From Chloroflexales bacterium ZM16-3 (GTDB lineage Bacteria > Chloroflexota > Chloroflexia > Chloroflexales > Chloroflexaceae), in contig RYFE02000008.1 of the NCBI GenBank assembly GCA_004138175.2, positions 62,001-126,000 on the forward strand: DNA of 64,000 nt. Reading direction: 5' to 3'. The stretch's first letter is position 1, and each line of letters opens with the position of its first letter. The notes beneath the pieces were generated by a model, which was not told the origin of the DNA, did no database searches, and saw nothing but the letters and a program-made list of their open reading frames with translations. The position numbers were made by a program, and so were the translations under genes. Below are positions 1 to 64,000 of the stretch, piece after piece.

Positions 1-1661
1 GCGCCCAGCAGGCGCATCACATCCACGCCACTGCGCACGGCGGTGTCGATGTCCTCGCGGTAGACGTGGCTCACCCCGGCTGCGTAGAGCGCGTGGGTGT
101 CGGGCCAGTCGAAGCTGCGGGCGATGATCGTCAGGTGCGGGAAGTGCGTGCGCGCCGTGTGGACAAGCTCCAGAGTCTTCTCGGGGCTATCGAGGGCCAG
201 CACTAGCACGCGGGCCTCGCCGGCCCCCGCCGTCTCCAGCAGGTCGTAGCGCGAGGCGTCCCCATAGTAGACCTTCAGGCCCATGCGGCGCAGCAGATCG
301 ACCCGGTCGGAGTCGATGTCGAGGACGGTGGCGCTGACCCCGTTGGCCCGCAGCATGCGGCCGACGGTTGAGCCGAAGCTGCCGAACCCGGCGATGATCA
401 CAGGCGACTGCTCATCAATCGCGTCGTCCGCGCGGGGCTGGCCCTGGCGGGTGCCGAAGCGCGGCTGCACGAGGCGCTCGTTGATGATCAGCAGCAGCGG
501 GGTGAGGGCCATGGAGATGGCCACCGCGGCGACGATCGGGCTGGTGATGGCTGTATCGAGCACGCCCTGCTGGTTGGCGAAGGAGCAGAGCACAAAGGCG
601 AACTCGCCCACCTGGGGCAGCGCGAAGGCGAAGAGCAGCCCCTGGTCGAGGCTGAGCTTAAAGACCCGCGAGAGGCCAAAGAGCACGGCGAACTTCAGGG
701 CGATGATCGCCAGCACGAGGCCAGCAATCAGCAGCGGCTGGGCCAGAATGAGCGCAAAGTCCACTGATGCGCCCACGGCGATGAAGAAGAGGCCGAGCAG
801 CAGCCCCTTGAAGGGGTCGATGTCGCTCTCTAGCTCGTGGCGATACTCGCTGTTGGCCAGCACCACGCCAGCCAGAAAGGTGCCCAGGGCCGGGCTCAGT
901 CCGACGGCGGTCATCAGCAGGGCGATGCCGATCACCAGCAGCAGCGCGGCGGCGGTGAAGAGCTCGCGCAGGCGGGCGGCGGCGACCGCCCGCAGGGCAG
1001 GGCGCACCAGGAAGCGCCCGGCCAGGATCACCGCCGCCACCGCCCCCAGGACTGCCAGGGTCTGCGCCCAGCCCGGCATCCCGCCCACCAGCGTCGTCGC
1101 CTCGGCGGCGTGGCCGGCGTCGCCCTCGGCCGCGTGGGGCGCGGTGGCCAGCAGCGGGAAGAAGGCCAGCATCGGGATGACTGCGATGTCTTGGAAGAGC
1201 AGCACGGCGAAGGAGCTCTGGCCGCCCTCGGTCTTCAGCACACCCTTCTCGGCCAGCGACTGGAGCACGATGGCGGTTGAGGATGGCGCCAGGATCATGC
1301 CGATAGCCAGGGCTACCTGCCAGCTCATGCCGAGGGCCAGCGCCACACCGGCCACGGCCAGCACGGTGAGCAGCACCTGGAGGCCGCCCAGGCCGAGGAT
1401 GGGCGCGCGCAGCCGCCAGAGCAGAGCCGGCTCAAGCTCCAGCCCCACCACAAACAGCATCATCACCACGCCGAACTCGGCGAAGTGCATCACGTCCTGG
1501 CCCTCGGCGCCCACCAGACGCAGGCCAAAGGGGCCGATGGCGATGCCGGCCAGCAGGTAGCCCAGCACCGACCCGAGGCCGAGGCGTTTGGCGATCGGCA
1601 CGGCCACCACGGCCGCCGCCAGGTAGATGAATGCCTGGAAGAGAAAGCTTTCGCTGCTCAC
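1..1661 (-). CDS. KefB/KefC-type K+/H+ antiporter (CPA2 family), C-terminus cut by window edge
   Basis: This is an integral membrane monovalent cation:proton antiporter of the CPA2 family. Read on the minus strand from a GTG at 1661, the protein begins MSSESFLFQAFIYL and runs through a long hydrophobic Na+/H+ exchanger domain containing GSVLGYLLAGIAIGPFGLR and LFVVGLELEP, both typical of KefB/KefC. After about 400 residues a soluble RCK/TrkA-N Rossmann domain follows (IIAGFGSFGSTVGRML, then LDIDSDRV), which in this family binds nucleotide and gates transport. The gene runs off the left edge inside this regulatory domain, so about 553 codons are present. Its GTG start overlaps the stop of the upstream KefF-like gene by four bases (GTGA), so the two are very likely translationally coupled. 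Family assignment is firm; glutathione gating as in E. coli is inferred. Confidence 0.92.
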   Translation of the reverse strand, partial: MSSESFLFQAFIYLAAAVVAVPIAKRLGLGSVLGYLLAGIAIGPFGLRLVGAEGQDVMHFAEFGVVMMLFVVGLELEPALLWRLRAPILGLGGLQVLLTVLAVAGVALALGMSWQVALAIGMILAPSSTAIVLQSLAEKGVLKTEGGQSSFAVLLFQDIAVIPMLAFFPLLATAPHAAEGDAGHAAEATTLVGGMPGWAQTLAVLGAVAAVILAGRFLVRPALRAVAAARLRELFTAAALLLVIGIALLMTAVGLSPALGTFLAGVVLANSEYRHELESDIDPFKGLLLGLFFIAVGASVDFALILAQPLLIAGLVLAIIALKFAVLFGLSRVFKLSLDQGLLFAFALPQVGEFAFVLCSFANQQGVLDTAITSPIVAAVAISMALTPLLLIINERLVQPRFGTRQGQPRADDAIDEQSPVIIAGFGSFGSTVGRMLRANGVSATVLDIDSDRVDLLRRMGLKVYYGDASRYDLLETAGAGEARVLVLALDSPEKTLELVHTARTHFPHLTIIARSFDWPDTHALYAAGVSHVYREDIDTAVRSGVDVMRLLG

Positions 1662-2278
1662 TCTGGCACCTCCTGGCCGATCAGCTTATCCAGGGCCAGG
1701 TTCAGGCTGGCCTGACCCCGAGCGGCCTCCAGGTCGATCCGGCCCGCGTGGAGCAAGCTCAGCAGCTGGCGGTAGCGACCAACCTCCCGCTCGATCTCTG
1801 CCTCATCCATGCGGTGGGTGCCCTGGATGAGATAGGGCGGCAGGTACTCCATCCCACAGAGGTAGGCCGTCTGCTCAATCGGGGCCAGCAGGTCACGCAT
1901 AGTGAAACGGTTATAGCCATCGCGCCGGTAGGCGTCCGCCGGCCCGCCGGTGCTGATCAGGCTGAGCAGCCGCTTGCCGCGCAGGGCCGTGCCCTGCGCG
2001 CCGTAGGCCCAGCCGTGCTCAAGCACCAGGTCCTCCCACTGCTTTATGATCGCTGGCGTGCTGTACCAGTAGAAGGGGTGCTGGAGGATGATCAGGTCGT
2101 GGGACAGCAGCAGCTCCTGCTCGCGGGCCACGTCGATGTCGAAGTCCGGGTAGGTGTCGTACAGGTCGTGTACGGTGATCCCGGACAGCTCCGGCACCGC
2201 GCGGATCAGCCGACGGTGGATGCGTGATTTGTCCAGGGCCGGGTGGGCGAAGAGGATAAGCATTTTGGTCATAAGCAT
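1658..2278 (-). CDS. KefF/KefG-like NAD(P)H-dependent flavoprotein, antiporter partner
   Basis: A 206-residue flavodoxin-fold NAD(P)H oxidoreductase of the KefF/MdaB family. The N-terminus (KMLILFAHPALDKSRIHRRL) is the FMN phosphate-binding loop of this family. HDLIILQHPFYWYSTPAIIK and the later STGGPADAYRRDGYNRF are its signature segments. In enterobacteria KefF and KefG are ancillary subunits that bind and activate KefC and KefB. Here the gene lies directly upstream of the antiporter and overlaps its start by four bases, which supports the same role. ATGs at 2278, 2269 and 2263 are possible starts; none has a strong ribosome site. A good sigma70-like promoter lies just upstream. Confidence 0.9.
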   Translation of the reverse strand: MLMTKMLILFAHPALDKSRIHRRLIRAVPELSGITVHDLYDTYPDFDIDVAREQELLLSHDLIILQHPFYWYSTPAIIKQWEDLVLEHGWAYGAQGTALRGKRLLSLISTGGPADAYRRDGYNRFTMRDLLAPIEQTAYLCGMEYLPPYLIQGTHRMDEAEIEREVGRYRQLLSLLHAGRIDLEAARGQASLNLALDKLIGQEVPE

Positions 2279-2298
2279 TGAGTGTTGAGGATTAATAA

Positions 2299-2333
2299 CT
2301 CAGGGTTATATTAATCATACCTGAGAACAGCAA
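2299..2333 (-). promoter_or_regulatory. Promoter with overlapping inverted repeat, kefF-kefC operon
   Basis: On the minus strand TTGCTG (2333-2328) is followed after exactly 17 bases by TATAAC (2310-2305), a good sigma70-type promoter. Transcription would start near 2298, about 20 bases before the kefF ATG. The arms CTCAGG (2299-2304) and CCTGAG (2320-2325) form an inverted repeat straddling the -10 element, so a repressor bound there would block the promoter. The regulator is unknown. Confidence 0.5.
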
Positions 2334-2373
2334 TACTTGCTCTTGACCATGTGGGTGGGCGACGACCGACGAC

Positions 2374-2439
2374 CGAGCGGGCAGCGGGGCGAGCGACACG
2401 AAATGGTAATTTCGTGTCGCTCGCCCCGCTGCCCGCTCG
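2374..2439. repeat. Perfect 31-bp inverted repeat with 4-nt loop
   Basis: Bases 2374-2404 are the exact reverse complement of 2409-2439 with GGTA between them. The hairpin lies 30 bp beyond the stop of the M42 peptidase gene and upstream of the kef promoter. It could act as a terminator for the peptidase transcript, although no T tract follows, or it may be a mobile palindromic unit. Confidence 0.85.
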
Positions 2440-2468
2440 CGTTTTCCGCAGCTTTTGATCCAGCGCCC

Positions 2469-3530
2469 CTACGGCGCGGGGATGAACTCCTCGGCGCTGG
2501 CGATGCTGCGCACAAAGGCGGCGATCAGCCGCGCGGCGGCCTCCACATCCGCCAGGGCGACCATCTCATTTGGCGAGTGCATGTAGCGGTTGGGGATGGC
2601 GACCACGCCGGTGGCCACACCGCCACGGGCCTTGTGGATGGCGTCGGCGTCGGTGCCGGTGTAGCGCGGGGTGATCTGCAGGCTGTAGGCGATCTCCGCC
2701 TGCTCGGCCACATCCACCAGGCGCGCGTAGACCAGCGGGCTATTGGCCGCGCCGCGCGAGAGCACCGGCCCGCCGCCCAGCTTCACATCGCCGTACTGCT
2801 GCTTGTCCGACTCGGGGTGGTCGGTGGCGAAGGTCACGTCCACGACGATGGCGACCTGCGGGTCGAAGTTGAATGCGGCGGTGGCCGCGCCGGCGAGGGT
2901 AATCTCCTCCTGGGCGGTGGCGACGGCGGCCACGCTGGCAGTGGGACGATCCTGGCTGAGCAGGCGCAGCGCCTCCAGCACCGTGAAGGCGCCGATGCGG
3001 TTGTCGAGCGAGCGGCTGACGATGCGGCCGTGGGGCATCTCGTAGAGCGGCGCGTCGATCACGCCGACGCAGCCGACCCGCACGCGCTCCAGAGCCTCGT
3101 CGCGGCTATCAACGCCGATATCGATCCACATCCGCTCGATGGTGCTGGCCTGGCCGCGCTCATCGGACTTGAGCAGGTGGATGGGCTTCTTGCCGATCAC
3201 GCCGACCACCTCGCCGGCGTGGCCGAGCAGACGCACCCGCTGGCCCACCAGCACCTGAGCGTCCCACCCGCCAATCGCCGAGAAGGAGAGGAAACCATTC
3301 TCGTCGATATAGCTGACCATCAGGCCGATCTCGTCGATATGGCCAGCCAGCAGCACGCGCGGCCCGGCCCCCTCGATCAGCGCGTAGCTGTTGCCGCGCA
3401 CATCGGTGTAGACCTTATCAGCAAAGCCCTTCGCCTCGTCGCGCCAGACCTTCGCCGCCGCCGCTTCGTCGCCCGAGGGGCTAGGGGTACTCAGCAGCCG
3501 CTTCAGAAAGGCCACTCGTAATTCATCCAT
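2469..3530 (-). CDS. M42-family metallo-aminopeptidase
   Basis: A cytoplasmic dinuclear-metal aminopeptidase/endoglucanase-like protein of family M42 (FrvX, PepA, TET-type), about 353 residues. The expected landmarks occur in order: AGHIDEIGLMV (first metal histidine and aspartate), IGGWDAQVLVGQRVR in the inserted dimerisation domain, SRSLDNRIG (bridging aspartate), TAQEEITLAGA (catalytic glutamate pair), VDVTFATDHP and TGTDADAI, and NRYMHSPNEM near the C-terminus (last metal histidine). All metal ligands appear intact, so an active enzyme is expected. Two in-frame ATGs exist. AGGAG sits one base before the ATG at 3539 but nine bases before the ATG at 3530, so 3530 is preferred. These enzymes trim peptides released by the proteasome or other proteases. 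The gene appears monocistronic. Confidence 0.93.
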   Translation of the reverse strand: MDELRVAFLKRLLSTPSPSGDEAAAAKVWRDEAKGFADKVYTDVRGNSYALIEGAGPRVLLAGHIDEIGLMVSYIDENGFLSFSAIGGWDAQVLVGQRVRLLGHAGEVVGVIGKKPIHLLKSDERGQASTIERMWIDIGVDSRDEALERVRVGCVGVIDAPLYEMPHGRIVSRSLDNRIGAFTVLEALRLLSQDRPTASVAAVATAQEEITLAGAATAAFNFDPQVAIVVDVTFATDHPESDKQQYGDVKLGGGPVLSRGAANSPLVYARLVDVAEQAEIAYSLQITPRYTGTDADAIHKARGGVATGVVAIPNRYMHSPNEMVALADVEAAARLIAAFVRSIASAEEFIPAP

Positions 3531-3629
3531 GGGGTACATGCTCCTGGGTCAGATCAAAGATGGCGCATTATAGCACTCCTCTCTGTTCTGTCACTGCCAG
3601 CGATCCATGGTATTCTTCATCCTAAGACA

Positions 3630-3660
3630 GGGGACAGGGGACAGGGGACAGGGGACAGGG
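3630..3660 (+). repeat. Five G-runs in GGGGACA tandem repeat, possible G-quadruplex upstream of nadK
   Basis: GGGG runs at 3630, 3637, 3644 and 3651, each separated by ACA, plus a final GGG at 3658, fit the classical G4 pattern with 3-nt loops. The last GGGAG lies seven bases before the nadK ATG and is also the only visible ribosome binding site. Folding in mRNA could therefore mask translation initiation. Confidence 0.7.
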
Positions 3661-3669
3661 AGCACAGTA

Positions 3670-4494
3670 ATGAGACGTATCGCAATTATCTATAATCCTT
3701 TCTCTGAGGCATCGATCAGCCACTCGACAAAGCTTGCCGAATGGCTACAGGCGCGTGGGATCGCCGTCTGGCGCGGGATCTCGCAGGAGTGCCGCGACTG
3801 CCCAGACGTGATGGATGAGGCCGACCTGATGGTGGCGATGGGCGGGGACGGAACCGTGCTGCGGGCGGCCCGACTGGCCTTCCCCACCAGCTTGCCGGTG
3901 CTGCCGGTGGCCCTCGGGCACCTCAGCTTTATGGCCGAGATCGGGCCGACGGAGCTGTATGAGGGCATTGAGACGCTGCTCCAGGGCGGGGGCTGGCACG
4001 ACGAGCGCTCCCTGATCGACGCGTCGCTCTGGCGCGAGGGCGAGCACATGCTGGACTTTGTGGCCCTGAACGAGGTGGTCATCTCGCGCCGCGAGGTGAG
4101 CCGGGTGATCAACGTCGAGGTATCGATCGACGGGTCGCCCCTGACCACCTACATGGCCGACGGCCTGATCGTCGCCACCGCCACCGGATCGACGGCCTAC
4201 GCCATGGCGGCCGGCGGCCCGATCGTCGACCCGCGCTCGCGGGCGCTGGTGCTCGTGCCGATCGCCGCCCACCTGACAAACGTGCCCTCGATGGTGCTCC
4301 ACGAGGGCGCGGTGGTGACGACCGCCCTGCGCAGCCGCGACAACGCCAGCATCGCGATCGACGGGCGCGGCAACCTGCCCCTGCGTGAGGGCGACGAGGT
4401 GATGGTGCGCCGCAGCTCTCAGGTCTGCACCTTCGTGCGGCTGCGCCACAGCAGCCAGTTCTACACCCAGCTCGCCGCGAAGCTCAGGAGATAA
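3670..4494 (+). CDS. nadK: NAD kinase
   Basis: A 274-residue ATP-NAD/polyphosphate NAD kinase that phosphorylates NAD to make NADP in the cytoplasm. The start is RRIAIIYNPFSEASI, followed by the diagnostic DLMVAMGGDGTVLRAAR (GGDGT phosphate-binding motif), ALGHLSFMAEI (the NAD-binding GxLGFL-like segment) and TATGSTAYAMAAGGPIVDP (TGSTAY motif), then ALVLVPIAAH. All conserved blocks are present and the length is normal. An upstream in-frame ATG at 3607 would translate the G-rich repeat, so the ATG at 3670, preceded by GGGAG, is preferred. A strong hairpin repeat follows the stop immediately. Confidence 0.95.
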   Translation: MRRIAIIYNPFSEASISHSTKLAEWLQARGIAVWRGISQECRDCPDVMDEADLMVAMGGDGTVLRAARLAFPTSLPVLPVALGHLSFMAEIGPTELYEGIETLLQGGGWHDERSLIDASLWREGEHMLDFVALNEVVISRREVSRVINVEVSIDGSPLTTYMADGLIVATATGSTAYAMAAGGPIVDPRSRALVLVPIAAHLTNVPSMVLHEGAVVTTALRSRDNASIAIDGRGNLPLREGDEVMVRRSSQVCTFVRLRHSSQFYTQLAAKLRR

Positions 4495-4495
4495 A

Positions 4496-4572
4496 TGTGT
4501 ATTGGGGTTGGGCAGCTTCGCTGCCCAACCCCAATACACATAAAAATGTGGGGGCGGCTGCGCCGCCCCCAC
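4496..4572. terminator. Double hairpin, member of a dispersed terminator-like repeat family
   Basis: Perfect 20-bp arms (4496-4515 and 4521-4540) flank the loop CTTCG. The spacer TAAAAAT is followed by a second GC hairpin at 4548-4572 (11-bp stem). It begins beside the nadK stop and lies between convergent genes (nadK plus strand, amidase minus strand), so bidirectional termination fits. Related modules occur at 19699, 35774, 38821 and 41061. Confidence 0.75.
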
Positions 4573-4590
4573 GCCCCTGCCGGCAGGCGG

Positions 4591-6981
4591 CTAAGGTAGA
4601 GGGATGCCCAGCGTCGTCGCCCCGCCGCGCGTGCCGCCGCCGGGGTAGATCGAGCGCTCGGCGATGATCGGCTGGGTGCCGCGCACCACCGCCGCCACCG
4701 AAGGCTCGTCGGGGTAGAGCTCGTGGACGGCCAGGGTGTAGCGGGACTCGGCCGGCACGCGGAACTGCTGCTGCGCCGTGGCCCCGTCGCTAAACACAAA
4801 ATCTACTGTGACGGTTGCTGGCGCGGGGTTGGGGTTGCTCACGCACAGGTAGTAGCTCGCATCGCGGGTGCGCCCGTCCACGAAGGCCCAGCGATAGCCG
4901 GGGGCCAGCGCGCCCGCGCCAACCGAGCCCGCCGCCCCATCGTTGAAGGTCATGGCCCGCTCCACGGCCACCGGCCGGTCGGACGTCACCTCTGTGGAGA
5001 CGCCGAGGTTGGGAACGACATCATTGACGTTGATCACCAGCTGGGTGCGCGGCGGGATGGCGTAGCGCCGCACGTCGCTGGTGCCATCCGGCCCCATAAA
5101 CACGGCCTCGGTGTTGGCCGGCTGGTCGTTGGGGTTGAGCACCAGCAGGCGCATCTGGAAGCCGTTCTGGGTGGTGCCCTCGGCGAAGAGCCAGCGCCGC
5201 GAGAGCGTGTCGATGCCGCGCCCGGTGTGCAGCCCGGTCTCGCGCAGGCCGAAGCGCATGGTGCGCTCCACGGCGATCGGCTGGGCCGCGATCACCCGCG
5301 CGCCGAAGCTGGCGTTCGGCAGCACGTCGTTCACCGCCACCACCAGCCGGTCGCGCCCGTTGACCTGCACCTTCTGCTCGAACTGGGTGCCATCCTCTCG
5401 CATATAGGTGATCGTCACCGGCACGGCGGCGGCCTGTGGGTTGAAGAGGATCAGGTAGGTGCGGTTGGTGTCCTCGGTCGAGCCCTCAGCGAAGTACCAG
5501 ATCCGCGAGAGCCGATCGATACCGGGGCCACCATCCACATCGGTGGTCAGGTTCATGCTGCGCTCGGCCAGGATGGGCGCGCTCGACTCGACGATGGCGG
5601 GCAGCGAGCTGGTGTCCGTGATCACATCGTTCAGAATCATGTCGCTGCGCGCACCGGCGGGCACGCCGACGATCCGGGTCAGCGGTGACTCGCCGCCAAG
5701 GATGAGCGTCACCTTGGCGTCGGCCTGGGTGCCGGTGGGGTTGAAGAAGCTCAGTCGCTCGCTGTAGTCGGCCACGTTCCCCTCGGCGAAGTACCAGCGC
5801 GCCCGCACCGTCGACTGGTCGGCGAGGCTGCGGATCTGCGGCAGCAGGTCGAGCGTGGCCTTCGCGGGGTCGGCGGCGGCCGGGTCGGCCTCGCTGTGGG
5901 CGGCGATGTTTGGGCGCTGGGCGCGCGCGCTGCCCACCAGCACCATGTGCTGCCCGGCGGGCGCGATGGCGTATGCCTGGCCGAGCCAGGCCAGCAGCCC
6001 GATCAGCGTACCCTGGGCCTCGGTGCTGGGCGCGCCGCCCTCGGGGGCGATCAGCGCGATGTGGATGGCCACATCGCCGCCCGAGAGCCGGCCCACATCG
6101 GAGGTCGGCCCGCCAAGGCGGCCCTCGTAGAGATTGCCCTCGGCGTCGATCACATAGTGGTAGGCCAGGTCGTCCCAGCCAAGCACGCCGGTCTGATAGG
6201 CCAGCAGGGCGCGCATCAGGTCGAGGCTGCTACTGGTGGGGTCGGCGGCGATCTGGTGGATGATGACGCCCTGCGGGTCGCGGCGGGCGGGCTGGGCGGC
6301 CTCGACCGCGCCGCTCCAGTCGCTGCGACCGATCAGCACCGGGCGCTGGGTCAGCGTCTCCTTGCCAGAGAGGATCGGGCGGCGGGGCAGGCCGGCCGCC
6401 AGGATCGGCGTGGCCTGCGCAGTCTGGAGATAGCTCACCGTGACCTGGCTGAGCACCGCCGAGGCGCGGGCCACCTGGCTGGTCAGGCTGGCGCGCAGCT
6501 GGAGGTAGGCGCTGTCGGCGGGAAAGGCCAGCACATCCGCCGTGGCGAGGGCGCCGTCGTCGGCCTGCGAGCGGGCATCCCCGCTCTCCATGGGCTGCCA
6601 TGCCCCCCAGCCATCATCGGGGTTGCCCTCCGTGGACGGTGGGGTGGCGCGGGCGCGCAGCTCTAGCCGCACCCCCGTGCCCAGGATCAGGTCGGCGTGC
6701 CAGACAGCCCCGGCCGCGTTGAAGGGGAATGCCGTGGCGAAGGGCGCTGACAGGAAGGCGCCAGAAACCTGGTCCTCGGCGAGGCGCAGCTCGCCCCCAG
6801 CGTTGTTAGTGATCAGCAGGCCACTTGACGCGCCAGCCTCCCAGTCGGTGACATCGCTGATCTGCCAGGATTCCGCCCGCGCCTGCGGGGGCTGCTGCGC
6901 GCGGACGGGCGCGGCGACCGAGAGCAGGGCGGCGACGAGCACGAGGGCGAGGGCGTGGGGGAGGGCTGCGCTTCGGCTCAT
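4591..6981 (-). CDS. Secreted protein with amidase_2/PGRP-like domain and four WYFAEG repeats
   Basis: A 796-residue exported protein. Residues 1-28 form a signal peptide (hydrophobic ALALVLVAALLSVAAPVRA). Residues about 30-190 are a beta-rich domain. Residues about 210-380 resemble an N-acetylmuramoyl-L-alanine amidase/peptidoglycan-recognition fold, with VIIHQIAADP, YHYVIDAEGNLYEGRLGG and a late AAHSEADP. The usual HHT is reduced to IIHQ, so activity is uncertain. The C-terminal half is four repeats of about 100 residues, each opening with a W-F-[AV]-[ED]-G motif (RARWYFAEG, RIWYFAEGS, RRWLFAEGT, YRWAFVDGR) and continuing FxNP, the pattern of DUF5719-like wall-associated repeats. AAGGAAG precedes the ATG by five bases. 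A role in cell-surface binding or wall remodelling is inferred. Confidence 0.8.
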   Translation of the reverse strand: MSRSAALPHALALVLVAALLSVAAPVRAQQPPQARAESWQISDVTDWEAGASSGLLITNNAGGELRLAEDQVSGAFLSAPFATAFPFNAAGAVWHADLILGTGVRLELRARATPPSTEGNPDDGWGAWQPMESGDARSQADDGALATADVLAFPADSAYLQLRASLTSQVARASAVLSQVTVSYLQTAQATPILAAGLPRRPILSGKETLTQRPVLIGRSDWSGAVEAAQPARRDPQGVIIHQIAADPTSSSLDLMRALLAYQTGVLGWDDLAYHYVIDAEGNLYEGRLGGPTSDVGRLSGGDVAIHIALIAPEGGAPSTEAQGTLIGLLAWLGQAYAIAPAGQHMVLVGSARAQRPNIAAHSEADPAAADPAKATLDLLPQIRSLADQSTVRARWYFAEGNVADYSERLSFFNPTGTQADAKVTLILGGESPLTRIVGVPAGARSDMILNDVITDTSSLPAIVESSAPILAERSMNLTTDVDGGPGIDRLSRIWYFAEGSTEDTNRTYLILFNPQAAAVPVTITYMREDGTQFEQKVQVNGRDRLVVAVNDVLPNASFGARVIAAQPIAVERTMRFGLRETGLHTGRGIDTLSRRWLFAEGTTQNGFQMRLLVLNPNDQPANTEAVFMGPDGTSDVRRYAIPPRTQLVINVNDVVPNLGVSTEVTSDRPVAVERAMTFNDGAAGSVGAGALAPGYRWAFVDGRTRDASYYLCVSNPNPAPATVTVDFVFSDGATAQQQFRVPAESRYTLAVHELYPDEPSVAAVVRGTQPIIAERSIYPGGGTRGGATTLGIPLP

Positions 6982-7014
6982 GGGCTTCCTTCTTGTTTCA
7001 CAATACCGGATCCC

Positions 7015-7062
7015 GTAGGGGCACCCCAGCGTGGGCGGGCACCCACGCCGGGGTGCCCCTAC
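7015..7062. terminator. GC-rich hairpin between two minus-strand genes
   Basis: GTAGGGGCACCCC at 7015 pairs with GGGGTGCCCCTAC ending at 7062, extended inward by GCGTGGG/CCCACGC. It begins with the GTAGGGG head shared by the 28-bp palindromes elsewhere in the window. It overlaps the stop of the DUF4015 gene and may terminate that transcript. Confidence 0.6.
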
Positions 7063-9167
7063 TTCTTCGCCTTCACCGCTCCGCTGAAGGCCCCGCGGTA
7101 GGCGTTGGCCGAGTCATAGAGCATCCAGCCGTCGATCTGCGAGAACTGCTCGGTGGCGTCGATCTGGGCGCGCACCTGCACGGGGCCGTACTGCACCACC
7201 TTGTAGGCCCAGGGGTCGGTGTGATCCTGGAGCCAGGGGCGCAGGCGGGCGTACTGATCCTGGATCTGCTCAACCCCGGCAGCGTTCGCGGCGTTCAGCA
7301 CGGCGGCCGGCTCGTCCACCGGCGAGTCCAGGCCGAAGGCACCGGGCCACCAGAGCGAGGGGTAGACCATCGGGGCGATGTAGTCGGTGTAGGCGCCCAT
7401 GCGCCCGATATCCTGGGCGATCGTCATCGAGGGGCCGAGCACGACCCGCCCGAACACGTCGATCGACATATACGCCCCGACTCCATTGACCGCGCGATGG
7501 GCCTGCTGCATAAACTCGGTCAGCGTGTTGAACATCAGGTCCGGGTTATCGACTGGGTCGATCGGCACGGAGAACTGCAGCGTATCGCGGAAGTTGGCCT
7601 TATCGCCGTACCAGTCGGGGAAGCGGATGTAGTCGTAGTTGATCTCGTCGAAGCCCATCATCGCCGCCTCGACGCCCAGCTGGATGTTGTAGTCCCAGAC
7701 ATTGCGATTGGTCGGGTCGAGGTAGGCGTAGCGGATGCCGGGGCCGGGGTAGTCGGCATAGACCTCGCCGGTCTCCTTGAGATGGATCGCCCAGTCGGGG
7801 CGAGCGTCGGCCAGGACGTTATCGTGCGAGAAGAGCTGCACGCGCGCGATGGTGTAGATGCCCTTCGCCTTGAGCTCCTGTACCAGGCTCCGCATGTCGA
7901 TATAGTCCCGCGAGAGGCCAAGCTCTTTGGCCAGCGGCACCTGCGAGTCGTAGTAGACCATGCCCAGGTCATCGCGCAGGTCGCTCTTGATGTCAATGAT
8001 GATCGTGTTCAGCTCGCTGGTGTCGATCAGGTCGATATACTCCTGGAGCGCCTTGGACGAACTGGCGACGGCGGCGGTGACGTAGAGCGCCTTAACGACG
8101 AAGCGGTCGAGGGCGATCTCGCTGGGCAGGTTGCCGGGTTTGATCTCGATCACCTGCTTGGCGTAGCCGGGCGACAGCACCTGGAGGTAGCCCTGCTCGG
8201 GCATGCCCTTGAGGGTGAAGCTGCCGTCGGCGCTGCCCTTGACCTGAACATAGGCCACATCGCTGCCGGGCAGGGTGGCGGTAGCGATCAGGGTCGCGTT
8301 GGTGATCGGCTCGCCGGTGCCTTTATCGATCAGTCGGCCGCGCAGCGTGTCGGGGCGCAGCACCGAGTCCAGGCTGGTGGTGCTCCCGATCTCCTCAGAG
8401 AGCGGCGCGTAGCCATCGGCGGCGATCTCTAGCGTCTGCTCACCCTCGGCAATCTCCGTCACCCGATAGCGCCCCTCAGCATCGGTGGTGGCCTGGGCCG
8501 AGCCAACCTTCACCGTGGCCCCGGCCACCGGCTTCCCGCTGAAGCGATCCGTCACCTGGCCGCCGAGCACGTTCGGGCGCAGGGCCAGGCTATAGCTCGT
8601 GGTGCGGCTAAGCTCCTCGGTGACGGGCGCGTGGTCGGGCGCGCTCACCTCTAGGCTGAACTGCTCGGGGACTCCCGCAAAGCTATAGCTGCCATCCTCG
8701 GCGCTCTGGGCACGCAGGGTGGTGCTCATATCGAGCGTGATCGCCAGATCAGCCCCGGCCAGCGGCTTGCCGGTGAAGGTGTCGCTGAGCACGCCGCGCA
8801 GCGTATTCGGGCGCAGGGCCGTGTCGAGCGTGATCGTCAGGGTGCCGCTCTCGGCGATCTGCGGCTGCGCCTCCAGAGGCATGGCCACCGGCTCATAGTC
8901 AGGGGCCGTCACCGCCAGCGTATCGGTCTTATTCCAGCGCGGCGTCTTGAAGACCCCGTTCGCGTCAGTTGTCACCGTCGTCTCGCCGACCTGCACGCTG
9001 GCCGCGCTGATCGGCGTGCCGGTGTAGGCGTCCTTCACCGTGCCGGTGAGGATAGGCGCGGGGGCGGCGCAGGCAGACATCATAGCGGCGAGCAACAGTA
9101 TGATGAAGGCGGCGAGCGGCCGCCGGGGGGGGCACAGGGGAAGGCCAACACGGTTCAGTCGGAACAT
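7059..9167 (-). CDS. Lipoprotein with four carboxypeptidase-regulatory-like repeats and DUF4015 glycosidase-like domain
   Basis: A 702-residue exported lipoprotein. The N-terminus is hydrophobic and ends in the lipobox MMSAC (Cys about 33). Four tandem beta-sandwich repeats of the CarboxypepD_reg type follow (about residues 38-360), each starting with a G-x-V/L-x-D-x-x-[TS]-G-x-P pattern, as in LTGTVKDAYTGTPI and LGGQVTDRFSGKPV. The C-terminal about 340 residues match the DUF4015 putative glycoside hydrolase family: KALYVTAAVA, NTIIIDIKSDL, IYTIARVQLFSHD, YLDPTNRNVWDY and FDEINYDYIRFPD, a TIM-barrel pattern with acidic strand ends. GAGGAAAGGG gives a good ribosome site. It lies downstream of nothing obvious and 78 bp upstream of the amidase-like gene, also minus strand. 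Substrate is unknown; cell-surface polysaccharide is a guess. Confidence 0.87.
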   Translation of the reverse strand: MFRLNRVGLPLCPPRRPLAAFIILLLAAMMSACAAPAPILTGTVKDAYTGTPISAASVQVGETTVTTDANGVFKTPRWNKTDTLAVTAPDYEPVAMPLEAQPQIAESGTLTITLDTALRPNTLRGVLSDTFTGKPLAGADLAITLDMSTTLRAQSAEDGSYSFAGVPEQFSLEVSAPDHAPVTEELSRTTSYSLALRPNVLGGQVTDRFSGKPVAGATVKVGSAQATTDAEGRYRVTEIAEGEQTLEIAADGYAPLSEEIGSTTSLDSVLRPDTLRGRLIDKGTGEPITNATLIATATLPGSDVAYVQVKGSADGSFTLKGMPEQGYLQVLSPGYAKQVIEIKPGNLPSEIALDRFVVKALYVTAAVASSSKALQEYIDLIDTSELNTIIIDIKSDLRDDLGMVYYDSQVPLAKELGLSRDYIDMRSLVQELKAKGIYTIARVQLFSHDNVLADARPDWAIHLKETGEVYADYPGPGIRYAYLDPTNRNVWDYNIQLGVEAAMMGFDEINYDYIRFPDWYGDKANFRDTLQFSVPIDPVDNPDLMFNTLTEFMQQAHRAVNGVGAYMSIDVFGRVVLGPSMTIAQDIGRMGAYTDYIAPMVYPSLWWPGAFGLDSPVDEPAAVLNAANAAGVEQIQDQYARLRPWLQDHTDPWAYKVVQYGPVQVRAQIDATEQFSQIDGWMLYDSANAYRGAFSGAVKAKK

Positions 9168-9488
9168 AAACCCTTTCCTCGGGAGATCCCTCGTGCAGAT
9201 TGCAGATGAGCCGCAGCCTATGCTGAGATCTTGTCTGGGTGCCAGTGGCAGATAATAGGGGCCATGATAAAATTTTTACAGCACGTTGTCAAGCCATTCG
9301 GCCTGTCCGTTACATGTGAGAGCAAGGTGTCAGGGGATTTCGGGTAAGACAAGGCTTCAGAGGGGCCGGTTTTACGTGACAGTTCGTAGTGGGCGCTTCA
9401 GCGCCCACTACGAACGCCGCAAACGGTAACGTATCCACAAACCTTGTCATACCGCAAAACTCGCCCGGTGCGGTATCGCCCAGCGGCA
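9168..9488. other. Intergenic region with hairpin and repeat remnants
   Basis: No gene is seen. A 16-bp inverted repeat (9382-9397 and 9400-9415) could terminate the radical SAM gene transcript, which ends at 9489. The stretch 9451-9478 contains ATACCGCAAAACTCGCC and GCGGTAT, the end motif of the MITE-like family described at 21571, 45672 and 62761. Confidence 0.55.
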
Positions 9489-10991
9489 TCAGCCGCCGGG
9501 CAACGTCACCTTGCCAGCCATCGCACCATACCAGTGCAACAGACGTAGCCCCTCAAGCCGCAGCACATCCGGGTAGAGGCTCTGGTAGATGCTACAGTTC
9601 GGCGAGCGAACATCATAGCGCCCGGTTGCGCGGTAGGTCGCCACAGCACATCCTCCAGCGCACCAGTACCGCCAGTCGCAGGTGCCGCAGCCCTCCTTTT
9701 CCTCAACGGGGAGGTTGCGCACGCCAACCTGGTCGAGCCTGATCAGGCCGAGCGGGTCGTCTGCGCGGATGTGGCCGACCGGCTGCTCAAGGGCCATCTG
9801 GCACGTGGCGACCTGGCCGTGATGGTCGATCACAAGGTAGTTCTCGCCGACCGCGCAGGTGCGCCGGTGGGCCTGCGAGAGGTCGGCGCGGTCGAGGAGC
9901 GCGCCGGTGAGGCTCCAGCGGGGCGGTCGCTGGGCGATCACGGCGTAGGCGCGGCGCATGCCCGCAATCAGGCGCTGCTCGTCGGCGCGCAGGTGGTCGA
10001 CCTCACCGGCGCGGCCATGGTCGCGGTAGAAGCTGATGCTGAAGGGCAGATCGCGGTCAAGCAGCCAGGCAACCAGCACGGGAAGCCCATCGACGCTGGC
10101 GCTGGTGACGGTGATCGCGATATCGGGGACGACCCCGGCTGCGATGGCGCGCTCGATACCGGCGATGGCGGCCCCGGAAGAACCGGCCCCGCCGATGCTT
10201 GGCCGGTTCGCATCGTTGTCGGCGGCCAGCCCGTCGAGCGAGATCATCAGGCGCAGCCCCAGGCTGGCGATGCGGGCCAGCTTGCGCGGCGTGAGGGCCG
10301 TGCCGTTGCTGAGCATCCCCGCGTGGAGAGTCAGCCCATGCAGCTCGGCCTGCGCCTGGGCATAGCGCTGCGTCTGCTCCACCACATCCATGTGCAGGCT
10401 GGCCTCGCCGCCAGCGTACTTGATCGCGATCTCGGAGTAGCCGTGTCGCAGGGCCGAGCGGATCACCGCGTCGATGGCCGCCTGGGCCGTGGCGGCGCTC
10501 ATCGACTCGCCGCTCTTCTGGATGTAGCAGTAGCTACAGCGCAGGTTGCAGGCGTTAGTCATATGCAGCCACGCCACCAGCACATTGGGGTCACCCGGCG
10601 CCGGGATACGGTCGTCGCCGTCGGTCAGCAGCCCCAGGCCGAAGAGCTGTTCGACTGCCTCCAGATCCTCGGCGCTGCCGCCCGCACCGAGCGGTAGCCG
10701 CTCCAGCAACTGGCACGCCTCCCGGTTAAGCACGGCGACCTGACTGAGCGATGGCACAAAGGCCACCTGATGCTGATCGTCCAGCGGCAAGGTGCGCAGC
10801 AGGGCGTGCGGGCGCAGCGTCTGCGCTGGCGGCATCGCCCGCCGGGCGCTTGGCCAGAAGGTGCGGCAGTCCTGAAGCGCCATCGTGCGGCAGTCGTGGT
10901 TGATGCCGATGCTTCGGCAGTCATTTAGTTGTGATAGACCTTCGCCGTCGGGTGGGTTGTTGTCGGAGCGATCCCAGATAACATCGATCAT
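9489..10991 (-). CDS. Radical SAM/SPASM peptide-maturase-like enzyme with N-terminal DCR repeats
   Basis: A 500-residue radical SAM enzyme. The core motif is CNLRCSYC (CxxxCxxC, residues 148-155), which binds the 4Fe-4S cluster that cleaves S-adenosylmethionine. The C-terminal SPASM region has the expected cysteines: CAVGENYLVIDHHGQVATC, then CGTCDWRYWCAGGC and a final C in RSPNCSIYQ, predicting two auxiliary clusters. This architecture is typical of RiPP-modifying and protein-modifying maturases. Residues about 60-120 may be a PqqD-like recognition region. Residues 24-43 contain three Asp-Cys-Arg motifs (DCRSIG, DCRTMA, DCRTFW) spaced 9 and 8 residues, not expected for the enzyme core. AAAGG lies ten bases before the ATG at 10991; an upstream GTG at 11012 lacks a ribosome site. 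It is the last gene of the STAND cluster, 103 bp after the preceding stop. Confidence 0.88.
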   Translation of the reverse strand: MIDVIWDRSDNNPPDGEGLSQLNDCRSIGINHDCRTMALQDCRTFWPSARRAMPPAQTLRPHALLRTLPLDDQHQVAFVPSLSQVAVLNREACQLLERLPLGAGGSAEDLEAVEQLFGLGLLTDGDDRIPAPGDPNVLVAWLHMTNACNLRCSYCYIQKSGESMSAATAQAAIDAVIRSALRHGYSEIAIKYAGGEASLHMDVVEQTQRYAQAQAELHGLTLHAGMLSNGTALTPRKLARIASLGLRLMISLDGLAADNDANRPSIGGAGSSGAAIAGIERAIAAGVVPDIAITVTSASVDGLPVLVAWLLDRDLPFSISFYRDHGRAGEVDHLRADEQRLIAGMRRAYAVIAQRPPRWSLTGALLDRADLSQAHRRTCAVGENYLVIDHHGQVATCQMALEQPVGHIRADDPLGLIRLDQVGVRNLPVEEKEGCGTCDWRYWCAGGCAVATYRATGRYDVRSPNCSIYQSLYPDVLRLEGLRLLHWYGAMAGKVTLPGG

Positions 10992-11094
10992 AGATAGCAT
11001 GCCTTTAGACACAATACCGCAAGCGGCACCCTGTTATACATTGGCGGAGCGCAGGGCCTCCCAGTGCGAAAAGCCCGCCTCCTGAAGCCTTGTC

Positions 11095-14085
11095 TCACAG
11101 CAGATCGTCGGGCGGGATGCCAAGCTCAATATCTTCGATCACCTCTTTGAAGAGGCGATCAATTGCAGCGAACGGCTCACCTGTCAGGTTCAGGCGTCGC
11201 GCCGACCAGTACGCCTCCTGGCGCTGCTCCTCAAGGGTGTTCACATCGCTGAGGGCGCGCATGTCGCGGCGGGCCAGAAAGCGCAGCACCCGCAGCTGGG
11301 GCGCCTGCGGCGAGTAGGCGTGCAGACAGGCGTAGGCGCGCACCAGCCGCGCCCCCCAGCTCGCTAAGTTGCCCTCGCTAAAGCGGCATATGGCGTACTG
11401 AAGCTCGATCTGCCCCAGCCGCAGCCAGTAGATCTTCTGCTCGCGTGTCTCCAGGGTATCGTTCAGGCCAATACCATTGTCGATGCGGTAGATCTCCGGC
11501 ACCGCAGCGCGGGCCAGATCCAGGTAGCGCTGCGCCTCAGCGTAGTTCTCCTCGTTCGCGTAGGTCACGCCGATATCTTCAAACAGGGCCGGCACGATCA
11601 GCCACTCGGTGTACTTCTCCGGAGGGCAGAGGTCGAGCGCCCGCTGGAAGTTGCGCCGGGCCTGATCCATATCGTCCTGCCAGGGCTCCTTGCGCTGGAA
11701 TCGGGCGAACCCTCGACTGCGGTAGGCGCAACCGAGGCTTTGGATAAACTCGATCTTGCGGATGATCTCGCCGCTGCCGAGCCCGGCGAACAAGGCCAGC
11801 GCCTCTTCATAGCGCATGATCGCTTGCTCGTACTCGGCCTCGCTGCGCGCCCGGTCGCGCCGCTGGCTGTAGGCGATTCGACGGCGGATGTTGCCCTCGT
11901 TCTGGGATGTCAGCGCCAGGTAGCGCTTGCTGTCCACATCGACGAAGATCTTGCGCGCCTCGCCCACCTCCTCCAGCGCCTCGCGCGCCCGGTCAAGCTG
12001 GAGCAGAATCCTCGCGCGCGTGTTCATGCTGGTGCCGATGCTGTGGAGCACCTCCAGCCGCCGGTAGATCCGCAGCGCCCCATCGACGAACGCCAGGCCG
12101 CGATCCAGCTCGCCCTGGATCGCCAGGGCATACCCGCAGTTGTTCAGTGTCTGGGCGCGCTGGAGATCGATCTCGGCACCTAGCGTGTGCTGGTAGACCA
12201 GGGCGCGCTTATAGTGTGCGATGGCCGTAGGCAGGTGCAGCCAGTTCCGTGAGTGGTAGCCCCAATTGGTGTAGGCCAAGCCAAGCAGCAAGCTAATCTG
12301 CTTGCGGCGGCTCGTTGCCAGCAGGCTCCCCTGCTGCTCGGCCTGCGCCTCCACCGCTAGCAGTTTCTCCATCTCGGCCACAATCTCGCGATAGCCAAGC
12401 TGAACCTCATCTTCGCGGTTGGCATAGTCGGGGTGGAAGAGCTTTACCTCAAGCTCGGCCACCACCAGATCGCAGCGGGCCAGCGGGTCGCTGTCGATGA
12501 TTGCTCCATAGTCGGCGCGGATCGCAGCCGCCGTCTGGAGAGCGCGCACATAGCGATTCCCGTCCTCGATATGGCTGGAGATACAGCGGTAGACCCAGCG
12601 CACCTGCTCCTCGTAGACGATCTGCTCCCAGCGCAGCCCGCTGCGCATCAGCTGGCTGCGGTAGTAGGCTCCCCAATCGGTGTGGTCGTCATAGAAGCGG
12701 GCCAGCTCGCTGCGCAGCATGGCGTCGAAGTCGTGGGCGTGACTGCCGATCGCGCTCACCGCAACCTCGCGATAGTCCTGGTAGCCGGCCAGCGGGTCGG
12801 TGTCGATGCACATACGGTAGAAGAGCCGCTCAGTCTGGATGCCCTGCTTCAGCGACATATGATACGGGTCGCCCCTGTCGCCAGGCTGATTGGGCCGGGC
12901 GATCTGTTCGTCTAGGTAGGCGATGGTCGCCTCGTACCATGTGCGGGCGTCCTTAAGCTGGCCGAGCTTGTCGAACAGCAGGTCGTACAGCTCATCGTGC
13001 AGGCTGATCACCCGCTCGCCAACCCACTTGGTGATCGGGAGATCGCCAAAGCTGGTGTACGCCTGCGTGATCCTATCTAGATCCTCCGGGCTCTCGCCCG
13101 CCGCCAGCCGACGCAGCAGGCCGATATCGAGCCCCTTGCGCAGGTAGAGCGCGCGGGTGAGCAGGTAGGCCCACTCGGGGCGCTTGATCGCAATCTCGTC
13201 AATGATCAGCTTCAGCAGCGCCTCGGTCAGCCGCGCGCTATTATCGGGGTAGCCAGCCTGTTCGGCCACCAGTTCGTCGGGGTCGAGCATACCGGCGCGC
13301 ACGCAGGCGATCGCGATCAGCAGCACAATTGGCCGCCCGCTCGACGCCCGATGGAGCACCTCACCCCAGGCGGCTAGCTCCGGCGCGGCCTTATGCACAA
13401 AGGCCGTGCTCTGCTCGGCAGTTAGCGCCCCGATCTCAAGCGCGATCAGCTTATCGCCCAGCACCTCGCTGAGCAGGTTGAGCTGCACAGCGCGCTTGCG
13501 TCCGGCGATAATGCTGATCGTGTTCGGCAGCTGCTTCAGGCTGTAAACCAGCCACTGCTCAAGCCGCCGGTTCGCGCGGAAGTTAAACCGCTCGATCTCG
13601 GTGGCAGTGATCGCGATCCGCTCGAAGGTGTCGATCGCGATCATGATCGGCTGCTCTGCGGCAATCGCTCGATAGCAGCCCAGAAATGCCCGTTCGATGC
13701 GCTGGGCGTGCTCATTCTCAGCTGAGGCGTCGGCCCCGATCACATTTCGGTAGGCTTGCAGCGCCTCGTCGAACGGGATGAAGCGCTGCTCCGCGATGCC
13801 CGCCTGGATCAGCCGGTCGCGCAGAGCGCGCATCAACATGATCGCCTGGTTGTAACGCACATCCTGGAGGTCGATCACCCCAGTGCAGCGGAAGGAGCGG
13901 GCCCCGGCGATTGTCTGGATCGTGTGGAGCAGGGATGTCTTCCCTACGCCACCCTCGCCATAGAAGTAGAGCACACGCGATCTGAACGGTACAGCGTCGA
14001 GCGCGGCTATCGCCGCGTCGATCTCACGCTCACGCCCGATCAGAACGCCGGGGTGCGGAAAAAACAGGCTGTCGAGGTCATCCAT
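11095..14085 (-). CDS. STAND-type P-loop NTPase with C-terminal TPR array (second large paralogue)
   Basis: A 996-residue cytosolic signalling ATPase. GREREIDAAIAALD at the N-terminus leads into the Walker A motif GEGGVGKTS (residues about 43-51) and a Walker B-like IMIAIDTFE (about 168). After the NTPase and winged-helix regions comes HDELYDLLFDKLGQ. The C-terminal half is helical with recognisable TPR units, e.g. NNCGYALAIQGELDRGLAFV and LEEVGEARKIF, ending in a helical cap. The order NTPase then TPR is that of STAND regulators and of the FxsT-like proteins that accompany radical SAM peptide systems. It is homologous along its length to the gene at 14147-17308 (for example the shared GCAYRSRG/GCTYRSHG segment). 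GAGAGGAG precedes the ATG by six bases. The 61-bp gap to the upstream gene suggests one operon. Confidence 0.87.
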   Translation of the reverse strand: MDDLDSLFFPHPGVLIGREREIDAAIAALDAVPFRSRVLYFYGEGGVGKTSLLHTIQTIAGARSFRCTGVIDLQDVRYNQAIMLMRALRDRLIQAGIAEQRFIPFDEALQAYRNVIGADASAENEHAQRIERAFLGCYRAIAAEQPIMIAIDTFERIAITATEIERFNFRANRRLEQWLVYSLKQLPNTISIIAGRKRAVQLNLLSEVLGDKLIALEIGALTAEQSTAFVHKAAPELAAWGEVLHRASSGRPIVLLIAIACVRAGMLDPDELVAEQAGYPDNSARLTEALLKLIIDEIAIKRPEWAYLLTRALYLRKGLDIGLLRRLAAGESPEDLDRITQAYTSFGDLPITKWVGERVISLHDELYDLLFDKLGQLKDARTWYEATIAYLDEQIARPNQPGDRGDPYHMSLKQGIQTERLFYRMCIDTDPLAGYQDYREVAVSAIGSHAHDFDAMLRSELARFYDDHTDWGAYYRSQLMRSGLRWEQIVYEEQVRWVYRCISSHIEDGNRYVRALQTAAAIRADYGAIIDSDPLARCDLVVAELEVKLFHPDYANREDEVQLGYREIVAEMEKLLAVEAQAEQQGSLLATSRRKQISLLLGLAYTNWGYHSRNWLHLPTAIAHYKRALVYQHTLGAEIDLQRAQTLNNCGYALAIQGELDRGLAFVDGALRIYRRLEVLHSIGTSMNTRARILLQLDRAREALEEVGEARKIFVDVDSKRYLALTSQNEGNIRRRIAYSQRRDRARSEAEYEQAIMRYEEALALFAGLGSGEIIRKIEFIQSLGCAYRSRGFARFQRKEPWQDDMDQARRNFQRALDLCPPEKYTEWLIVPALFEDIGVTYANEENYAEAQRYLDLARAAVPEIYRIDNGIGLNDTLETREQKIYWLRLGQIELQYAICRFSEGNLASWGARLVRAYACLHAYSPQAPQLRVLRFLARRDMRALSDVNTLEEQRQEAYWSARRLNLTGEPFAAIDRLFKEVIEDIELGIPPDDLL

Positions 14086-14146
14086 GCCCTACTCCTCTCA
14101 GCCACAACGATGTGGGTGCTGGTTTGGTCGGCCCCACGGCCAGCGA

Positions 14147-17100
14147 TTAGATCTCGCCGATGGAATCTGCCTCTAGATCATTAAATGCCTGATCGATCAG
14201 CCGCTCGGCAAGCCGCCGCGCCTCGCTATCTTCCAGCCGGTAGTCGCGGGACGCCTGATAGATCGCGGTTGCGATCAGCTTGATCTCTTTCTCGGTACGC
14301 TTCCGGCGTAGCTCGCGCAGAGTTAGGGCGTTCGCCCGCTCCAGCAACGACGATGAGTGGGCATACTGGAGGATGTAGGCGAGCATGAGGAGCAGATGGC
14401 GGCCGGCCTCCTGTAGGTCGGACGGGTCGCCCCGGCGGATGAGGGTGCGCTCGGCGCTCGCCCGGTTCCGCGTATAGATGCCATAGTCGTAGCAGCCGAA
14501 GCCAAGCATCATGCGCTGAATCTCGCACTGGGCCAGCTCGCGCCAGAACCCATAGACTGGCCGGCGCGTGCCGCGCAGCCCGATCATGCGCTCGAAGCGA
14601 TACTCGGCGGGGGCCAGCGCCTCGGCCCGCTGGAGATGAATCTCGACCCGCTCATCATACTCGTCCTGGTTCACATGAATGGTCGCCAGATCCTCGTGGA
14701 TGTCCATCACTATCAGCGCTGGTTGCCGCTTCTCGATGGCCAGATTCACCGCCCGCTCCAGCCAGTCGTGGGCCGCAGCAAAGTAGCTAGCGGCGCGATC
14801 CGGCTCCACCCCCCTGATATGCAGCGCCTGGCCGTGGCTACGGTAGGTGCAGCCAATGCCCTGGATCACCTCGCGCCGACGCTCGGCGCTGGTGATGCCC
14901 GCCTTGTCGAGCAGCTCATGTGCCTCCTTAAAGAGCGTCATGGCCGTCTCGAACGCCTGCTCCTGGCGGCTGATCATATAGCTGAGCTGCTCGGCCAGCT
15001 TGCGGTTGGCCTCGGCCAGCACCGGCAGGCAGAGGCTCATGCCGCGCGAGCTATGGTAGTGCCGAAAGATCTCGAGCGCCTGCTCGGCATACTCACGCGC
15101 CATGATGAACTGGCCGGCCCGGATCGAGATTCGAGCCAGGGTGTTGAGGCTGAGCGCCACGTTATAGGCACTGGCATAGCGCTGTCGAGAGTCAAGGCCC
15201 TCTAGAGCGAAGCGCCGGGCCTCGGCGACATTGCCCTGCTCAGAGTAGACATAGGCGATATTGTTGAGGGTCTCGCCGCGCAGCTGCGCGAGTGCTAGGT
15301 GGCTTCCGGTGCCGTACGCCAGAGCCTGGCGATACTCCTCCGTAGCATCGAAGAGGTCATAGGTCATGCGGTAGCTATACCCAGCGGCGTTATGAATTCG
15401 AGACTGTAGCATCCTTCGCCACTGATTACTAGTGGGGTTACTTGTCGTCTCAAACCTCCCCATGATCGCCCGCGCGGCCGCCAGCTCACGCTGGATTGCC
15501 TCGCGTTCTTCTGGACGGCGGTTGAGCAGCAGCTCAGCCACCGCCAGGTGCAGCAGCGCATAGTGTGCGCCGGAGGCACCGGCCTCATGCTCCCAGTAGA
15601 AGCCCAGCCGGTCGCGTAAACCCAGCCCCTCGGGATCTTCGTAATAGGTGGCCCGCAGCAGCCAGCGCGCGGCACACTCCACCTCTACGGCGAAGGGCAC
15701 CCCCCGGTCGAGGCGGTAGTGGCTGCGCAGCGCCTCCTGGCGCAGCATCACCCCGTAGCCCATCTCGCGGCGGACAATCGCCGCGTAGGATTGCATGTTG
15801 TACTCGGCCACGCCGCGCTCGCGGTCAAACTGGTAGTAGTAGCCCAGCCGGTCGAGCACCAGCATATCGCGGCGGCGGGCGTGATCCTGCTGGGCATGGT
15901 TAAGCGCCTCGGCCTCGGGGTGCTCCGGCCCCACCGTCAGCAGACGCTCCACGGCGGCGATTCTGGCGGTCTCGGCCGCGTCGATCGTGCGGTCGTACCA
16001 CTCGATCAGCGCTCGGCTCACGGCGGGGCGCAGCTGCACAGCCCCCGAGACATCGCTGTCGAGCCAGTGGTACAGCTCATCGTGCAGGAAGAGCAGCGTC
16101 TCCTCGCCAGCCACGCCGTCGAAGGTGTAGCGCGGCACGCTCCGCCGCTTGACGATCAGCAGCTGGCCCAGCCGCTCCGCCAGCGTCGTCGGGTTGTCGA
16201 TAGGGACGCCCTCGGCCTCGGCAATCGTTTGCAGCATCGCGTCCGACGCGCCCTTGCGGATAGTGGCCATCCACTGGAGCGCGAGGATCAGGATGTGATC
16301 ATTGGCGTCGATCTGGCTCAGGAAAGAGCGCATTGTCGCGTCGCGCAGCCGCTGCTGCGCCTGCCTGTCCAGCGTCGGCGACTCCCCGGCCCGGATCTGC
16401 TCGTGGATCTGGTCGACCTCGGTCGGCGTCACGCCAAACATCGTGCAGGTGAAGAGCATCGCGATCCAGAAAGGCAGGCCGCCCGAGATGCTATGCCAGA
16501 GCTGGAGGGTCTCGTCGTCGAGGTCGACTGCCTCAGTGAACTCGTGAATATCGGGCTGATGCACGTCGAGGAGCTTCTCGCGCAGGGCGCGCGCGAAGTC
16601 GTCGGCGGCCCCGCGATCCATCCCGTCGATGGGGATGTGCTGGGTGGGCATCTGGCCCCGCATGCGCTCGTACAGCTCCACCGGCTCCCCATAGAGCGTC
16701 TGCGGGCGCCCCGACAGGATCGCCACTGTGTTCTGGAGCTGTGGGAGCATCTCCTGGAGCCAGTGCTCGCCGCCGCCGTTTGCCGTCGGCGCCCGCTGGG
16801 CCATGCGCTGCTCGGCACCATCATAGAGGTTGACCGCCTGCTCGACCGAGTCGAACAGGAGCACGGCCGGCCTTTCGCCCTCGCCCTCGGCCAGCACGTT
16901 GTAGCAGGCGACAAATACCTGGCGCACATGCGCCTGCGCTTGCTCGAATGCCTGGCCGCTCTGCCGCGCGCTATCGAGCTGGCGCTGCGCCTCGCGGTAC
17001 GGCGCGAAGATCGCCTCCGTCGCGGGCCGCTGCGCGCTAAACAGCCGGATAATCGTCTCCTCAATCGCGCTGGCCTTAAAGCGGTCGATATGATAAAAAT

Positions 17101-17308
17101 CATAGATCGGCAGGTACAGGCGCTGCTGTGCTTCCAGCCGCTCTAAGAGCGCCTCAAGGATGCGTGTCTTGCCCGTGCCACCGTCGCCGGTGAGCAACAG
17201 GAGGGCGGGATGGTCGCTTCGGCTGGCCAGGGCCTTGTCTAGCTGATCAAGCAGGATGGCGCGCCCATAGATCTGCTTCGTGCGGATGGGAAGTTCAACC
17301 GGCGGCAT
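14147..17308 (-). CDS. STAND-type P-loop NTPase with C-terminal TPR array (first large paralogue)
   Basis: A 1053-residue predicted STAND ATPase. After the IYGRAILLDQLDKAL lead, Walker A is GDGGTGKTR (residues 41-49) and Walker B is AVLLFDSVEQ. A sensor-like segment TVAILSGRPQTLYG follows, matching TISIIAGRKRA in the next paralogue. HDELYHWLDSDV marks the end of the NTPase/winged-helix half. The C-terminal half contains TPR-like helices (NNIAYVYSEQGNVAEARRFA, SLNTLARISIRAGQFIMARE). The ATG at 17308 is chosen because GGAGAG lies six bases before it; the open frame extends 28 codons further upstream through a proline-rich, unlikely stretch. It sits between a small STAND gene and a second large paralogue, all in the same direction. 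Role unknown; sensing or scaffold function in a modification or defence system is inferred. Confidence 0.86.
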   Translation of the reverse strand: MPPVELPIRTKQIYGRAILLDQLDKALASRSDHPALLLLTGDGGTGKTRILEALLERLEAQQRLYLPIYDFYHIDRFKASAIEETIIRLFSAQRPATEAIFAPYREAQRQLDSARQSGQAFEQAQAHVRQVFVACYNVLAEGEGERPAVLLFDSVEQAVNLYDGAEQRMAQRAPTANGGGEHWLQEMLPQLQNTVAILSGRPQTLYGEPVELYERMRGQMPTQHIPIDGMDRGAADDFARALREKLLDVHQPDIHEFTEAVDLDDETLQLWHSISGGLPFWIAMLFTCTMFGVTPTEVDQIHEQIRAGESPTLDRQAQQRLRDATMRSFLSQIDANDHILILALQWMATIRKGASDAMLQTIAEAEGVPIDNPTTLAERLGQLLIVKRRSVPRYTFDGVAGEETLLFLHDELYHWLDSDVSGAVQLRPAVSRALIEWYDRTIDAAETARIAAVERLLTVGPEHPEAEALNHAQQDHARRRDMLVLDRLGYYYQFDRERGVAEYNMQSYAAIVRREMGYGVMLRQEALRSHYRLDRGVPFAVEVECAARWLLRATYYEDPEGLGLRDRLGFYWEHEAGASGAHYALLHLAVAELLLNRRPEEREAIQRELAAARAIMGRFETTSNPTSNQWRRMLQSRIHNAAGYSYRMTYDLFDATEEYRQALAYGTGSHLALAQLRGETLNNIAYVYSEQGNVAEARRFALEGLDSRQRYASAYNVALSLNTLARISIRAGQFIMAREYAEQALEIFRHYHSSRGMSLCLPVLAEANRKLAEQLSYMISRQEQAFETAMTLFKEAHELLDKAGITSAERRREVIQGIGCTYRSHGQALHIRGVEPDRAASYFAAAHDWLERAVNLAIEKRQPALIVMDIHEDLATIHVNQDEYDERVEIHLQRAEALAPAEYRFERMIGLRGTRRPVYGFWRELAQCEIQRMMLGFGCYDYGIYTRNRASAERTLIRRGDPSDLQEAGRHLLLMLAYILQYAHSSSLLERANALTLRELRRKRTEKEIKLIATAIYQASRDYRLEDSEARRLAERLIDQAFNDLEADSIGEI

Positions 17309-17465
17309 AGAGTCTCTCCGTCGTTTGAGGCTCCCGTGGAAGGAGGGGGGGAAGGGGCAGGGGCGAGGCGTCGGCCCCTGGTGGTGTGACATAAAAAGAG
17401 GCCTCCACGGGATATGTGGAAACCTCTACAATGGCAATCCAGGCGGCGCGTTCACAGGCGAACAT
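17295..17465 (-). CDS. Possible 56-residue leader or precursor peptide between STAND genes
   Basis: An ATG at 17465 is preceded by GAGGTGA at a close spacing and opens a 56-codon frame starting MFACERAAWIAIVEVSTYPV, with a Pro-rich C-terminal half, ending at a TGA that overlaps the start of the next STAND gene. A rho-independent terminator (17391-17426) lies inside the frame, so it may be a leader peptide, a RiPP-like precursor for the radical SAM enzyme, or chance. No similarity was recognised. Confidence 0.25.
   Translation of the reverse strand: MFACERAAWIAIVEVSTYPVEASFYVTPPGADASPLPLPPLLPREPQTTERLYAAG
17391..17426 (-). terminator. Rho-independent terminator between the small and large STAND genes
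   Basis: On the minus strand GAGGTTTCCAC pairs with GTGGAGGCCTC (11 bp with two G-U pairs) around a 7-nt loop, followed at once by TTTTTAT. This is a textbook intrinsic terminator about 85 bp after the stop of the small STAND gene and about 80 bp before the next start. It implies either separate transcription or attenuation within the cluster. Confidence 0.75.
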
Positions 17466-17511
17466 CTACTCACCTCTTCCTGCGGGCGGAAGGTGAGCTG
17501 TGGCGCGATCA

Positions 17512-18951
17512 CTATTTCAGGGCAGCTACGTTGGGCCATCGGTCGCTCCCGTGTAACAGGGGTGCTTCCAGGGCCTCGTCGATGAGGCGGATAAACAGGT
17601 TCTTTTCGAGGTTGCGGCTGCTCAGGAGCATCGTCAGTTCAGTATCCTGTAGGAAGCGCGCGCGCAGCTGATGCAACTCCGCATCATCACGGTAGCGACC
17701 ATCTGGGCTGTAGTAGTAGGTGCGGATGATCTGCCTTAAACGATCCTCGATGGTTTTTTCATTATATAGAGTAGGTTCGCCTTTGTAAAGGGAATGGTAG
17801 AAAAACTCCACGATATACATATTCCGATTCCCCGGCACTTCGCGGATGAGCTGCTCGTAGTAGCTCATCGCCGCATCGCAGATCCGCGCATAGTGCTCAG
17901 GATCATCGAGAGACAGTGCGCGAGTGAAGATCTTACGCATTGTCTGGTCGAGCTGGTAGGCACGGCTATGATCGCTCCACTCAAGCAGCCGTGTGTCGAG
18001 AAGCTGCTTGATCGAGAGCAGGAGCGCCGAGTCGCTGCGGTTTTTGAACCCTGGGTAGAACTGCGGCAGGACCGTGCGCAGGGTATGGATGTCGAACTCA
18101 CGAAAGAGCGCGATCACAGGGAAGATCTGGCTAAGCTCTTCGGAGACGCCGCCCTCCACCCGGTTGTAGATCTTGCGCACCACCATCGCTGCCAAATCGG
18201 CGCGGCGCTGCTCGACAATCTGGAGCAGCTCCGGTGCTGATCCGCCGGGCTGCACAACCTCGCGGTAGATCGCTTCGTTTGCCAGCGGGTGCCCAAAGGT
18301 GATCGCATAGATCTCCTTCCCCACATCGCCATTCTGGCTGATCTGCGCGGATGTGGCTGCGATATCGAAGGCCGTGAGCGGCTCGGCCTTGACCCGTCGG
18401 CGCACTTCGAACTGACGCCAGCGCAGCGGCGCCTGGCTACCCAGGATGCAGAGCAGGTGCGCGTCGCGCATGAGCGGCAGGAGCAAGGATCGCTCCACCC
18501 AGGCGAACAGCGCCTCGGGCACGCTCTCCCAGGAGTCGAGGACGAGCAGGATCGGGCGGTTTTGTGTGTTCAGGCTGACCACCAGAGCCTGAAGCGCATG
18601 GTTGATCATGGGCTCATCGCTTGTCTCGGAGAGCTCCTCCAGCGTATTACCGAGATCGCTCGCCAGATCGGCCGCGTATCCCATGAAGCATTTGAGGAAG
18701 CGAACCTTCGCGGGCTGAAGCTCTTGTCCAAGCCAGTCGACGCTAAAGCCGATGCTAATCAGGCGCTTTTCGTGCTGCTGGGTCGCCAGCATCTCAGCGA
18801 GCAGGGCTGTCTTCCCGATCCCAGGAACGCCGTAGATGTTTATGATGCACTGGATGACCGGGAGGGAATGCAACAGGTCGTGGAGACGTTGGGCGATCAG
18901 GCCAGTCACAGAAGGACGATCAACAAAATGGCGCGCGCGCTGTAGCTTCAT
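17512..18951 (-). CDS. Short STAND-type P-loop NTPase lacking TPR tail
   Basis: A 479-residue P-loop NTPase. Walker A is GVPGIGKTA (residues 41-49) and Walker B is PILLVLDSWE. The C-terminal about 200 residues are helical, with LLDTRLLEWSDHSRAYQLDQ corresponding to the winged-helix end of the two larger paralogues, but no TPR array follows. The open frame continues upstream to 19392, yet that part is compositionally poor and contains no domain; AGAGAGAC lies six bases before the ATG at 18951, which is therefore chosen. It is the first gene of the STAND/radical SAM cluster and faces the CrtO gene divergently across a 900-bp gap. Exact function is unknown. Confidence 0.83.
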   Translation of the reverse strand: MKLQRARHFVDRPSVTGLIAQRLHDLLHSLPVIQCIINIYGVPGIGKTALLAEMLATQQHEKRLISIGFSVDWLGQELQPAKVRFLKCFMGYAADLASDLGNTLEELSETSDEPMINHALQALVVSLNTQNRPILLVLDSWESVPEALFAWVERSLLLPLMRDAHLLCILGSQAPLRWRQFEVRRRVKAEPLTAFDIAATSAQISQNGDVGKEIYAITFGHPLANEAIYREVVQPGGSAPELLQIVEQRRADLAAMVVRKIYNRVEGGVSEELSQIFPVIALFREFDIHTLRTVLPQFYPGFKNRSDSALLLSIKQLLDTRLLEWSDHSRAYQLDQTMRKIFTRALSLDDPEHYARICDAAMSYYEQLIREVPGNRNMYIVEFFYHSLYKGEPTLYNEKTIEDRLRQIIRTYYYSPDGRYRDDAELHQLRARFLQDTELTMLLSSRNLEKNLFIRLIDEALEAPLLHGSDRWPNVAALK

Positions 18952-19459
18952 AGCGGTCTCTCTCTTCTTTGGCGACCGTAGCCGCAGCGCAGTAGGTGCC
19001 TGGTGTGTTGTTCGAGGCTGGCGGGAGCGTCTGATCGGCTGGCTGATCGGCCCGATCAGTGCGCGCTTCGTTGGCCGCGAGCTATCATCACCAGAGGTAC
19101 CCGACACACCATACTGAGCTTGGTTCCGGTGAGGCCAGGAATCAAACATAGCCGCTCTGACGCGGGCAAACCGTGCCGTGCGTCGGTAGCGGAAGGAATG
19201 GGTTTGACCAGAGTGGCCGTCGGCCAGCTCGGGCTGCATATGTTCGCTATGCGGATGAATAGTTATATGAGCTTGATGCTTACTGGGCATACCTACGTAG
19301 GCTTTCGATACATGGATAGCCCAACAAGCGCATCCTGGCGGTGTTGGGGCATGATGGGTGAGATATGTACGACAGCCAAGTCTGTAAAACATTTATACTA
19401 AGAGAGCAGATGCGCCTACAGCTAACTGCAAGAGTAATTATAGGAGGAAAATCAAAGAA

Positions 19460-19579
19460 ATGATAGAGGAATGGCTGGAAAAGGAGGGGATATTGCGAGG
19501 AAATCACAAGGATGTAGAGGGAGTTGTTAGGGATGTATGGGCGACGATGGGAAGATATCTTATGGAAGTGCAGCCATGA
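19460..19579 (+). CDS. Possible 39-residue peptide in AT-rich segment
   Basis: ATG at 19460 opens a 39-codon frame (MIEEWLEKEGILRGNHKDVE...). AGGAGG lies 12 bases upstream, a longer than ideal spacing. The peptide is charged and helical-looking, and its codon use (AGG, ATA, GGA) differs from neighbouring genes. No function or homologue is recognised; it may be a remnant of a transferred gene. Confidence 0.2.
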   Translation: MIEEWLEKEGILRGNHKDVEGVVRDVWATMGRYLMEVQP

Positions 19580-19698
19580 TCTCTTATGGTAAGCTGTGCG
19601 GCTGAATATCTCAGGGATCTTTCTCTTCTGGGAGATAACACATTGTTCACACAATACATGCCCGCTTATTCTTTATAGACAAGTCGGTGATCCCATGG

Positions 19699-19775
19699 GA
19701 GGCTTCGCCGCCCAAACCCAACAAAAACCGGGTCTGGGGCGAAGCCCCAGGACGTTGCAACAGCCCTGGCTTACC
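19699..19775. repeat. Dispersed hairpin repeat copy upstream of crtO-like gene
   Basis: This copy is the reverse orientation of the family at 38821. It contains GGCTTCGCCGCCCAAACCCA, an A-tract, CTGGGG-CGAAG-CCCCAG hairpin and the tail GTTGCAACAG. The same tail ends the copy at 35774-35872. Confidence 0.7.
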
Positions 19776-19858
19776 CATCCGATTGGCCGCGATAGCGCAC
19801 CATACTGTGTATACTATAACTGTACGTGTCCTCACCCCACCAGAAAGCAAGCAGACTC

Positions 19859-21517
19859 ATGTCCCAGAAGACAGACTACGATGTGATCGTCGTTGGCGGC
19901 GGACACAACGGGCTCACCTGCGCCGGCTACCTCGCCAAGGCCGGCATGCGCGTGCTGGTTGTCGAGCGACGGTCGATCGTCGGCGGCGCCGTCTGCACCG
20001 AGGAGGATATCCCCGGCTACAAGATCGACGTCGGCTCCTCGGCGCATATTATGATCCACCTCACCCCGGTGGTGCGCGACCTCCAGCTAGAGCAGCACGG
20101 GCTGGAGTATATCGACATGGACCCCTACGCCTTCTACCCGCTGCCCGACGGCAGCGGCGCGATCAGCTTCTACCGCGACATTGAGAAGACTATCGCCAGC
20201 ATCGCCACGGTCTGCCCGCGCGACGCCGAGGCGTACCGGCAGTTCCTGGCCTACTGGACGCCGCTGAACGAGGCGGTGTTTAGCGCCTTCCTTAACCCGC
20301 CCTCTACGGGGCGGCTCTTCGGCAGCGTGGCCGCCGTGGTGCCGCGCATGTCCGGCGGCATCGCCGGGGCCACCGAGGTGAGCCGTAAGCTGTTCTCTAG
20401 CTACGCCCAGCTGATCAGCGAGACCTTCGAGAGCGAGGCGATGCGCGCCGCGATGACCTGGCTGGCCGCCCAGAGTGGCCCGCCGCCGGACGAGATCGGC
20501 GCGGGGGATTTCTTCGGCTGGCACGCGATGCTGCACACCAGCGGGGCGAAGCACCCGCGCGGCGGCAGCGGCATGCTCACCCAGGCCATGGCCAGCAGCC
20601 TGAGGAGCATGGGCGGCGATGTGGTGCTCGACGCGCCGGTGCGCCGGATCATTATTAGGGGCGGGCGCGTCCAGGGCATCGAGACCGAGGACGGCCAGAA
20701 GTACAGCGCGCCGATCGTCATCTCGAACGCCCATGTGCTCACCACCATGCTCAAGCTGGTTGGCCCCGAGCACCTGCCGAGCGATATGGTTCACCGGCTG
20801 CGCCACCTGCGCATCGGCAACGGCTTCGGCATGACGGTGCGCTGCGCCGCCGAGGAGCTGCCCGACTACCTGGCCGCGCCCTCGGGAGGGCAGCCCCACG
20901 AGAGCCACCACGGGCTCCAGCTGCTCAGCCCGAGCATGGGCCATGTGCGCCGGGCCTACGAGGACTACCTTCAGGGCAACCCGGCCAAGGACCCGGCGGT
21001 GATCGCGATGACCTTCTCGGCGATTGACCCGGACGTGGCCCCGCCCGGCAAGCACACCGTCTTCCTCTGGGCGCAGTACTTTCCCTACGAGCTGAGCGGC
21101 GGCCGCCAGTGGGACGACCTCCGCGAGGAGGCGGCCGACTCGGTGCTGGAGGTGCTCTACCGCTACGCGCCGAATATGCGCGGCAAGATCATCGACCGCT
21201 TTGTCCAGACGCCGCTGGACCTGGAGCGGCGGATTGGGCTGCTCCGGGGCAATGTGATGCACCTGGAGATGAGCTTTGACCAGATGTTTATGTTTCGCCC
21301 GCTGCCTGAGCTGGCCGGGTACCGCACCCCGGTGGGCGGGCTCTACCTGACGGGGGCGAGCACCCACCCCGGCGGCGGCGTGTTCGCCGCCAGCGGCTAC
21401 AACACGGCGAAGGTGGTGCTTGGCGATACGCGGCGGCGGCTCTGGGCACCGCTGGCCGTGGGCGCTGGCGCGCTGGCCGCCGGGTTCTGGGCGGCTGGCC
21501 GCACGGTGATGCGGTAA
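19859..21517 (+). CDS. crtO: CrtO-type beta-carotene ketolase / phytoene desaturase-family oxidoreductase
   Basis: A 552-residue FAD-dependent oxidoreductase of the carotenoid desaturase/ketolase superfamily. The N-terminal dinucleotide-binding motif is DVIVVGGGHNGLTCAGYLAK, with VVERRSIVGGAVCTEE next. The C-terminal block YLTGASTHPGGGVFAASGYN is the FAD-binding signature of the CrtO branch. CrtO adds 4-keto groups to gamma- or beta-carotene in Chloroflexota, Deinococcus and cyanobacteria. The sequence cannot exclude another substrate, since this family also includes desaturases and retinol-saturase-like enzymes. A hydrophobic C-terminal tail (PLAVGAGALAAGFW) may anchor it to the membrane. 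The ATG at 19859 is chosen over a GTG at 19826 because it fits the family N-terminus. No other carotenoid genes are adjacent. Confidence 0.82.
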   Translation: MSQKTDYDVIVVGGGHNGLTCAGYLAKAGMRVLVVERRSIVGGAVCTEEDIPGYKIDVGSSAHIMIHLTPVVRDLQLEQHGLEYIDMDPYAFYPLPDGSGAISFYRDIEKTIASIATVCPRDAEAYRQFLAYWTPLNEAVFSAFLNPPSTGRLFGSVAAVVPRMSGGIAGATEVSRKLFSSYAQLISETFESEAMRAAMTWLAAQSGPPPDEIGAGDFFGWHAMLHTSGAKHPRGGSGMLTQAMASSLRSMGGDVVLDAPVRRIIIRGGRVQGIETEDGQKYSAPIVISNAHVLTTMLKLVGPEHLPSDMVHRLRHLRIGNGFGMTVRCAAEELPDYLAAPSGGQPHESHHGLQLLSPSMGHVRRAYEDYLQGNPAKDPAVIAMTFSAIDPDVAPPGKHTVFLWAQYFPYELSGGRQWDDLREEAADSVLEVLYRYAPNMRGKIIDRFVQTPLDLERRIGLLRGNVMHLEMSFDQMFMFRPLPELAGYRTPVGGLYLTGASTHPGGGVFAASGYNTAKVVLGDTRRRLWAPLAVGAGALAAGFWAAGRTVMR

Positions 21518-21570
21518 CGGCACCGGGCTACAATGAGCCTATACTTTATACGCAGGAGCGTAAAACTCGC

Positions 21571-21676
21571 CATGTCACGCTGAGCGAAGCGAAGCGTCCC
21601 GGCGGGCGATAGGGACACCGAGACGCTTCGCTTCGCTCAGCGTGACATGTGTGACAGCATTCCTTCTGCGGTATTG
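21571..21676. repeat. MITE-like hairpin repeat (GAGCGAAGCGAAGCGTC family)
   Basis: Perfect 28-bp arms at 21571-21598 and 21622-21649 flank a 23-nt loop. The right side continues to TGCGGTATTGC (to about 21676), the end motif shared with copies at 45672 and 62761. It separates the CrtO gene from the histidine kinase gene. Confidence 0.8.
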
Positions 21677-21744
21677 CTTTATACAGTTACAGAGATCAAC
21701 ATCTGTGGGGCATCGGCATTGATGCCCGGCAGCTAATATATGCT

Positions 21745-23031
21745 ATGTCGTACCTATCGCGCCGAGCTATGCTCACCCTGCTCTCGCTACTTGTTATCAT
21801 GGAGGCCGCTCTCGCCTTCTACTTTCTGTCTACCCCTCAGCTTACCTTCCACCGGGTCTGGGCACTGATCTTTATTCTGCTCTTCGCCGTCGCCCTCGGT
21901 TTCTACTGGCGCGGGTACCAGTGGCCGCGCTACATGGTGCTGGTTGGGGTCAGCCTGGGTACCGGTCTAATCCACACCGAGCCGTACGTGTCGCAGGTGT
22001 TTGCGGTGGCTGTGCTGCTACCCCCGGTGCTGGCCCTGGTGCTCGCCGACTGGCGCTGGGTGATCCTCTCGACCGTCACGACCTACCTCTGCCTGCTCGC
22101 CCGCGCGGGCTGGACGGGGGTCTATGCTGACCCGTTCAATATTGGCCTCTCCGTTGTGCTCGTGGGCGGGATGGCCCTGGCCCGCCAGCTGACCGACACG
22201 GCACTGGAGCGCGCCGAAGTGCAGCGGCTGCTGCTTGAGCAGGAGCGGACGAGCCTGGCCGCGCGCGTGGTCGAGCGCACCAAAGATCTCTCGGCAGCCA
22301 ACGACCAGCTGCGCCAGGCGAACCAGATGAAGGACGCCTTCATGGCCAGCATCAGCCACGAGCTGCGCACACCGCTTAATGTCATCCTCGGCAGCGTGGA
22401 GCTGCTCCAGGAGGAGATCTACGGCCCGCTTGGCGAGCGGCAGAAGCGCGCCCTAGACTCGGTTGACCAGAGCGGGCGCCAGCTGCTCGGCCTGATCAAT
22501 GATGTCCTCGACCTGGCCAAGATGGAGGCTGGTAAGTTCGAGTTCACCTTCGATATGGTGTCGGTGAGCGATGTCTGTAACCAGTGCATCCGTATGATCC
22601 GGCCCCACGCCGAGAGCAAGGGGGTCGCCGTGAAGCTGGAGGTTGATCCATCCGTGGGCACGATATCGAGCGACCCGCAGCGCCTCCGTCAGATCTTGCT
22701 GAACCTGCTGAGCAACGCGGTGAAGTTCACCCCCGAGAGCGGCATGATCGGCCTGCGGGCGCGCCGACTTGATGACGGCGTAGAGCTTACGGTGTGGGAT
22801 ACGGGGATCGGTATCTCGCCGAGCGACCAGGATCTGCTCTTCCAGCCCTTTCGGCAGCTCGACAGTCGCCTCGCCCGCCAGTATGACGGCACCGGCCTCG
22901 GGCTGGCACTTGTGGCGCAGCTCGTCGCGCTGCACCACGGCAGCATCACGGTCGATAGCGCGCCCGGCAAGGGCAGCTGCTTCACGGTGAGCCTGCCGGC
23001 GAGCCGACCGCTGGAGCCGCTGAGCCGCTGA
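21745..23031 (+). CDS. Membrane sensor histidine kinase
   Basis: A 428-residue histidine kinase. The first about 145 residues hold five or six hydrophobic membrane segments with no obvious extracellular sensor domain. A short coiled linker follows (about 150-195). The HisKA dimerisation box is SISHELRTPLNVI (His about 205). The ATPase domain has the N box (LLNLLSNAVKFTP), G1 (DTGIG), F-like FQPFRQLDSR, and G2 (GTGLGLAL). All catalytic motifs are intact. No receiver domain is attached and no response regulator gene is adjacent, so this is an orphan kinase. The signal is unknown; direct sensing by the membrane part is possible. Confidence 0.92.
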   Translation: MSYLSRRAMLTLLSLLVIMEAALAFYFLSTPQLTFHRVWALIFILLFAVALGFYWRGYQWPRYMVLVGVSLGTGLIHTEPYVSQVFAVAVLLPPVLALVLADWRWVILSTVTTYLCLLARAGWTGVYADPFNIGLSVVLVGGMALARQLTDTALERAEVQRLLLEQERTSLAARVVERTKDLSAANDQLRQANQMKDAFMASISHELRTPLNVILGSVELLQEEIYGPLGERQKRALDSVDQSGRQLLGLINDVLDLAKMEAGKFEFTFDMVSVSDVCNQCIRMIRPHAESKGVAVKLEVDPSVGTISSDPQRLRQILLNLLSNAVKFTPESGMIGLRARRLDDGVELTVWDTGIGISPSDQDLLFQPFRQLDSRLARQYDGTGLGLALVAQLVALHHGSITVDSAPGKGSCFTVSLPASRPLEPLSR

Positions 23032-23040
23032 TGCGGGGCG

Positions 23041-24027
23041 TCAGGGGAGGGCGTCGCCCCACTCCGCATCCCTGGCCTCCCGCCAGCGCTCGCGGTTGCT
23101 GCGGGTGACGGTTTCGGTGCGGAGGCCGTCGGGGGCACAGAGGGCCAACTCGATCCGACCGGGGCGGGCGACGGGACGGCGCAGCACCCGCGCGCTGATC
23201 GGCGTGCCGGGCTCGCGGGCCACAGCCACATAGGCGAACTTCTCATCCTCGTAGCCCAGCTCGGCCCCCTTGGCGGCGCGCTGGATCTTGCTGCGCGCGA
23301 TGCGCTGGGCGAAGTGGCACCAGTCGCCCTCTGGCAGCGGGCACGCGCCCTGGTGCGGGCATGGCGCGATGATCGCGGCCCCGGCGGCGCGCAGCCGCTC
23401 GCGGGCGGCGCGGATGATAGCCCAGCCCGCCGGTGTTCCCGGCTCCACCAGCAGCAGGGCGTGCCCGCTGTGCGCCCAGAGCGCATCGACCAGGGCGCCG
23501 CGCGCCGCCTCGGGCAGCTCGCCCAGCACATAGGCCGCCGTGGCTAGGTCGTGCCTTTCGGCCCGCCAGGGCGCGGTGAGATCGGCTTGCCGCCACGCCG
23601 CGCCGGCCATGGCCGGACTCCCGCCGCGCCCGGCGAGCTGCCTGCCCAGGGACAGCATAGCCGGGGCGGACTCGATCAGCTCGGCGGCGGCGAGGTCGTC
23701 CCATACCTCTGCCGCCGCCCAGAGCGACGCGCCCAGCCCGGCCCCGGCGTCGAGCAGGCTGCGCGGCGCCCAGCCGGGCATGCGCGCGGCCATGGCAGCC
23801 ATGGCGGCGGCGACTGCCGCGTAGGTGGCGGGCATGCGGTAGGCCGCGTAGGCAGCCGCGGCGGCTGGGCTGGCCACGTAGCGCGCACCGCCGGGCGGCC
23901 CGGCGCTGGCCCCGTGCCCGGCCCGGTAGCGATCCGAGAGGCCCGCCGCCGCCGCCCGTAGCTCGGCCTGACCCACCCCGCGCAGCGCCGCCTCGATCCC
24001 CACCCGCAACTCGCTTGGTAGATCCAT
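23041..24027 (-). CDS. Rsm22-family ribosomal small-subunit methyltransferase-like protein
   Basis: A 328-residue SAM-dependent methyltransferase fold of the Rsm22 family. The family is known from mitochondria and some bacteria, where it acts in small-subunit maturation. Visible landmarks are RSLLDAGAGLGASLWAA (SAM-binding motif I), ELIESAPAMLSLGRQLA (motif II acid), AAYVLGELPEA and LLLVEPGTPAGW. The family-specific cysteine block follows: CPHQGACPL and DWCHFAQRIARSKIQR (cysteines for an iron-sulfur cluster). Length and order are normal. The gene is convergent with the histidine kinase, with stops nine bases apart. AATCTGC-type repeats lie directly upstream of its start. Confidence 0.85.
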   Translation of the reverse strand: MDLPSELRVGIEAALRGVGQAELRAAAAGLSDRYRAGHGASAGPPGGARYVASPAAAAAYAAYRMPATYAAVAAAMAAMAARMPGWAPRSLLDAGAGLGASLWAAAEVWDDLAAAELIESAPAMLSLGRQLAGRGGSPAMAGAAWRQADLTAPWRAERHDLATAAYVLGELPEAARGALVDALWAHSGHALLLVEPGTPAGWAIIRAARERLRAAGAAIIAPCPHQGACPLPEGDWCHFAQRIARSKIQRAAKGAELGYEDEKFAYVAVAREPGTPISARVLRRPVARPGRIELALCAPDGLRTETVTRSNRERWREARDAEWGDALP

Positions 24028-24030
24028 AGA

Positions 24031-24125
24031 ACCTCACAAATTGCAGATTGCAGATTGCAGATTGGACAAGGCGCACAGGTAATTGCACATGGGCCTCAAT
24101 CTACAATCTGCAATCTGCAATCCCA
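24031..24125. repeat. AATCTGCA microsatellite in both orientations
   Basis: Three direct copies of ATTGCAG at 24037-24062 face an inverted array AATCTACAATCTGCAATCTG at 24098-24117. Such arrays recur just upstream of starts at 33210, 39409, 51641 and 55464. Here the array separates two divergent genes. Confidence 0.8.
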
Positions 24126-24132
24126 GATCGCT

Positions 24133-24141
24133 TGCTATAAT
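24133..24141 (+). promoter_or_regulatory. Candidate extended -10 (TGCTATAAT)
   Basis: TGCTATAAT (24133-24141) lies 36 bases before the ATG at 24178. No clear -35 is present. The close matches TGCTACAAT upstream of glcD and the Nudix gene suggest a house promoter style using this extended -10. Confidence 0.45.
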
Positions 24142-24177
24142 ATCTACGAACTCCTACAGTAGCGAGAGGATGAGACA

Positions 24178-24531
24178 ATGCGATTCTGTATTCCCCGCCT
24201 TACCCTACTGTCGACCATCGCCCTGCTGTTTGCGTTCCTGGGCGCGAGCGCCGCGCCCTCGCCCGCCCGCGCCGCCGAGTCGGCCCTGCTCGGACTGGCC
24301 CCCGCCCGCCTGCCTCTGGCCGCCCCCCCCGCCCAGACACCCCTCGGCTGGGGCGACTGGCTCGGCCTCGGTGGAGCCGCCACCTCGGCACCCTCGGTCA
24401 CATCGCTCGCCCCAGGCCGCCTGGATGTCTTTATGCGCGGCGGCGGCGGCCAGCTTCTGCACCGCCTCGACTCCGATAACCTGGCCCTCGGCACCTCGCC
24501 CGGCATTGTGTCGCGGTCGTATGGACGGTAG
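24178..24531 (+). pseudogene. Truncated secreted protein, DUF346/lectin-like repeat remnant
   Basis: A 117-residue product starting with a clear signal peptide (LLSTIALLFAFLGASAAPSPARA). After a low-complexity Pro/Ala stretch comes a single segment, RLDVFMRGGGGQLLHRLDSD, that resembles one blade of DUF346/PLL-type beta-propeller lectins, which normally carry five or more. The frame ends right where a GGGAGTC repeat array begins, so the original gene was probably cut short by repeat expansion or deletion. GAGAGGATGAGACA gives a usable ribosome site, and a good -10 lies upstream, so a short secreted product may still be made. Confidence 0.55.
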
Positions 24532-24584
24532 GAGATGGGAGTCGGGAGTCAGGGGTCAGGAGTCGGTGGCGCTGCGCGACGCAT

Positions 24585-24750
24585 AGCGATTCGCCGCGCC
24601 TGGCCCGGCCCCAACTCCCGACTCCTGATCCCTGACTCCTAGATGTCCGGCGGCGGTAGGAGTCGAGAGTCAGGGATCAGGAGAGCGATTCGCCGGACCC
24701 GGCCCCAACTCCCGACTCCTGATCCCTGACTCCTAGATATCTGGCGGCGG
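24585..24750. repeat. Direct duplication of about 70 bp including a gene end
   Basis: Copy one (24585-24656) and copy two (24684-24750) are nearly identical and both encode, on the minus strand, a Pro-Pro-Pro-Asp-Ile-stop end. The second copy is the true end of the antirepressor-domain gene. GGGAGTC-type heptads flank both. Confidence 0.8.
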
Positions 24751-25500
24751 CTCGGGCTCGCCCATCATATCGCCGTACCAGCGATCCAGCCACTCCAGCG
24801 CCTCGAAGAGCCTGCCGCTAGGCATTCGGCGGTATGAAGAGATGCCGAAGTTGCGGTAGAGCCCGCTGAAGACGCCGAAGTACTCGTTGCGGCGGGTGCG
24901 CTCGGCCAGGGCGTGGGCCACCCGCCGCGCCGTCTGGGCCAGCTTTGCGGCCGAGGGGTCGTCTATGGTGTCTGCCCGACGCGCCCAGGGGTCGGCGCCC
25001 TGCTCCTCGTCGTCACCCTCGACGCCAACGCCGTCGAGCTGTCGCTCGATCATCATCTGGTGGCGGGCCAGGGTGGCCATGGTCATGGTGCCCACATACG
25101 CCTGCTCGGCCTGGCTCTGCTGGTGGCGGCCCGGCAGCAGCACGTCGCCGCTGTCGAAGCCCTGGGGCCGTGTCGTCTGCCAGAGGGTCGAGGCCGCCTC
25201 GCGCTGGAACAGCTCCAGCCGCGCGCGGCCCGCCGGGTCGCCCACCTGGCTCGCGTCTAGGGTGAGCAGCCAGAGCGGCAGCAGCTCCACGCGCAGACAG
25301 AGCATCTGCACATCGCCAGTGTCGGTCTCGACCGGCATGCGCCTCGCGTCGGCGGCCAGCACGGCGTGGCCGCGCAGGCGTCGCTCCTCCTTGGGGGCGC
25401 TCAGACCCAGGGCGGCGCATAGCTCGACGATGGGCATATAGGTGCGGTTTGGGTCGTGTCCAAGCCAGCCCAGAATGTCTTGTGCATAAAACCAGTTCAC
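24733..25500 (-). CDS. Phage antirepressor N-terminal domain (P22_AR_N-like) protein
   Basis: A 255-residue protein whose first about 120 residues follow the P22 antirepressor N-terminal pattern: TYMPIVELCAALGLSAPKEE, RLRGHAVLAAD, then LCLRVELLPLWLLTLDASQV and LELFQREAASTLWQ. In phages this domain binds or titrates repressors. The C-terminal half is helical and unrecognised (YFGVFSGLYRNFGISSYRRM). A GTG at 25500 is preceded by AAGGAAAGG at good spacing, so it is preferred over the ATG at 25518. No phage genes flank it; stand-alone copies exist in Chloroflexota, so a host regulatory role is possible. Its 3' end is part of a recent direct duplication. Confidence 0.75.
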   Translation of the reverse strand: MNWFYAQDILGWLGHDPNRTYMPIVELCAALGLSAPKEERRLRGHAVLAADARRMPVETDTGDVQMLCLRVELLPLWLLTLDASQVGDPAGRARLELFQREAASTLWQTTRPQGFDSGDVLLPGRHQQSQAEQAYVGTMTMATLARHQMMIERQLDGVGVEGDDEEQGADPWARRADTIDDPSAAKLAQTARRVAHALAERTRRNEYFGVFSGLYRNFGISSYRRMPSGRLFEALEWLDRWYGDMMGEPEPPPDI

Positions 25501-25613
25501 AGCTGCCCTTTCCTTCATTTTGTATGTTGCATTTTGTATTTCCTGCTCTATAGTAGCCTACTTGATCTGTGCGCTGGGGGCAAATCGTGTAGAGATGGAA
25601 GGTTGTCGCTATC

Positions 25614-26300
25614 ATGCAACTCTTACGCTTCTCGGGTCGCCTGCTTCAGTTCCTTATGATCGGCCTGATGGGAGTGGTCTTCCTGGGTGTCGGGGTGTTT
25701 CTCGGGGTCTTCGCCTCGCGCGATGCGAGCGCCGAGGCGGATCGGATCGAGGGCATGGCTCCGCTGAGTCTGGTCGCCTTTGAGGATAGCCCTTCCGGGC
25801 GGGCGGCGCTGATCGAGGGGAGCCTGAGCCCACGCAACCCGGCGCGCTTCCGCGACTTTGTGGCCTACACCCGCGAGGAGTATCACGGCAACGATAGCGA
25901 CGGCGATGCGGACTGGCGCGAGGACGAGCGCGTTACCCCGCCGCTGCTGGTTGATCTCGATGGGGGCACCGCCCAGATCGGGAATGACAGCTACCGCATC
26001 TCCACGCCGCACGCGAGCTGGCAGGAGGGGAACGTCCTGTTCTGGAATGGCCTCACCGGCGAGGGCACCAAGCGCTACGCGGGCCTTGTCGTCGGCCCGC
26101 CGATGCTGGCGGTTGGGGTGATCCAGGCTGGCCCCGAGGGCAATGAGCTTCAGGCCGATCTGGTCTTCGGCGGCACGCGCGAAGCCTATATCGCCTCGCA
26201 GCGCGGCAGCGCCCGCATCCTGCCGTTCATGGGCATGATCTTCGGCGGGGTCGGCGCACTGCTGCTCGGCATCGGCGTCCGCACGCTGCTGCGGCGCTAA
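25614..26300 (+). CDS. Membrane protein of unknown function, two terminal TM segments
   Basis: A 228-residue protein with a hydrophobic segment at residues 10-34 (LLQFLMIGLMGVVFLGVGVF) and another near the C-terminus (FMGMIFGGVGALLLGIGV). The loop of about 165 residues between them contains LVAFEDSPSGRAALIEGSLS and FVAYTREEYH. The arrangement recalls GIDE-domain membrane proteins, but the resemblance is weak and no function is assigned. The gene is transcribed away from the antirepressor gene and is followed by the diguanylate cyclase gene after 79 bp. Confidence 0.7.
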   Translation: MQLLRFSGRLLQFLMIGLMGVVFLGVGVFLGVFASRDASAEADRIEGMAPLSLVAFEDSPSGRAALIEGSLSPRNPARFRDFVAYTREEYHGNDSDGDADWREDERVTPPLLVDLDGGTAQIGNDSYRISTPHASWQEGNVLFWNGLTGEGTKRYAGLVVGPPMLAVGVIQAGPEGNELQADLVFGGTREAYIASQRGSARILPFMGMIFGGVGALLLGIGVRTLLRR

Positions 26301-26379
26301 CGACCGCTACGGGTGGGGGAGGGTGTGGTAGGATTGATCTGGAAGGCCCGCTGGGCAGATACTAGTATCGAGGTGCCGT

Positions 26380-27453
26380 GTGGATAGTGAAAGCCTCAAG
26401 CAGTTACTGGAGATCGGTCGGCAGATGGCGGAGACTCGGGAGCTCGACCCGCTGCTCGGAGCTGCGACATCTATGGCGCTCAGATTCGTCGGCGCAGAGT
26501 GCGGGTATATTGCGCTGCTCGCCGGAGACAGCCTTGACGTTCGGGCCGGGCGTGACAAGAGCGGGAATGATATCCAGATGCCCCAGACCCAGATCAGCCG
26601 CGCTACCTTCGATCAGGTGATCGCCACCGGCAAGGCATCCATCACTGCCGATGCGATCAACAGCCTTGAGACGGGCAGCGCGCTTGATCTCCCGATCCGC
26701 TCGGTGATGTGCGCCCCGCTGATCGCACGCGGCGAGATCCTGGGGGCGATCTATCTGGAGAATCACTCGCAGGGCAACCTTTTTGACGCTGAGAGCCTGA
26801 GCCTCCTAGAGCACTTTGCCGCCCAGGCCGCCATCTCGATCCAGAACGCCCTGCTGAATGATGAGCTGGAGGCGCGGGTCGCCGCACACACGCAGGAGCT
26901 GGCAGCGATGAATGCCAAGCTACAGCAGCTTGCCATCAGCGATGAGCTCACTCATCTGTATAACCGGCGCTACTTTTTCGATCTGGCCCAGAGGGAGGTG
27001 GCGAAGGCGATCCGCTACCAGCATCCGATCTCGCTGATCTTGCTCGACATCGACCACTTCAAGCGGTTCAATGATCAGTATGGGCATGATGTGGGCGATC
27101 AGGTTCTGCAAAACCTCGCCGACTATGTGCGCCAGTGTGTCCGCGAGACCGATCTTCTGGCACGCTATGGCGGAGAGGAATTTGTCATTCTGCTCCCGAA
27201 TACGCGCATAGAGGACGCGGTGTACATCGCAGATCGGATTTGCTACCTGATCCAGACTCGGCCAATGACGATCGCCGAGCAGCCGTTCTTTATCTCGGTG
27301 AGCCAGGGCGTCGCGGCGTGTGAGGTAGAGTCCCAGCCCTCCACTGATACGATTGACGCGCTGATTGAGCGGGCTGACATAGCCCTGCATGCCGCGAAGG
27401 ACGCCGGGAGGAACCGCGTGATGCGATTCGTCCAGGGGGAGGAGGGCGCGTAG
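26380..27453 (+). CDS. GAF-GGDEF diguanylate cyclase
   Basis: A 357-residue cytosolic enzyme predicted to make cyclic di-GMP from two GTP. Residues about 5-165 are a GAF sensor domain (GAECGYIALLAGDSL, SVMCAPLIARGEILGAIYLE). A short coiled coil leads to the GGDEF domain (about 185-350), opened by SDELTHLYNRRYFFDLAQRE and with LLDIDHFKRFNDQYGH. The catalytic motif is GGEEF, intact. RETD lies five residues before it, matching the RxxD inhibitory I-site, so product feedback inhibition is expected. The start is a GTG at 26380 with GAGGTG just upstream. The signal bound by the GAF domain is unknown. Confidence 0.93.
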   Translation: MDSESLKQLLEIGRQMAETRELDPLLGAATSMALRFVGAECGYIALLAGDSLDVRAGRDKSGNDIQMPQTQISRATFDQVIATGKASITADAINSLETGSALDLPIRSVMCAPLIARGEILGAIYLENHSQGNLFDAESLSLLEHFAAQAAISIQNALLNDELEARVAAHTQELAAMNAKLQQLAISDELTHLYNRRYFFDLAQREVAKAIRYQHPISLILLDIDHFKRFNDQYGHDVGDQVLQNLADYVRQCVRETDLLARYGGEEFVILLPNTRIEDAVYIADRICYLIQTRPMTIAEQPFFISVSQGVAACEVESQPSTDTIDALIERADIALHAAKDAGRNRVMRFVQGEEGA

Positions 27454-27500
27454 CTCCAGAGCAGCGGGTGTGGCTGGGCGGGCGATCAGGCGCGTTCTCG

Positions 27501-27509
27501 TGCTACAAT
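27501..27509 (+). promoter_or_regulatory. Candidate extended -10 of the glc operon (TGCTACAAT)
   Basis: TGCTACAAT ends 33 bases before the glcD ATG and would give a short leader carrying the AAGGAG ribosome site. No clear -35 is visible. Confidence 0.45.
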
Positions 27510-27541
27510 AAGGAACACCCGCACAAATAAGGAGCCGTGCC

Positions 27542-28990
27542 ATGGAGCGCACCCAACTCATCGAGGAGCTGCGGCGGATCGTCGGCCCGCGCGGCGTCGT
27601 CGATGACCCCCACGCCCTGATGACCTACGATGCCGACGGCTGTGTGATGGACACCGGCGACCCGCAGGTTGTGGTGCTGCCCACCAGCACAGCCCAGGTG
27701 AGCGGCGTGGTGCAGCTGGCCGCCCGCTATGGCATCCCGGTGGTGCCGCGTGGCGCTGGCACAGGTCTCTCCGGCGGGGCCACGGCCATGTTCGGCGGGA
27801 TCGTGATCAGCACCGCGCGCATGGATAAGGTGCTTGAGGTGGACACCCGCAACGGCCGGGTGCTCTGTCAGCCCGGCGTAATTAACTACGAGCTCTCGCA
27901 GCAGCTCAAGCCCTACGGCTACCAGTTCGCCCCCGACCCGTCTTCCCAGAAGGCGTGTACCGTCGGCGGGAACATCGCCAACAACAGCGGCGGCCCGCAC
28001 TGCCTCAAGTATGGCATCACCGCCAGCCACGTCTACGGCGTGGAGATGGTGCTGGCCGATGGCTCGGTGATCTGGAGCGGCGATGGCAGCCCGGCCGCCC
28101 CCGGCTACGACCTCACCGGCGTGATCACCGGCAGCGAGGGCACCATCGGCCTGATGACGGCCGCCTGGCTGAAGATCACCCGCCTGCCCGAGGCCGTCCG
28201 CGTGGTGCTGGCGCTCTTCCCCGATATCGCCGGGGCCTCCAGCGCGGTCTCCCAGGTGATCGCCAGCGGCCTGCTGCCGGCCGCCCTGGAGATTATGGAC
28301 CGCCTGGCGATCAAGGCCGTGAACGATATGTACAAGCTGGGCCTGCCCGAGTCGGCCGGGGCCGCCCTGCTGATCGAGGTGGACGGCGTCGAGGATGGGC
28401 TTGACGAGCTGCTCCACGATGTGACCGGCATCTGCCTGCGCAACGGCGCGATTGAGGTGCGCCCGGCCCGCACCCTCGCCGAGCAGAACCAGGTCTGGGC
28501 CGCCCGCAAGAACGCCTTCGGCGCGATGGGCCGCCTGTCGCCCACCTACTACCTGGTCGATACGGTCGTCCCGCGCACCCGCCTGCCCTATACGATGGAG
28601 CAGGTCGGCCGGATCTCGCGTGAGTTCGACCTGCCGATCGCCAATGTCTTCCACGCTGGCGACGGCAACCTGCACCCGATCATCCTGTTCGACCGGCGCA
28701 ACAAGAGCCAGAACCAGCGCGCCCTGGAGGCGGCCACTAGCGTGATGCACGTCAGCATCGAGCAGGGCGGGGTGATCAGCGGCGAGCACGGCATCGGCGT
28801 CGAGAAGCAGGACTATATGACGCTGCTGTTCTCCACCGACGACCTGGCGGCGATGGCGGGCCTGCACCAGAGCTTTGACCCGCACGACCTGTTCAACCCT
28901 GGGAAGGTGTTCCCGAAGGGGCGCGGCTGCGGCGAGCTGGCCGCGCTGCGCAAGGCCGGGGTCGCGTGGGCCGAGTTGAAATCGTCATGA
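27542..28990 (+). CDS. glcD: Glycolate oxidase subunit GlcD (FAD-linked)
   Basis: A 482-residue FAD-linked oxidase of the GlcD/D-lactate dehydrogenase family. The PCMH-type FAD-binding domain shows [40 protein letters not shown], and [16 protein letters not shown]. The C-terminal FAD-oxidase domain ends with [18 protein letters not shown] and [14 protein letters not shown], which hold substrate and metal histidines. With GlcE and GlcF it oxidises glycolate (or D-lactate) to the 2-oxo acid at the membrane, passing electrons to quinone. AAGGAG lies eight bases before the ATG. It is the first gene of a four-gene operon and is homologous to the front half of the fusion gene at 30440. Confidence 0.93.
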
Positions 28991-28996
28991 TGATGG

Positions 28997-29024
28997 GTAG
29001 GGGCGCAGCGCGCTGCGCCCCTAC
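28997..29024. repeat. 28-bp perfect palindrome (GTAGGGGCGC family)
   Basis: GTAGGGGCGCAGCG followed by its reverse complement, between glcD and glcE, 12 bp before the glcE ATG. Identical-plan copies lie at 42198, 43077 and 59404, with a degenerate one at 30403. In the leader it could hide the glcE ribosome site or act as a processing site. Confidence 0.85.
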
Positions 29025-29035
29025 GGAATACACCG

Positions 29036-30394
29036 ATGAAACCCCTTCTCTCCCAGATCACGTCGATCGTCGGCGAGTCATATGTGATCGAAAGCCCGGC
29101 AGACTATCCCGCCTACGCCGTGCAGGGCCGCACCCCGGCCCTGGTGGTCGCCCCCGGCAGCGCCGAGGAGCTGGCGCATGTGGTTGCCACCGCCTACGCC
29201 GCAGGCGTGGCCGTGGTGCCGCGCGGCGGCGGCACGATGCAGCCATGGGGACACCCGCCCGTCGGTGACTTTCTGGTTGTGCAGACCACCCGGCTCAATC
29301 GGGTGCGCACCTACGAGCCAGATGACCTGACGATCTCGGTGGAGGCCGGGATGACCATGGAGTACCTCGATGAGACGCTGGCCCCTAATGGCCAGATGTT
29401 GCCGCTCGATGTGCCCATCCCGGCCCGCTCGACTATCGGCGGCATCCTGGCCACGGCCATGGATGGCCCGCGCCGCCTTGGCTACGGCACCTCGCGCGAC
29501 CTGCTGATCGGCGTGCAGGTAGTGGAGGCCAGCGGGCGCACCAGCAAGGCCGGCGGCATGGTGGTGAAGAATGTCAGCGGCTTCGATATGATGAAGCTCT
29601 ACACGGGCAGCCTGGGCAGCCTGGCGATCATTGTCTCGGCTAACTTCAAGCTGATCCCGCGCGCGCGCGCCGCCGCCACCATCGCCTGCGCCTTCGGGAG
29701 CCAGGCCGCCGCCTTCGCCCTCGCCCGCGCCATCCACGAGAGCCAGTTGGTGCCGGTGGCGGTGGAGTATCTATTTGGCCCTCACCCCCAGCCTCTCTCC
29801 CTGAGCGGGAGAGGAGAGTCGACTCCCCCCTCTCCCGCTCGGGGAGAGGGGGGCTGGGGGGGTGAGGGAAGCCTCCTGGTTGTCCGCGCCGAGGGTTTGC
29901 CCGCCGCCGTCGAGCGTCATGTGCGTGATGTGTCGGCCATGGCCGAGCGGGCTGGCGCCAGCGGTGTCACCGTTATGCGCGACGCGGCCCACGAGTCGGT
30001 GTGGGAGGCGATCAACAACCTGCCGCAGTCTGCTCTGGTGGATGGTGACGAGCTGCTGCTGCGCCTGAGCTGTCTCCCCGCCAGCCTGGAGCGCGCCCTA
30101 GCCGACGCCGAATCTCTGGCCGCGCGCCACGGGCTAGGCATGCGGGTTGCAGCCCGCGCGCTCAGCGGCCTAGCCTACCTGCGCGTCCGGGGCGATGACG
30201 CGGGCGCACAGCGCCAGTTCCACGCCGACCTGCTGGGCCGCTGGACACAGCTGGCCCTGCTCGCTGGGCCGCCCGCGCTCAAGGCCGAGGTGCCGATCTG
30301 GGGCACCGAGATCCCGAACCTGAGCCTGGTGCGCAGGATCAAGCAGGAGTTCGACCCCGAGAACCGCCTCAACCCGGGGCGGTATGTGGTTTGA
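29036..30394 (+). CDS. glcE: Glycolate oxidase subunit GlcE (FAD-binding), with in-frame repeat insert
   Basis: A 452-residue FAD-binding protein of the GlcE type. VVPRGGGTMQPWGHPP, LDVPIPARSTIGGILATAMD and VKNVSGFDMMKLYTGSLGS are the FAD-domain blocks; the C-terminus EFDPENRLNPGRYVV is typical. It forms the second flavin subunit of the membrane glycolate dehydrogenase. Residues about 249-278 (SLSGRGESTPPSPARGEGGW and neighbours) are a 90-bp repeat inserted in frame just after VEYLFGPH; the core sequence resumes with LLVVRAEGLPAAVERH. The product is about 30 residues longer than expected because of it. The insert should be a surface loop if the protein still folds. Confidence 0.9.
   Translation: MKPLLSQITSIVGESYVIESPADYPAYAVQGRTPALVVAPGSAEELAHVVATAYAAGVAVVPRGGGTMQPWGHPPVGDFLVVQTTRLNRVRTYEPDDLTISVEAGMTMEYLDETLAPNGQMLPLDVPIPARSTIGGILATAMDGPRRLGYGTSRDLLIGVQVVEASGRTSKAGGMVVKNVSGFDMMKLYTGSLGSLAIIVSANFKLIPRARAAATIACAFGSQAAAFALARAIHESQLVPVAVEYLFGPHPQPLSLSGRGESTPPSPARGEGGWGGEGSLLVVRAEGLPAAVERHVRDVSAMAERAGASGVTVMRDAAHESVWEAINNLPQSALVDGDELLLRLSCLPASLERALADAESLAARHGLGMRVAARALSGLAYLRVRGDDAGAQRQFHADLLGRWTQLALLAGPPALKAEVPIWGTEIPNLSLVRRIKQEFDPENRLNPGRYVV
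29779..29868. repeat. 90-bp CCCTCACCCCC repeat inserted in glcE
   Basis: Opens with CCCTCACCCCCAGCC and closes with GGCTGGGGGGGTGAGGG, so it is an inverted structure with an inner inverted pair of CTCTCCCGCTC-type arms. Exactly 30 codons long and in frame. Related copies: 31871-31929, 32554-32628, 51803-52056. Confidence 0.85.
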
Positions 30395-30402
30395 TATGTA
30401 TC

Positions 30403-30429
30403 GCAGGGGCGCGTCGCGGCGCGCCCCTC
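30403..30429. repeat. Degenerate GTAGGGGCGC palindrome between glcE and glcDE
   Basis: GCAGGGGCGCGTCGCGGCGCGCCCCT lies in the 45-bp gap before the fusion gene. It is an imperfect member of the 28-bp palindrome family. Confidence 0.6.
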
Positions 30430-30439
30430 CCTGGCACCA

Positions 30440-33148
30440 ATGGATATTGATACCCTGATCAGCCACCTCCGCCACACCCTCGGCCCGCGCGGCGTGGTGT
30501 CCGCCCCCGACGCCCTGCGCACCTACGACGCCGACGCGAGCATGATCGTCTCGCACGCGCCGCAGGTGGTGGCCCTGCCTACCGACAGCGTCCAGACCGC
30601 CGAGGTGGTGCGCGCCGCCGCGTCTGCAGGGCTGCCCGTGGTCGCCAGGGGCGCAGGCACCGGCATCGCTGGCGGGGCCATCCCGCTGCGCGGCGGCGTC
30701 CTGCTCAGCACCGCGCGCATGGATCGCATTCTCTCCATCGAGCCCGAGTCGCGCCGGGCCACCGTCCAGTCAGGGGTGGTCAACGCCGATCTGAACGCCC
30801 GCATCGCCCAGCTCGGCATGCAGTTCGCGCCCGACCCCTCCTCCCAGCGCGCCGCCACCATCGGCGGCAACCTGGGCACCAACGCCGGCGGCCCGCACTG
30901 CCTCAAGTACGGCGTCACCACCAACCATATCCTGGCCGTCGAGTTCGTTAACGACGACGGTGAGCTTGTCTGGACGGGCGACGGCGTGCCCGAGGCGTCT
31001 GGATACGACCTGACCGGGCTGATTGTGGGCAGCGAGGGCACCTTCGGCGTGGTGACGCAGGCCATTGTGCGGCTCACCCCGCTGCCCGAGGCGGTGCGCG
31101 TGGTGCTAGCGCTCTTCCCCAGCGTCGTGACGGCCAGCTCGGCCGTGAGCAAGATCATCGCCGCCGGTGAGCTGCCGACCTCGCTAGAGGTGATGGACCA
31201 CAACGCCATCCGCGCGGTCAACGGGGCCTACGGGCTTGGCCTGCCCGAGGCCGAGGGCACCACCCTGCTGATCGTCGAGGTGGACGGCGTGGCCGATGGG
31301 CTCGACCTCATCATGGCCGAGATCCTAGAGATCTGCCGGGGCCAGGGTGCCTTCGACCTGCGCCCGGCCCGCACCGCCACCGAGCAGGCCCGCATCTGGA
31401 CGGCCCGCAAGTCGGTGGCGGCGGCTATCGGTCGCCTGGCCCCGGCCTACTACCTGGTCGATACGGTTGTCCCGCGCACCCGCCTGCCCCTGATGATGGC
31501 CCACGTCGAGCGTCTGCGCCACGAGCACGGCATGGAGGTCTGCAACGTCTTCCACGCCGGCGACGGCAACCTGCACCCGCTGGTGCTCTACAACCCGCGC
31601 GACCCCGATCAGGTTCGGCGGGCGCACGCCATCGCCCACGGCGTGCTGCACCTGAGCATTGCGCAGGGCGGAGTGATCAGCGGCGAGCACGGCATCGGCG
31701 TGGAGAAGCGCGACTACCTGCCGCTGCTGCTCAGCCCGGCCGAGATGCAGCTCCAGGCCGCGATCTACACGATCTTCAACCCCGACGACCGCTTCAACCC
31801 GGCCAAGATCTTCCCCTCCGACGTCTGCCCACAGACGCTGGCCGCCGCGCGCCGGGCGCGACTCAGCGCGGGGAGAGAGACTCCCCCCTCGCCCGCCGCA
31901 GCGGGAGAGGGGGGCTGGGGGGGTGAGGGCCATCCCCCCACTAGCATTGAGGAACTCTCTCAACAAGTGGCCGCCTGCCACCGCACCCGCACCCCCGTTG
32001 CCCCCACCGGCTCACTGAATCCCAACCTCCAACCCCCAACCCCCAACCCCCAGATCTCCACCAGAAGGCTCAACAGGACTCTCCAGTACGAGCCCGACGA
32101 CCTGACGATTGGGGTGGAGGCCGGGATGACCCTGGCCGAGCTGCGGGCCATCCTGGCTGAGCACGGCCAGATCCTGCCGCTGGACGTGGCCCGCCCTGAG
32201 GATGCGACGATTGGCGGGCTGGTGGCCGCCGCCGCCGACGGCCCGCGCCGCCTCGGCTACGGCACCCTGCGCGACTGGGTGCTGGCGCTGACGGTCGTCG
32301 AGGCCGACGGCACCGTCTCACGGCTGGGCGCACAGGTGGTCAAGAACGTCACCGGCTACGACCTGGTGAAGCTGTTTGTGGGCAGCCGGGGCACCCTCGG
32401 CGTGATCGCATCGGTGAGCCTGAAGGTCTTCCCGCGCCCGAAGGTGTCTTCAACCCTGCTGGTGGAGTGCCCCGGCCGCGACGACGCCTTCGCCCTGGCC
32501 GACGACATCGCCGCCAGCAAGCTCCAGCCTACGGCGGTGGAGTATATTTTCGGCCCTCACACCCTGCCAGGGGAGTCGACTCCCCCCTCGCCCGCCGCAG
32601 CGGGAGAGGGGGGCTGGGGGGGTGAGGGCATCCATCTGGCTGTCCGCGCCGAGGGCCACCCCGCCGCCGTGGAGCGCCACCGCCGCGAGCTAGCCGATCT
32701 GGCCGAGAGACGTGGGCTAGCCGCGCCCCGTGAGCTATCTGGCGCAGAGGAGGAGCGCTTCTGGGCCGCGCTGGTCGCTCTGACCGACAGCGCAACCGCG
32801 CCGGATGAGGCATTGGTGCGCCTGGCCAGCATACCCGCCGAGCTGAGAGTGGCCCTGGCTCAGGCGACGGAGCTGGCCAAGAAACGTGGGCTGAGCCTGA
32901 GCGTCAGCGCGCGCGCCCTGAGCGGCGTGGCCTACCTGCGCCTGCGCGGCGACCTGATCGGGCTGGCTGGCTTCTACAGCGACCTGATCGCCCGCTGGCG
33001 GCACGCCCACCTGCTCGCCGGGCCGGGCGAGCTGCTCGCCGGTGCGCCGACCTGGGGCGCGCCCCACGCATCCCTCGCCCTGATGCGCGCGATCAAAGTT
33101 GAGCTCGACCCCTACGGGACGATGAACCCCGGGGCATATATCGTATGA
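30440..33148 (+). CDS. GlcD-GlcE fusion protein (two-flavin glycolate oxidase)
   Basis: A 902-residue protein made of a complete GlcD-like half (residues 1 to about 475; [69 protein letters not shown]) and a GlcE-like half (about 495-902; TIGGLVAAAADGPRRLGYGT, VKNVTGYDLVKLFVGSRGTL, end ELDPYGTMNPGAYIV). The linker at about 478-497 is encoded by a CCCTCACC-type repeat. A second repeat of 75 bp (residues about 706-730) sits in the GlcE half at the same place as the insert in the separate glcE. The halves resemble the two genes just upstream, so it probably arose by duplication of glcD-glcE and fusion. The GlcE half lacks part of the usual N-terminus at the junction. Both FAD sites look intact. 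Confidence 0.9.
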   Translation: MDIDTLISHLRHTLGPRGVVSAPDALRTYDADASMIVSHAPQVVALPTDSVQTAEVVRAAASAGLPVVARGAGTGIAGGAIPLRGGVLLSTARMDRILSIEPESRRATVQSGVVNADLNARIAQLGMQFAPDPSSQRAATIGGNLGTNAGGPHCLKYGVTTNHILAVEFVNDDGELVWTGDGVPEASGYDLTGLIVGSEGTFGVVTQAIVRLTPLPEAVRVVLALFPSVVTASSAVSKIIAAGELPTSLEVMDHNAIRAVNGAYGLGLPEAEGTTLLIVEVDGVADGLDLIMAEILEICRGQGAFDLRPARTATEQARIWTARKSVAAAIGRLAPAYYLVDTVVPRTRLPLMMAHVERLRHEHGMEVCNVFHAGDGNLHPLVLYNPRDPDQVRRAHAIAHGVLHLSIAQGGVISGEHGIGVEKRDYLPLLLSPAEMQLQAAIYTIFNPDDRFNPAKIFPSDVCPQTLAAARRARLSAGRETPPSPAAAGEGGWGGEGHPPTSIEELSQQVAACHRTRTPVAPTGSLNPNLQPPTPNPQISTRRLNRTLQYEPDDLTIGVEAGMTLAELRAILAEHGQILPLDVARPEDATIGGLVAAAADGPRRLGYGTLRDWVLALTVVEADGTVSRLGAQVVKNVTGYDLVKLFVGSRGTLGVIASVSLKVFPRPKVSSTLLVECPGRDDAFALADDIAASKLQPTAVEYIFGPHTLPGESTPPSPAAAGEGGWGGEGIHLAVRAEGHPAAVERHRRELADLAERRGLAAPRELSGAEEERFWAALVALTDSATAPDEALVRLASIPAELRVALAQATELAKKRGLSLSVSARALSGVAYLRLRGDLIGLAGFYSDLIARWRHAHLLAGPGELLAGAPTWGAPHASLALMRAIKVELDPYGTMNPGAYIV
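31871..31929. repeat. CCCTCACCCCC-family repeat forming the GlcD-GlcE linker
   Basis: The half-element with CCCCCCTCGCCCGCCGCAGC and the closing GGGGGGTGAGGG lies exactly at the junction of the GlcD and GlcE halves and encodes a Gly/Pro-rich linker. Confidence 0.75.
32554..32628. repeat. 75-bp CCCTCACC-family repeat inserted in the GlcE half of the fusion
   Basis: CCCTCAC opens and GGTGAGGG closes the insert; 25 codons, in frame, directly after VEYIFGPH. This is the homologous position to the 90-bp insert in glcE. Confidence 0.85.
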
Positions 33149-33157
33149 TCGCAGATT

Positions 33158-33193
33158 AGGCCCGGCCCAATCTGCAATCTACAATCTGCAATT
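33158..33193. repeat. AATCTGC microsatellite upstream of glcF
   Basis: AATCTGCAATCTACAATCTG lies 17-40 bp before the glcF GTG start, with an inverted GCAGATT just ahead. Confidence 0.75.
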
Positions 33194-33209
33194 CTAGAGG
33201 AGCATTCTC

Positions 33210-34640
33210 GTGACCATAGCCGAGCAGCAGCCAGCCAGCATCCCGCTGATCCCGTTCAGCGGCAAAGATCGCCCTAGCTCAGACATCATCAACACCTGCG
33301 TCCACTGCGGGCTGTGCCTATCGTCCTGCCCAACCTACCGCGAGACGGGGCTAGAGATGTCGTCGCCGCGCGGGCGGATCTACCTGATGAAGGCCGTGGA
33401 CGAGGGCCGGATCGGGCTGGAGAGCGAGGTCTTTCAGGAGCAGATGGGCCAGTGTCTGAACTGCCGGGCCTGCGAGGCGGCCTGCCCCTCGGGCGTGCAG
33501 TACGGCACCATCCTAGAGGCCAGCCGGGTTCAGCTAGAGCACGCCAGGGCAGACGGGAAGATCAAGCCCGCTGAACAGGCTCCCAACTCCCAACTCCCGA
33601 CTCCCGACTCCCGACTCCCGACTCCCGACTCCCGACTCCCGGCACGCCCCCTCTGGCAGCGCGCGCTGCGCGGCGCGGTCTTCGGGGCGCTGTTCAAAGA
33701 TATGCGGCTCTTCCGGGCCTTCTCGGGGAGCATGGCCCTCTACCAGAAGAGCGGCGCGCAGTGGTTCGCCCGCAAGAGCGGCATCCTCAAGCTGATCGGC
33801 ATGGCCGACACCGAGACCCTGCTGCCGCCGCTGAGCGGCGATGTCACCGTGCCCATGGGCCAGATCTACCCGCCCGGCGACGGCCTCCTGCCCACCGAGC
33901 CGCGCTACAGCGTGGCAATCCTCACCGGCTGCATTATGAGCACCGCATTCAGCCAGGTTCACGAGGCGACCATCCGCGTGCTCCAGAAGAACGGCTGCGA
34001 GGTGATCCTTCCGCCCGACCAGACCTGCTGCGGCGCGCTCCACACCCACGGCGGCGACCTCGACGGCGGGCGCGATCTGGCCCGCCAGAATATCGCCGCC
34101 TTCGAGGGGCTCGGCGTCGATGCGATCATCGTGAACGCCGCAGGCTGCGGCAGCACGATGAAGGAGTACGGCCACCTGCTCCACGACGACCCGGAGTGGC
34201 ATGAGCGGGCCGAGGAGTTTGTGCGCAAGGTCAAGGATGTCCACGAGTTCCTGGCTGAGATCGAGCTGAACACCGCCGACCTGGGACGCCTAGAGCTAAG
34301 CGTCACCTACCAGGAGCCATGCCACCTAGCCCACGCCCAGCGAATCACCGCGCAGCCCCGCACGCTGCTGAACGCCATCCCTGGCCTGGAGCTGCGCGAG
34401 ATGCCCGAGAGCTCACTCTGCTGCGGTAGCGCCGGGGTCTACAACATCACCCAGCCCGAGATGGCGGCCTCGCTGGGCTCCCGCAAGGTGGGCAACGCCC
34501 TGACCACCGGGGCGCAGGTGATCGCCACGGCTAACCCTGGCTGCGCCTTGCAGCTGGCCGGCGAGCTGCGCCGCCGTGGCGAGGACGTGCAGGTGCGCTA
34601 TATCGTCGAGCTGCTCGACGCCGCCTACGCCGCGAAGTAG
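33210..34640 (+). CDS. glcF: Glycolate oxidase iron-sulfur subunit GlcF
   Basis: A 476-residue iron-sulfur protein that takes electrons from GlcD/GlcE and hands them to the quinone pool. Two ferredoxin-type 4Fe-4S motifs are at the N-terminus (CVHCGLCLSSCPTY and CLNCRACEAACPSG). Two cysteine-rich CCG domains follow, with LTGCIMST/QTCCGALHTHGGD and EPCHLAHAQR/SLCCGSAGVYN. The start is a GTG with GAGGAG nine bases upstream. Residues about 125-145 (SQLPTPDSRLPTPDSRLP) come from an in-frame GGGAGTC-type repeat inserted between the ferredoxin and CCG domains, giving a Pro/Ser-rich linker longer than in other GlcF proteins. It closes the glc operon. Confidence 0.93.
   Translation: MTIAEQQPASIPLIPFSGKDRPSSDIINTCVHCGLCLSSCPTYRETGLEMSSPRGRIYLMKAVDEGRIGLESEVFQEQMGQCLNCRACEAACPSGVQYGTILEASRVQLEHARADGKIKPAEQAPNSQLPTPDSRLPTPDSRLPARPLWQRALRGAVFGALFKDMRLFRAFSGSMALYQKSGAQWFARKSGILKLIGMADTETLLPPLSGDVTVPMGQIYPPGDGLLPTEPRYSVAILTGCIMSTAFSQVHEATIRVLQKNGCEVILPPDQTCCGALHTHGGDLDGGRDLARQNIAAFEGLGVDAIIVNAAGCGSTMKEYGHLLHDDPEWHERAEEFVRKVKDVHEFLAEIELNTADLGRLELSVTYQEPCHLAHAQRITAQPRTLLNAIPGLELREMPESSLCCGSAGVYNITQPEMAASLGSRKVGNALTTGAQVIATANPGCALQLAGELRRRGEDVQVRYIVELLDAAYAAK
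33583..33643. repeat. ACTCCCG heptad array inside glcF
   Basis: About seven copies of a CCCGACT/CCCAACT heptad. The same heptad fills 24610-24725, 51719-51765, 52107-52140 and part of the ABC-F gene. Confidence 0.85.
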
Positions 34641-34676
34641 GGCGAGTCTCGGGGCGGCAGAGAGGGCGGTACGGCA

Positions 34677-35108
34677 CTAGCGAATCAGCACCAGCGTGCC
34701 CGCAGCGATCATGCCGAGGCCGAGTGCGCCGCGCCAGTCGGTCGGCTCGCGCAGGATGACCCAGGCGAGCAGGGCGATCAGGATCACGCTGCTCTTGTCG
34801 ATCGCCGCGACGTAGGCCGTCGGGCCGATCTGGAGCGCCCGGAAGTAGCAGAGCCAAGAGAGGCCGGTGGCCACCCCCGAGAGCCCCAGCACCACCCAGG
34901 TGCGCGTGCTGATCCGCCCCAGCTCGGCCACCTCGCCGCGCCCCGCCGCGATCAGCCAGGCCATCACCAGCACCACCACCGTGCGGATGGCCGTCGCCAA
35001 GGTCGAGCTAACCTGCTCCACGCCAAGCTTCACCAGGATCGTCGTGAATGCGGCGAAGACCGCCGACAGAAGCGCGAAGGCCCACCAGGGAAGCAGATCG
35101 AGTCCCAT
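34677..35108 (-). CDS. Half-size EamA/DMT-family membrane transporter
   Basis: A 143-residue protein with about five hydrophobic helices, one EamA unit rather than the usual two. WWAFALLSAVFAAFTTILVK at the start, GLSWLCYFRALQIGPTAYVA in the middle, and LLAWVILREPTDWRGALGLG near the end are typical of the small COG2510-type members, which act as dimers. Substrate is unknown (drugs, metabolites or amino acids in the family). The ATG at 35108 is preferred; the frame continues upstream for 20 unlikely codons. It is convergent with glcF. Confidence 0.85.
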   Translation of the reverse strand: MGLDLLPWWAFALLSAVFAAFTTILVKLGVEQVSSTLATAIRTVVVLVMAWLIAAGRGEVAELGRISTRTWVVLGLSGVATGLSWLCYFRALQIGPTAYVAAIDKSSVILIALLAWVILREPTDWRGALGLGMIAAGTLVLIR

Positions 35109-35203
35109 AGCATTGCTCTTTCGTCCTCGGCCAGGATGTGACAGAGGCATAATCATCGCTCGGGGCACAAGTGTACCACCAGCGCCCCGCCGCTTGCGCT
35201 ATT

Positions 35204-35212
35204 TGCTACAAT
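35204..35212 (+). promoter_or_regulatory. Candidate extended -10 of the Nudix gene (TGCTACAAT)
   Basis: The element includes the first in-frame ATG (35211), which therefore cannot be the start if this promoter is used. It supports the downstream ATG at 35277. Confidence 0.45.
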
Positions 35213-35276
35213 GATCCGAAGCCAAGGGTTCAGAAGGGGAAAGGCAGCGTTGTCACAGATGGGGCGGCAGACTCGC

Positions 35277-35762
35277 ATGGCGACACACGTAATTCAGACA
35301 GGATTCGCGCCGATCCTGGCCGTCGGCGGGGTGATCTACCGTCGGCGGCGCGACGGCAAGCCTGAGATCTTGATTATCAAGAAGCGTAACGGCTTCTGGA
35401 CGCTCCCCAAGGGCCGGATCGAGCAGGGCGAGAGCGAGGATGCGGCCCTGCACCGCGAGATCGGCGAGGAGACCGGCCTGAGCGGGAAGATCATCGCCGC
35501 CGGAGACACCTTCACCTACCAGATTATGAAGGGTGGGAGCGAGCAGACTAAGCAGGTTCACTACTACCTGCTCCGGCTGCGAGGCGGCAAGCTGCGCCTG
35601 AGCAAGGCCGAGAAGATCGAGCGCGCCCGCTGGTGTACGCTGCGCGCAGCTATCCGCCGCATCCACAACCCGCGCCTGCACCTGGTGGTGCGCTGGGCCG
35701 CCGGGGAGCTTAAGGTGACGCTTCCGGTAGCCGATGATCGCCCGCCGTCCATCGGCGGCTGA
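35277..35762 (+). CDS. Nudix hydrolase
   Basis: A 161-residue Nudix pyrophosphohydrolase. The domain opens ILAVGGVIYRRR, and the Nudix box begins at KGRIEQGESEDAA and ends HREIGEETGL with all consensus G, E, R, E, E and G positions present. The resemblance of WTLPKGRIEQGES is to Ap4A/diphosphoinositol-type members, but specificity cannot be read. Earlier in-frame ATGs at 35211 and 35259 exist; the first lies inside a promoter-like TACAAT. The ATG at 35277 is chosen because the conserved fold starts just after it. Confidence 0.88.
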   Translation: MATHVIQTGFAPILAVGGVIYRRRRDGKPEILIIKKRNGFWTLPKGRIEQGESEDAALHREIGEETGLSGKIIAAGDTFTYQIMKGGSEQTKQVHYYLLRLRGGKLRLSKAEKIERARWCTLRAAIRRIHNPRLHLVVRWAAGELKVTLPVADDRPPSIGG

Positions 35763-35773
35763 TCAGAGAGATC

Positions 35774-35872
35774 TGTTGCAATATCACCTCCCAGTGGGGG
35801 TGCGGGGGCGGCTTCGCCGCCCCAACCCAACAAAAAGCAAGGTCTGGGGCGCAGCCCCAGAATGTTGCAACA
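35774..35872. repeat. 99-bp hairpin repeat with TGTTGCAA terminal inverted repeats
   Basis: TGTTGCAA (35774-35781) and TTGCAACA (35865-35872) bound an inner GGGGCGG-CTTCG-CCGCCCC hairpin, an A-tract and a CTGGGGC-GCA-GCCCCAG hairpin. This is the best-delimited copy of the family at 4496, 19699, 38821 and 41061. Confidence 0.75.
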
Positions 35873-36019
35873 GCCCTGTGATGCAGAGAGGGCGTGTAAC
35901 ATTCCCTCATCCGAGAGGACTACAGCCATGTCCCATCGCACGAGGGATCAGGTACGACACAGCGGCGGCCCAGTCGCCTTCTGTGTCGGTGAAGAGAGTC
36001 GGGAAAGGAACAGATCTCA

Positions 36020-36574
36020 ATGAGTGACACATCCTCTGCCATCCGCGAGGTGGCCACATTAGGCGGCGGCTGCTTCTGGTGCCTAGAGGCCGTCTTCGAC
36101 CAGCTGGCCGGGGTGACGGACGTGGTCTCGGGCTACGCCGGCGGCCACGTGGCCAACCCGAGCTATAAGGCAGTCTGCAATGGCACCACCGGCCACGCCG
36201 AGGTGGTGCAGGTGACATTCGACCCGGCCCAGGTCAGCTTCCGCGAGCTGCTTGAGGTCTTCTTCAGCGCGCACGACCCGACGACCCTGAACCGGCAGGG
36301 GGCGGACGTGGGCACGCAGTACCGCTCGGCGATCTTCTTCCACAGCGAGGCCCAGCGAGCCACGGCGCAGCAGCTGATCGCGGAGCTAAACGCGGCCCAT
36401 GCATGGCCGGGCACGATCGTCACCGAAGTGGCCGAGGCCGGCACCTTCTACCCGGCCGAGGACTACCACCAGGAGTACTTCGCCAACAACGGGCGGCAGC
36501 CCTACTGTCAGTTCGTGGTTGCGCCGAAGGTGGCCAAGTTCCGCAAGCAGTACGCCGAGCGGCTGAAGAAGTAG
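36020..36574 (+). CDS. msrA: Peptide methionine-S-sulfoxide reductase MsrA
   Basis: A 184-residue MsrA that reduces methionine-S-sulfoxide in oxidised proteins. The catalytic [10 protein letters not shown] block (Cys about 19) is followed by [54 protein letters not shown] and YHQEYFANN, all diagnostic for the family. The length is usual. The gene stands alone on the plus strand; a strong hairpin follows. No MsrB is present nearby. Confidence 0.96.
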
Positions 36575-36624
36575 GGGGGTCGAAGGCCGCACAGGGTGCG
36601 TTCTGCGGTATTGCGAAGTAGGGC

Positions 36625-36663
36625 AAACAGTCAGGGGAGCGCAATGCGCTCCCCTGACTGTTT
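36625..36663. terminator. Bidirectional terminator between msrA and the sortase gene
   Basis: Perfect 19-bp arms AAACAGTCAGGGGAGCGCA and its complement around a single A, flanked by A/T-rich ends on both sides. It lies between two convergent genes. The TGCGGTATTGCG just before it (36604) matches the end motif of the MITE-like family. Confidence 0.8.
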
Positions 36664-36678
36664 ATGTAAAGAGTGCGA

Positions 36679-37572
36679 CTAGCGGATGGTGTTGACGAGG
36701 GGCGCATCGGCGGGGGTGTCGATCGGGGTGGCGCTGAAGGGCACGGCGCGCACCACCACGCGCTGGGTGAACTTATCGCGGCCGTTAGGTGGCCAGCAGG
36801 TGATCATCGTGATCAGCTCGTGGTCGGTGGGGGCGATCAGCTTCGCGTTCTCGGCCCGCTGCGCGGGCGGCGCGCCGTCCTCATCGACGATCAGGCGATC
36901 CTGGACGACGTAGAGAAACTCTTGGCCGCCGCTGTAGATGATGATCTTCTCGCCGGGGTGGACGTAGAAGAGGTCGCGGAAGACGTGGCCATTGCCGGCG
37001 ACATGACCGGCGAGAACCACATTCCCACCCTCGCCGGGGTTGGCCGATCCGCGGTGCTGGCCGATGACGTACTCGGCCACATCCCAGACAGCGACAGCCT
37101 TGCCTTCGATCTCCTGGGTGCTCCAGCCGACCTCGATCACCTTTGCGTCGAGGGCGACGCTGGGGATCACCACACGCTCAACAGAGGAGATGTGGGCGAG
37201 CTGAGTGTCACTGGGCAGGTCTGATGCGATCCGGCCCTCGGCGCTGTTGAGCTGGGGGATGCTGAAGGCGGGGGCGGCAGTCGGGGCAAGCGATGGCCTG
37301 GGGACGCCGGCGGCCATCGGCCGACGGATGGCCTGCGATGCCGGGATGATCGCCTGGGGAACCTCCAGGTCGTTATCGCCGCGCGCCGCCGTACGCAGGT
37401 AGTCGATCTGCACATAGACCCCGCCGACGTAGAGCAGCAGGTAGACCCCGGTGAACATCAGCAGGTTGCCGAGCGTCCAGAAGAGCCGCTGGCGAGGGGA
37501 GGCGATCAGCCTGCGCGGGGCGGGCCGCTTGCTAGAGAGGGCGCGTGGTTTTGTGCGTCCTGGGATCAGCAT
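36679..37572 (-). CDS. Sortase family transpeptidase
   Basis: A 297-residue sortase. A basic N-terminus and one membrane segment (TLGNLLMFTGVYLLLYVGGV, about 33-53) are followed by a Pro/Ala-rich stalk and the sortase barrel. The catalytic triad is visible: His in VLAGHVAGNGHVF, Cys in MITCWPPNGRDKF and Arg in FTQRVVVRA. This fits class D/E-like sortases of Chloroflexota. Such enzymes cleave a C-terminal sorting motif and link the protein to a surface acceptor; in bacteria without typical Gram-positive walls the acceptor is unclear. No LPxTG substrate gene is adjacent. Confidence 0.9.
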   Translation of the reverse strand: MLIPGRTKPRALSSKRPAPRRLIASPRQRLFWTLGNLLMFTGVYLLLYVGGVYVQIDYLRTAARGDNDLEVPQAIIPASQAIRRPMAAGVPRPSLAPTAAPAFSIPQLNSAEGRIASDLPSDTQLAHISSVERVVIPSVALDAKVIEVGWSTQEIEGKAVAVWDVAEYVIGQHRGSANPGEGGNVVLAGHVAGNGHVFRDLFYVHPGEKIIIYSGGQEFLYVVQDRLIVDEDGAPPAQRAENAKLIAPTDHELITMITCWPPNGRDKFTQRVVVRAVPFSATPIDTPADAPLVNTIR

Positions 37573-37618
37573 GCTCAGAGTATAGCATGGTGGCTATACA
37601 GAGGGTAGGTGAGTTTGC

Positions 37619-38101
37619 TCAATCCACAGGCTCCAGCACCATCACCGGGATCGTGCGGCCGCCGGTGCGGCCCTGGTAGGTGTGGTAGCCGTGGTAGAGG
37701 GCCACAGCGCGCCGCCAGAGCTCCTCGCGCTCAACACCAGCAGCCTCGTGCGCCCGGTAGCTGCCCGTGCGGCCGCCGACCACCACGCGGGCCTCGGGGT
37801 TCGCCCGCAGGTTGTGGTACCAGGCCGGGTGGTGCGGCTGGCCGCCGTTCGAGGCGATCAGCACGATCCGCACGCCGTCGGGGAGATAGACCAGGGGCGT
37901 CTCGCGGGGCAGTCCGCTCTTCGCGCCGGTGCTGATCAGCACCAGGCTCGGCACCACCACCGCCACCGTCGAGAGGCGCCCCCGGCTCAGGCGCAGCAGC
38001 ACCCGGTCGATCGGCGTGAACAGATAGAGGATGATCCATGCGCCAATAGGCGAGGCGAAGAACGACATGGTGGTGTAGCGGATGCGGGCGCGCAAGCGCA
38101 T
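37619..38101 (-). CDS. Ddn-like deazaflavin-dependent nitroreductase family protein
   Basis: A 160-residue split-barrel protein of the F420H2-dependent nitroreductase (Ddn/AclJ) family. The diagnostic segments are LISTGAKSGLPRETPLVYLP, LIASNGGQPHHPAWYHNLRA and PEARVVVGGRTGSYRAHEA. Near the N-terminus is a hydrophobic stretch (WIILYLFTPIDRVLLRLS) common in this family. The ATG at 38101 has GAGAGG upstream; an earlier in-frame ATG at 38212 would add an unlikely 37 residues. If it uses F420 the organism should make that cofactor; no F420 biosynthesis gene lies here. Substrate is unknown. Confidence 0.87.
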   Translation of the reverse strand: MRLRARIRYTTMSFFASPIGAWIILYLFTPIDRVLLRLSRGRLSTVAVVVPSLVLISTGAKSGLPRETPLVYLPDGVRIVLIASNGGQPHHPAWYHNLRANPEARVVVGGRTGSYRAHEAAGVEREELWRRAVALYHGYHTYQGRTGGRTIPVMVLEPVD

Positions 38102-38463
38102 GAGGTGATCCTCTCTCCGACAATGAACCGTGTCTCGGCATAATACAGGTGATAGTATACGATAGCCTGTGGTAGCCGGTAGGGCGGCCGGCTGAGCGCG
38201 CGCAGCAACCATACGGTCACAACTACGCCCACGGCGGATTATGGGTGATCATTGCGCCGCGTCGATAGGCGCTCGTGAGGGAATCATTAGGTTACGGTAA
38301 GGGTCGCGCATAACCAAGCGCGGCCCTTATGCGTTTATTCAGGGCTAGGCCGCGACGCCACCCTCTTGCAGGCGGCGTCCGCACAAGAGGGGGCTACCGA
38401 GCAATCCAGCGGATTGCCCGGTAGCCCCTTATATGACAAATCGACACTATCTAACACATCACT
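38102..38463. other. Intergenic region with three successive hairpins
   Basis: No gene is seen. From 38298 to 38428 there are three structures: TAAGGG...CCCTTA (38298-38329), CCCTCTTG pairing with CAAGAGGG (38361-38391), and GGGGCTACCG...CGGTAGCCCC (38390-38428, one mismatch). They share one base pair of overlap and could be alternative folds of a structured RNA or terminators for flanking genes. Confidence 0.5.
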
Positions 38464-38811
38464 ATGCACCTACAGCAACGCAATGGAGTTTCAGGGGCTA
38501 TGATTCGCGTGTTCCACCCGACACTCATATGGGCCATCGGTGGAGCCATCGTCGGTGGCGCTCTTTCAGCGGCGGTGACCATTCTCTATGTCTGGTTTAG
38601 CCGCCTCGGGATTGCGATAAGCATCCTGGAGAACAACACTGCCCTCGGCGCTCTAATCGGGGCACACCTCGGCCTGCTGGTGGCCTACCTACGCAGCTAC
38701 CAGGATGAGGCACCAGGTACCTGGGAAGTGACGCAGCGCGACCCGATCAGCATCATCCTCGCAGTGCTGCTGCTGGTCTACGCCATCTGCTGGATCGCCG
38801 TCAGCTTCTAG
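38464..38811 (+). CDS. Small membrane protein of unknown function
   Basis: A 115-residue protein with three predicted membrane helices: LIWAIGGAIVGGALSAAVTI, LGALIGAHLGLLVAYL and SIILAVLLLVYAICWIAV. A second in-frame ATG at 38500 (MIRVFHPTLIWA) may be the true start; AGGGG lies close before it. No domain or function is recognised. It stands alone between structured intergenic regions. Confidence 0.65.
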   Translation: MHLQQRNGVSGAMIRVFHPTLIWAIGGAIVGGALSAAVTILYVWFSRLGIAISILENNTALGALIGAHLGLLVAYLRSYQDEAPGTWEVTQRDPISIILAVLLLVYAICWIAVSF

Positions 38812-38820
38812 GCGGCCATG

Positions 38821-38919
38821 GTTGTTGCAACGTCCTGGGGCTTCGCCCCAGACCCGGTTTTTTATTGGGTTTGGGCGGCAAAGCCGCCCAAACCCAATAA
38901 AAATTTGTGCGGGGGCGGG
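38821..38919. terminator. Dispersed double-hairpin repeat with flanking T and A tracts
   Basis: CTGGGG-CTTCG-CCCCAG is followed by TTTTTTATTGGGTTTGGGCG pairing with its complement and ending AATAAAAATTT. The A/T tracts on both sides of the 20-bp stem make it a likely bidirectional intrinsic terminator for the small membrane gene and the minus-strand short frame beyond. Confidence 0.75.
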
Positions 38920-38927
38920 GTGAGGGC

Positions 38928-39101
38928 TCAGGAGTCGCGCGGCTCGCGGACGAGCCGGATGCCCTCTACTGGAGGCATGCGCCCGGCGATACGCTCCTCA
39001 AGGATGACCAGATCGACATAGATCTGGCGGCAGCTGCGCAGCCCCTGCACGCGCTGCTCGAGGATGGAGGTGGCGACTTCGCCTACTGTCCAAGGATGCA
39101 C
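38928..39101 (-). CDS. Short unrecognised protein or C-terminal gene fragment
   Basis: A 57-codon frame from a GTG at 39101 encodes a well-formed, helical, coding-looking sequence containing EVATSILEQRVQGL and VDLVILEERIAGRMPPVEG. Upstream sequence in the same frame up to 39407 is not protein-like. It may be a complete small protein or the surviving end of a larger gene whose front was lost. No ribosome site is evident. Confidence 0.35.
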   Translation of the reverse strand: MHPWTVGEVATSILEQRVQGLRSCRQIYVDLVILEERIAGRMPPVEGIRLVREPRDS

Positions 39102-39408
39102 GAGACATAATTTTCCGACACAAGACGACCCGGAAAACGTAGGGTGCCGCTGCGTTGGGATTCGCCGACCGCATCCTGAAGCCGCCGGGCGATGCCGCAC
39201 AGGGCGAATCCTGCGGTAGTGCCTGTAGTTGTTGCGTGTTTTCGGCTCACGGGATGTGGCTCTGTCGATCCAGACGCGGCGCAGGCTCCCTGAAACCCTT
39301 GACACCCCAAAGAGCGCACACGTATAATGGAGGCTAGATTGTGTCGTGAGGCGCAGCTGATGGCTCCGCGCAATCTGCAATCTGCAATCTACAATCTGCA
39401 ATGACACA
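39102..39408. other. Intergenic region ending in an AATCTGC microsatellite
   Basis: No gene is seen. CACGTATAAT (39319-39328) contains a good -10 for the zincin/GH18 pair, and AATCTGCAATCTGCAATCTA (39372-39391) repeats lie just before the zincin start. Confidence 0.5.
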
Positions 39409-39774
39409 ATGGATAGCGCCGCCTTTGAGCAACTCGTCGTCGAAGCCTTGGAGAGCCTGCCAGCCCGGTTTCAGGCATACCTCGCCAATGTCGACATCAT
39501 CATTGAGCAACGCCCCAGCCGCGCCCAGCGACGCGCCCTCGACCTGCGCCCCTGGCAGTCGGTCTACGGCATGTACGAGGGTGTCCCGCTCACCGAGCGT
39601 GGCGGGGGCACCCTGGCCCCGCCCGACACGATTATAATCTTTCAGGCACCTCTGGAGCGCGACTTCCGCTCCCCCGCCACCCTGCGCGACGAGGTTCGCC
39701 GCACGGTGCTCCACGAGATCGCCCACGTCTTCGGGATCAGCGACGAGCGCCTGCGCGAGCTCGGGGCCTACTGA
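39409..39774 (+). CDS. Zincin-like metallopeptidase family protein
   Basis: A 121-residue protein of the small Zincin_1 (metallopeptidase-like, COG3824) family. The metal site HEIAHVFGISDERLRELG (HExxH plus downstream D) is at the C-terminus, and the N-terminus AFEQLVVEALESLPARFQAY is typical. PDTIIIFQAPLERDF matches the middle segment. These proteins are widespread in Chloroflexota and Actinobacteria; the physiological substrate is unknown. The GH18 gene begins five bases after its stop, so the two are co-transcribed. Confidence 0.88.
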   Translation: MDSAAFEQLVVEALESLPARFQAYLANVDIIIEQRPSRAQRRALDLRPWQSVYGMYEGVPLTERGGGTLAPPDTIIIFQAPLERDFRSPATLRDEVRRTVLHEIAHVFGISDERLRELGAY

Positions 39775-39779
39775 CGCCA

Positions 39780-41054
39780 ATGAGAATACGCCGCTCCGCC
39801 TCGTTTAGCACTGTCGCCCTCGGCCTGATCTACACGGTCGCCGTGATTGTGGCCGGTGCCCTGATCATTCAGACCCTGATCATGGCCCGCAGCATCCCCG
39901 CTCCCCAGGCATCGAGCCCCCAGGAGGTGCTGATTGTCACGCCGACCGCCGAGGCCACGGCGGCCCCGCTGATCATCCTGCCCACGCCGGTGCCACCCAC
40001 CCCGCTGCCCACTGCGACCGACCTGGAGACGGAGCCGGTGAGCTACCACCCGAAGAGCGGTCGCTATATTGCCGTCTGGCTGCCGCCCATCTTCAGCGGC
40101 GGTGCCCGCGAGTCCTTCGAGGCGAATAAAGATGTCATCGACGACGTGAGCCCTTTCTGGTACTCGACCGACTCGAGCGGGCGGCTCTACGGCAACCGCG
40201 ACGATGAGCTGGTGCGGGTGGCCCACGAGAGTAATGTTCGGGTCCTCCCCTCGATCCATAATGTGACATCCAACCCGGGCGCTGTCGTCCCGGTGCTGCG
40301 CGACCCGCAGCGCCGCGCCCGTCACATCCAGAATATTGTGGACGAGGTGCTGGCCCATAACTATGACGGCATTGATATCGACTACGAGTCGCTGGATAGC
40401 TCGCTGCGCGATGACTTCTCGGCCTTTATGCGCGAGCTCGCCGCCGCCCTGCATCAGAACGGCAAGCTGCTCACTGTGGCCGTCCACGCCAAAGATACCG
40501 ACTACGGCGGCCTCGGCGGCTTCCAGGACTGGGCCGAGATCGGGAAGCACGTCGATCAGCTGCGGATTATGACGTATGATTACCACTGGCGCGGTGGGTC
40601 GCCTGGCCCGGTCGCCCCGGCCTACTGGATCGAGTCGGTGACAGCATACGCTCGTCGTGTGGTGGACCCGGCCAAGGTGCTGCTCGGCATCCACTTCTAC
40701 GGCTACGACTGGCCGCCGAACGGGTCGGCCACGCCCCGGCCCTGGAGTATCATCCAGGAGATCATCGACGAGCAGGGCTCCACTGTCAACTTTATGGAGA
40801 GCAACGCCAACGGGCGAGTCGAGGAGAGCTACTTCTCCTACCGCTCACCCCAGGGCACCCGCCAGGTCTGGTTTATGACGAAGACCGGCCTGGCCTCGAA
40901 GATCAAGACGGTGCAGGATCTCGACCTGGCCGGGATCGCGATCTGGCAGCTAGGCTACGAGAAGCCCGAGTACTGGGAGACGGTGCGCCAGAACATGGTC
41001 GAGGACCCGACGCTCATCCAGCGGGCGATCAACCCACTGCTGCCGGACCATTAG
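39780..41054 (+). CDS. GH18-family glycoside hydrolase (membrane-anchored/secreted)
   Basis: A 424-residue protein with an N-terminal signal anchor (VALGLIYTVAVIVAGALIIQ), a Pro/Thr-rich stalk (about 45-80) and a GH18 TIM barrel. The catalytic DxxDxDxE-like motif is YDGIDIDYESL, with the terminal Glu as acid. RIMTYDYHWRGGSPGPVAP and VLLGIHFYGYDWP are further GH18/YaaH-like signatures, and AGIAIWQLGYEKPEYW closes the barrel. This subgroup cleaves chitin-like or peptidoglycan glycans; the stalk suggests action on the outside of the cell. It follows the zincin gene by five bases. Confidence 0.92.
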   Translation: MRIRRSASFSTVALGLIYTVAVIVAGALIIQTLIMARSIPAPQASSPQEVLIVTPTAEATAAPLIILPTPVPPTPLPTATDLETEPVSYHPKSGRYIAVWLPPIFSGGARESFEANKDVIDDVSPFWYSTDSSGRLYGNRDDELVRVAHESNVRVLPSIHNVTSNPGAVVPVLRDPQRRARHIQNIVDEVLAHNYDGIDIDYESLDSSLRDDFSAFMRELAAALHQNGKLLTVAVHAKDTDYGGLGGFQDWAEIGKHVDQLRIMTYDYHWRGGSPGPVAPAYWIESVTAYARRVVDPAKVLLGIHFYGYDWPPNGSATPRPWSIIQEIIDEQGSTVNFMESNANGRVEESYFSYRSPQGTRQVWFMTKTGLASKIKTVQDLDLAGIAIWQLGYEKPEYWETVRQNMVEDPTLIQRAINPLLPDH

Positions 41055-41060
41055 CTATGT

Positions 41061-41166
41061 TACTGGGGCGTAGCCCCAGACCCGGTTTATGTTGGTTGTG
41101 GGCGGCTTCGCCGCCCACAACCAACATAAAAATACTGCGGGGGCGGCTGCGCCGCCCCCGCACCCC
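41061..41166. terminator. Dispersed double-hairpin repeat after the GH18 gene
   Basis: Perfect 18-bp arms (41088-41105 and 41111-41128) around CTTCG, followed by AAAAAT and a second GC hairpin (41136-41162). CTGGGGCGTAGCCCCAG precedes them. It sits seven bases after the GH18 stop and overlaps the region before the next gene. Confidence 0.75.
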
Positions 41167-41178
41167 CACCGCCAGGTT

Positions 41179-42201
41179 ATGACTACAGAGACCGCCATCA
41201 AAGCCAATAGCAGCGAGGCCCAGCAGCTCTACGAGCGCGGGCTGGCCGCCGCCCGGGGCGGGCAGAAGCGCGTGGCCGCCGGGCTGCTCACGCGCTCACT
41301 TCAGCTCGACCCGCACAATGAGCGGGCTTGGCTCTGGTTGAGTGGTGTGCTGGAAGACCCGCGACAGCAGGCGTTCTGCCTCCAGTCGGCCCTGCGGATC
41401 AACCCGGCTAATCAGCATGCCCAGCGCGGCCTGCATGTTCTAGAGGAGCGCAAGCTGCTTGATGGTGGCGCCCGGCCCAGCCCAGGACTGAGCCAGCCCG
41501 CCGAGGTGCTCGCCGCCGAGCCCGCCCCCAGCCAGCAGCAGGAGTCCTGGTGGGTCTCGTGGCGAAGCAGGCGGCGTGACATCAGCCGGGCGCGTCTGCT
41601 GCTCTGGCTCTTCCCGCTGATCGCGGTGGGCCTCGCGATCGCGCTGAACCGCACCATCGCCCTGGCGGTTGAGCCCGCCGCGCCAACTCCTGTTGTTGCC
41701 GAGCTGCCCGCCGCCGCGATGAGCGCACCCCCGGCCACGCCGACGATCGAGCCCATCCTAGAGGCCGAGCCGCTCTCGGTGGTCGAGGGGCTGACCATCT
41801 CCTACCTGGGGGCGGTGGAGCCGCTGCGCGCTGGCCTGCGCGAGGCGACGACGGCCTACCGCAACGCGACGAGCCAGCCCGGCGGCTCGGTGGGCTATGT
41901 TGCCGCCACCCAGCGCCTGCGGGCCACTGTGCAGCAGGCCCACGATGATATAGGGCGGCTGCGCCCGCCGCGCACTCTCCAGCAGGCCCACGACGACTAT
42001 CGACGCGGCCTTGAGCTTGAGGTCGAGGGCCTCGACGCCATCCTAGAGTTCTACGGCGGCTACAACGTGGCGAACGCGAACCGGGCGGCCCAGCGCTTCC
42101 AGGAGGCCCGCGCCTACATCGACCGGGCCAGCGCCTCGTTCAGCGCCCGCGCCCAGCAGATCGCCCAGCTCAGCAGCGTCAGCCCGAATACCGCAAGGTA
42201 G
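41179..42201 (+). CDS. Single-pass membrane protein with N-terminal TPR-like domain
   Basis: A 340-residue protein. Residues 10-95 form TPR-like helices (AQQLYERGLAAARGGQKRVA, NERAWLWLSGVLEDPRQQAF), a pattern common in Chloroflexota membrane proteins. One membrane helix follows (LLLWLFPLIAVGLAIALN, about 148-165), then a Pro/Ala linker and an extracellular helical domain of about 150 residues (ATQRLRATVQQAHDDIGRL). The open frame extends 30 codons upstream through a hairpin repeat, so the ATG at 41179 is chosen. Function is unknown; protein-protein contacts across the membrane are plausible. Confidence 0.75.
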   Translation: MTTETAIKANSSEAQQLYERGLAAARGGQKRVAAGLLTRSLQLDPHNERAWLWLSGVLEDPRQQAFCLQSALRINPANQHAQRGLHVLEERKLLDGGARPSPGLSQPAEVLAAEPAPSQQQESWWVSWRSRRRDISRARLLLWLFPLIAVGLAIALNRTIALAVEPAAPTPVVAELPAAAMSAPPATPTIEPILEAEPLSVVEGLTISYLGAVEPLRAGLREATTAYRNATSQPGGSVGYVAATQRLRATVQQAHDDIGRLRPPRTLQQAHDDYRRGLELEVEGLDAILEFYGGYNVANANRAAQRFQEARAYIDRASASFSARAQQIAQLSSVSPNTAR

Positions 42202-42225
42202 GGGCGCATCGCGATGCGCCCCTAC
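42198..42225. terminator. 28-bp palindrome spanning two convergent gene ends
   Basis: GTAGGGGCGCATCG plus its exact complement overlaps the stop codons of both the upstream plus-strand gene and the permease gene. Its position favours bidirectional termination. Confidence 0.75.
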
Positions 42226-43064
42226 GATTTCGCCCGCGATCCCCGCAGCCAGCTGCCCGCCCAGGTCAGCAGAAAGAGCGCCGTGCAGGTCAGCACGATC
42301 GCCGCGCCCGAGGCCACCCCCAGGTAGTATGAGATGTAGAGCCCGACCACCCCGCAGGCCGCAGCCATCCCGGCGGCCAGCACCAGCATCGGGCCGAGCC
42401 GACGGGTCAGCAGCGACGCCGTGGCCGCCGGGGTCACCAGCACCGCCAGCATCAGCGAGACGCCCACCGTCTGGATGCTGACGACCACCGCCACCGCGAT
42501 CAGCACGAGCAGCAGATACTCCAGCGCCTGCACCGGCAGGCGCAGGGTGGTGGCCAGGATGCTGTCGAACGAGAGCAGCATTAGCTCCTTGTAGAGCAGG
42601 ATCACCGTAAGCAGGATCAGGCCGCCGAAGATCCCGATGCGCAGCAGATCGCCGTCGCCCACGCCAAGGACATCGCCGAACAGAAAGTGGGTCAGGTCGG
42701 CCGAGTAGCTGCGCACGGTGGAGATCATGGCGATGCCGAGGGCGAACATGCCAGCGAAGACCACGCCGATGGCGGTGTCCTCACGCAGCTTAGCGCCCCG
42801 GCTGATCGCGCCGATACCGAGCGAGCTCGCGACGGCTGTGACCAGCGCCCACCAGAAGAGCGCGCCCCGGTCGCCGCCGTTGAGCAGGTAGCCGGCGGCG
42901 ATCCCGGGCAGGATGGTGTGCGAGAGGGCGTCGCCGAAGAAGGCCATGCCGCGCAGCACCACGTAGGTGCCCACCACCGCGCAGACAACACCCACCATCA
43001 CGGCGGCCAGCAGGCCGCGCTGCATAAACGGGTAGACCAGGGGTGCTGTTAGGAATTCAAGCAT
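42222..43064 (-). CDS. Zn/Mn ABC transporter permease (ZnuB/MntB family)
   Basis: A 280-residue membrane permease of the metal ABC-3 family with seven to nine helices. FLTAPLVYPFMQRGLLAAVM, GTYVVLRGMAFFGDALSHTI and PGIAAGYLLNG at the start are highly typical; LPVQALEYLLLVLIAVAVVVSIQTVGVSLM follows in the C-terminal half. It forms the channel of a zinc or manganese importer with the ATPase and lipoprotein encoded upstream. A 28-bp palindrome separates it from the ATPase gene by less than 50 bp, so it is probably the last gene of a three-gene operon. Confidence 0.93.
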   Translation of the reverse strand: MLEFLTAPLVYPFMQRGLLAAVMVGVVCAVVGTYVVLRGMAFFGDALSHTILPGIAAGYLLNGGDRGALFWWALVTAVASSLGIGAISRGAKLREDTAIGVVFAGMFALGIAMISTVRSYSADLTHFLFGDVLGVGDGDLLRIGIFGGLILLTVILLYKELMLLSFDSILATTLRLPVQALEYLLLVLIAVAVVVSIQTVGVSLMLAVLVTPAATASLLTRRLGPMLVLAAGMAAACGVVGLYISYYLGVASGAAIVLTCTALFLLTWAGSWLRGSRAKS

Positions 43065-43076
43065 ATACCGTCCGGT

Positions 43077-43104
43077 GTAGGGACGCAGCGCGCTGCGTCC
43101 CTAC
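43077..43104. repeat. 28-bp palindrome between the metal ATPase and permease genes
   Basis: GTAGGGACGCAGCG and its complement, in the 47-bp gap of the metal operon. The same position within operons is seen for the glc copies. Confidence 0.8.
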
Positions 43105-43111
43105 GACGTTG

Positions 43112-43936
43112 TCATTCATCCCCGCAGCACGTATCGGCCACGGTGAGGATACCCTCGCGGGTCACAGCGAGATGCAGATGTCCGCCGTAGGCGTCCATCA
43201 GGTGGGCCGGGGTAAACACCTCGGCGGCCGAGCCGAAGCTGATCAGATGGCGGTTCAGGAGCATCACCCGGTCGAAGTGGCGTGCGGCCAGCTGGAGGTC
43301 GTGCAGGGCGGTGAGCACCGTCACCCGGCGCGGGCGCAGGTTCTCCATGATCTGGAAGATCTCATCCTGGGAGCGCGCATCCAGCCCGGTGAGCGGCTCG
43401 TCCATCAGCAGAAGGCTGGCCTCTTGGGCCAGGGCGCGGGCCAGGAAGACCCGCTGCTGCTGGCCGCCCGAGAGCTCGCTGATCTGGCGGCGGGCCAGGG
43501 GCGTCATGCGCACCAGCTCCAGGGCATCGGCCACCAGGGCGCGGTCGTGGGCGCCGGGGCGGCGGAAGAGGCCGACCCTGCCGGTGCGCCCCATCATCAC
43601 CACGTCGGCCACATTCACGGGGAAGCGCCAGTCCACCTGACTGCGCTGCGGCACATAGGCCACGGCGCTAGGGGCGGCATGATCGGCCCCGCAGAAGCTG
43701 ATGCTGCCCGCGCTCGGGCGCAGCAGCCCGACGATCGCTTTGAACAGACTGCTCTTGCCTGCGCCGTTCGGCCCCACCACTGCCACCTGCTCGCCCTCGC
43801 GCAGGGCGCAGCTCACGCCCTCCAGCGCCAGCCCGCCCCCGTAGCCCACGCTCATGTCGCGGATCTCTAGGGCCGGTGCAGTTATGGCGGCCGCCGCCGC
43901 AACATCGGGTCGTTCAATTGCTCGTTGGAGCGCCAT
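43112..43936 (-). CDS. Zn/Mn ABC transporter ATP-binding protein
   Basis: A 274-residue ABC ATPase. Walker A is VGPNGAGKSSLFK, the Q-loop YVPQRSQVDWRFPV matches the metal-transporter subgroup, the signature is LSGGQQQRVFLARAL, Walker B is LLLMDEPLTGLD and the switch His is in TALHDLQLA. The C-terminal LLNRHLISFGSAAEVF is typical of ZnuC/MntA-type proteins. The ATG at 43936 is chosen since AGGGGAAC lies upstream; the frame continues 29 codons further without support. The C-terminus carries HLHLAVTREG and ends CCGDE. It energises metal uptake with the adjacent permease. Confidence 0.94.
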   Translation of the reverse strand: MALQRAIERPDVAAAAAITAPALEIRDMSVGYGGGLALEGVSCALREGEQVAVVGPNGAGKSSLFKAIVGLLRPSAGSISFCGADHAAPSAVAYVPQRSQVDWRFPVNVADVVMMGRTGRVGLFRRPGAHDRALVADALELVRMTPLARRQISELSGGQQQRVFLARALAQEASLLLMDEPLTGLDARSQDEIFQIMENLRPRRVTVLTALHDLQLAARHFDRVMLLNRHLISFGSAAEVFTPAHLMDAYGGHLHLAVTREGILTVADTCCGDE

Positions 43937-44055
43937 AGGTTCCCCTGATGAATTGTAGGGTATGACCAAAAATCCTGGGAAGTTGTGGTTATTGCGGCGA
44001 GCTTCGCTCGCCGCAATAACCACTTCCTACAGATTTTGGTCAGACTCTAATCATA

Positions 44056-45003
44056 TTAGCGCAGCGCGCTCGCAATCGCGCTCACGTTGGAGCGCATGTA
44101 GTCGATGTAGGTAGCCCCCGGCCCATCGGGCGGGGTGAGCGACCCGGTGAGGACGGTGACGAGCTTCACGCCGGTGTCCTGGGCCAGCTGCTCGGCCAGG
44201 CTCGGGTTGGACACGTTGCCGACAAAGATCGCCTTCACCCCCAGGCTGCGGATCTGATCCTGGAGTACGGCTAGATCCTGCGCCGATGCCTCGGCGCCTG
44301 TGCTGCCCCCCGGAATGATCGTGCCCACCTGCGTTAGTCCGTAGCGGTCGGCCATATAGCCGAAGACCGCGTGGTCGGTGACGAGCAGCCGCTGGTCTGG
44401 CGGGATGGTGGCGAACTCCTGGGTGATCCATGCGTCCAGCTCGCTCAGCTTCGTATTATACGCCTTAGCGTTGGCCGCGTAGAATCCAGCGTTGGCCGGA
44501 TCTATCCGGCCCAGGCTCTCGCTGATCGCCGCAGTCCAGTATATGACATTGTTCGGGTCTGTCCATGTGTGCGGGTCATTGCCGCCGTGGTCCTGGCCAT
44601 CCTCGGCGGCGTGATCATCCTCCGTCGCCAGATCCTGCGCGCTCATCTCGCGCAAGGGGATGTCCTTCGCCAGCTCGACGATCTCGGCGCTGCCGCCGGC
44701 GTTCTTCAGCAGCGGCTCTAGAAATGCCTCTAAGCCCGCGCCGTTGACGAACACAATCTGGGCCTCGCTGACAGTCACCACATCCTGGGGTGCGGGCGCG
44801 AAGCTGTGGACATCTGCGCCGACTGGCACCAGGGTGCTCAGGGCGATCTTGTCGCCGCCAACCTGGCGCACCACATCGGCTACAATGCTGGTGCTCGCCA
44901 CGATTCTCGGGAGGTCGCCGGCGGGCTGTGTTGTCTTCTGGCCGCACGCGCCCAAGGTCAGGGCCGCAATTGCGAGCAGGGGCAGCAAATACCTGTGTCT
45001 CAT
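44056..45003 (-). CDS. Zn/Mn-binding lipoprotein of the ABC importer (cluster A-I)
   Basis: A 315-residue substrate-binding lipoprotein. The lipobox is LTLGAC (Cys 20). The mature protein starts IVASTSIVADVVRQVGGDKI, has the metal ligand His in GADVHSFAPAPQDV, a His/Asp-rich loop (EDDHAAEDGQDHGGNDPH), then the second ligand region LLVTDHAVFGYMADRYGL. A His-rich loop in this position points to zinc, though manganese members can share it. It delivers metal to the permease/ATPase pair downstream. A Fur-family-like operator lies 21-35 bp before the start. Confidence 0.93.
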   Translation of the reverse strand: MRHRYLLPLLAIAALTLGACGQKTTQPAGDLPRIVASTSIVADVVRQVGGDKIALSTLVPVGADVHSFAPAPQDVVTVSEAQIVFVNGAGLEAFLEPLLKNAGGSAEIVELAKDIPLREMSAQDLATEDDHAAEDGQDHGGNDPHTWTDPNNVIYWTAAISESLGRIDPANAGFYAANAKAYNTKLSELDAWITQEFATIPPDQRLLVTDHAVFGYMADRYGLTQVGTIIPGGSTGAEASAQDLAVLQDQIRSLGVKAIFVGNVSNPSLAEQLAQDTGVKLVTVLTGSLTPPDGPGATYIDYMRSNVSAIASALR

Positions 45004-45023
45004 GGTTCCTTACCTGCGCTAAA

Positions 45024-45038
45024 TGAAACATTGTCTCA
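45024..45038. promoter_or_regulatory. Candidate Zur/Fur-family operator (7-1-7 palindrome)
   Basis: On the minus strand TGAGACA-A-TGTTTCA is a 7-1-7 inverted repeat with one mismatch, the geometry bound by Fur-family regulators such as Zur. It lies 21 bases before the start of the metal-binding lipoprotein gene. Metal-repressed expression is inferred. Confidence 0.45.
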
Positions 45039-45101
45039 ACAAGGCGGGATTATCGCACTGGCAAGGAGAGTTGTCAAGCGAGGGCGGAGGGCGTGCAACA
45101 T

Positions 45102-45173
45102 CGCTGGCGGCTGAAGCCGCGTCACGGGGGACTGCGGCCAGCCGCCCGCCTGCGCGGGCGGTTCCGGCGTCGG
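45102..45173. repeat. Dispersed GC repeat, inverted copy at 55251
   Basis: GGCGGCTGAAGCCGC, a GGGGG spacer, CCGCCCGCCTGCGCGGGCGG and CCGGCGTCGG occur here in order. The reverse complement of the same order is found at 55251-55321. It forms a strong inner hairpin and ends shortly before the ICMT-like gene. Confidence 0.8.
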
Positions 45174-45195
45174 TGCAGAATATGGAGAGCAACCT

Positions 45196-45630
45196 ATGGC
45201 CTCGTGGAAGTCGTACCTGTTCGTGACAGTGCAGTTTCTGTGCCTGGGCCTCATCGGGCTCAGCGGGCCGCTACCGACTGCCGTGGGGCCGCTGGCGCTA
45301 GTCGTGTGTGGACTGCTGCTGGGGCTGTGGGGGCTGCTGGCGATGCGCCTGAGCCAGCTCTCGGTGCTGCCAGATGTGCGCGCCGGGGCGCGGCTGGTCG
45401 TCTCGGGGCCGTACCGGCTGATCCGCCACCCGATGTACAGCAGCCTGCTGATCGCCTGCCTGGGCCTGGTGCTGGCCGCGCCGCTCTGGTGGCGCTGGCT
45501 GCTCTGGGCGGCGCTCCTGGCCGACCTGATACTGAAGCTGCGCTACGAGGAGGGGATGCTGGCCCGCGCCTTCCCCGACTACGCGGCCTATATGCGGCGA
45601 TCCTGGCGCCTGCTGCCATTTGTCTTCTAG
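45196..45630 (+). CDS. Isoprenylcysteine carboxyl methyltransferase (ICMT/PEMT)-like membrane protein
   Basis: A 144-residue integral membrane protein with four to five helices, of the bacterial ICMT/phospholipid methyltransferase group. Diagnostic are VVSGPYRLIRHPMYSSLLI (RHPxY SAM-binding motif) and the C-terminal RYEEGMLARAFPDYAAYMRR (E-E..F..Y..Y). The acceptor is not readable from sequence; bacterial members methylate lipids or small hydrophobic molecules. The ATG at 45196 follows GGAGAGCAACCT. A GGGGACA repeat array starts right after the stop. Confidence 0.88.
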   Translation: MASWKSYLFVTVQFLCLGLIGLSGPLPTAVGPLALVVCGLLLGLWGLLAMRLSQLSVLPDVRAGARLVVSGPYRLIRHPMYSSLLIACLGLVLAAPLWWRWLLWAALLADLILKLRYEEGMLARAFPDYAAYMRRSWRLLPFVF

Positions 45631-45797
45631 GGGACAGGGGACAGGGGACAGGCCGAGCGCATCAACAAGCGATCTGTGACGCCAAACGGTAACGAAGCGA
45701 AGCGTCTCGGCGGGCGATAGGGAGACCGGAACGCTTCGCTTCGATCTGCGTGATAGGGCGGGTTTTGCGGTATTGCCATGTTCCAGGCATGCCAGTT
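45631..45797. repeat. GGGGACA array and MITE-like hairpin copy
   Basis: GGGGACAGGGGACAGGGGAC (45631-45650) repeats the motif found before nadK. Then 45672-45778 is a copy of the GCGAAGCGAAGCGT hairpin family, with arms ACGAAGCGAAGCGT and ACGCTTCGCTTCG, and the end motif TTTTGCGGTATTGCC. Confidence 0.75.
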
Positions 45798-47423
45798 TTA
45801 CGGGATGGCGACAGGTGCCGCCGTGCGCACCCAGTCGTCGTAGAGCTGGGTCAGGTCGCAGCCGCAGCTGTCCTGGGCCACGCGCAGCAGGTCGTCGCCG
45901 ACGATGTCCTGGTAGCGGAAGGCGCTGTAGTAGGCGTGGATGAAGGCGTCGAAGCCCTGCTCGCCGAGCTGATCGCGCAGGGCCTGGAAGAAGAGCGGCC
46001 CCTTGGCGTAGATCACCGGGTAGTAGCGCCCGCCGCTGAGCTGGGCCGGCGAGGAAGAGAGCGGCGCGTCGCGGCCTGCGGCGCGGGCGTTGCGGAAGGT
46101 GTTGCGGAAGAACTGCAGCTCGGCTGCGGCCTTCTCTGGCTCGCCGGTCGCCTCATAGTAGACGACCTGGGAGTAGCTGGCCAGGCCCTCGTCGAGCCAC
46201 GCCTCGCCCTGGGCGTCGTTGCCGACCTGGCTGTACCACCACTGGTGGGCGATCTCGTGGGCGATGGTGGTCTCTAGGCCGCGCCCGCCCTCGGTGTACA
46301 GCTTCTGCTCGATCAGGACGACGCCGGGGTACTCCATGCCGAGGAACTGGGTGAGGGCGGACTGCACGACCTCTAGCTCTGCCAGGGGGTAGCTGCCGTA
46401 GCGCTGGTTGAAGGCGCGCAGTGACCGCTCGGCCACCGCGAGGCCCTCCTGTCCGGCCCTGGGGTTCTTCGCCTGGTAGTAGGAGACGATGCGGGTGCCA
46501 TCGACCACGGCCTCGGCCTGGGCAAGGCCCTGCAGCGCGCCCAGGTAGAACTCGCGCTGCGGCCCGCTCACGAAGCGCTGGCGATGCACCTGCTCGTTCA
46601 CCGGCCCGTCGCTGATCGTCACGCCGGTGCTTAGCAGCGCCCAGCCATTCGGCGCGTCGATAGTGACATCGTAGAGGGCCACGCTGGAGACCGTAAAGTC
46701 GCCGCGCGACACGATCGGACGGGTGTCCCAGCCGATATCGGCGGTGTGGCGGGCCAGGATGGGGTAGAAGTTGGCCATCGACCAGACCCCGGCCTCGAAG
46801 TTGTAGGCGCCGAAGGTCTCGTCGCTGGCGCCGCGCGGCGTCCTGGCGGTGAAGCCGAGCACCACGCGGGCCGACTCGCCGGGGGCCAGGGGCGCGGGCA
46901 GATCCAGGTGCAGCAGCGTGTCGCCGTGCTGGGTGCCCGAGTGTACCTGCGCGCCGTTCACCGTTGCGCTGGTCACATCCAGCCGACCGCCGAAGTCGGG
47001 GTGGTTCGGGTAGAGGTGGAAGTAGATCTGGTCGAGATCAACGCCGTAGCGGTTGACCATGTCGAGGGTGACGGTGCCGCGCACGCTGAGCTCGCCCGGG
47101 CTGAGGGCGGCGATGATAGTGTAGCGATCCCACGCCCCCGCCCCGGCCAGGTCGCCCTCTGCCGAGGGGATGAGCGCCGGAGCCTGGACAGCCACCTCGG
47201 GCGGCAGGGCTGGCTCGGCAGGCGGCTCAGGCGTGGCCGACGGCGACGCCGTGGGCGCGGCGGTGGGCCTGGCGGCAGCGATGGCGGGCGCCTGGGTCGG
47301 CGACACAGCGGCGGGCACCTCGGTCGACGACACGGCGGAGGCGCTGGCGGGCGCGGCGGTCGGCGCGCAGCCGCCGGTGAGCAGGGCGAAGGCGAGCAGA
47401 GCGGTCAGGGTGCGTGTGATCAT
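45798..47423 (-). CDS. M1-family zinc metallopeptidase lipoprotein
   Basis: A 541-residue exported peptidase. The lipobox is LLTGGC (Cys 19), followed by a long Ala/Pro/Thr-rich linker. The N-terminal beta domain of M1 proteins starts near residue 85 (DRYTIIAALSPGELSVRGTV). The catalytic site is HEIAHQWWYSQVGND with the third zinc ligand in WLDEGLASYSQ (HExxH-x18-E). MEYPGVVLIEQ stands in place of the usual GAMEN exopeptidase motif. Zinc ligands are intact. It lies alone on the minus strand, convergent with the ICMT-like gene. A role in outer peptide degradation is inferred. Confidence 0.92.
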   Translation of the reverse strand: MITRTLTALLAFALLTGGCAPTAAPASASAVSSTEVPAAVSPTQAPAIAAARPTAAPTASPSATPEPPAEPALPPEVAVQAPALIPSAEGDLAGAGAWDRYTIIAALSPGELSVRGTVTLDMVNRYGVDLDQIYFHLYPNHPDFGGRLDVTSATVNGAQVHSGTQHGDTLLHLDLPAPLAPGESARVVLGFTARTPRGASDETFGAYNFEAGVWSMANFYPILARHTADIGWDTRPIVSRGDFTVSSVALYDVTIDAPNGWALLSTGVTISDGPVNEQVHRQRFVSGPQREFYLGALQGLAQAEAVVDGTRIVSYYQAKNPRAGQEGLAVAERSLRAFNQRYGSYPLAELEVVQSALTQFLGMEYPGVVLIEQKLYTEGGRGLETTIAHEIAHQWWYSQVGNDAQGEAWLDEGLASYSQVVYYEATGEPEKAAAELQFFRNTFRNARAAGRDAPLSSSPAQLSGGRYYPVIYAKGPLFFQALRDQLGEQGFDAFIHAYYSAFRYQDIVGDDLLRVAQDSCGCDLTQLYDDWVRTAAPVAIP

Positions 47424-47582
47424 AGGGGGTGGAACCGGAACCGCTGGGAAAGGGATCTCCCTAGCGACGTGATATAAGATATGCTATGCTTAGGGTACCG
47501 TCTGAAGACACTGTACCATAAGCGTGATATGAGGCGAACAGCAGTTTTTTGTGAGCAGCGGCATACCAAAGGAGGTGGCACG

Positions 47583-47801
47583 ATGACACTCAAAACGCTT
47601 CCCCAACAAGCGCCGAGGTTGACAGAAGACCCGACCCACCCCAGCGCCGATGCCCCGATCTACACGCGGTTCGGCGCAGCCCCGTGCCCGCCCGCGCAGA
47701 TCAGCGAGCCGCGCTATATCCACGCCCTGATGTTTGCGGCATGGCTCGGCCGGATGATCGACCCGGACGATTTTGCGCACCAGCCGGTGCGGCGCAACTA
47801 A
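47583..47801 (+). CDS. Small hypothetical protein
   Basis: A 72-residue protein with one of the best ribosome sites in the window (AAAGGAGGTGG seven bases before the ATG), so it is very probably expressed. The sequence is Pro-rich at the N-terminus (LPQQAPRLTEDPTHPSADAP) and ends in an amphipathic region (YIHALMFAAWLGRMIDPDDF). No motif, cysteine pair or membrane span is recognised. It is transcribed away from the M1 peptidase gene and is followed by a short hairpin (AGGTCGGGCCTGCGCCCGACCT). Confidence 0.65.
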   Translation: MTLKTLPQQAPRLTEDPTHPSADAPIYTRFGAAPCPPAQISEPRYIHALMFAAWLGRMIDPDDFAHQPVRRN

Positions 47802-47881
47802 AGGCGCACGAAGTCGTTATGTCTCTCTTCGTACGGCGAGAGGTCGGGCCTGCGCCCGACCTCTTGTCGTACCACTCGGGG

Positions 47882-48703
47882 CTAGCGCAGCGCCCTGGGG
47901 CGGGCGAGCAGATCGAGGTGCTCGGAAGCGCTGTCGGCGAAGTGGGCAATCACCTCGGCGTCACTCTCTGGGCGCGGGCTGAGCCCACGCGCGCGGTCGA
48001 TCACCAGGAGATCGTAGCCGGGCGCGCGCAGCTGGGCCAGAAACTCTGCGGGTGCCATGTTTGAGACGGCGCGCAGGGCCGGGGGGCTAAACTCGCTGAT
48101 GATCGTGGGCCGATTGGCGGCGATGATCCGCTGCATGCCGGCCAGGGCCAGGCCCTCGGCTCCCTCGATGTCCATCTTGATCAGATCGACCCGGTGGGCC
48201 GGGCCGAGCAGTTGATCGAGGGCGACCGCCTGGGCCCGTCGCGCGCCGGGGGTGCCTGGGGCAACCAGCCGCCCGTTGCTGTCGTCGAGCAGCAGATTGA
48301 CGGCGGCGGTCGCGCTCGCGGCGGCGCAGGGGAAGAGCGTGACGTTGCGGAATCCGTTGGCGGCCACGCTGCGGGCGAGCAGGGCGCCGTTGGCCAGGTC
48401 GGGCTCGAAGGCGGCCACGCTGCCGACGGGGCCAACGTGGGCGGCGGCAAGCATGGTGTAGTAGCCGATGTTTGCGCCGAGGTCGATCACGCGCATGGCG
48501 GGGCGGAGCAGGGCGTGGAACTCGCGGGCCACGTGCGGCTCGTAGGCCCGGCGCAGGGCGATCCGCGCGCCGATCACCCAGTCATCGAGCCGCACGTAGA
48601 GCCTGAACTCAGGCAGCCGCAGCAGCAGCGGCCCGCGCAGGGGCACCAGGCGGCGCAGCACCGCGCGGTGGCGCAGCACAAGCCGGGCGGCGCGGGTGAT
48701 CAT
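47882..48703 (-). CDS. FkbM-family SAM-dependent methyltransferase
   Basis: A 273-residue methyltransferase of the FkbM family, which usually methylates sugar hydroxyls. VIDLGANIGYYTMLAA is SAM motif I, AAFEPDLANGALLARSVAAN is motif II and DLIKMDIEGAEGLALAGMQ is the FkbM signature. Its ATG overlaps the stop of lutC by four bases (ATGA), so it is translated as part of the lactate-oxidation operon although no metabolic link is obvious. The acceptor is unknown. Confidence 0.9.
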   Translation of the reverse strand: MITRAARLVLRHRAVLRRLVPLRGPLLLRLPEFRLYVRLDDWVIGARIALRRAYEPHVAREFHALLRPAMRVIDLGANIGYYTMLAAAHVGPVGSVAAFEPDLANGALLARSVAANGFRNVTLFPCAAASATAAVNLLLDDSNGRLVAPGTPGARRAQAVALDQLLGPAHRVDLIKMDIEGAEGLALAGMQRIIAANRPTIISEFSPPALRAVSNMAPAEFLAQLRAPGYDLLVIDRARGLSPRPESDAEVIAHFADSASEHLDLLARPRALR

Positions 48704-49410
48704 CGGGCGGCGGCAGCTTGCTCGATCAGCACAACGTGGATCTCCTGGGGGCCGTGGATGCCGAGGGAGAGGGTCATCTCGATGTCGGCGGTGCGCGAGG
48801 GGCCGGTGATCAGGGTCAGGTTACTGGTGGCGGTGAAGATATCGTCGCCGTAGCGGCTGCGGGCCTGGGCGAGGGCGTCGCCGAGGCCGCGCACGAGCTG
48901 GCTGGAGCGCAGCACGGCGATGTGGTAGGGCGCGAGGAGCGAGGCCAGGCGCGGGCGGCCGGGGCCGTGGCGCAGCAGCAGGCTGCCGCTCTCGGCGATC
49001 CCGGCCTCGACACCGGAGATGCAGATGCTGGCTGGCTCCAGCTCCTGGAGGCGATCATGGCGTCCGCCGCCCTGGATATCGGTAGCGGCCAGGGCGACGC
49101 CGCGCGCGGCGAGGAGCTGGGGCAGCCCGGCCAGCCCGATCTCCCTCATGTCCCAGGCGATCACCTGGGAGGCCCCCTTCTCGGCCAGGATGGCCCCGAT
49201 CTGCCCAACGGCCCCCGCGTCGTCGCCCACCCGGTAGACCTGGCCGGAGAGGCTGCGCAGCTCGGCGGTGAACTGGTCGGCCAGGTTGTCTGCGGGGGGA
49301 AGCACGTAGGGCGGGATGTCGTGGCTGGCGCCCTGGGCCTCGCCCGCCAGCCACGAGCGGCTGGAGGCTAGGCTGGTGCGCAGGTTCGAGAGGATCTGAT
49401 CGCGGCTCAC
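48700..49410 (-). CDS. lutC: Lactate utilisation protein LutC (LUD domain)
   Basis: A 236-residue LUD-domain protein. The N-terminus SRDQILSNLRTSLASSR and the core CISGVEAGIAESGSLLLRHG, LLAPYHIAVLRSSQLV and NLTLITGPSRTADIEMTLSL (a GPS-x-TADIE signature) identify LutC/YkgG. With LutA and LutB it forms an iron-sulfur complex that oxidises L-lactate to pyruvate. It starts at a GTG overlapping the lutB stop by four bases, and its own stop overlaps the FkbM start. Confidence 0.93.
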   Translation of the reverse strand: MSRDQILSNLRTSLASSRSWLAGEAQGASHDIPPYVLPPADNLADQFTAELRSLSGQVYRVGDDAGAVGQIGAILAEKGASQVIAWDMREIGLAGLPQLLAARGVALAATDIQGGGRHDRLQELEPASICISGVEAGIAESGSLLLRHGPGRPRLASLLAPYHIAVLRSSQLVRGLGDALAQARSRYGDDIFTATSNLTLITGPSRTADIEMTLSLGIHGPQEIHVVLIEQAAAAR

Positions 49411-50834
49411 TGGGCTGCCTCCTTGCGCTTCTTCTCCCGCTCCTCCCACCACTCCCCAAAGCTGGTGCCCGAAAGGGTGGGGAAATCTCGCCCGTGGGTC
49501 CATCCGCTCAGCGGCGGCGGCAGGCGGCGGATGCGGCCCTTGCGACCGATCAGGCGCGAGCCGAGCCTGGCCGCGCGCCCGCCGGCCCGGTAGACCGCCG
49601 GGTTGTTCATCGTCATCACATAGCCCCGCATCGCCGCCTTCTCGACCGGGTGGGCCTTGCCGGCCTTCACCGCGTCGGCGCGCAGGCGCAGCAGCATATC
49701 GGGGATGGCGATCCGCACCGGGCAGACCTCCTGGCATGCCCCGCAGAGCGAGCTGGCCTGGGGCAGCATGTATGCCTCGGGCAGGTCGGGCTGGAGCAGC
49801 GGGGTGAGCACGGCCCCGATCGGGCCAGAGTAGACCCCGCCGTAGGCGTGGCCGCCGATGGCCTGGTAGACCGGGCAGGCGTTGAGGCATGCCCCGCAGC
49901 GGATACAGAGCAGCGCCTCGGCGTACTCGCCGCCCAGGATCTTCGAGCGGCCATTGTCGAGCAGCACCAGGTGGAACTCCTCGGGGCCGTCCTCCTCGCC
50001 GGAGCGGGCCGGGCCGCTGATCATGCTGGTGTAGACGCTGAGCTTCTGGCCGGTGGCCGAGCGGGCCAGCACCTGGAGCATCACCCCGAGGTCCTCCATG
50101 CGGGCGACGATCCGCTCGATGCCCATGATCGCCACGTGGATGCGTGGGACGGTGGTGGAGAGCCGGGCGTTGCCCTCGTTCTCCACGATCACCACGGCGC
50201 CCTCGTCGGCCACGCCGAAGTTCACCCCGCTGATGCCCATGTCGGCCTTCAGGAAGCGCTGGCGCAGGGCCGTGCGCGCCGTCTGGGTCATAGTCTGGAT
50301 ATCATCGGTGAGCGGCACGCCGAGGTGCTGGTGGAACAGCTCGCTGACCTGCTCGCGGGTCTTGTGGATGGAGGGGGCGATGATGTGCGAGGGCGTCTCG
50401 CCAGCGAGCTGGATGATATACTCGCCGAGGTCGGTCTCAACCACCTCCAGGCCAGCCTCCTCCAGAGCGTGGTTGAGGTGGATCTCCTCGGAGGCCATCG
50501 ACTTCGACTTGACGATCGAGCGGACGCCACGGGCCTTGGCCAGCTCGGCGATGTAGGTGCGGGCCTCCTCGCCGTCGCTGGCCCAGCAGACAGTGCCGCC
50601 ACGGGACTCGACGTTGGTGGCGAGCTGGGCGAGCAGCTCATCGAGGCGGGACAGCGCCCCGGCGCGGATGGCGCGGGCCGTATCGCGCAGCGCCGCCTCA
50701 TCGCTCAGGGCGCCGATGGCCCCGGCGCGGTTGCCGATAAATCGCTCAGTGGCGCGCGACAGTGCCGTCTTGAGCGAGGCGTCATGCAGCGCGCCGTCGA
50801 CGCGCTCGTAGAAGGAGATGCTCTGTGTGGTCAT
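49407..50834 (-). CDS. lutB: Lactate utilisation iron-sulfur protein LutB
   Basis: A 475-residue protein of the LutB/YkgF family. The LUD-like N-terminal part has KSKSMASEEIHLNHALEEAG and GVNFGVADEGAVVIVENEGN; the C-terminal part has two 4Fe-4S motifs, CIRCGACLNACPVYQAIGG and CGACQEVCPVRI. All cluster cysteines are present. It carries electrons from lactate oxidation. It lies second in the lutA-lutB-lutC order, 54 bp after lutA. Confidence 0.95.
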   Translation of the reverse strand: MTTQSISFYERVDGALHDASLKTALSRATERFIGNRAGAIGALSDEAALRDTARAIRAGALSRLDELLAQLATNVESRGGTVCWASDGEEARTYIAELAKARGVRSIVKSKSMASEEIHLNHALEEAGLEVVETDLGEYIIQLAGETPSHIIAPSIHKTREQVSELFHQHLGVPLTDDIQTMTQTARTALRQRFLKADMGISGVNFGVADEGAVVIVENEGNARLSTTVPRIHVAIMGIERIVARMEDLGVMLQVLARSATGQKLSVYTSMISGPARSGEEDGPEEFHLVLLDNGRSKILGGEYAEALLCIRCGACLNACPVYQAIGGHAYGGVYSGPIGAVLTPLLQPDLPEAYMLPQASSLCGACQEVCPVRIAIPDMLLRLRADAVKAGKAHPVEKAAMRGYVMTMNNPAVYRAGGRAARLGSRLIGRKGRIRRLPPPLSGWTHGRDFPTLSGTSFGEWWEEREKKRKEAAQ

Positions 50835-50888
50835 GAGGTGTGCCTCTCAATCTGCCGTCGGGGGGCGGGCGACTACGCGGGAGCGCCC

Positions 50889-51641
50889 CTACTGGCGCGC
50901 ATCCGTCATATTCGCCAGAACCTCAACCAGGTGGCGGGCCTTCGTCTTGCTGCCCTTGCGGCTGAGCCCGCCGGCGATCTGGGTCATGCACGAGGCGTCC
51001 CCGGTGACGATCAGGTCGGCCTGAGCCTCGGCGATGCCAGCGAGCTTCTGGTCGAGCATGGCCTCGGAGATCGCGCCCTGCTTGACGGCGAAGAGTCCGC
51101 CGAAGCCGCAGCACTGGTCGTGGCCGGGCAGCGGCTTCACCTCGGCTCCGGCGACGCTGCCGAGCAGGGTGCGGGCCTGGCGCCCAAGGCCGAGGAAGCG
51201 CAGTCCGTGGCAGGCGTCGTGGTAGGCCAGGCTGCCGCTGTAGCGGGCGCCCACATCGGCCACGCCCAGCACATCCACGAGGTACTCGCTGATCTCATAA
51301 GTGCGCGAGATCAGGTCGGCGGTGGGGCCGGCGTAGGGGCTGCGCTGGAACAGCTCGGGGTAGAGGTGGCGGATCATCGTGGCGCATGAGCCCGAGGGCA
51401 GCACCACATCGTCTGAGCCGCGCAGCACCTCAATCGTGCGCCCGGCCACCGCATACGCCTCGTCGCGAAACCCGGCGTTGAAGGCCATCTGGCCACAGCA
51501 GGTCAGCCCGCGCGGCACACGCACCTCCACCCCCTGCGACTCCAGCAGGGCGGCGGTGGCCTGTCCGATCCCGGGGTAGACTTGGTCGACGATACAGGTG
51601 ACAAAGAGAGTTACGCGCCGGCGTCCTGGCTTCGTCGTCAC
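50889..51641 (-). CDS. lutA: Lactate utilisation protein LutA (CCG domains)
   Basis: A 250-residue protein with two cysteine-rich CCG domains: TLFVTCIVDQVYPGIGQATA, GLTCCGQMAFNAGF, then YHDACHGLRFLGL and DQCCGFGGLFAVKQGAI. This is the pattern of LutA/YkgE, the heterodisulfide-reductase-like subunit. It is the first gene of the lut operon. The start codon is taken at 51641; an AATCTGC-type array lies upstream (51657-51692). No LldR-type regulator is adjacent. Confidence 0.94.
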   Translation of the reverse strand: MTTKPGRRRVTLFVTCIVDQVYPGIGQATAALLESQGVEVRVPRGLTCCGQMAFNAGFRDEAYAVAGRTIEVLRGSDDVVLPSGSCATMIRHLYPELFQRSPYAGPTADLISRTYEISEYLVDVLGVADVGARYSGSLAYHDACHGLRFLGLGRQARTLLGSVAGAEVKPLPGHDQCCGFGGLFAVKQGAISEAMLDQKLAGIAEAQADLIVTGDASCMTQIAGGLSRKGSKTKARHLVEVLANMTDARQ

Positions 51642-52146
51642 GGCGGGGCTCCTGGGTTGTAGATTGCGGATGGCAGATTGTAGATTGCGGATGGGGTGAT
51701 GTGGATTATACCAGATCGGAAGTCAGGAGTCGGGAGTCGGGAGTCGGGAGTCGGGGGTTAGGGGTTGGGGGTTGGGAGGAAGGAATCTGCTGCCGCACAG
51801 CCCTCACCCCCAGCCCCCTCTCCCTGAGCGGGAGAGGGGGAGCATTTCCTCACCAGGAAGGGGTATACTCCCCTCTCCCCTTGAGGGAGAGGGGCGGACA
51901 GAACGTTTGGGTGACAAGGCGATTCATGGCGTTGGAGCGGCTTTTGGCCCTCACCCCCCAGCCCCCTCTCCCGCTGCGGCGGGCGAGGGGGAGCATTCCT
52001 CACCAGGAAGGGGTATACTCCCCTCTCCCCTTGAGGGAGAGGGGCTGGGGGTGAGGGGGCGAGATCCGCGCGAGAACCGCTTATTCGCAAAGTATTGAGC
52101 CTAACCCCCGACCCCCGACTCCCGACTCCCGACTCCCGCCCCCCAC
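51642..52146. repeat. 500-bp stack of three repeat families
   Basis: No gene is seen. In order: GATTGTAGATTGCGGATGG-type repeats (51657-51692); GGGAGTC heptads (51719-51765); two direct copies, about 100 bp each, of the CCCTCACCCCC element (51803-51898 and 51948-52056), both containing CACCAGGAAGGGGTATACTC; and an inverted CCCGACT heptad array (52107-52140). The stack sits between two minus-strand operons. Confidence 0.85.
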
Positions 52147-53436
52147 CTACGCAGGAGCCTGCCCGGCCTGCGGCAGATGCGAGATGCTGCGCTGGTAGGC
52201 CACGGCCGCGCCGACGCCGATCAGGCAGAGCGTGGCGCAGAGCAGCAGCGCCTTGGGCACGCCGAAGAGGCTGGCCGCGCCGCCGATCAGCAGGCCGCCG
52301 ATCGGCGTGCTTCCCGCAAAGAGCATAAAGTAGAGGCTGCTCACCCGCCCGCGCAGGTCGTCGGGCACGCGCAGCTGGATGACCGTGTTGGCCGCCGTGG
52401 TGAAGCTGATCCCGGCGAAGCCGAGCGCGAACAGCAGGGCCACGGCCACGGCGAAGGTGCTGGTGGTGGCCAGGGAGCCAAGCAGGATGCTGAATGCCGC
52501 TGCGGCGATGATCATGCGCCGGGGCGTGAAGCTGCCCATGTAGGCGTTGGCCACAGCCGCCGCGAGCGAGCCGAGGCCGAGGAAGGCACCCAGCATCCCG
52601 TAGCTGGCCGGGTCGGTGTGCAGGACAAACCCGCCGATCAGCGGCAGGGTCACGCTGAAGTTGTAGCCGAAGGTGCCGATCGCCCCGATCAGGATCATCA
52701 CCAGCAGGATCTCGGGGGTGCGCCATGTGTAGGCCAGCCCCTCGCGCAGCTCGCTGAACACGCGGGCCGGGCGGCGCGGCCCCTGCACGATCTGGCTCAC
52801 GTCCATGCGCAGCAGGCCCAGCAGCACCGCCAGGAAGCTGGCCGCGTTCAGGTAGAGCATGGCGGCGATGCCCAGCGGGCCGATCAGCAGACCGGCCAGC
52901 GCCGGGCCGATGATCCGCGAGCCGTTGAAGACGATCGAGTTCAGGGCCACGGCGTTCGGCCGATCCTCGCGGCCCACCAGCTCCACGGCGAACGCCTGGC
53001 GCACCGGCGTGTCCAGCGCGTTCACCACGCCCTGAATCATCGCCAGCAGGTAGATCTGCCAGAGCTGGATGAGGCCGAAGAAGACCAGCGAACCGAAGAT
53101 CGTCGCCAGAGCCATGGCGATGGTCTGGGTGATCAGGATCATGCGGTAGCGCGGCACGCGATCGGCGATCACGCCGCCGAAGAGCGAGAGCAGCATCACC
53201 GGCAGGAACTGGAAGGTGGCCACTAGGCCGATGGCGAGGGGCGAGTTGGTGAGCTGGAGTACGAGCAGCGCCTGGGCGGTGACCTGCACCCACGAGCCGG
53301 TCATCGAGACCAGCTGGCCGAACCAGTAGAGCCGGTAGTTGCGCACGCGCAGGGCGCGGAATCCGCCCAGCAGGCGCACGAGGCGCACTTGTGTGGCCCG
53401 GGGCGATCCGTCGCTGTCGCTTGATGGTGCTTGCAT
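52147..53436 (-). CDS. MFS transporter
   Basis: A 429-residue major facilitator superfamily permease with about 12 helices, of the MFS_3/enterobactin-exporter-like group. LVSMTGSWVQVTAQALLVLQ opens it, followed by LLSLFGGVIADRVPRYRMIL (the loop 2-3 G-x3-D-R signature) and AFAVELVGREDRPNAVALNS. The gene starts 19 bp after the MarR gene stop, so export of a toxic compound under MarR control is likely. Substrate cannot be read. Confidence 0.92.
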   Translation of the reverse strand: MQAPSSDSDGSPRATQVRLVRLLGGFRALRVRNYRLYWFGQLVSMTGSWVQVTAQALLVLQLTNSPLAIGLVATFQFLPVMLLSLFGGVIADRVPRYRMILITQTIAMALATIFGSLVFFGLIQLWQIYLLAMIQGVVNALDTPVRQAFAVELVGREDRPNAVALNSIVFNGSRIIGPALAGLLIGPLGIAAMLYLNAASFLAVLLGLLRMDVSQIVQGPRRPARVFSELREGLAYTWRTPEILLVMILIGAIGTFGYNFSVTLPLIGGFVLHTDPASYGMLGAFLGLGSLAAAVANAYMGSFTPRRMIIAAAAFSILLGSLATTSTFAVAVALLFALGFAGISFTTAANTVIQLRVPDDLRGRVSSLYFMLFAGSTPIGGLLIGGAASLFGVPKALLLCATLCLIGVGAAVAYQRSISHLPQAGQAPA

Positions 53437-53455
53437 GGCTGATCCTATTCAAGAC

Positions 53456-53944
53456 TCAAGATAAGAGTTTTTTCTCGGAGGGGCGCTGGCCCTCCACATT
53501 CCCCCGATCCTCGCTGGTCAGGGCGCGCTGGAGCGCCGGCAGGGCCGCGCACACGGCGGCCAGCTCCTCGGGGCTCAGGCGCTCGGCTAGGATGCCCGCG
53601 ATCTGGGCCTGGGCCAGCGCGTGGGCGTCCTCGTGCCGCCGTCGGCCCTCATCGCTCAGCGAGAGCCGCTGCTGCCGCCGGTCCTGTAGGTCGGGCCGCC
53701 GCTCAACCAGCCCGCGCTCGACGAGCGCCTGGACCAGCTCGCCCATTGAGGCCAGGCTGACCCGGCGACGCCGCGCCAGATCGCTCACGGTCAGCGGGCC
53801 GCCGCTCAGGTGGGCCAGAGCGCGAAACTGCGACATCGTCAGGGTGTCGGGCGTGTCGCGCTGGACGATCGCGGCGACCGTGCGGTTGAGCAGGGGCATG
53901 GTGTCGAGCAGCGCCCGCGCTGCCTCGTCTTCTGGCGTTGGCAT
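53456..53944 (-). CDS. MarR-family transcriptional regulator
   Basis: A 162-residue winged-helix regulator. LTMSQFRALAHLSGGPLTVS leads to the recognition helix DLARRRRVSLASMGELVQAL and the wing LVERGLVERRPDLQDRRQQR (DxRxxR motif), all typical of MarR. It is the first gene of a two-gene unit with the MFS transporter. Two matching palindromes lie 28-56 bp upstream, so autoregulation of the pair with release by a small ligand is expected. Confidence 0.93.
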   Translation of the reverse strand: MPTPEDEAARALLDTMPLLNRTVAAIVQRDTPDTLTMSQFRALAHLSGGPLTVSDLARRRRVSLASMGELVQALVERGLVERRPDLQDRRQQRLSLSDEGRRRHEDAHALAQAQIAGILAERLSPEELAAVCAALPALQRALTSEDRGNVEGQRPSEKKLLS

Positions 53945-53971
53945 AGGTTCTTTGATCTCTTGCGCGTCTGG

Positions 53972-54000
53972 TCAGGTTTCCTGATGGTAAGGATACCTTA
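53972..54000. promoter_or_regulatory. Paired 5-3-5 palindromes, candidate MarR operators
   Basis: TCAGG-TTT-CCTGA (53972-53984) and TAAGG-ATA-CCTTA (53988-54000) share the consensus T[CA]AGG-N3-CCT[GT]A and have centres 16 bp apart. They lie upstream of the MarR-MFS pair and about 140 bp before the divergent DUF6174 gene. Confidence 0.5.
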
Positions 54001-54141
54001 TATTGGTAAAAACAGCAATACATCGGAGGTCGGAATGGCGGGGCGGCAGGCGCAGCGTTCGCGGAACTCCTGTGGCTGTGCCAGCGTTATAGGGCAAGAT
54101 AGTGGGCTTTGGCACAGCATATTAGCGAAGAGGAGCGAGCA

Positions 54142-54639
54142 GTGAAGCAGATCTCATATCGGGCGCGGATCGGTATCGTCGTCGGCCTGATCCTGATTCT
54201 TGCCGTCGGCGGGGTGGCGCTGCTGCTTGAGGCGAACCAGCAACTCAATCGGGCCGAGCGGCTCTGGAAGCAGCAAGGGATCGACAGCTATCGGATCAGC
54301 GTGAGCAATAGCTCGAACTGGGTCATGCGCACCTTCGATCTGACTGTGCGCAACGGCGAGATTGTGTCGCTGAGCCACACCTGCAAGTCGGGGCTTGCTG
54401 ACTTTGGCATATGTAACAGCGATCCGACCTACACCGACTACAGCGTGCCCGGTCTCTTTGAGTACGTGCGCACGGTGCTCAGTGACACCGAGATTGACAA
54501 TCGATGGAAGCGGATAACGTATGATCCGACCTACGGCTACCCAACGTCGATCGTTATCAACGACCCGCAGATCCTTGACGAGGAGTCCGCGCTGACAGTG
54601 CTGAGCTTCGAGGTGCTGGATGCGCCTGCGGACTCGTGA
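54142..54639 (+). CDS. DUF6174-like membrane-anchored protein
   Basis: A 165-residue protein with one N-terminal membrane helix (IGIVVGLILILAVGGVALLL) and an outer domain with RLWKQQGIDSYRISVSNSSN and the central TVRNGEIVSLSHTC, the pattern of DUF6174 proteins. Two cysteines (HTCKSG and GICNSD) may form a disulfide. RITYDPTYGYPTSIVINDP near the end is another family-like block. The GTG at 54142 has GAGGAGCGAG just upstream and is preferred to the ATG at 54109. Function unknown. Confidence 0.75.
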   Translation: MKQISYRARIGIVVGLILILAVGGVALLLEANQQLNRAERLWKQQGIDSYRISVSNSSNWVMRTFDLTVRNGEIVSLSHTCKSGLADFGICNSDPTYTDYSVPGLFEYVRTVLSDTEIDNRWKRITYDPTYGYPTSIVINDPQILDEESALTVLSFEVLDAPADS

Positions 54640-54724
54640 TCGCCCAGTCAGCGGGTTCGGGCGGCAAATCTCCGGTACAATGGATGTGCGCACCCGAACA
54701 CAGAACCGGAGAGGTATATCAACC

Positions 54725-55189
54725 ATGGCCGAATCCCCGATCGTCGGCGCGCAGGCGCCCGACTTCACCCTAAAGAGCGATGGCGGCGAGCCCGTCACCC
54801 TGTCGAGCTTCCGAGGCAAGAAGGTCATCCTCTACTTCTACCCGAAGGACGACACCCCCGGCTGCACGACGCAGGCATGTGGCTTCCGCGATAGCTACCC
54901 GCAGGTCGAGGAGCAGAACGCGGTGGTCCTGGGCGTCAGCCCCGACGGCGAGCAGGCCCACCAGAAGTTCAGGGCTAAGTTCAACCTGCCCTTCACCCTG
55001 CTGGTGGACAGCGATCACGCGGTGGCCGAGGCATACGGCGTCTGGGGCGAGAAGAGCATGTACGGGAAGAAGTACATGGGCATCATCCGCAGCCACTTTG
55101 TGATCGACGAGGAGGGCAAGATCGCCCAGGCCGAGGTGAAGGTGAGCCCGGCCGACAGCGTGAAGCGGGCGCTGGCCGCGCTGCGCTAG
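54725..55189 (+). CDS. bcp: Thioredoxin-dependent peroxiredoxin, Bcp/PrxQ type
   Basis: A 154-residue atypical 2-Cys peroxiredoxin. APDFTLKSDGGEPVTLSSFR leads to YPKDDTPGCTTQACGFRD, with peroxidatic Cys47 and resolving Cys52 four residues on, as in Bcp. GVSPDGEQAHQKF and RSHFVIDEEGKIAQAEVKV complete the fold. It reduces hydrogen and organic peroxides with electrons from thioredoxin. GGTACAAT at 54674-54681 is a possible -10, and GGAGAGG precedes the ATG. Confidence 0.96.
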   Translation: MAESPIVGAQAPDFTLKSDGGEPVTLSSFRGKKVILYFYPKDDTPGCTTQACGFRDSYPQVEEQNAVVLGVSPDGEQAHQKFRAKFNLPFTLLVDSDHAVAEAYGVWGEKSMYGKKYMGIIRSHFVIDEEGKIAQAEVKVSPADSVKRALAALR

Positions 55190-55250
55190 GCCCTCGGCTG
55201 GCGACTGGAAGTCGCGCCGGCGGGGCGCGGTGCGCCGGGCGTCGGCCTGC

Positions 55251-55321
55251 GCCGACGCCGGAGCCGCCCGCGTAGGCGGGCGGCTGGCCGCAGGCCCCCG
55301 TGGCGCGGCTTCAGCCGCCCG
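55251..55321. repeat. Dispersed GC repeat, inverted copy of 45102
   Basis: CCGACGCCGG, CCGCCCGCGTAGGCGGGCGG, the CCCCC spacer and GCGGCTTCAGCCGCC occur in the reverse order of the copy at 45102-45173. Confidence 0.8.
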
Positions 55322-55408
55322 CGATAAGGCACCCGCCATCTTTACTCCATCATGCGACGGGGCGAGCGGATCGCGCCCGCGTGGTATGATGGCTTGTATT
55401 GTGCAAAA

Positions 55409-55445
55409 TCTATAACCTGCAATCTGCAATCTACAATCTGCAATT
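55409..55445. repeat. AATCTGC microsatellite upstream of the ABC-F gene
   Basis: CTGCAATCTGCAATCTACAA and a further AATCTGCAATT lie 18-50 bp before the ATG at 55464. Confidence 0.75.
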
Positions 55446-55463
55446 GTACGTAGGTGTACCCTT

Positions 55464-57419
55464 ATGACCTTGCTGAGCGTTGGCGGGCTGAAAAAGTACT
55501 ATGGGGCCGAGCTGATCTTTAAGGATGTTAGCTTCCAGGTGGCCAAGGGCGACAAGATCGGCCTCGTTGGCATCAACGGTGCCGGTAAGAGCACCCTGCT
55601 CAAGATCGTCGCCGGGATGGAGAGTGCCGACGGCGGCGTTATCGCGCCCGCGCGCGGCACCCGCGTGGCCTACCTGGCCCAAGAGGTGCACTTCGCCGCC
55701 GACCGCACGCTCTGGCAGGAGATGGAGGCCGCCTTCAGCCACCTCGCCGAGCTCCAGGCCGAGATCACCGCCCTTGAGCCGACGATCGCCGACACCGCCG
55801 CCCCCGGCTGGGCCGAGGCGATGGAGCAGTACGGCGACCTGATGTCGCACTTTGAGCACGGCGGCGGCTATGAGATCGAGCCGCGCATCAAGCGCACCCT
55901 CCACGGCCTCGGCTTCCACGAGTCGCAGCACGGCCAGCGCCTCTCGCAGTTCTCCGGCGGCCAGAAGACCCGAGCCGCCCTCGCCGCCACTCTGCTCTCT
56001 GACCCCGACCTGCTCCTGCTCGATGAGCCCACCAACCACCTCGATATGCAGGCGCTGGAGTGGCTGGAGATCTTCTTGCGCGGCTGGGACGGCACCCTGA
56101 TCGTGATCTCGCACGACCGCTACTTCCTCGACCGGGTGACGAAGCGCACCCTGGAGATCGCCTTCAATGTGCTGGAGGACTACCCCGCTGGCTACAACAA
56201 GTACCTGGAGCTGAAGGCCGAGCGCCTGGAGCGCCGCCTGAAGGAGTTCAACGCCCAGCAGGAGTTTATTGCCAAGACTGAGGAGTTTATCCAGCGCTAC
56301 AAGGCTGGCCAGCGCGCCCGCGAGGCCAAGGGCCGCGAGAAGCGCCTTGATCGCCTCAAGCGCGACAGCCTGGTGGCCCGCCCGCAGGAGCAAGCCAAGC
56401 TGCGGCTCTTCCTCGACACCCAGCTGCGCAGCGGCGAGCTGGTGCTGGCCCTCGAAGGTCTGGTGATCGGCTTCCCCGGCGACCGCCGCCACGAGTCGGA
56501 GCCGCGCGTGCTGCTGCGCGCCGACGGCATGGAGATCCATCGCGGCGAGCGCGTGGCCCTGCTCGGCCCCAACGGCTGCGGCAAGACTACCCTGCTGCGC
56601 ACGCTGATCAACGAGCTGAGCCCGCTCCAGGGCGCGCCGCGCCTCGGCCACAAGGTGCAGATCGGCTACTACGCCCAGGGCCACGATATGCTGAATATGC
56701 AGGCTACGGTGCTAGAGGAGCTGACCCGCGCCAGCCCAGGGCTGGGCGAGCCAGCGGCCCGCAACCTGCTCGGGCGCTTCCTATTCAGCGGCGACGATGT
56801 GTTCAAGCGGGTGGGCGACCTGAGCGGCGGCGAGCGCTCGCGGGTGGCCCTGGCCCAGCTCACGCTGCTGCCCGGCAACCTGCTGGTGCTCGATGAGCCC
56901 ACCAACCACCTCGACATCGGCGCCCGCGAGGCGCTGGAGGGCGTGCTCAAGGAGTATCCCGGCTCCATCCTCTTTGTCTCTCACGACCGCTACTTCATCG
57001 ACGCCATAGCCGACAAGATCTGGACGGTTGAGCAGGGCCGCATGCGCCAGTTTATCGGCAACTACAGCGAGTTTGTGGCGCAGGAGTCGGGGGGCAGGAG
57101 TCAGGGGTCGGGGGGCAGGAGTCAAGAGTCTGGGCCGACGAAGCGAGAATCGGGCGGTGCCGCGCCGCTGACTTCCGACTCCCGACTCCCGACTCCCGAC
57201 TCCCGGGACGAAGATAAGCAGCGCAAGCGCCGCCTGGCCGCCCTAGAGTCCGAGGTCGCCATGCTGGAGCAGGAGCTCGGCAGGCTGCGCGGCGCCCTCG
57301 ATAAGGCCAGCGCAGGGCAGGATGTGAAGAAGCTCACAGCCCTGGGCACCCAGTACGCCGAACTGGAGCGGCTGCTCGCCGAGAAGTACGCCCAGTGGGA
57401 GCAGCTCGCGGCGGCCTGA
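55464..57419 (+). CDS. ABC-F family ATPase (Uup/EttA-like ribosome factor)
   Basis: A 651-residue soluble ATPase with two ABC domains and no membrane part, the ABC-F layout. Domain 1: VGINGAGKSTLLK, signature SQFSGGQKTRAALA, LLLLDEPTNHLDMQ. The interdomain linker (about 245-310) is charged and helical (the P-site tRNA interaction motif region). Domain 2: LGPNGCGKTTLLR, DLSGGERSRVALAQ, LVLDEPTNHLDIG, FVSHDRYFID. The C-terminus is a coiled coil (LESEVAMLEQELGRLRGALD), as in Uup. Between domain 2 and the coil, residues about 541-581 (SGGRSQGSGGRSQES..., SRLPTPDS) derive from an in-frame GGGAGTC-type repeat in two orientations. ABC-F factors act on stalled ribosomes or give antibiotic resistance; which applies is unclear. 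Confidence 0.94.
   Translation: MTLLSVGGLKKYYGAELIFKDVSFQVAKGDKIGLVGINGAGKSTLLKIVAGMESADGGVIAPARGTRVAYLAQEVHFAADRTLWQEMEAAFSHLAELQAEITALEPTIADTAAPGWAEAMEQYGDLMSHFEHGGGYEIEPRIKRTLHGLGFHESQHGQRLSQFSGGQKTRAALAATLLSDPDLLLLDEPTNHLDMQALEWLEIFLRGWDGTLIVISHDRYFLDRVTKRTLEIAFNVLEDYPAGYNKYLELKAERLERRLKEFNAQQEFIAKTEEFIQRYKAGQRAREAKGREKRLDRLKRDSLVARPQEQAKLRLFLDTQLRSGELVLALEGLVIGFPGDRRHESEPRVLLRADGMEIHRGERVALLGPNGCGKTTLLRTLINELSPLQGAPRLGHKVQIGYYAQGHDMLNMQATVLEELTRASPGLGEPAARNLLGRFLFSGDDVFKRVGDLSGGERSRVALAQLTLLPGNLLVLDEPTNHLDIGAREALEGVLKEYPGSILFVSHDRYFIDAIADKIWTVEQGRMRQFIGNYSEFVAQESGGRSQGSGGRSQESGPTKRESGGAAPLTSDSRLPTPDSRDEDKQRKRRLAALESEVAMLEQELGRLRGALDKASAGQDVKKLTALGTQYAELERLLAEKYAQWEQLAAA
57086..57207. repeat. 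GGGAGTC-type heptads inside the ABC-F gene
   Basis: GGAGTCGGGGGCAGGAGTCA at the front faces CCCGACTCCCGACTCCCG at the back, forming an imperfect inverted pair around about 50 bp. The reading frame is kept. Confidence 0.8.
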
Positions 57420-57423
57420 TGTG

Positions 57424-57463
57424 ATTGGAGATTGGAGGTTGCGCGCAACCTCCAATCTCCAAT
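57424..57463. terminator. 40-bp perfect palindrome after the ABC-F gene
   Basis: ATTGGAGATTGGAGGTTGCG is followed directly by its exact reverse complement, starting six bases after the ABC-F stop. It is a variant of the AATCTGC-type repeats and could end the upstream transcript. Confidence 0.75.
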
Positions 57464-57477
57464 TCCGCCCGACGGTG

Positions 57478-57483
57478 TATACT
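57478..57483 (+). promoter_or_regulatory. Candidate -10 (TATACT) giving a leaderless transcript
   Basis: TATACT ends seven bases before the ATG at 57490, so transcription should begin at or next to the start codon. No ribosome site precedes the ATG. No clear -35 is seen. Confidence 0.4.
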
Positions 57484-57489
57484 TTACGC

Positions 57490-59388
57490 ATGAGCACACC
57501 GCAAGCCAGCGCCCGCCCCGAGCCGAAGCCCGCCGGCGATGGCGCCACCTACGAGCTGCGCAACTACCGCCTTCACGAGCGCGTGGGCCAGGAGGAGCTG
57601 GCGACCGTCTATCGGGCCAGCCACATGACCCTCGACCGCCCCGTGCAGGTACACATCCTGCGTCGCCACGACTGGATCTCGGCCAGCCGGTTTCAGCTGG
57701 CCGGGCGCCTCGCCGCGCGCCTCGCCCACCCCAGCCTGCTCCCGGTGATCGACGCTGGCCACGATGATAAGTACGGCGATTACTTAGTGACCCCGCAGAT
57801 CGATGCGCGGCCCCTCGCCGCGCTGCTCGCCGATGGCCCGCAGGACGCCATGCTCACCGTGCGGGTGATCGCCCAGGTGGCCACAGCCCTCGACTACCTC
57901 CACGCCGAGCAGGTCTTCCACCGCGATGTGCAGCCGGCTAACATCCTGGTCAGCCCGCAGGGCGCGGCCTACATGGCCAACCTGAGCCTGGCCGCCAGCC
58001 CCGACACGCCCGACCTGAGCAAGATCGATGAGGCCGACTACCTGACGCCCTACTCGGCCCCCGAGCAGCGCCTCTCGCAGGGCGAGGCGGGCGCCGTCCT
58101 CGATGTCTACAGCCTTGGGGCCGTGGCCTACCATATGCTCAGCGGCGAGGTGCCGCCCGCCCCCGGAGGCGAGGTGCCTAGCCTGGCCTCGCGTGACCCC
58201 AGCCTCGCCCCGGCAGACCGGGTGGTGCGGCGGATGCTGGCCGCCCAGCCCGCCGCCCGATTCCCCAGCGCCGGGGCCGCCGCCGCCGCCCTGCGCCAGG
58301 CCCTCCGCGCCCAGATCGACCTCGCCACAAACGACATGGAGGAGTCGCGCTGGGAGGCCAGCGCCGAGTGGCTGGAGAACCCCCTGGAGACGGCCCTCGG
58401 CAGCCAGCTCGACGAGGCATTTAAAGAGTTCCTCGCCCGCTCGCGCAAGCGAGCCGACGACCTGCACCGCCGCGATGTCATCCGCCGCCTGCTCAGCCGC
58501 TGGAGCCGCGACGGCTTCTTCCGCCGCCGCGCCCTTGGCCAGCTCGTCCAGCCTGAGCAGATCGTCAGCTACAACGTCTACTTCTATGCGCTGCGCACCC
58601 TCTACGAGACGCGCAGCGCCCCGCAGCGCCGCACCCGCCCTCAGAAGCCCGACGACCGCAGCTCCGCCCAGATCATCCCCGATGTCTGGGGCGTCGAGCC
58701 GCCCGCCGCCGGCCCCTTCGAGACGGTGAAGCCCCGAGAGCTCGTCCTGCCCAACTCAACCCGCGTCATCACATGCCCCGACTGTAGCGGCACCAGCGAG
58801 ATCCCCTGCAAAGAGTGCCAGGGCAAGGGCATGGTCGAGAAGCTGCACAAGGTGAGCAACCCCAATAACACAGTCACGAACGAGAAGCTCGCTGTCACCT
58901 GTCCGTCCTGCCGGGGCTACGGCCAGTCGAAGTGCCAGAACTGCGCGGGCACCGGCAACATCGTCGAGGAGCAGGTCTTCACCTACGCCCGCCGGGCCAA
59001 AGAGTGGAACAACAGTGATGATATTGAGGACCTGCCGGAGCTGGCGATCAAGCGGCGGCTGGAGCCGGTCTTCAGCGCGCCGATCACGCCCTACGAGGGC
59101 CGCTGGCACAGCGTGGCGCCGCTGGCCGAGCTGCTGCGCGCCTCGATCGCCGAGGCGGGCGAGGACACCCGCCTCTCCTCTGCCGAGCTGAAGATCCAGG
59201 GCGCGACGATCACCGAGATGGACTTCCTGCTTGATGAGCAGACCCAGCGGCTCTACTTCGTCGGCTTCGATAACGAGCTGGTCGGCGACTGGTCACTGCT
59301 CAACCCCGAGCGTCTCGCCCTCGCCGCCGTGTCCGCCGCGCTCCTGCTGATCGCGCTGATCGCTGTGGCCGTCTTCTTCCTTGGTTAA
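57490..59388 (+). CDS. Pseudokinase-like Ser/Thr kinase domain with DnaJ-type zinc region and C-terminal membrane anchor
   Basis: A 632-residue protein. Residues about 25-280 are a Hanks-type kinase fold: ERVGQEELATVYRASH (glycine-loop position), VFHRDVQPANILV (catalytic loop, HRD and Asn kept), YSAPEQRLSQGEAGAVLDVYSLG (APE region). However the VAIK lysine is His55 in VQVHIL, and DFG is replaced by ANL (163-165), so normal ATP/Mg binding is doubtful. A helical middle follows. Residues about 429-497 hold four CxxCxG-type repeats (CPDCSG, CKECQG, CPSCRG, CQNCAG), the DnaJ cysteine-rich zinc pattern. A single membrane helix ends the protein (AALLLIALIAVAVFFLG). The kinase part should be cytosolic. 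Start ATG at 57490; upstream in-frame codons cross a palindrome. Confidence 0.85.
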   Translation: MSTPQASARPEPKPAGDGATYELRNYRLHERVGQEELATVYRASHMTLDRPVQVHILRRHDWISASRFQLAGRLAARLAHPSLLPVIDAGHDDKYGDYLVTPQIDARPLAALLADGPQDAMLTVRVIAQVATALDYLHAEQVFHRDVQPANILVSPQGAAYMANLSLAASPDTPDLSKIDEADYLTPYSAPEQRLSQGEAGAVLDVYSLGAVAYHMLSGEVPPAPGGEVPSLASRDPSLAPADRVVRRMLAAQPAARFPSAGAAAAALRQALRAQIDLATNDMEESRWEASAEWLENPLETALGSQLDEAFKEFLARSRKRADDLHRRDVIRRLLSRWSRDGFFRRRALGQLVQPEQIVSYNVYFYALRTLYETRSAPQRRTRPQKPDDRSSAQIIPDVWGVEPPAAGPFETVKPRELVLPNSTRVITCPDCSGTSEIPCKECQGKGMVEKLHKVSNPNNTVTNEKLAVTCPSCRGYGQSKCQNCAGTGNIVEEQVFTYARRAKEWNNSDDIEDLPELAIKRRLEPVFSAPITPYEGRWHSVAPLAELLRASIAEAGEDTRLSSAELKIQGATITEMDFLLDEQTQRLYFVGFDNELVGDWSLLNPERLALAAVSAALLLIALIAVAVFFLG

Positions 59389-59403
59389 CGTGAACATGGG
59401 CGG

Positions 59404-59431
59404 GTAGGGGCGCGTCGCGACGCGCCCCTAC
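59404..59431. repeat. 28-bp palindrome after the pseudokinase gene
   Basis: GTAGGGGCGCGTCG and its complement, 15 bp after the stop codon. Member of the GTAGGGGCGC family, probably a terminator here. Confidence 0.75.
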
Positions 59432-59497
59432 CGTCCCCTGCCCCCTGACCCATGCCCTCTGCCCCCGTCACATCCGCTTCCGAAGGAGAGGCCGTCT

Positions 59498-62400
59498 ATG
59501 TCCGCATCCCGATCTGCGATCCTCGCCCTGCTGATGGTGGCATGCGTTGTCCTTGTGTTCCAGCCGGCCCAGGCGGCGAGCGCCCCTCAGGTGGGACGCT
59601 ATATCGTTGAGCTGCGCGGCGAGCCGCTCGCCGTCTTCGCGGGCCGGGCGCACCTCGATGCTGGGGACGGCCACGATGCCCGTCCCCTCGACCTACAGAG
59701 CCAGCCCGTGCGCGCCCAGCAGGCCAGCCTTTCCGCCCGGCGCCAGCGTGTCCTCGACGCCATCACGCAGCAGATCGGGGCCAGCCCGCAGGTACTTTAC
59801 GTCTACGATATGGCCTTCAACGGCATGGCCGTCGAGCTGACCGCCGCGCAGGCCCGCCGGATCGCTGACATGCCCGACATCCTCTCGGTGCAGCCGGAGC
59901 AGATCTATCAGCTGACGACAGACGCTGGCCCGAGCTGGATCGGCGCGGGCCAGATCTGGGATGGCAGCGCGAGCGGGGTCTACGCGGCGACGATCCTGGG
60001 CGAAAATATGTCGCCCCCGGTGAGCAGCGACCTCAGCGGGCGAGGCACCTTCAGCCTCGCTGGCGACGAGCTATCCTACACTGTGCAGATCAGCGGCCCC
60101 GTCGCCACCATCACCGCCGCCCAGATCCGCCGCGCCAGCGACGGCGTCGTCGTGGGCACCCTCACGGCCAGCGGCCCGGCGGGCACCTACGCGGGCAGCG
60201 TAGCGCTCTCACCCGCAAACAAAACATTGCTCCTGTCGGGCGGGCTCTCCGTGAGCCTCATCACCGCCGCCAACCCCAATGGCGCGGCCCGTGGGAACAT
60301 CGCCGGCTACCAGGGCGAGGGCGTGATCATCGGCATGATCGACACCGGCATTAACACCACCCACCCCTCCTTCACCGAGGTGGGCGGCGACGGCTACCGC
60401 CACCTGAACCCGCTCGGCCAGGGGAGCTATAAGGGTGCCTGCGACCCGACCAACCTGCCCTCGCGCGCCGATGGCAACCTTTCGGGCTACAACCCGGCGA
60501 TTAGCTGTAACAACAAGCTGATCGGCGCGTGGGCCTTTAGCCAGACCGCGCCGGTCTCGAACTTCGACACCGGCGAGCCCAGCCCCAACGATGAGGACGG
60601 CCACGGCTCGCACACGGCCAGCACGGCCGCAGGCAATGTGCTGACGAATATCATCTTTGATGGGGTCAATTTCCCGCGCATCTCGGGCGTCGCCCCACAC
60701 GCGAACATCATCGCCTACGATGCCTGTGGCTATCTTAACGGTGGGCTCTATAGCAGCGGCTGCCCCAGCGCAGCCCTGCTCGCCGCCGTGAACCAGGCCG
60801 TCGCCGACCAGGTCGATGTGATCAGCTACTCGATCAGCGGTGGCGAAAACCCCTGGACCGACTCGGTCGAGCAGGCGTTCCTCGCCGCGCGCGCGGCCGG
60901 GATCGTCGTGAGCACCTCGGCGGGCAACAGAGGCCCGACGTCTGGCACAGTGGCTCATCTGGGCCCGTGGCTGCTGAGCGTCGCCGCCGCCACCCATAAC
61001 CGCAGCATCAGCGACACCTCGCGCATCTTCAATAATGCTTACGGCGATATCATGGCCGATTTCAGCTCGCGCGGGCCAGCGGCGGGGCTCAACGCCAGTA
61101 TCCTTAAGCCCGACATTGCCGCCCCCGGCGTCGATGTGTTCGCCGCCTACGCCAACAGCGGCGGCAGCGCGCCCGACTACGCTGTAATCAGCGGCACCTC
61201 GATGGCCGCGCCTCATGTGGCTGGGGCAGCCGCCCTGCTGGCCGGGCTCCACCCCGGATGGACGCCGGGCCAGATCCAGTCGGCGCTGATGACCACCGCC
61301 CTCGCGCCGATCACGAAGGAGGACGGCGTTACCAAATCGACGCCCTTCGACAGCGGTGCCGGGCGCGTGCGTGTGGATCTCGCCGCCCGCGCTGGACTTG
61401 TGCTCGATGAGACATCCGCCAACTTTAGCGCCGCCGACCCTGACGCCGGGGGCGACCCGCGCGCACTGAACACCCCGAGCATGGCCGACCCGGCATGTAT
61501 GCTCACATGCTCGTGGGTGCGCACCTTGCATAATACGCTAGACACCCCGGTGACATGGGGCGCATCGACGGATACTTCCGCGCTGACTGTGACGCCATCG
61601 GGCTTCACCATCCCGGCATCCGGCTCCCAGGTGGTCACCTTCACCATGGATGTGAGCGCACAGCCCTTTGATACATACGTGTTTGGCCGGGCCACATTTA
61701 CGGCCTCCGGCGGCATGGCCCCCGACGCAAGCTTCCCAGTGGCGGCGCTCCCTCGGACGAGCGACCTGCCGACGGCGCGCATCATCACCTCTGAGACCAG
61801 CGTCGCCACCGACACATTCTCTCTGAGCACCATCCCCTACACGAGCCTGAGCATGCAGGCATCCGGCATGGTGAAGGGCTCTCTGCACACCCTCAACCTG
61901 GCAGACCGCGCCTACGACACCTCGATAGAGCTCACCGTTCCGGAGAACACAGCGCGCATGGTGATCGAGGTTCTGTCCTCAACCTCACAGGATGTCGATC
62001 TGTTCGTCTATGACGCGAACGACAAACTCGCCTGCCAGAGCGCTACAGCAGTGGTTGAGGAGTACTGTAGCCTGAACAGCCCCACCGCTGGCACCTATTT
62101 CCTAGAGGTCCAGAACTATCAGGCATCAAGTAGCGGCGCGACTGACCCGGTCGCCCTGCTGACGGCGATTATCCCGCAGGCCGACGCTGGCAACCTCAGC
62201 GTGGATGTACCAACATCAAGCGCTGGCGGTGAGGTAAGCCTGACGCTGCATGTAGACGAACCCGCATCCTCCATGGGCGATGTCTGGTACGGCCAGTTTA
62301 GATTGGCTGACGGCGCATCACTCGGCACGACAAATGTCGACTTCCACCACGCGATGTCCGGGCCAGCAGCCCTCACCGCATCCGGCGGCGCGGGACAGCG

Positions 62401-62713
62401 CGCCGTGGTCAACACCACATTCCCCAGCATGCTCAAGGCCACGGTGACAGACAACCAGGGGGGGCGTCTGTCCGGCGTGACGGTGACCTTCAGCGCGCCG
62501 ACGAGCGGGGCGAGCGCGACATTCCCGAGCGGCGAAACTGCCATCACCGATCAGAACGGCGTTGCCATGGTGATAGCGCAGGCCAACGGGGTGCTCGGTG
62601 CCTACCATGTGACGGCGAGCATCGACGGGGCGAGTGGCGCGCTGACGGCTGTCTTCGGCCTAGAGAATATCCCCAAGCCCCTGAAGACCTACCTGCCGCT
62701 TGTGGTTCGCTAG
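59498..62713 (+). CDS. Secreted subtilisin-like protease (S8) with inserted CHRD domain
   Basis: A 1071-residue exported protease. A signal peptide (about 1-27, ending VFQPAQAASA) is followed by an I9-type propeptide (VGRYIVELRGEPLAVF, about 33-130). Between WIGAGQIWDG and GEGVIIGMIDTGI lies about 115 residues matching a CHRD domain (ENMSPPVSSDLSGRGTFSLA, SYTVQISG, ITAAQIRRASDGVVVGTL). The catalytic triad is intact: Asp in MIDTGINTTHP, His in DGHGSHTASTAAG, Ser in ISGTSMAAPHVAGAAALL. Then come an Fn3-like domain, a PPC-type domain (DVDLFVYDANDKLACQ) and a Big_1-like Ig domain (SMLKATVTDNQGGRLSGVTV). The C-terminus KTYLPLVVR is a tail recurring in Chloroflexota exported proteins. AAGGAGAGG precedes the ATG. 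Confidence 0.9.
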   Translation: MSASRSAILALLMVACVVLVFQPAQAASAPQVGRYIVELRGEPLAVFAGRAHLDAGDGHDARPLDLQSQPVRAQQASLSARRQRVLDAITQQIGASPQVLYVYDMAFNGMAVELTAAQARRIADMPDILSVQPEQIYQLTTDAGPSWIGAGQIWDGSASGVYAATILGENMSPPVSSDLSGRGTFSLAGDELSYTVQISGPVATITAAQIRRASDGVVVGTLTASGPAGTYAGSVALSPANKTLLLSGGLSVSLITAANPNGAARGNIAGYQGEGVIIGMIDTGINTTHPSFTEVGGDGYRHLNPLGQGSYKGACDPTNLPSRADGNLSGYNPAISCNNKLIGAWAFSQTAPVSNFDTGEPSPNDEDGHGSHTASTAAGNVLTNIIFDGVNFPRISGVAPHANIIAYDACGYLNGGLYSSGCPSAALLAAVNQAVADQVDVISYSISGGENPWTDSVEQAFLAARAAGIVVSTSAGNRGPTSGTVAHLGPWLLSVAAATHNRSISDTSRIFNNAYGDIMADFSSRGPAAGLNASILKPDIAAPGVDVFAAYANSGGSAPDYAVISGTSMAAPHVAGAAALLAGLHPGWTPGQIQSALMTTALAPITKEDGVTKSTPFDSGAGRVRVDLAARAGLVLDETSANFSAADPDAGGDPRALNTPSMADPACMLTCSWVRTLHNTLDTPVTWGASTDTSALTVTPSGFTIPASGSQVVTFTMDVSAQPFDTYVFGRATFTASGGMAPDASFPVAALPRTSDLPTARIITSETSVATDTFSLSTIPYTSLSMQASGMVKGSLHTLNLADRAYDTSIELTVPENTARMVIEVLSSTSQDVDLFVYDANDKLACQSATAVVEEYCSLNSPTAGTYFLEVQNYQASSSGATDPVALLTAIIPQADAGNLSVDVPTSSAGGEVSLTLHVDEPASSMGDVWYGQFRLADGASLGTTNVDFHHAMSGPAALTASGGAGQRAVVNTTFPSMLKATVTDNQGGRLSGVTVTFSAPTSGASATFPSGETAITDQNGVAMVIAQANGVLGAYHVTASIDGASGALTAVFGLENIPKPLKTYLPLVVR

Positions 62714-62760
62714 ATTCAGTGCTGCGTGCTGAGTGCCGGGCCACACTCAATATTCAACAC

Positions 62761-62875
62761 GCAGTAGAGCAAAAGGAACGCTGTCACCCTGAGCGAAGCG
62801 AAGGGTCCCGGCCGGGATTCTTCGCTTCGCTCAGAATGACAAGTAAATACTTAGCGTTCCTTTTGCGGTACTGCC
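62761..62875. repeat. MITE-like element with terminal inverted repeats
   Basis: GCAGTAGAGCAAAAGGAACG at the left end and CGTTCCTTTTGCGGTACTGC at the right are inverted repeats with three mismatches. Inside, CTGAGCGAAGCGAAG faces CTTCGCTTCGCTCAG. It is the most complete copy of the family seen at 21571 and 45672. Confidence 0.8.
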
Positions 62876-62977
62876 TCACACCATCACGCCCTCGTCAGGC
62901 ATCGATCACGCCCCTGTGATCCGGCGCGGCGTTTACTTATGTAGATAGCCGAATCACCATCACAGACGAGGTTTGCT

Positions 62978-64000
62978 ATGCGCCGAATAAATCTGATGCA
63001 CAACCTGGCCATTGTCTTGGCCTGCCTGATCATCATCGCTCTGCTGAGCGCCTGCGGGGCGAGGCCATCGGGCGAGGCCATGCCCGCGTCCGCCCTGCCC
63101 ACCGCCCAGGTGATCGTCCAGCGCCAGGACGACGGCCCGATCCAGATCAGCCAGTCGGCCGCCGAGGCGCCTGTTGCCGAGCCGACCCTCGCGCCCGCCG
63201 CCGCCCCGCTCACGCCTGCGCCCGCAGTGCGCGACGGCCCCGGCGGCCTGCCCTACCCGCTCACCCTCACCAAGCTGAACTTCGGCGTGGTGGGCCACCT
63301 CTACTACACCGACCGGGGCACGGCCCTGGCTAACGCCCGCGCCGCAGGCTTCACCTGGTTCCGCCAGCAGATCCACTGGCGCGACATTGAGGACGCCAGC
63401 GGCCAGTACTTCTGGGCCGACCTCGACAACATCGTGGCAGACGTAAACGCTGCCGGCATGCTGCTGATGATCAACATCACCCGCTCGCCCACCTGGCACA
63501 CCGCCAACGGCAGCGATGGCCTGCCCGATGATCCGGCGACTCTGGCGCGCTTCGCCGGTGCCTTGGCCCAGCGCTACAGCGGGCGCGTCCAGGCCATCCT
63601 GATCTGGAACGAGCAGAACCTGGCCTACGAGAACGGCGGCCAGATCAGCCCCGATGACCCCGGCCACTTCGTCGAGATCATGGCCGCCGCCTACACCGCG
63701 ATCAAGGCCGCCGACCCGCAGATCATCGTCGCTGCCGGCGCGCCCGCCTCCACCGCCACCAATGACCCGAGCATCGCCATGGACACGCTCTCCTACCTGA
63801 AGGCGATGTACGAGTACAAGGGTGGCATGATCCGCGACTACTTCGATGTCCAGGCGCTCCACCCCGGCGGCTCGGCCAACCCGCCCGACACCCTCTGGCC
63901 CGATAACCCCAGCCAGGCCCAGGGCTGGACGGAGGACGCCTCGTTCTACTTCCGCCACATCGAGAACCAGCGCCGGGTGATGGAGCAGGCTGGCATGGGC
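62978..64000 (+). CDS. Clan GH-A glycoside hydrolase-like lipoprotein, C-terminus cut by window edge
   Basis: The first 341 residues of an exported lipoprotein. A hydrophobic signal ends in the lipobox LLSAC (Cys about 26), followed by an Ala/Pro-rich linker to about residue 85. The TIM barrel begins LTKLNFGVVGHLYYTDRG, continues FTWFRQQIHWRDIEDASGQY and reaches the acid/base motif ILIWNEQNLAYE on strand 4 (the W-N-E pattern of clan GH-A, as in GH5/GH39/GH53). The nucleophile on strand 7 would be beyond the window. The start at 62978 has no strong ribosome site but gives the signal peptide. Substrate unknown. Confidence 0.85.
   Translation, partial: MRRINLMHNLAIVLACLIIIALLSACGARPSGEAMPASALPTAQVIVQRQDDGPIQISQSAAEAPVAEPTLAPAAAPLTPAPAVRDGPGGLPYPLTLTKLNFGVVGHLYYTDRGTALANARAAGFTWFRQQIHWRDIEDASGQYFWADLDNIVADVNAAGMLLMINITRSPTWHTANGSDGLPDDPATLARFAGALAQRYSGRVQAILIWNEQNLAYENGGQISPDDPGHFVEIMAAAYTAIKAADPQIIVAAGAPASTATNDPSIAMDTLSYLKAMYEYKGGMIRDYFDVQALHPGGSANPPDTLWPDNPSQAQGWTEDASFYFRHIENQRRVMEQAGMG

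Follow-up and report, generated by a model that had tools for sequence, protein, structure and literature searches.

A STAND-linked radical SAM/SPASM enzyme of Chloroflexota with a probable Asp-Cys target peptide of its own

FxSxx peptides are processed by SPASM-type radical SAM enzymes in systems that also include AP-ATPase-TPR (FxsT) proteins (Kaur et al. 2020, PMC7159879). In these FxSxx-COOH systems, which occur in multicellular bacteria and are predicted to act in conflict, the maturase FxsB is coupled to a TPR-bearing NTPase of the STAND class (PMC7159879). NTPase switches of the STAND class are also described in conflict systems with CHAT, TIR and EAD effectors (PMC7159879, PMC8195603). 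Among peptide maturases, PapB cross-links Cys thiols to carbons of Asp or Glu with loose sequence demands; it did not accept the transposed order, with Asp ahead of Cys (PMC9413430). In the fungal borosins (OphMA) the precursor is fused to the modifying enzyme, which modifies itself (PMC8429565), and these were the one precedent met in the literature searched for a fusion of precursor and enzyme.

The locus described here lies in a 64,000-nucleotide stretch of DNA (the window, meaning the whole stretch that was analysed) on contig 106 of the 6.27-Mb genome of Chloroflexales bacterium ZM16-3 (G000). ORF and Pfam readings place four genes on the minus strand in the order NT3, NT2, NT1 and radical SAM/SPASM gene. 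Their positions, order and shared strand agree with a preliminary description of this DNA, as does the gap of about 900 bp that separates the cluster from a divergent CrtO-like gene. The features of the locus, with the evidence for each, are as follows.

17512..18951, minus strand: NT3, short P-loop NTPase of 479 aa without TPRs, Walker A GVPGIGKT (ORF, Pfam; orthologues or analogues at the same position in many loci)
17397..17427, minus strand: hairpin and T-run between NT3 and NT2, terminator- or attenuator-like (scan, conservation in L031 and L032, folding energy)
14147..17308, minus strand: NT2, STAND-TPR protein of 1053 aa, AAA_16 and TPR_12 (ORF, Pfam, alignment; start codon conserved)
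11095..14085, minus strand: NT1, STAND-TPR protein of 996 aa with P-loop, lid/wHTH and long TPR superhelix (ORF, Pfam, AlphaFold2, fold matches)
9489..10991 (ORF open to 11012), minus strand: radical SAM/SPASM enzyme of 500 aa with N-terminal tail and RRE-like domain (Pfam, alignment, AlphaFold2, fold matches)
10854..10922, minus strand: putative fused precursor-like Asp-Cys segment DCRSIGINHDCRTMALQDCRTFW, inside the disordered residues 1-49 of the enzyme (family comparison, AlphaFold2)
10629..10808, minus strand: RRE-like (PqqD-like) segment, enzyme residues 62-121 (bbb-aa order in the model; CteB alignment from residue 63)
9594..9857, minus strand: SPASM region, C379 to C466 of the enzyme (invariant or nearly invariant cysteines in the family alignment)

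The start of the radical SAM gene is most likely the ATG at 10991, because the beginning MID[VI]IWD is conserved in two sister species (L031 and L032). The 203-bp gap between NT3 and NT2 contains the terminator-like hairpin (17397-17427; dG -21.1, z -4.0), and this hairpin and its T-run are near-identical in the same two species, while the flanks diverge. A simple four-gene transcript is therefore doubtful, and NT3 may have its own transcript or be attenuated. The proposal that the four genes form one locus is supported by the conserved neighbourhood and co-inheritance described below, with the reservation that the hairpin may set the NT3 transcript apart. A 30-nt inverted repeat (77%) flanks the radical SAM gene, one arm lying just past the NT1 stop (11069-11098) and the other past the enzyme stop (9344-9373). 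No tRNA or Rfam genes were found in the window.

Pfam assigned Radical_SAM to the enzyme, TPR_12 to NT1 and NT2, and AAA_16 to all three NTPases, in NT3 below the cut-off. From its sequence and its model, the enzyme reads as a radical SAM/SPASM peptide maturase, with the CxxxCxxC motif, SPASM cysteines and an RRE (PqqD-like) domain. In a family alignment, C148, C152 and C155 (CxxxCxxC) and C379, C397, C435, C438, C444 and C466 are invariant in 35 sequences, and C448 is nearly so. AlphaFold2 (pLDDT 85, pTM 0.86) predicts disorder for residues 1-49, followed by the RRE-like domain (62-121) and the radical SAM/SPASM core; the RRE-like domain is missing in three short homologues. The closest solved fold is CteB (5why; Z 30.4 over enzyme residues 63-482), which also ranked first by Foldseek and by sequence profile. 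CteB is a SCIFF maturase, a peptide maturase that forms thioethers. Ranking against curated families placed PapB first, followed by nif11, geopeptide, DynA, QhpD and SCIFF, all far under cut-off (for PapB, NF047865 of NCBIfam, 118.5 bits against 340; for the SCIFF maturase, TIGR03974, 72.5 bits against 425). The enzyme thus resembles PapB and CteB (ranthipeptide and SCIFF maturases) in the CteB fold, in the order of RRE, radical SAM and SPASM, and in the cysteines and acidic residues of its likely substrate. However, it differs from them in scoring far below the family cut-offs, in having its likely substrate in cis, in acid-Cys pairs in place of CX3D, and in its STAND partners.

The FxSxx systems had been put forward as an analogy, and in outline this stands, as the module too pairs a SPASM-type maturase with a TPR-containing, STAND-class NTPase in multicellular bacteria. 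There are differences in detail. The FxsB family (TIGR04269) matched the enzyme more weakly than PapB and was not among its 25 best families, which places its score under about 49 bits; PapB, nif11, QhpD and CteB-type enzymes are all better matches. The small ORFs that lie within 1.5 kb of the enzyme on its own strand, 386 in all, include a single one ending in FxSxx, taken to be a chance ORF, and no zincin-like peptidase gene was noticed among the annotated neighbours, whose annotation is partial. The module here also has a short NTPase in addition and its precursor-like motif is fused to the enzyme. It resembles the FxsB/FxsT-type systems, and no more than a resemblance is claimed.

The preliminary description called for a search of conserved neighbourhoods. 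The search for the enzyme's relatives covered 61 near genomes, 400 genomes of the phylum (44 matching at E 1e-60) and a named collection (matches listed). About 69 Chloroflexota loci were collected and compared (36 near, 25 from the phylum and 8 named ones among the matches listed), together with at least one in a cyanobacterium, again among the matches listed, which under-sample lineages other than Chloroflexota; the nearest named relatives among these were Chloroflexota. A STAND-TPR gene of one family was found beside the enzyme, or at most two genes from it, in 62 of 64 informative loci (five cut by contig ends were left out), a figure that counts loci and not independent events, with a few genomes appearing twice. 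The other two, L042 and L193, are orphan enzymes that lack an adjacent STAND gene and keep the tail; the genome of L042 has a STAND orthologue (78% identical) on another contig. The gap between enzyme and STAND gene is 215 bp or less in 34 of the 40 loci with full-length genes, and enzyme and STAND trees of these 40 loci have 18 of 37 splits in common. A Mantel test of tree congruence gave a modest value (0.24 against a null maximum of 0.20), and it is the comparison of paralogues, not this value, that carries the claim of co-inheritance. In two-copy genomes, the nearest relatives of each enzyme and of its STAND partner match in both trees (the window copy with L031 and L032; the second G000 copy with L192, L194 and L195; L062 with L041; L063 with L049). 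Because paralogous copies keep matching relatives in both trees, the enzyme and STAND-TPR pair is, to judge from the sequences, inherited as a unit.

It might be considered that unrelated genes came together by chance in islands rich in defence genes, given that the window genome has many genes of the CHAT type and the like. This is extremely improbable, being contradicted by the linkage in 62 of 64 loci, the short gaps, the shared splits and the matched partners of the paralogues. The set of three STAND genes with one SPASM enzyme, which the preliminary description had found unfamiliar, is not a constant one: the number of STAND genes varies, and most relatives have one STAND-TPR gene and one short NTPase gene, the latter often upstream. 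A search for carriage on plasmids or phages returned only distant radical SAM proteins. The second STAND-TPR and radical SAM pair of G000 (contig 43, L059 9458-14489) is divergent and has a CHAT-AAA gene upstream.

The homology of the two large NTPase-TPR proteins, as first described, was evident on alignment: NT1 and NT2 share 24% identity (E 7e-31) across nearly their full length, and NT3 has the P-loop region alone in common with them. NT1 was modelled by AlphaFold2 (pLDDT 87) as an NTPase with a lid/wHTH and a long TPR superhelix, and its best Foldseek match was a solved STAND-TPR protein (6mfv). By sequence and model NT1 is thus a STAND protein, with Walker A and B motifs, a helical lid with wHTH, and repeats; the repeats are lacking in NT3. 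G46, G48 and K49 of the P-loop and D152 of Walker B are invariant in 30 STAND-TPR proteins. The TPR part of NT1 resembles the peptide receptors Rap and NprR (Z about 20-25), although such helical repeats match widely. In L191 (7737-12251) an NT3-like part and a STAND-TPR part form one polypeptide with two P-loop domains, and L070 (4646-9406) encodes a long protein with two NTPase (AAA_16/AAA_22) stretches and TPRs. These fused forms suggest that the short NTPase and the STAND-TPR protein work in one complex. A STAND-TPR protein with a periplasmic binding domain of the sugar type (Peripla_BP_4) inserted near the P-loop, giving it the look of a small-molecule sensor, was seen in L063 (9335-13201).

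Ahead of its RRE-like domain the window enzyme has the tail NDCRSIGINHDCRTMALQDCR, with the motifs NDCR...HDCR...QDCR. Tails elsewhere in the family contain TDCDCACP, ETDCACP and NEC or DEC forms, with GQCDCS four times in L051 and GDCACDSP twice in L193. A D-C dipeptide is present in the N-terminal extension of 50 of 54 non-redundant enzymes, against a mean of 5.9 and a maximum of 12 in whole-protein shuffles. An acid-Cys pair (D-C or E-C) is found in 53 of the 54, with two or more copies in 37, and cysteine makes up 5.2% of the tail against 0.8% of the next 85 residues. As a control, 7 of 29 other radical SAM-like ORFs contained an acid-Cys pair, none of them repeated as in the family tails. 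Genes in the relatives were called as longest ORFs. Third-position bias indicates that the tail codes for protein. It evolves fast, with 217 nonsynonymous to 119 synonymous codon differences against 591 to 1027 in the core, and the motif is retained. The sole family enzyme read without an acid-Cys tail is L186 (G172), whose start was perhaps misread or whose tail was lost.

Mapping of short ORFs, which had been proposed together with the neighbourhood search, was run near the enzymes, and these small ORFs yielded no conserved precursor family beyond close relatives. The repetition of the motif, the disorder, the fast evolution with the motif kept and this want of a separate precursor ORF all point the same way: from sequence and model, the tail looks like a precursor core that has become part of its maturase. 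The three enzymes that lack the RRE-like domain still have the motif directly before the barrel, which fits a tethered substrate. As read from the genes, the repeated, core-like motif is covalently part of the enzyme, as is the precursor in borosins, and self-modification may be common to both. In contrast, borosins are methyltransferases with a different chemistry and no STAND partner. The literature searched, outside which most subscription journals lie, contained no radical SAM maturase joined in cis to its substrate, and a STAND-linked radical enzyme with a putative Asp-Cys target peptide of its own at the N-terminus was likewise not met there.

Two other roles for the tail have to be weighed, both unlikely and about equally so. 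The tail could bind an extra Fe-S cluster, or be a redox switch that regulates the enzyme, with the real substrate elsewhere. The enzyme is itself an Fe-S protein and many members are Cys-rich in this part (DCDCACP); however, six family loci have a single tail cysteine (L033, L035, L036, L037, L038 and L042), copy number and spacing of the motif vary freely, and the tail is predicted to be disordered. This is poor for a conserved metal site, which the single cysteines and variable spacing make less likely. Alternatively, the enzyme could act in trans, modifying its STAND partner or some other protein, the tail being a regulatory pseudosubstrate. Its near-invariant pairing with STAND-TPR genes would suit this, as would the presence among its best matches of the QhpD family; QhpD modifies a protein subunit. 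Yet a scan of plus-strand frames of the family loci found the Cys motif to recur only in the enzyme tail and not in the STAND genes, and the orphan enzymes keep their tail with no STAND gene adjacent.

A SPASM maturase with its substrate in cis, co-inherited with STAND switches that read the modified tail and forming a conflict module, is the reading that we prefer and consider somewhat more probable than otherwise. The enzyme would modify the cysteines of its own disordered, repeated Asp/Glu-Cys N-terminal tail, most likely through radical formation of thioether cross-links as in PapB and CteB. Acid before cysteine, the arrangement in the family tails, was not accepted by PapB, and in several tails a lone cysteine has no acid close downstream; the chemistry, and with it the bond formed, may therefore be another. 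Once modified, the tail would be read, in place or after cleavage, by the STAND-TPR proteins through a TPR superhelix of the peptide-binding type, the NTPase domain serving as an oligomerising switch that the modified tail could either turn on or hold off. This switch would feed CHAT, caspase, trypsin, TIR/SIR2 or phosphorylase effectors in related loci, and the module would most likely be a stress- or invader-triggered conflict (cell-death) system. The earlier view of STAND proteins and a peptide-modifying SPASM enzyme as a unit is well supported by neighbourhood and co-inheritance, with the difference that the likely substrate is the fused Asp-Cys tail and not a separate peptide or a partner.

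The module hints that conflict systems of bacteria use a modified-peptide signal of a new kind. If the preferred reading is true, bacterial STAND systems in many Chloroflexota families can take modified peptides as input or yield them as output, and radical thioether chemistry would have an enzyme-tethered system that does without a separate leader peptide. A further idea, possible though on balance doubtful, is a new class of cis-acting RiPP system in which the activity state of the enzyme (iron-sulfur, SAM, oxygen) is written on the Asp-Cys tail and read by STAND-TPR guards that release CHAT/TIR/protease effectors when the tail is wrong. Such reading of an activity state would make the module a guard of redox state or of enzyme integrity within the immunity of bacteria.

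Neighbours of the related loci, as far as their partial annotation goes, include CHAT near or inside the clusters (L031, L049, L054 with EAD7, L059 and L184), caspase C14 (L069), Trypsin_2 (L045 and L057), a nucleoside phosphorylase (L185), and TIR and SIR2 (L180, L181 and L182). These genes favour a conflict or cell-death role for the module and, by analogy, for the window copy. At the window locus itself neither an effector nor a leader peptidase gene is adjacent; its nearest CHAT and NACHT genes, which adjoin the cluster in two sister species, are separated from it by about 36 kb of the same contig. The domains are of the same kinds as the effectors of STAND conflict systems, although the most constant partner here is a radical SAM enzyme. 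PADLOC returned no matching system, only weak matches to viperin, which come from the generic core shared by radical SAM enzymes. In L180 (12856-14313) and L181 (4371-5768), SIR2-like and TIR domains occur in one protein adjoining the module.

We attach little probability to the reading of the locus as an ordinary RiPP cluster whose product is a secreted peptide and whose STAND and ATPase-wHTH proteins regulate transcription in the manner of MalT. The NTPase region of MalT does align to NT1 (Z 22.1), and ATPase genes with Trans_reg_C-like C-termini often precede the related clusters. However, the neighbour clusters, as far as annotated, show no recurring transporter and no recurring dedicated leader peptidase; the domains that do recur are CHAT, caspase, TIR and SIR2. 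Elsewhere in the window (57421-59388), a protein kinase domain is fused to a DnaJ-type Cys-rich zinc region.
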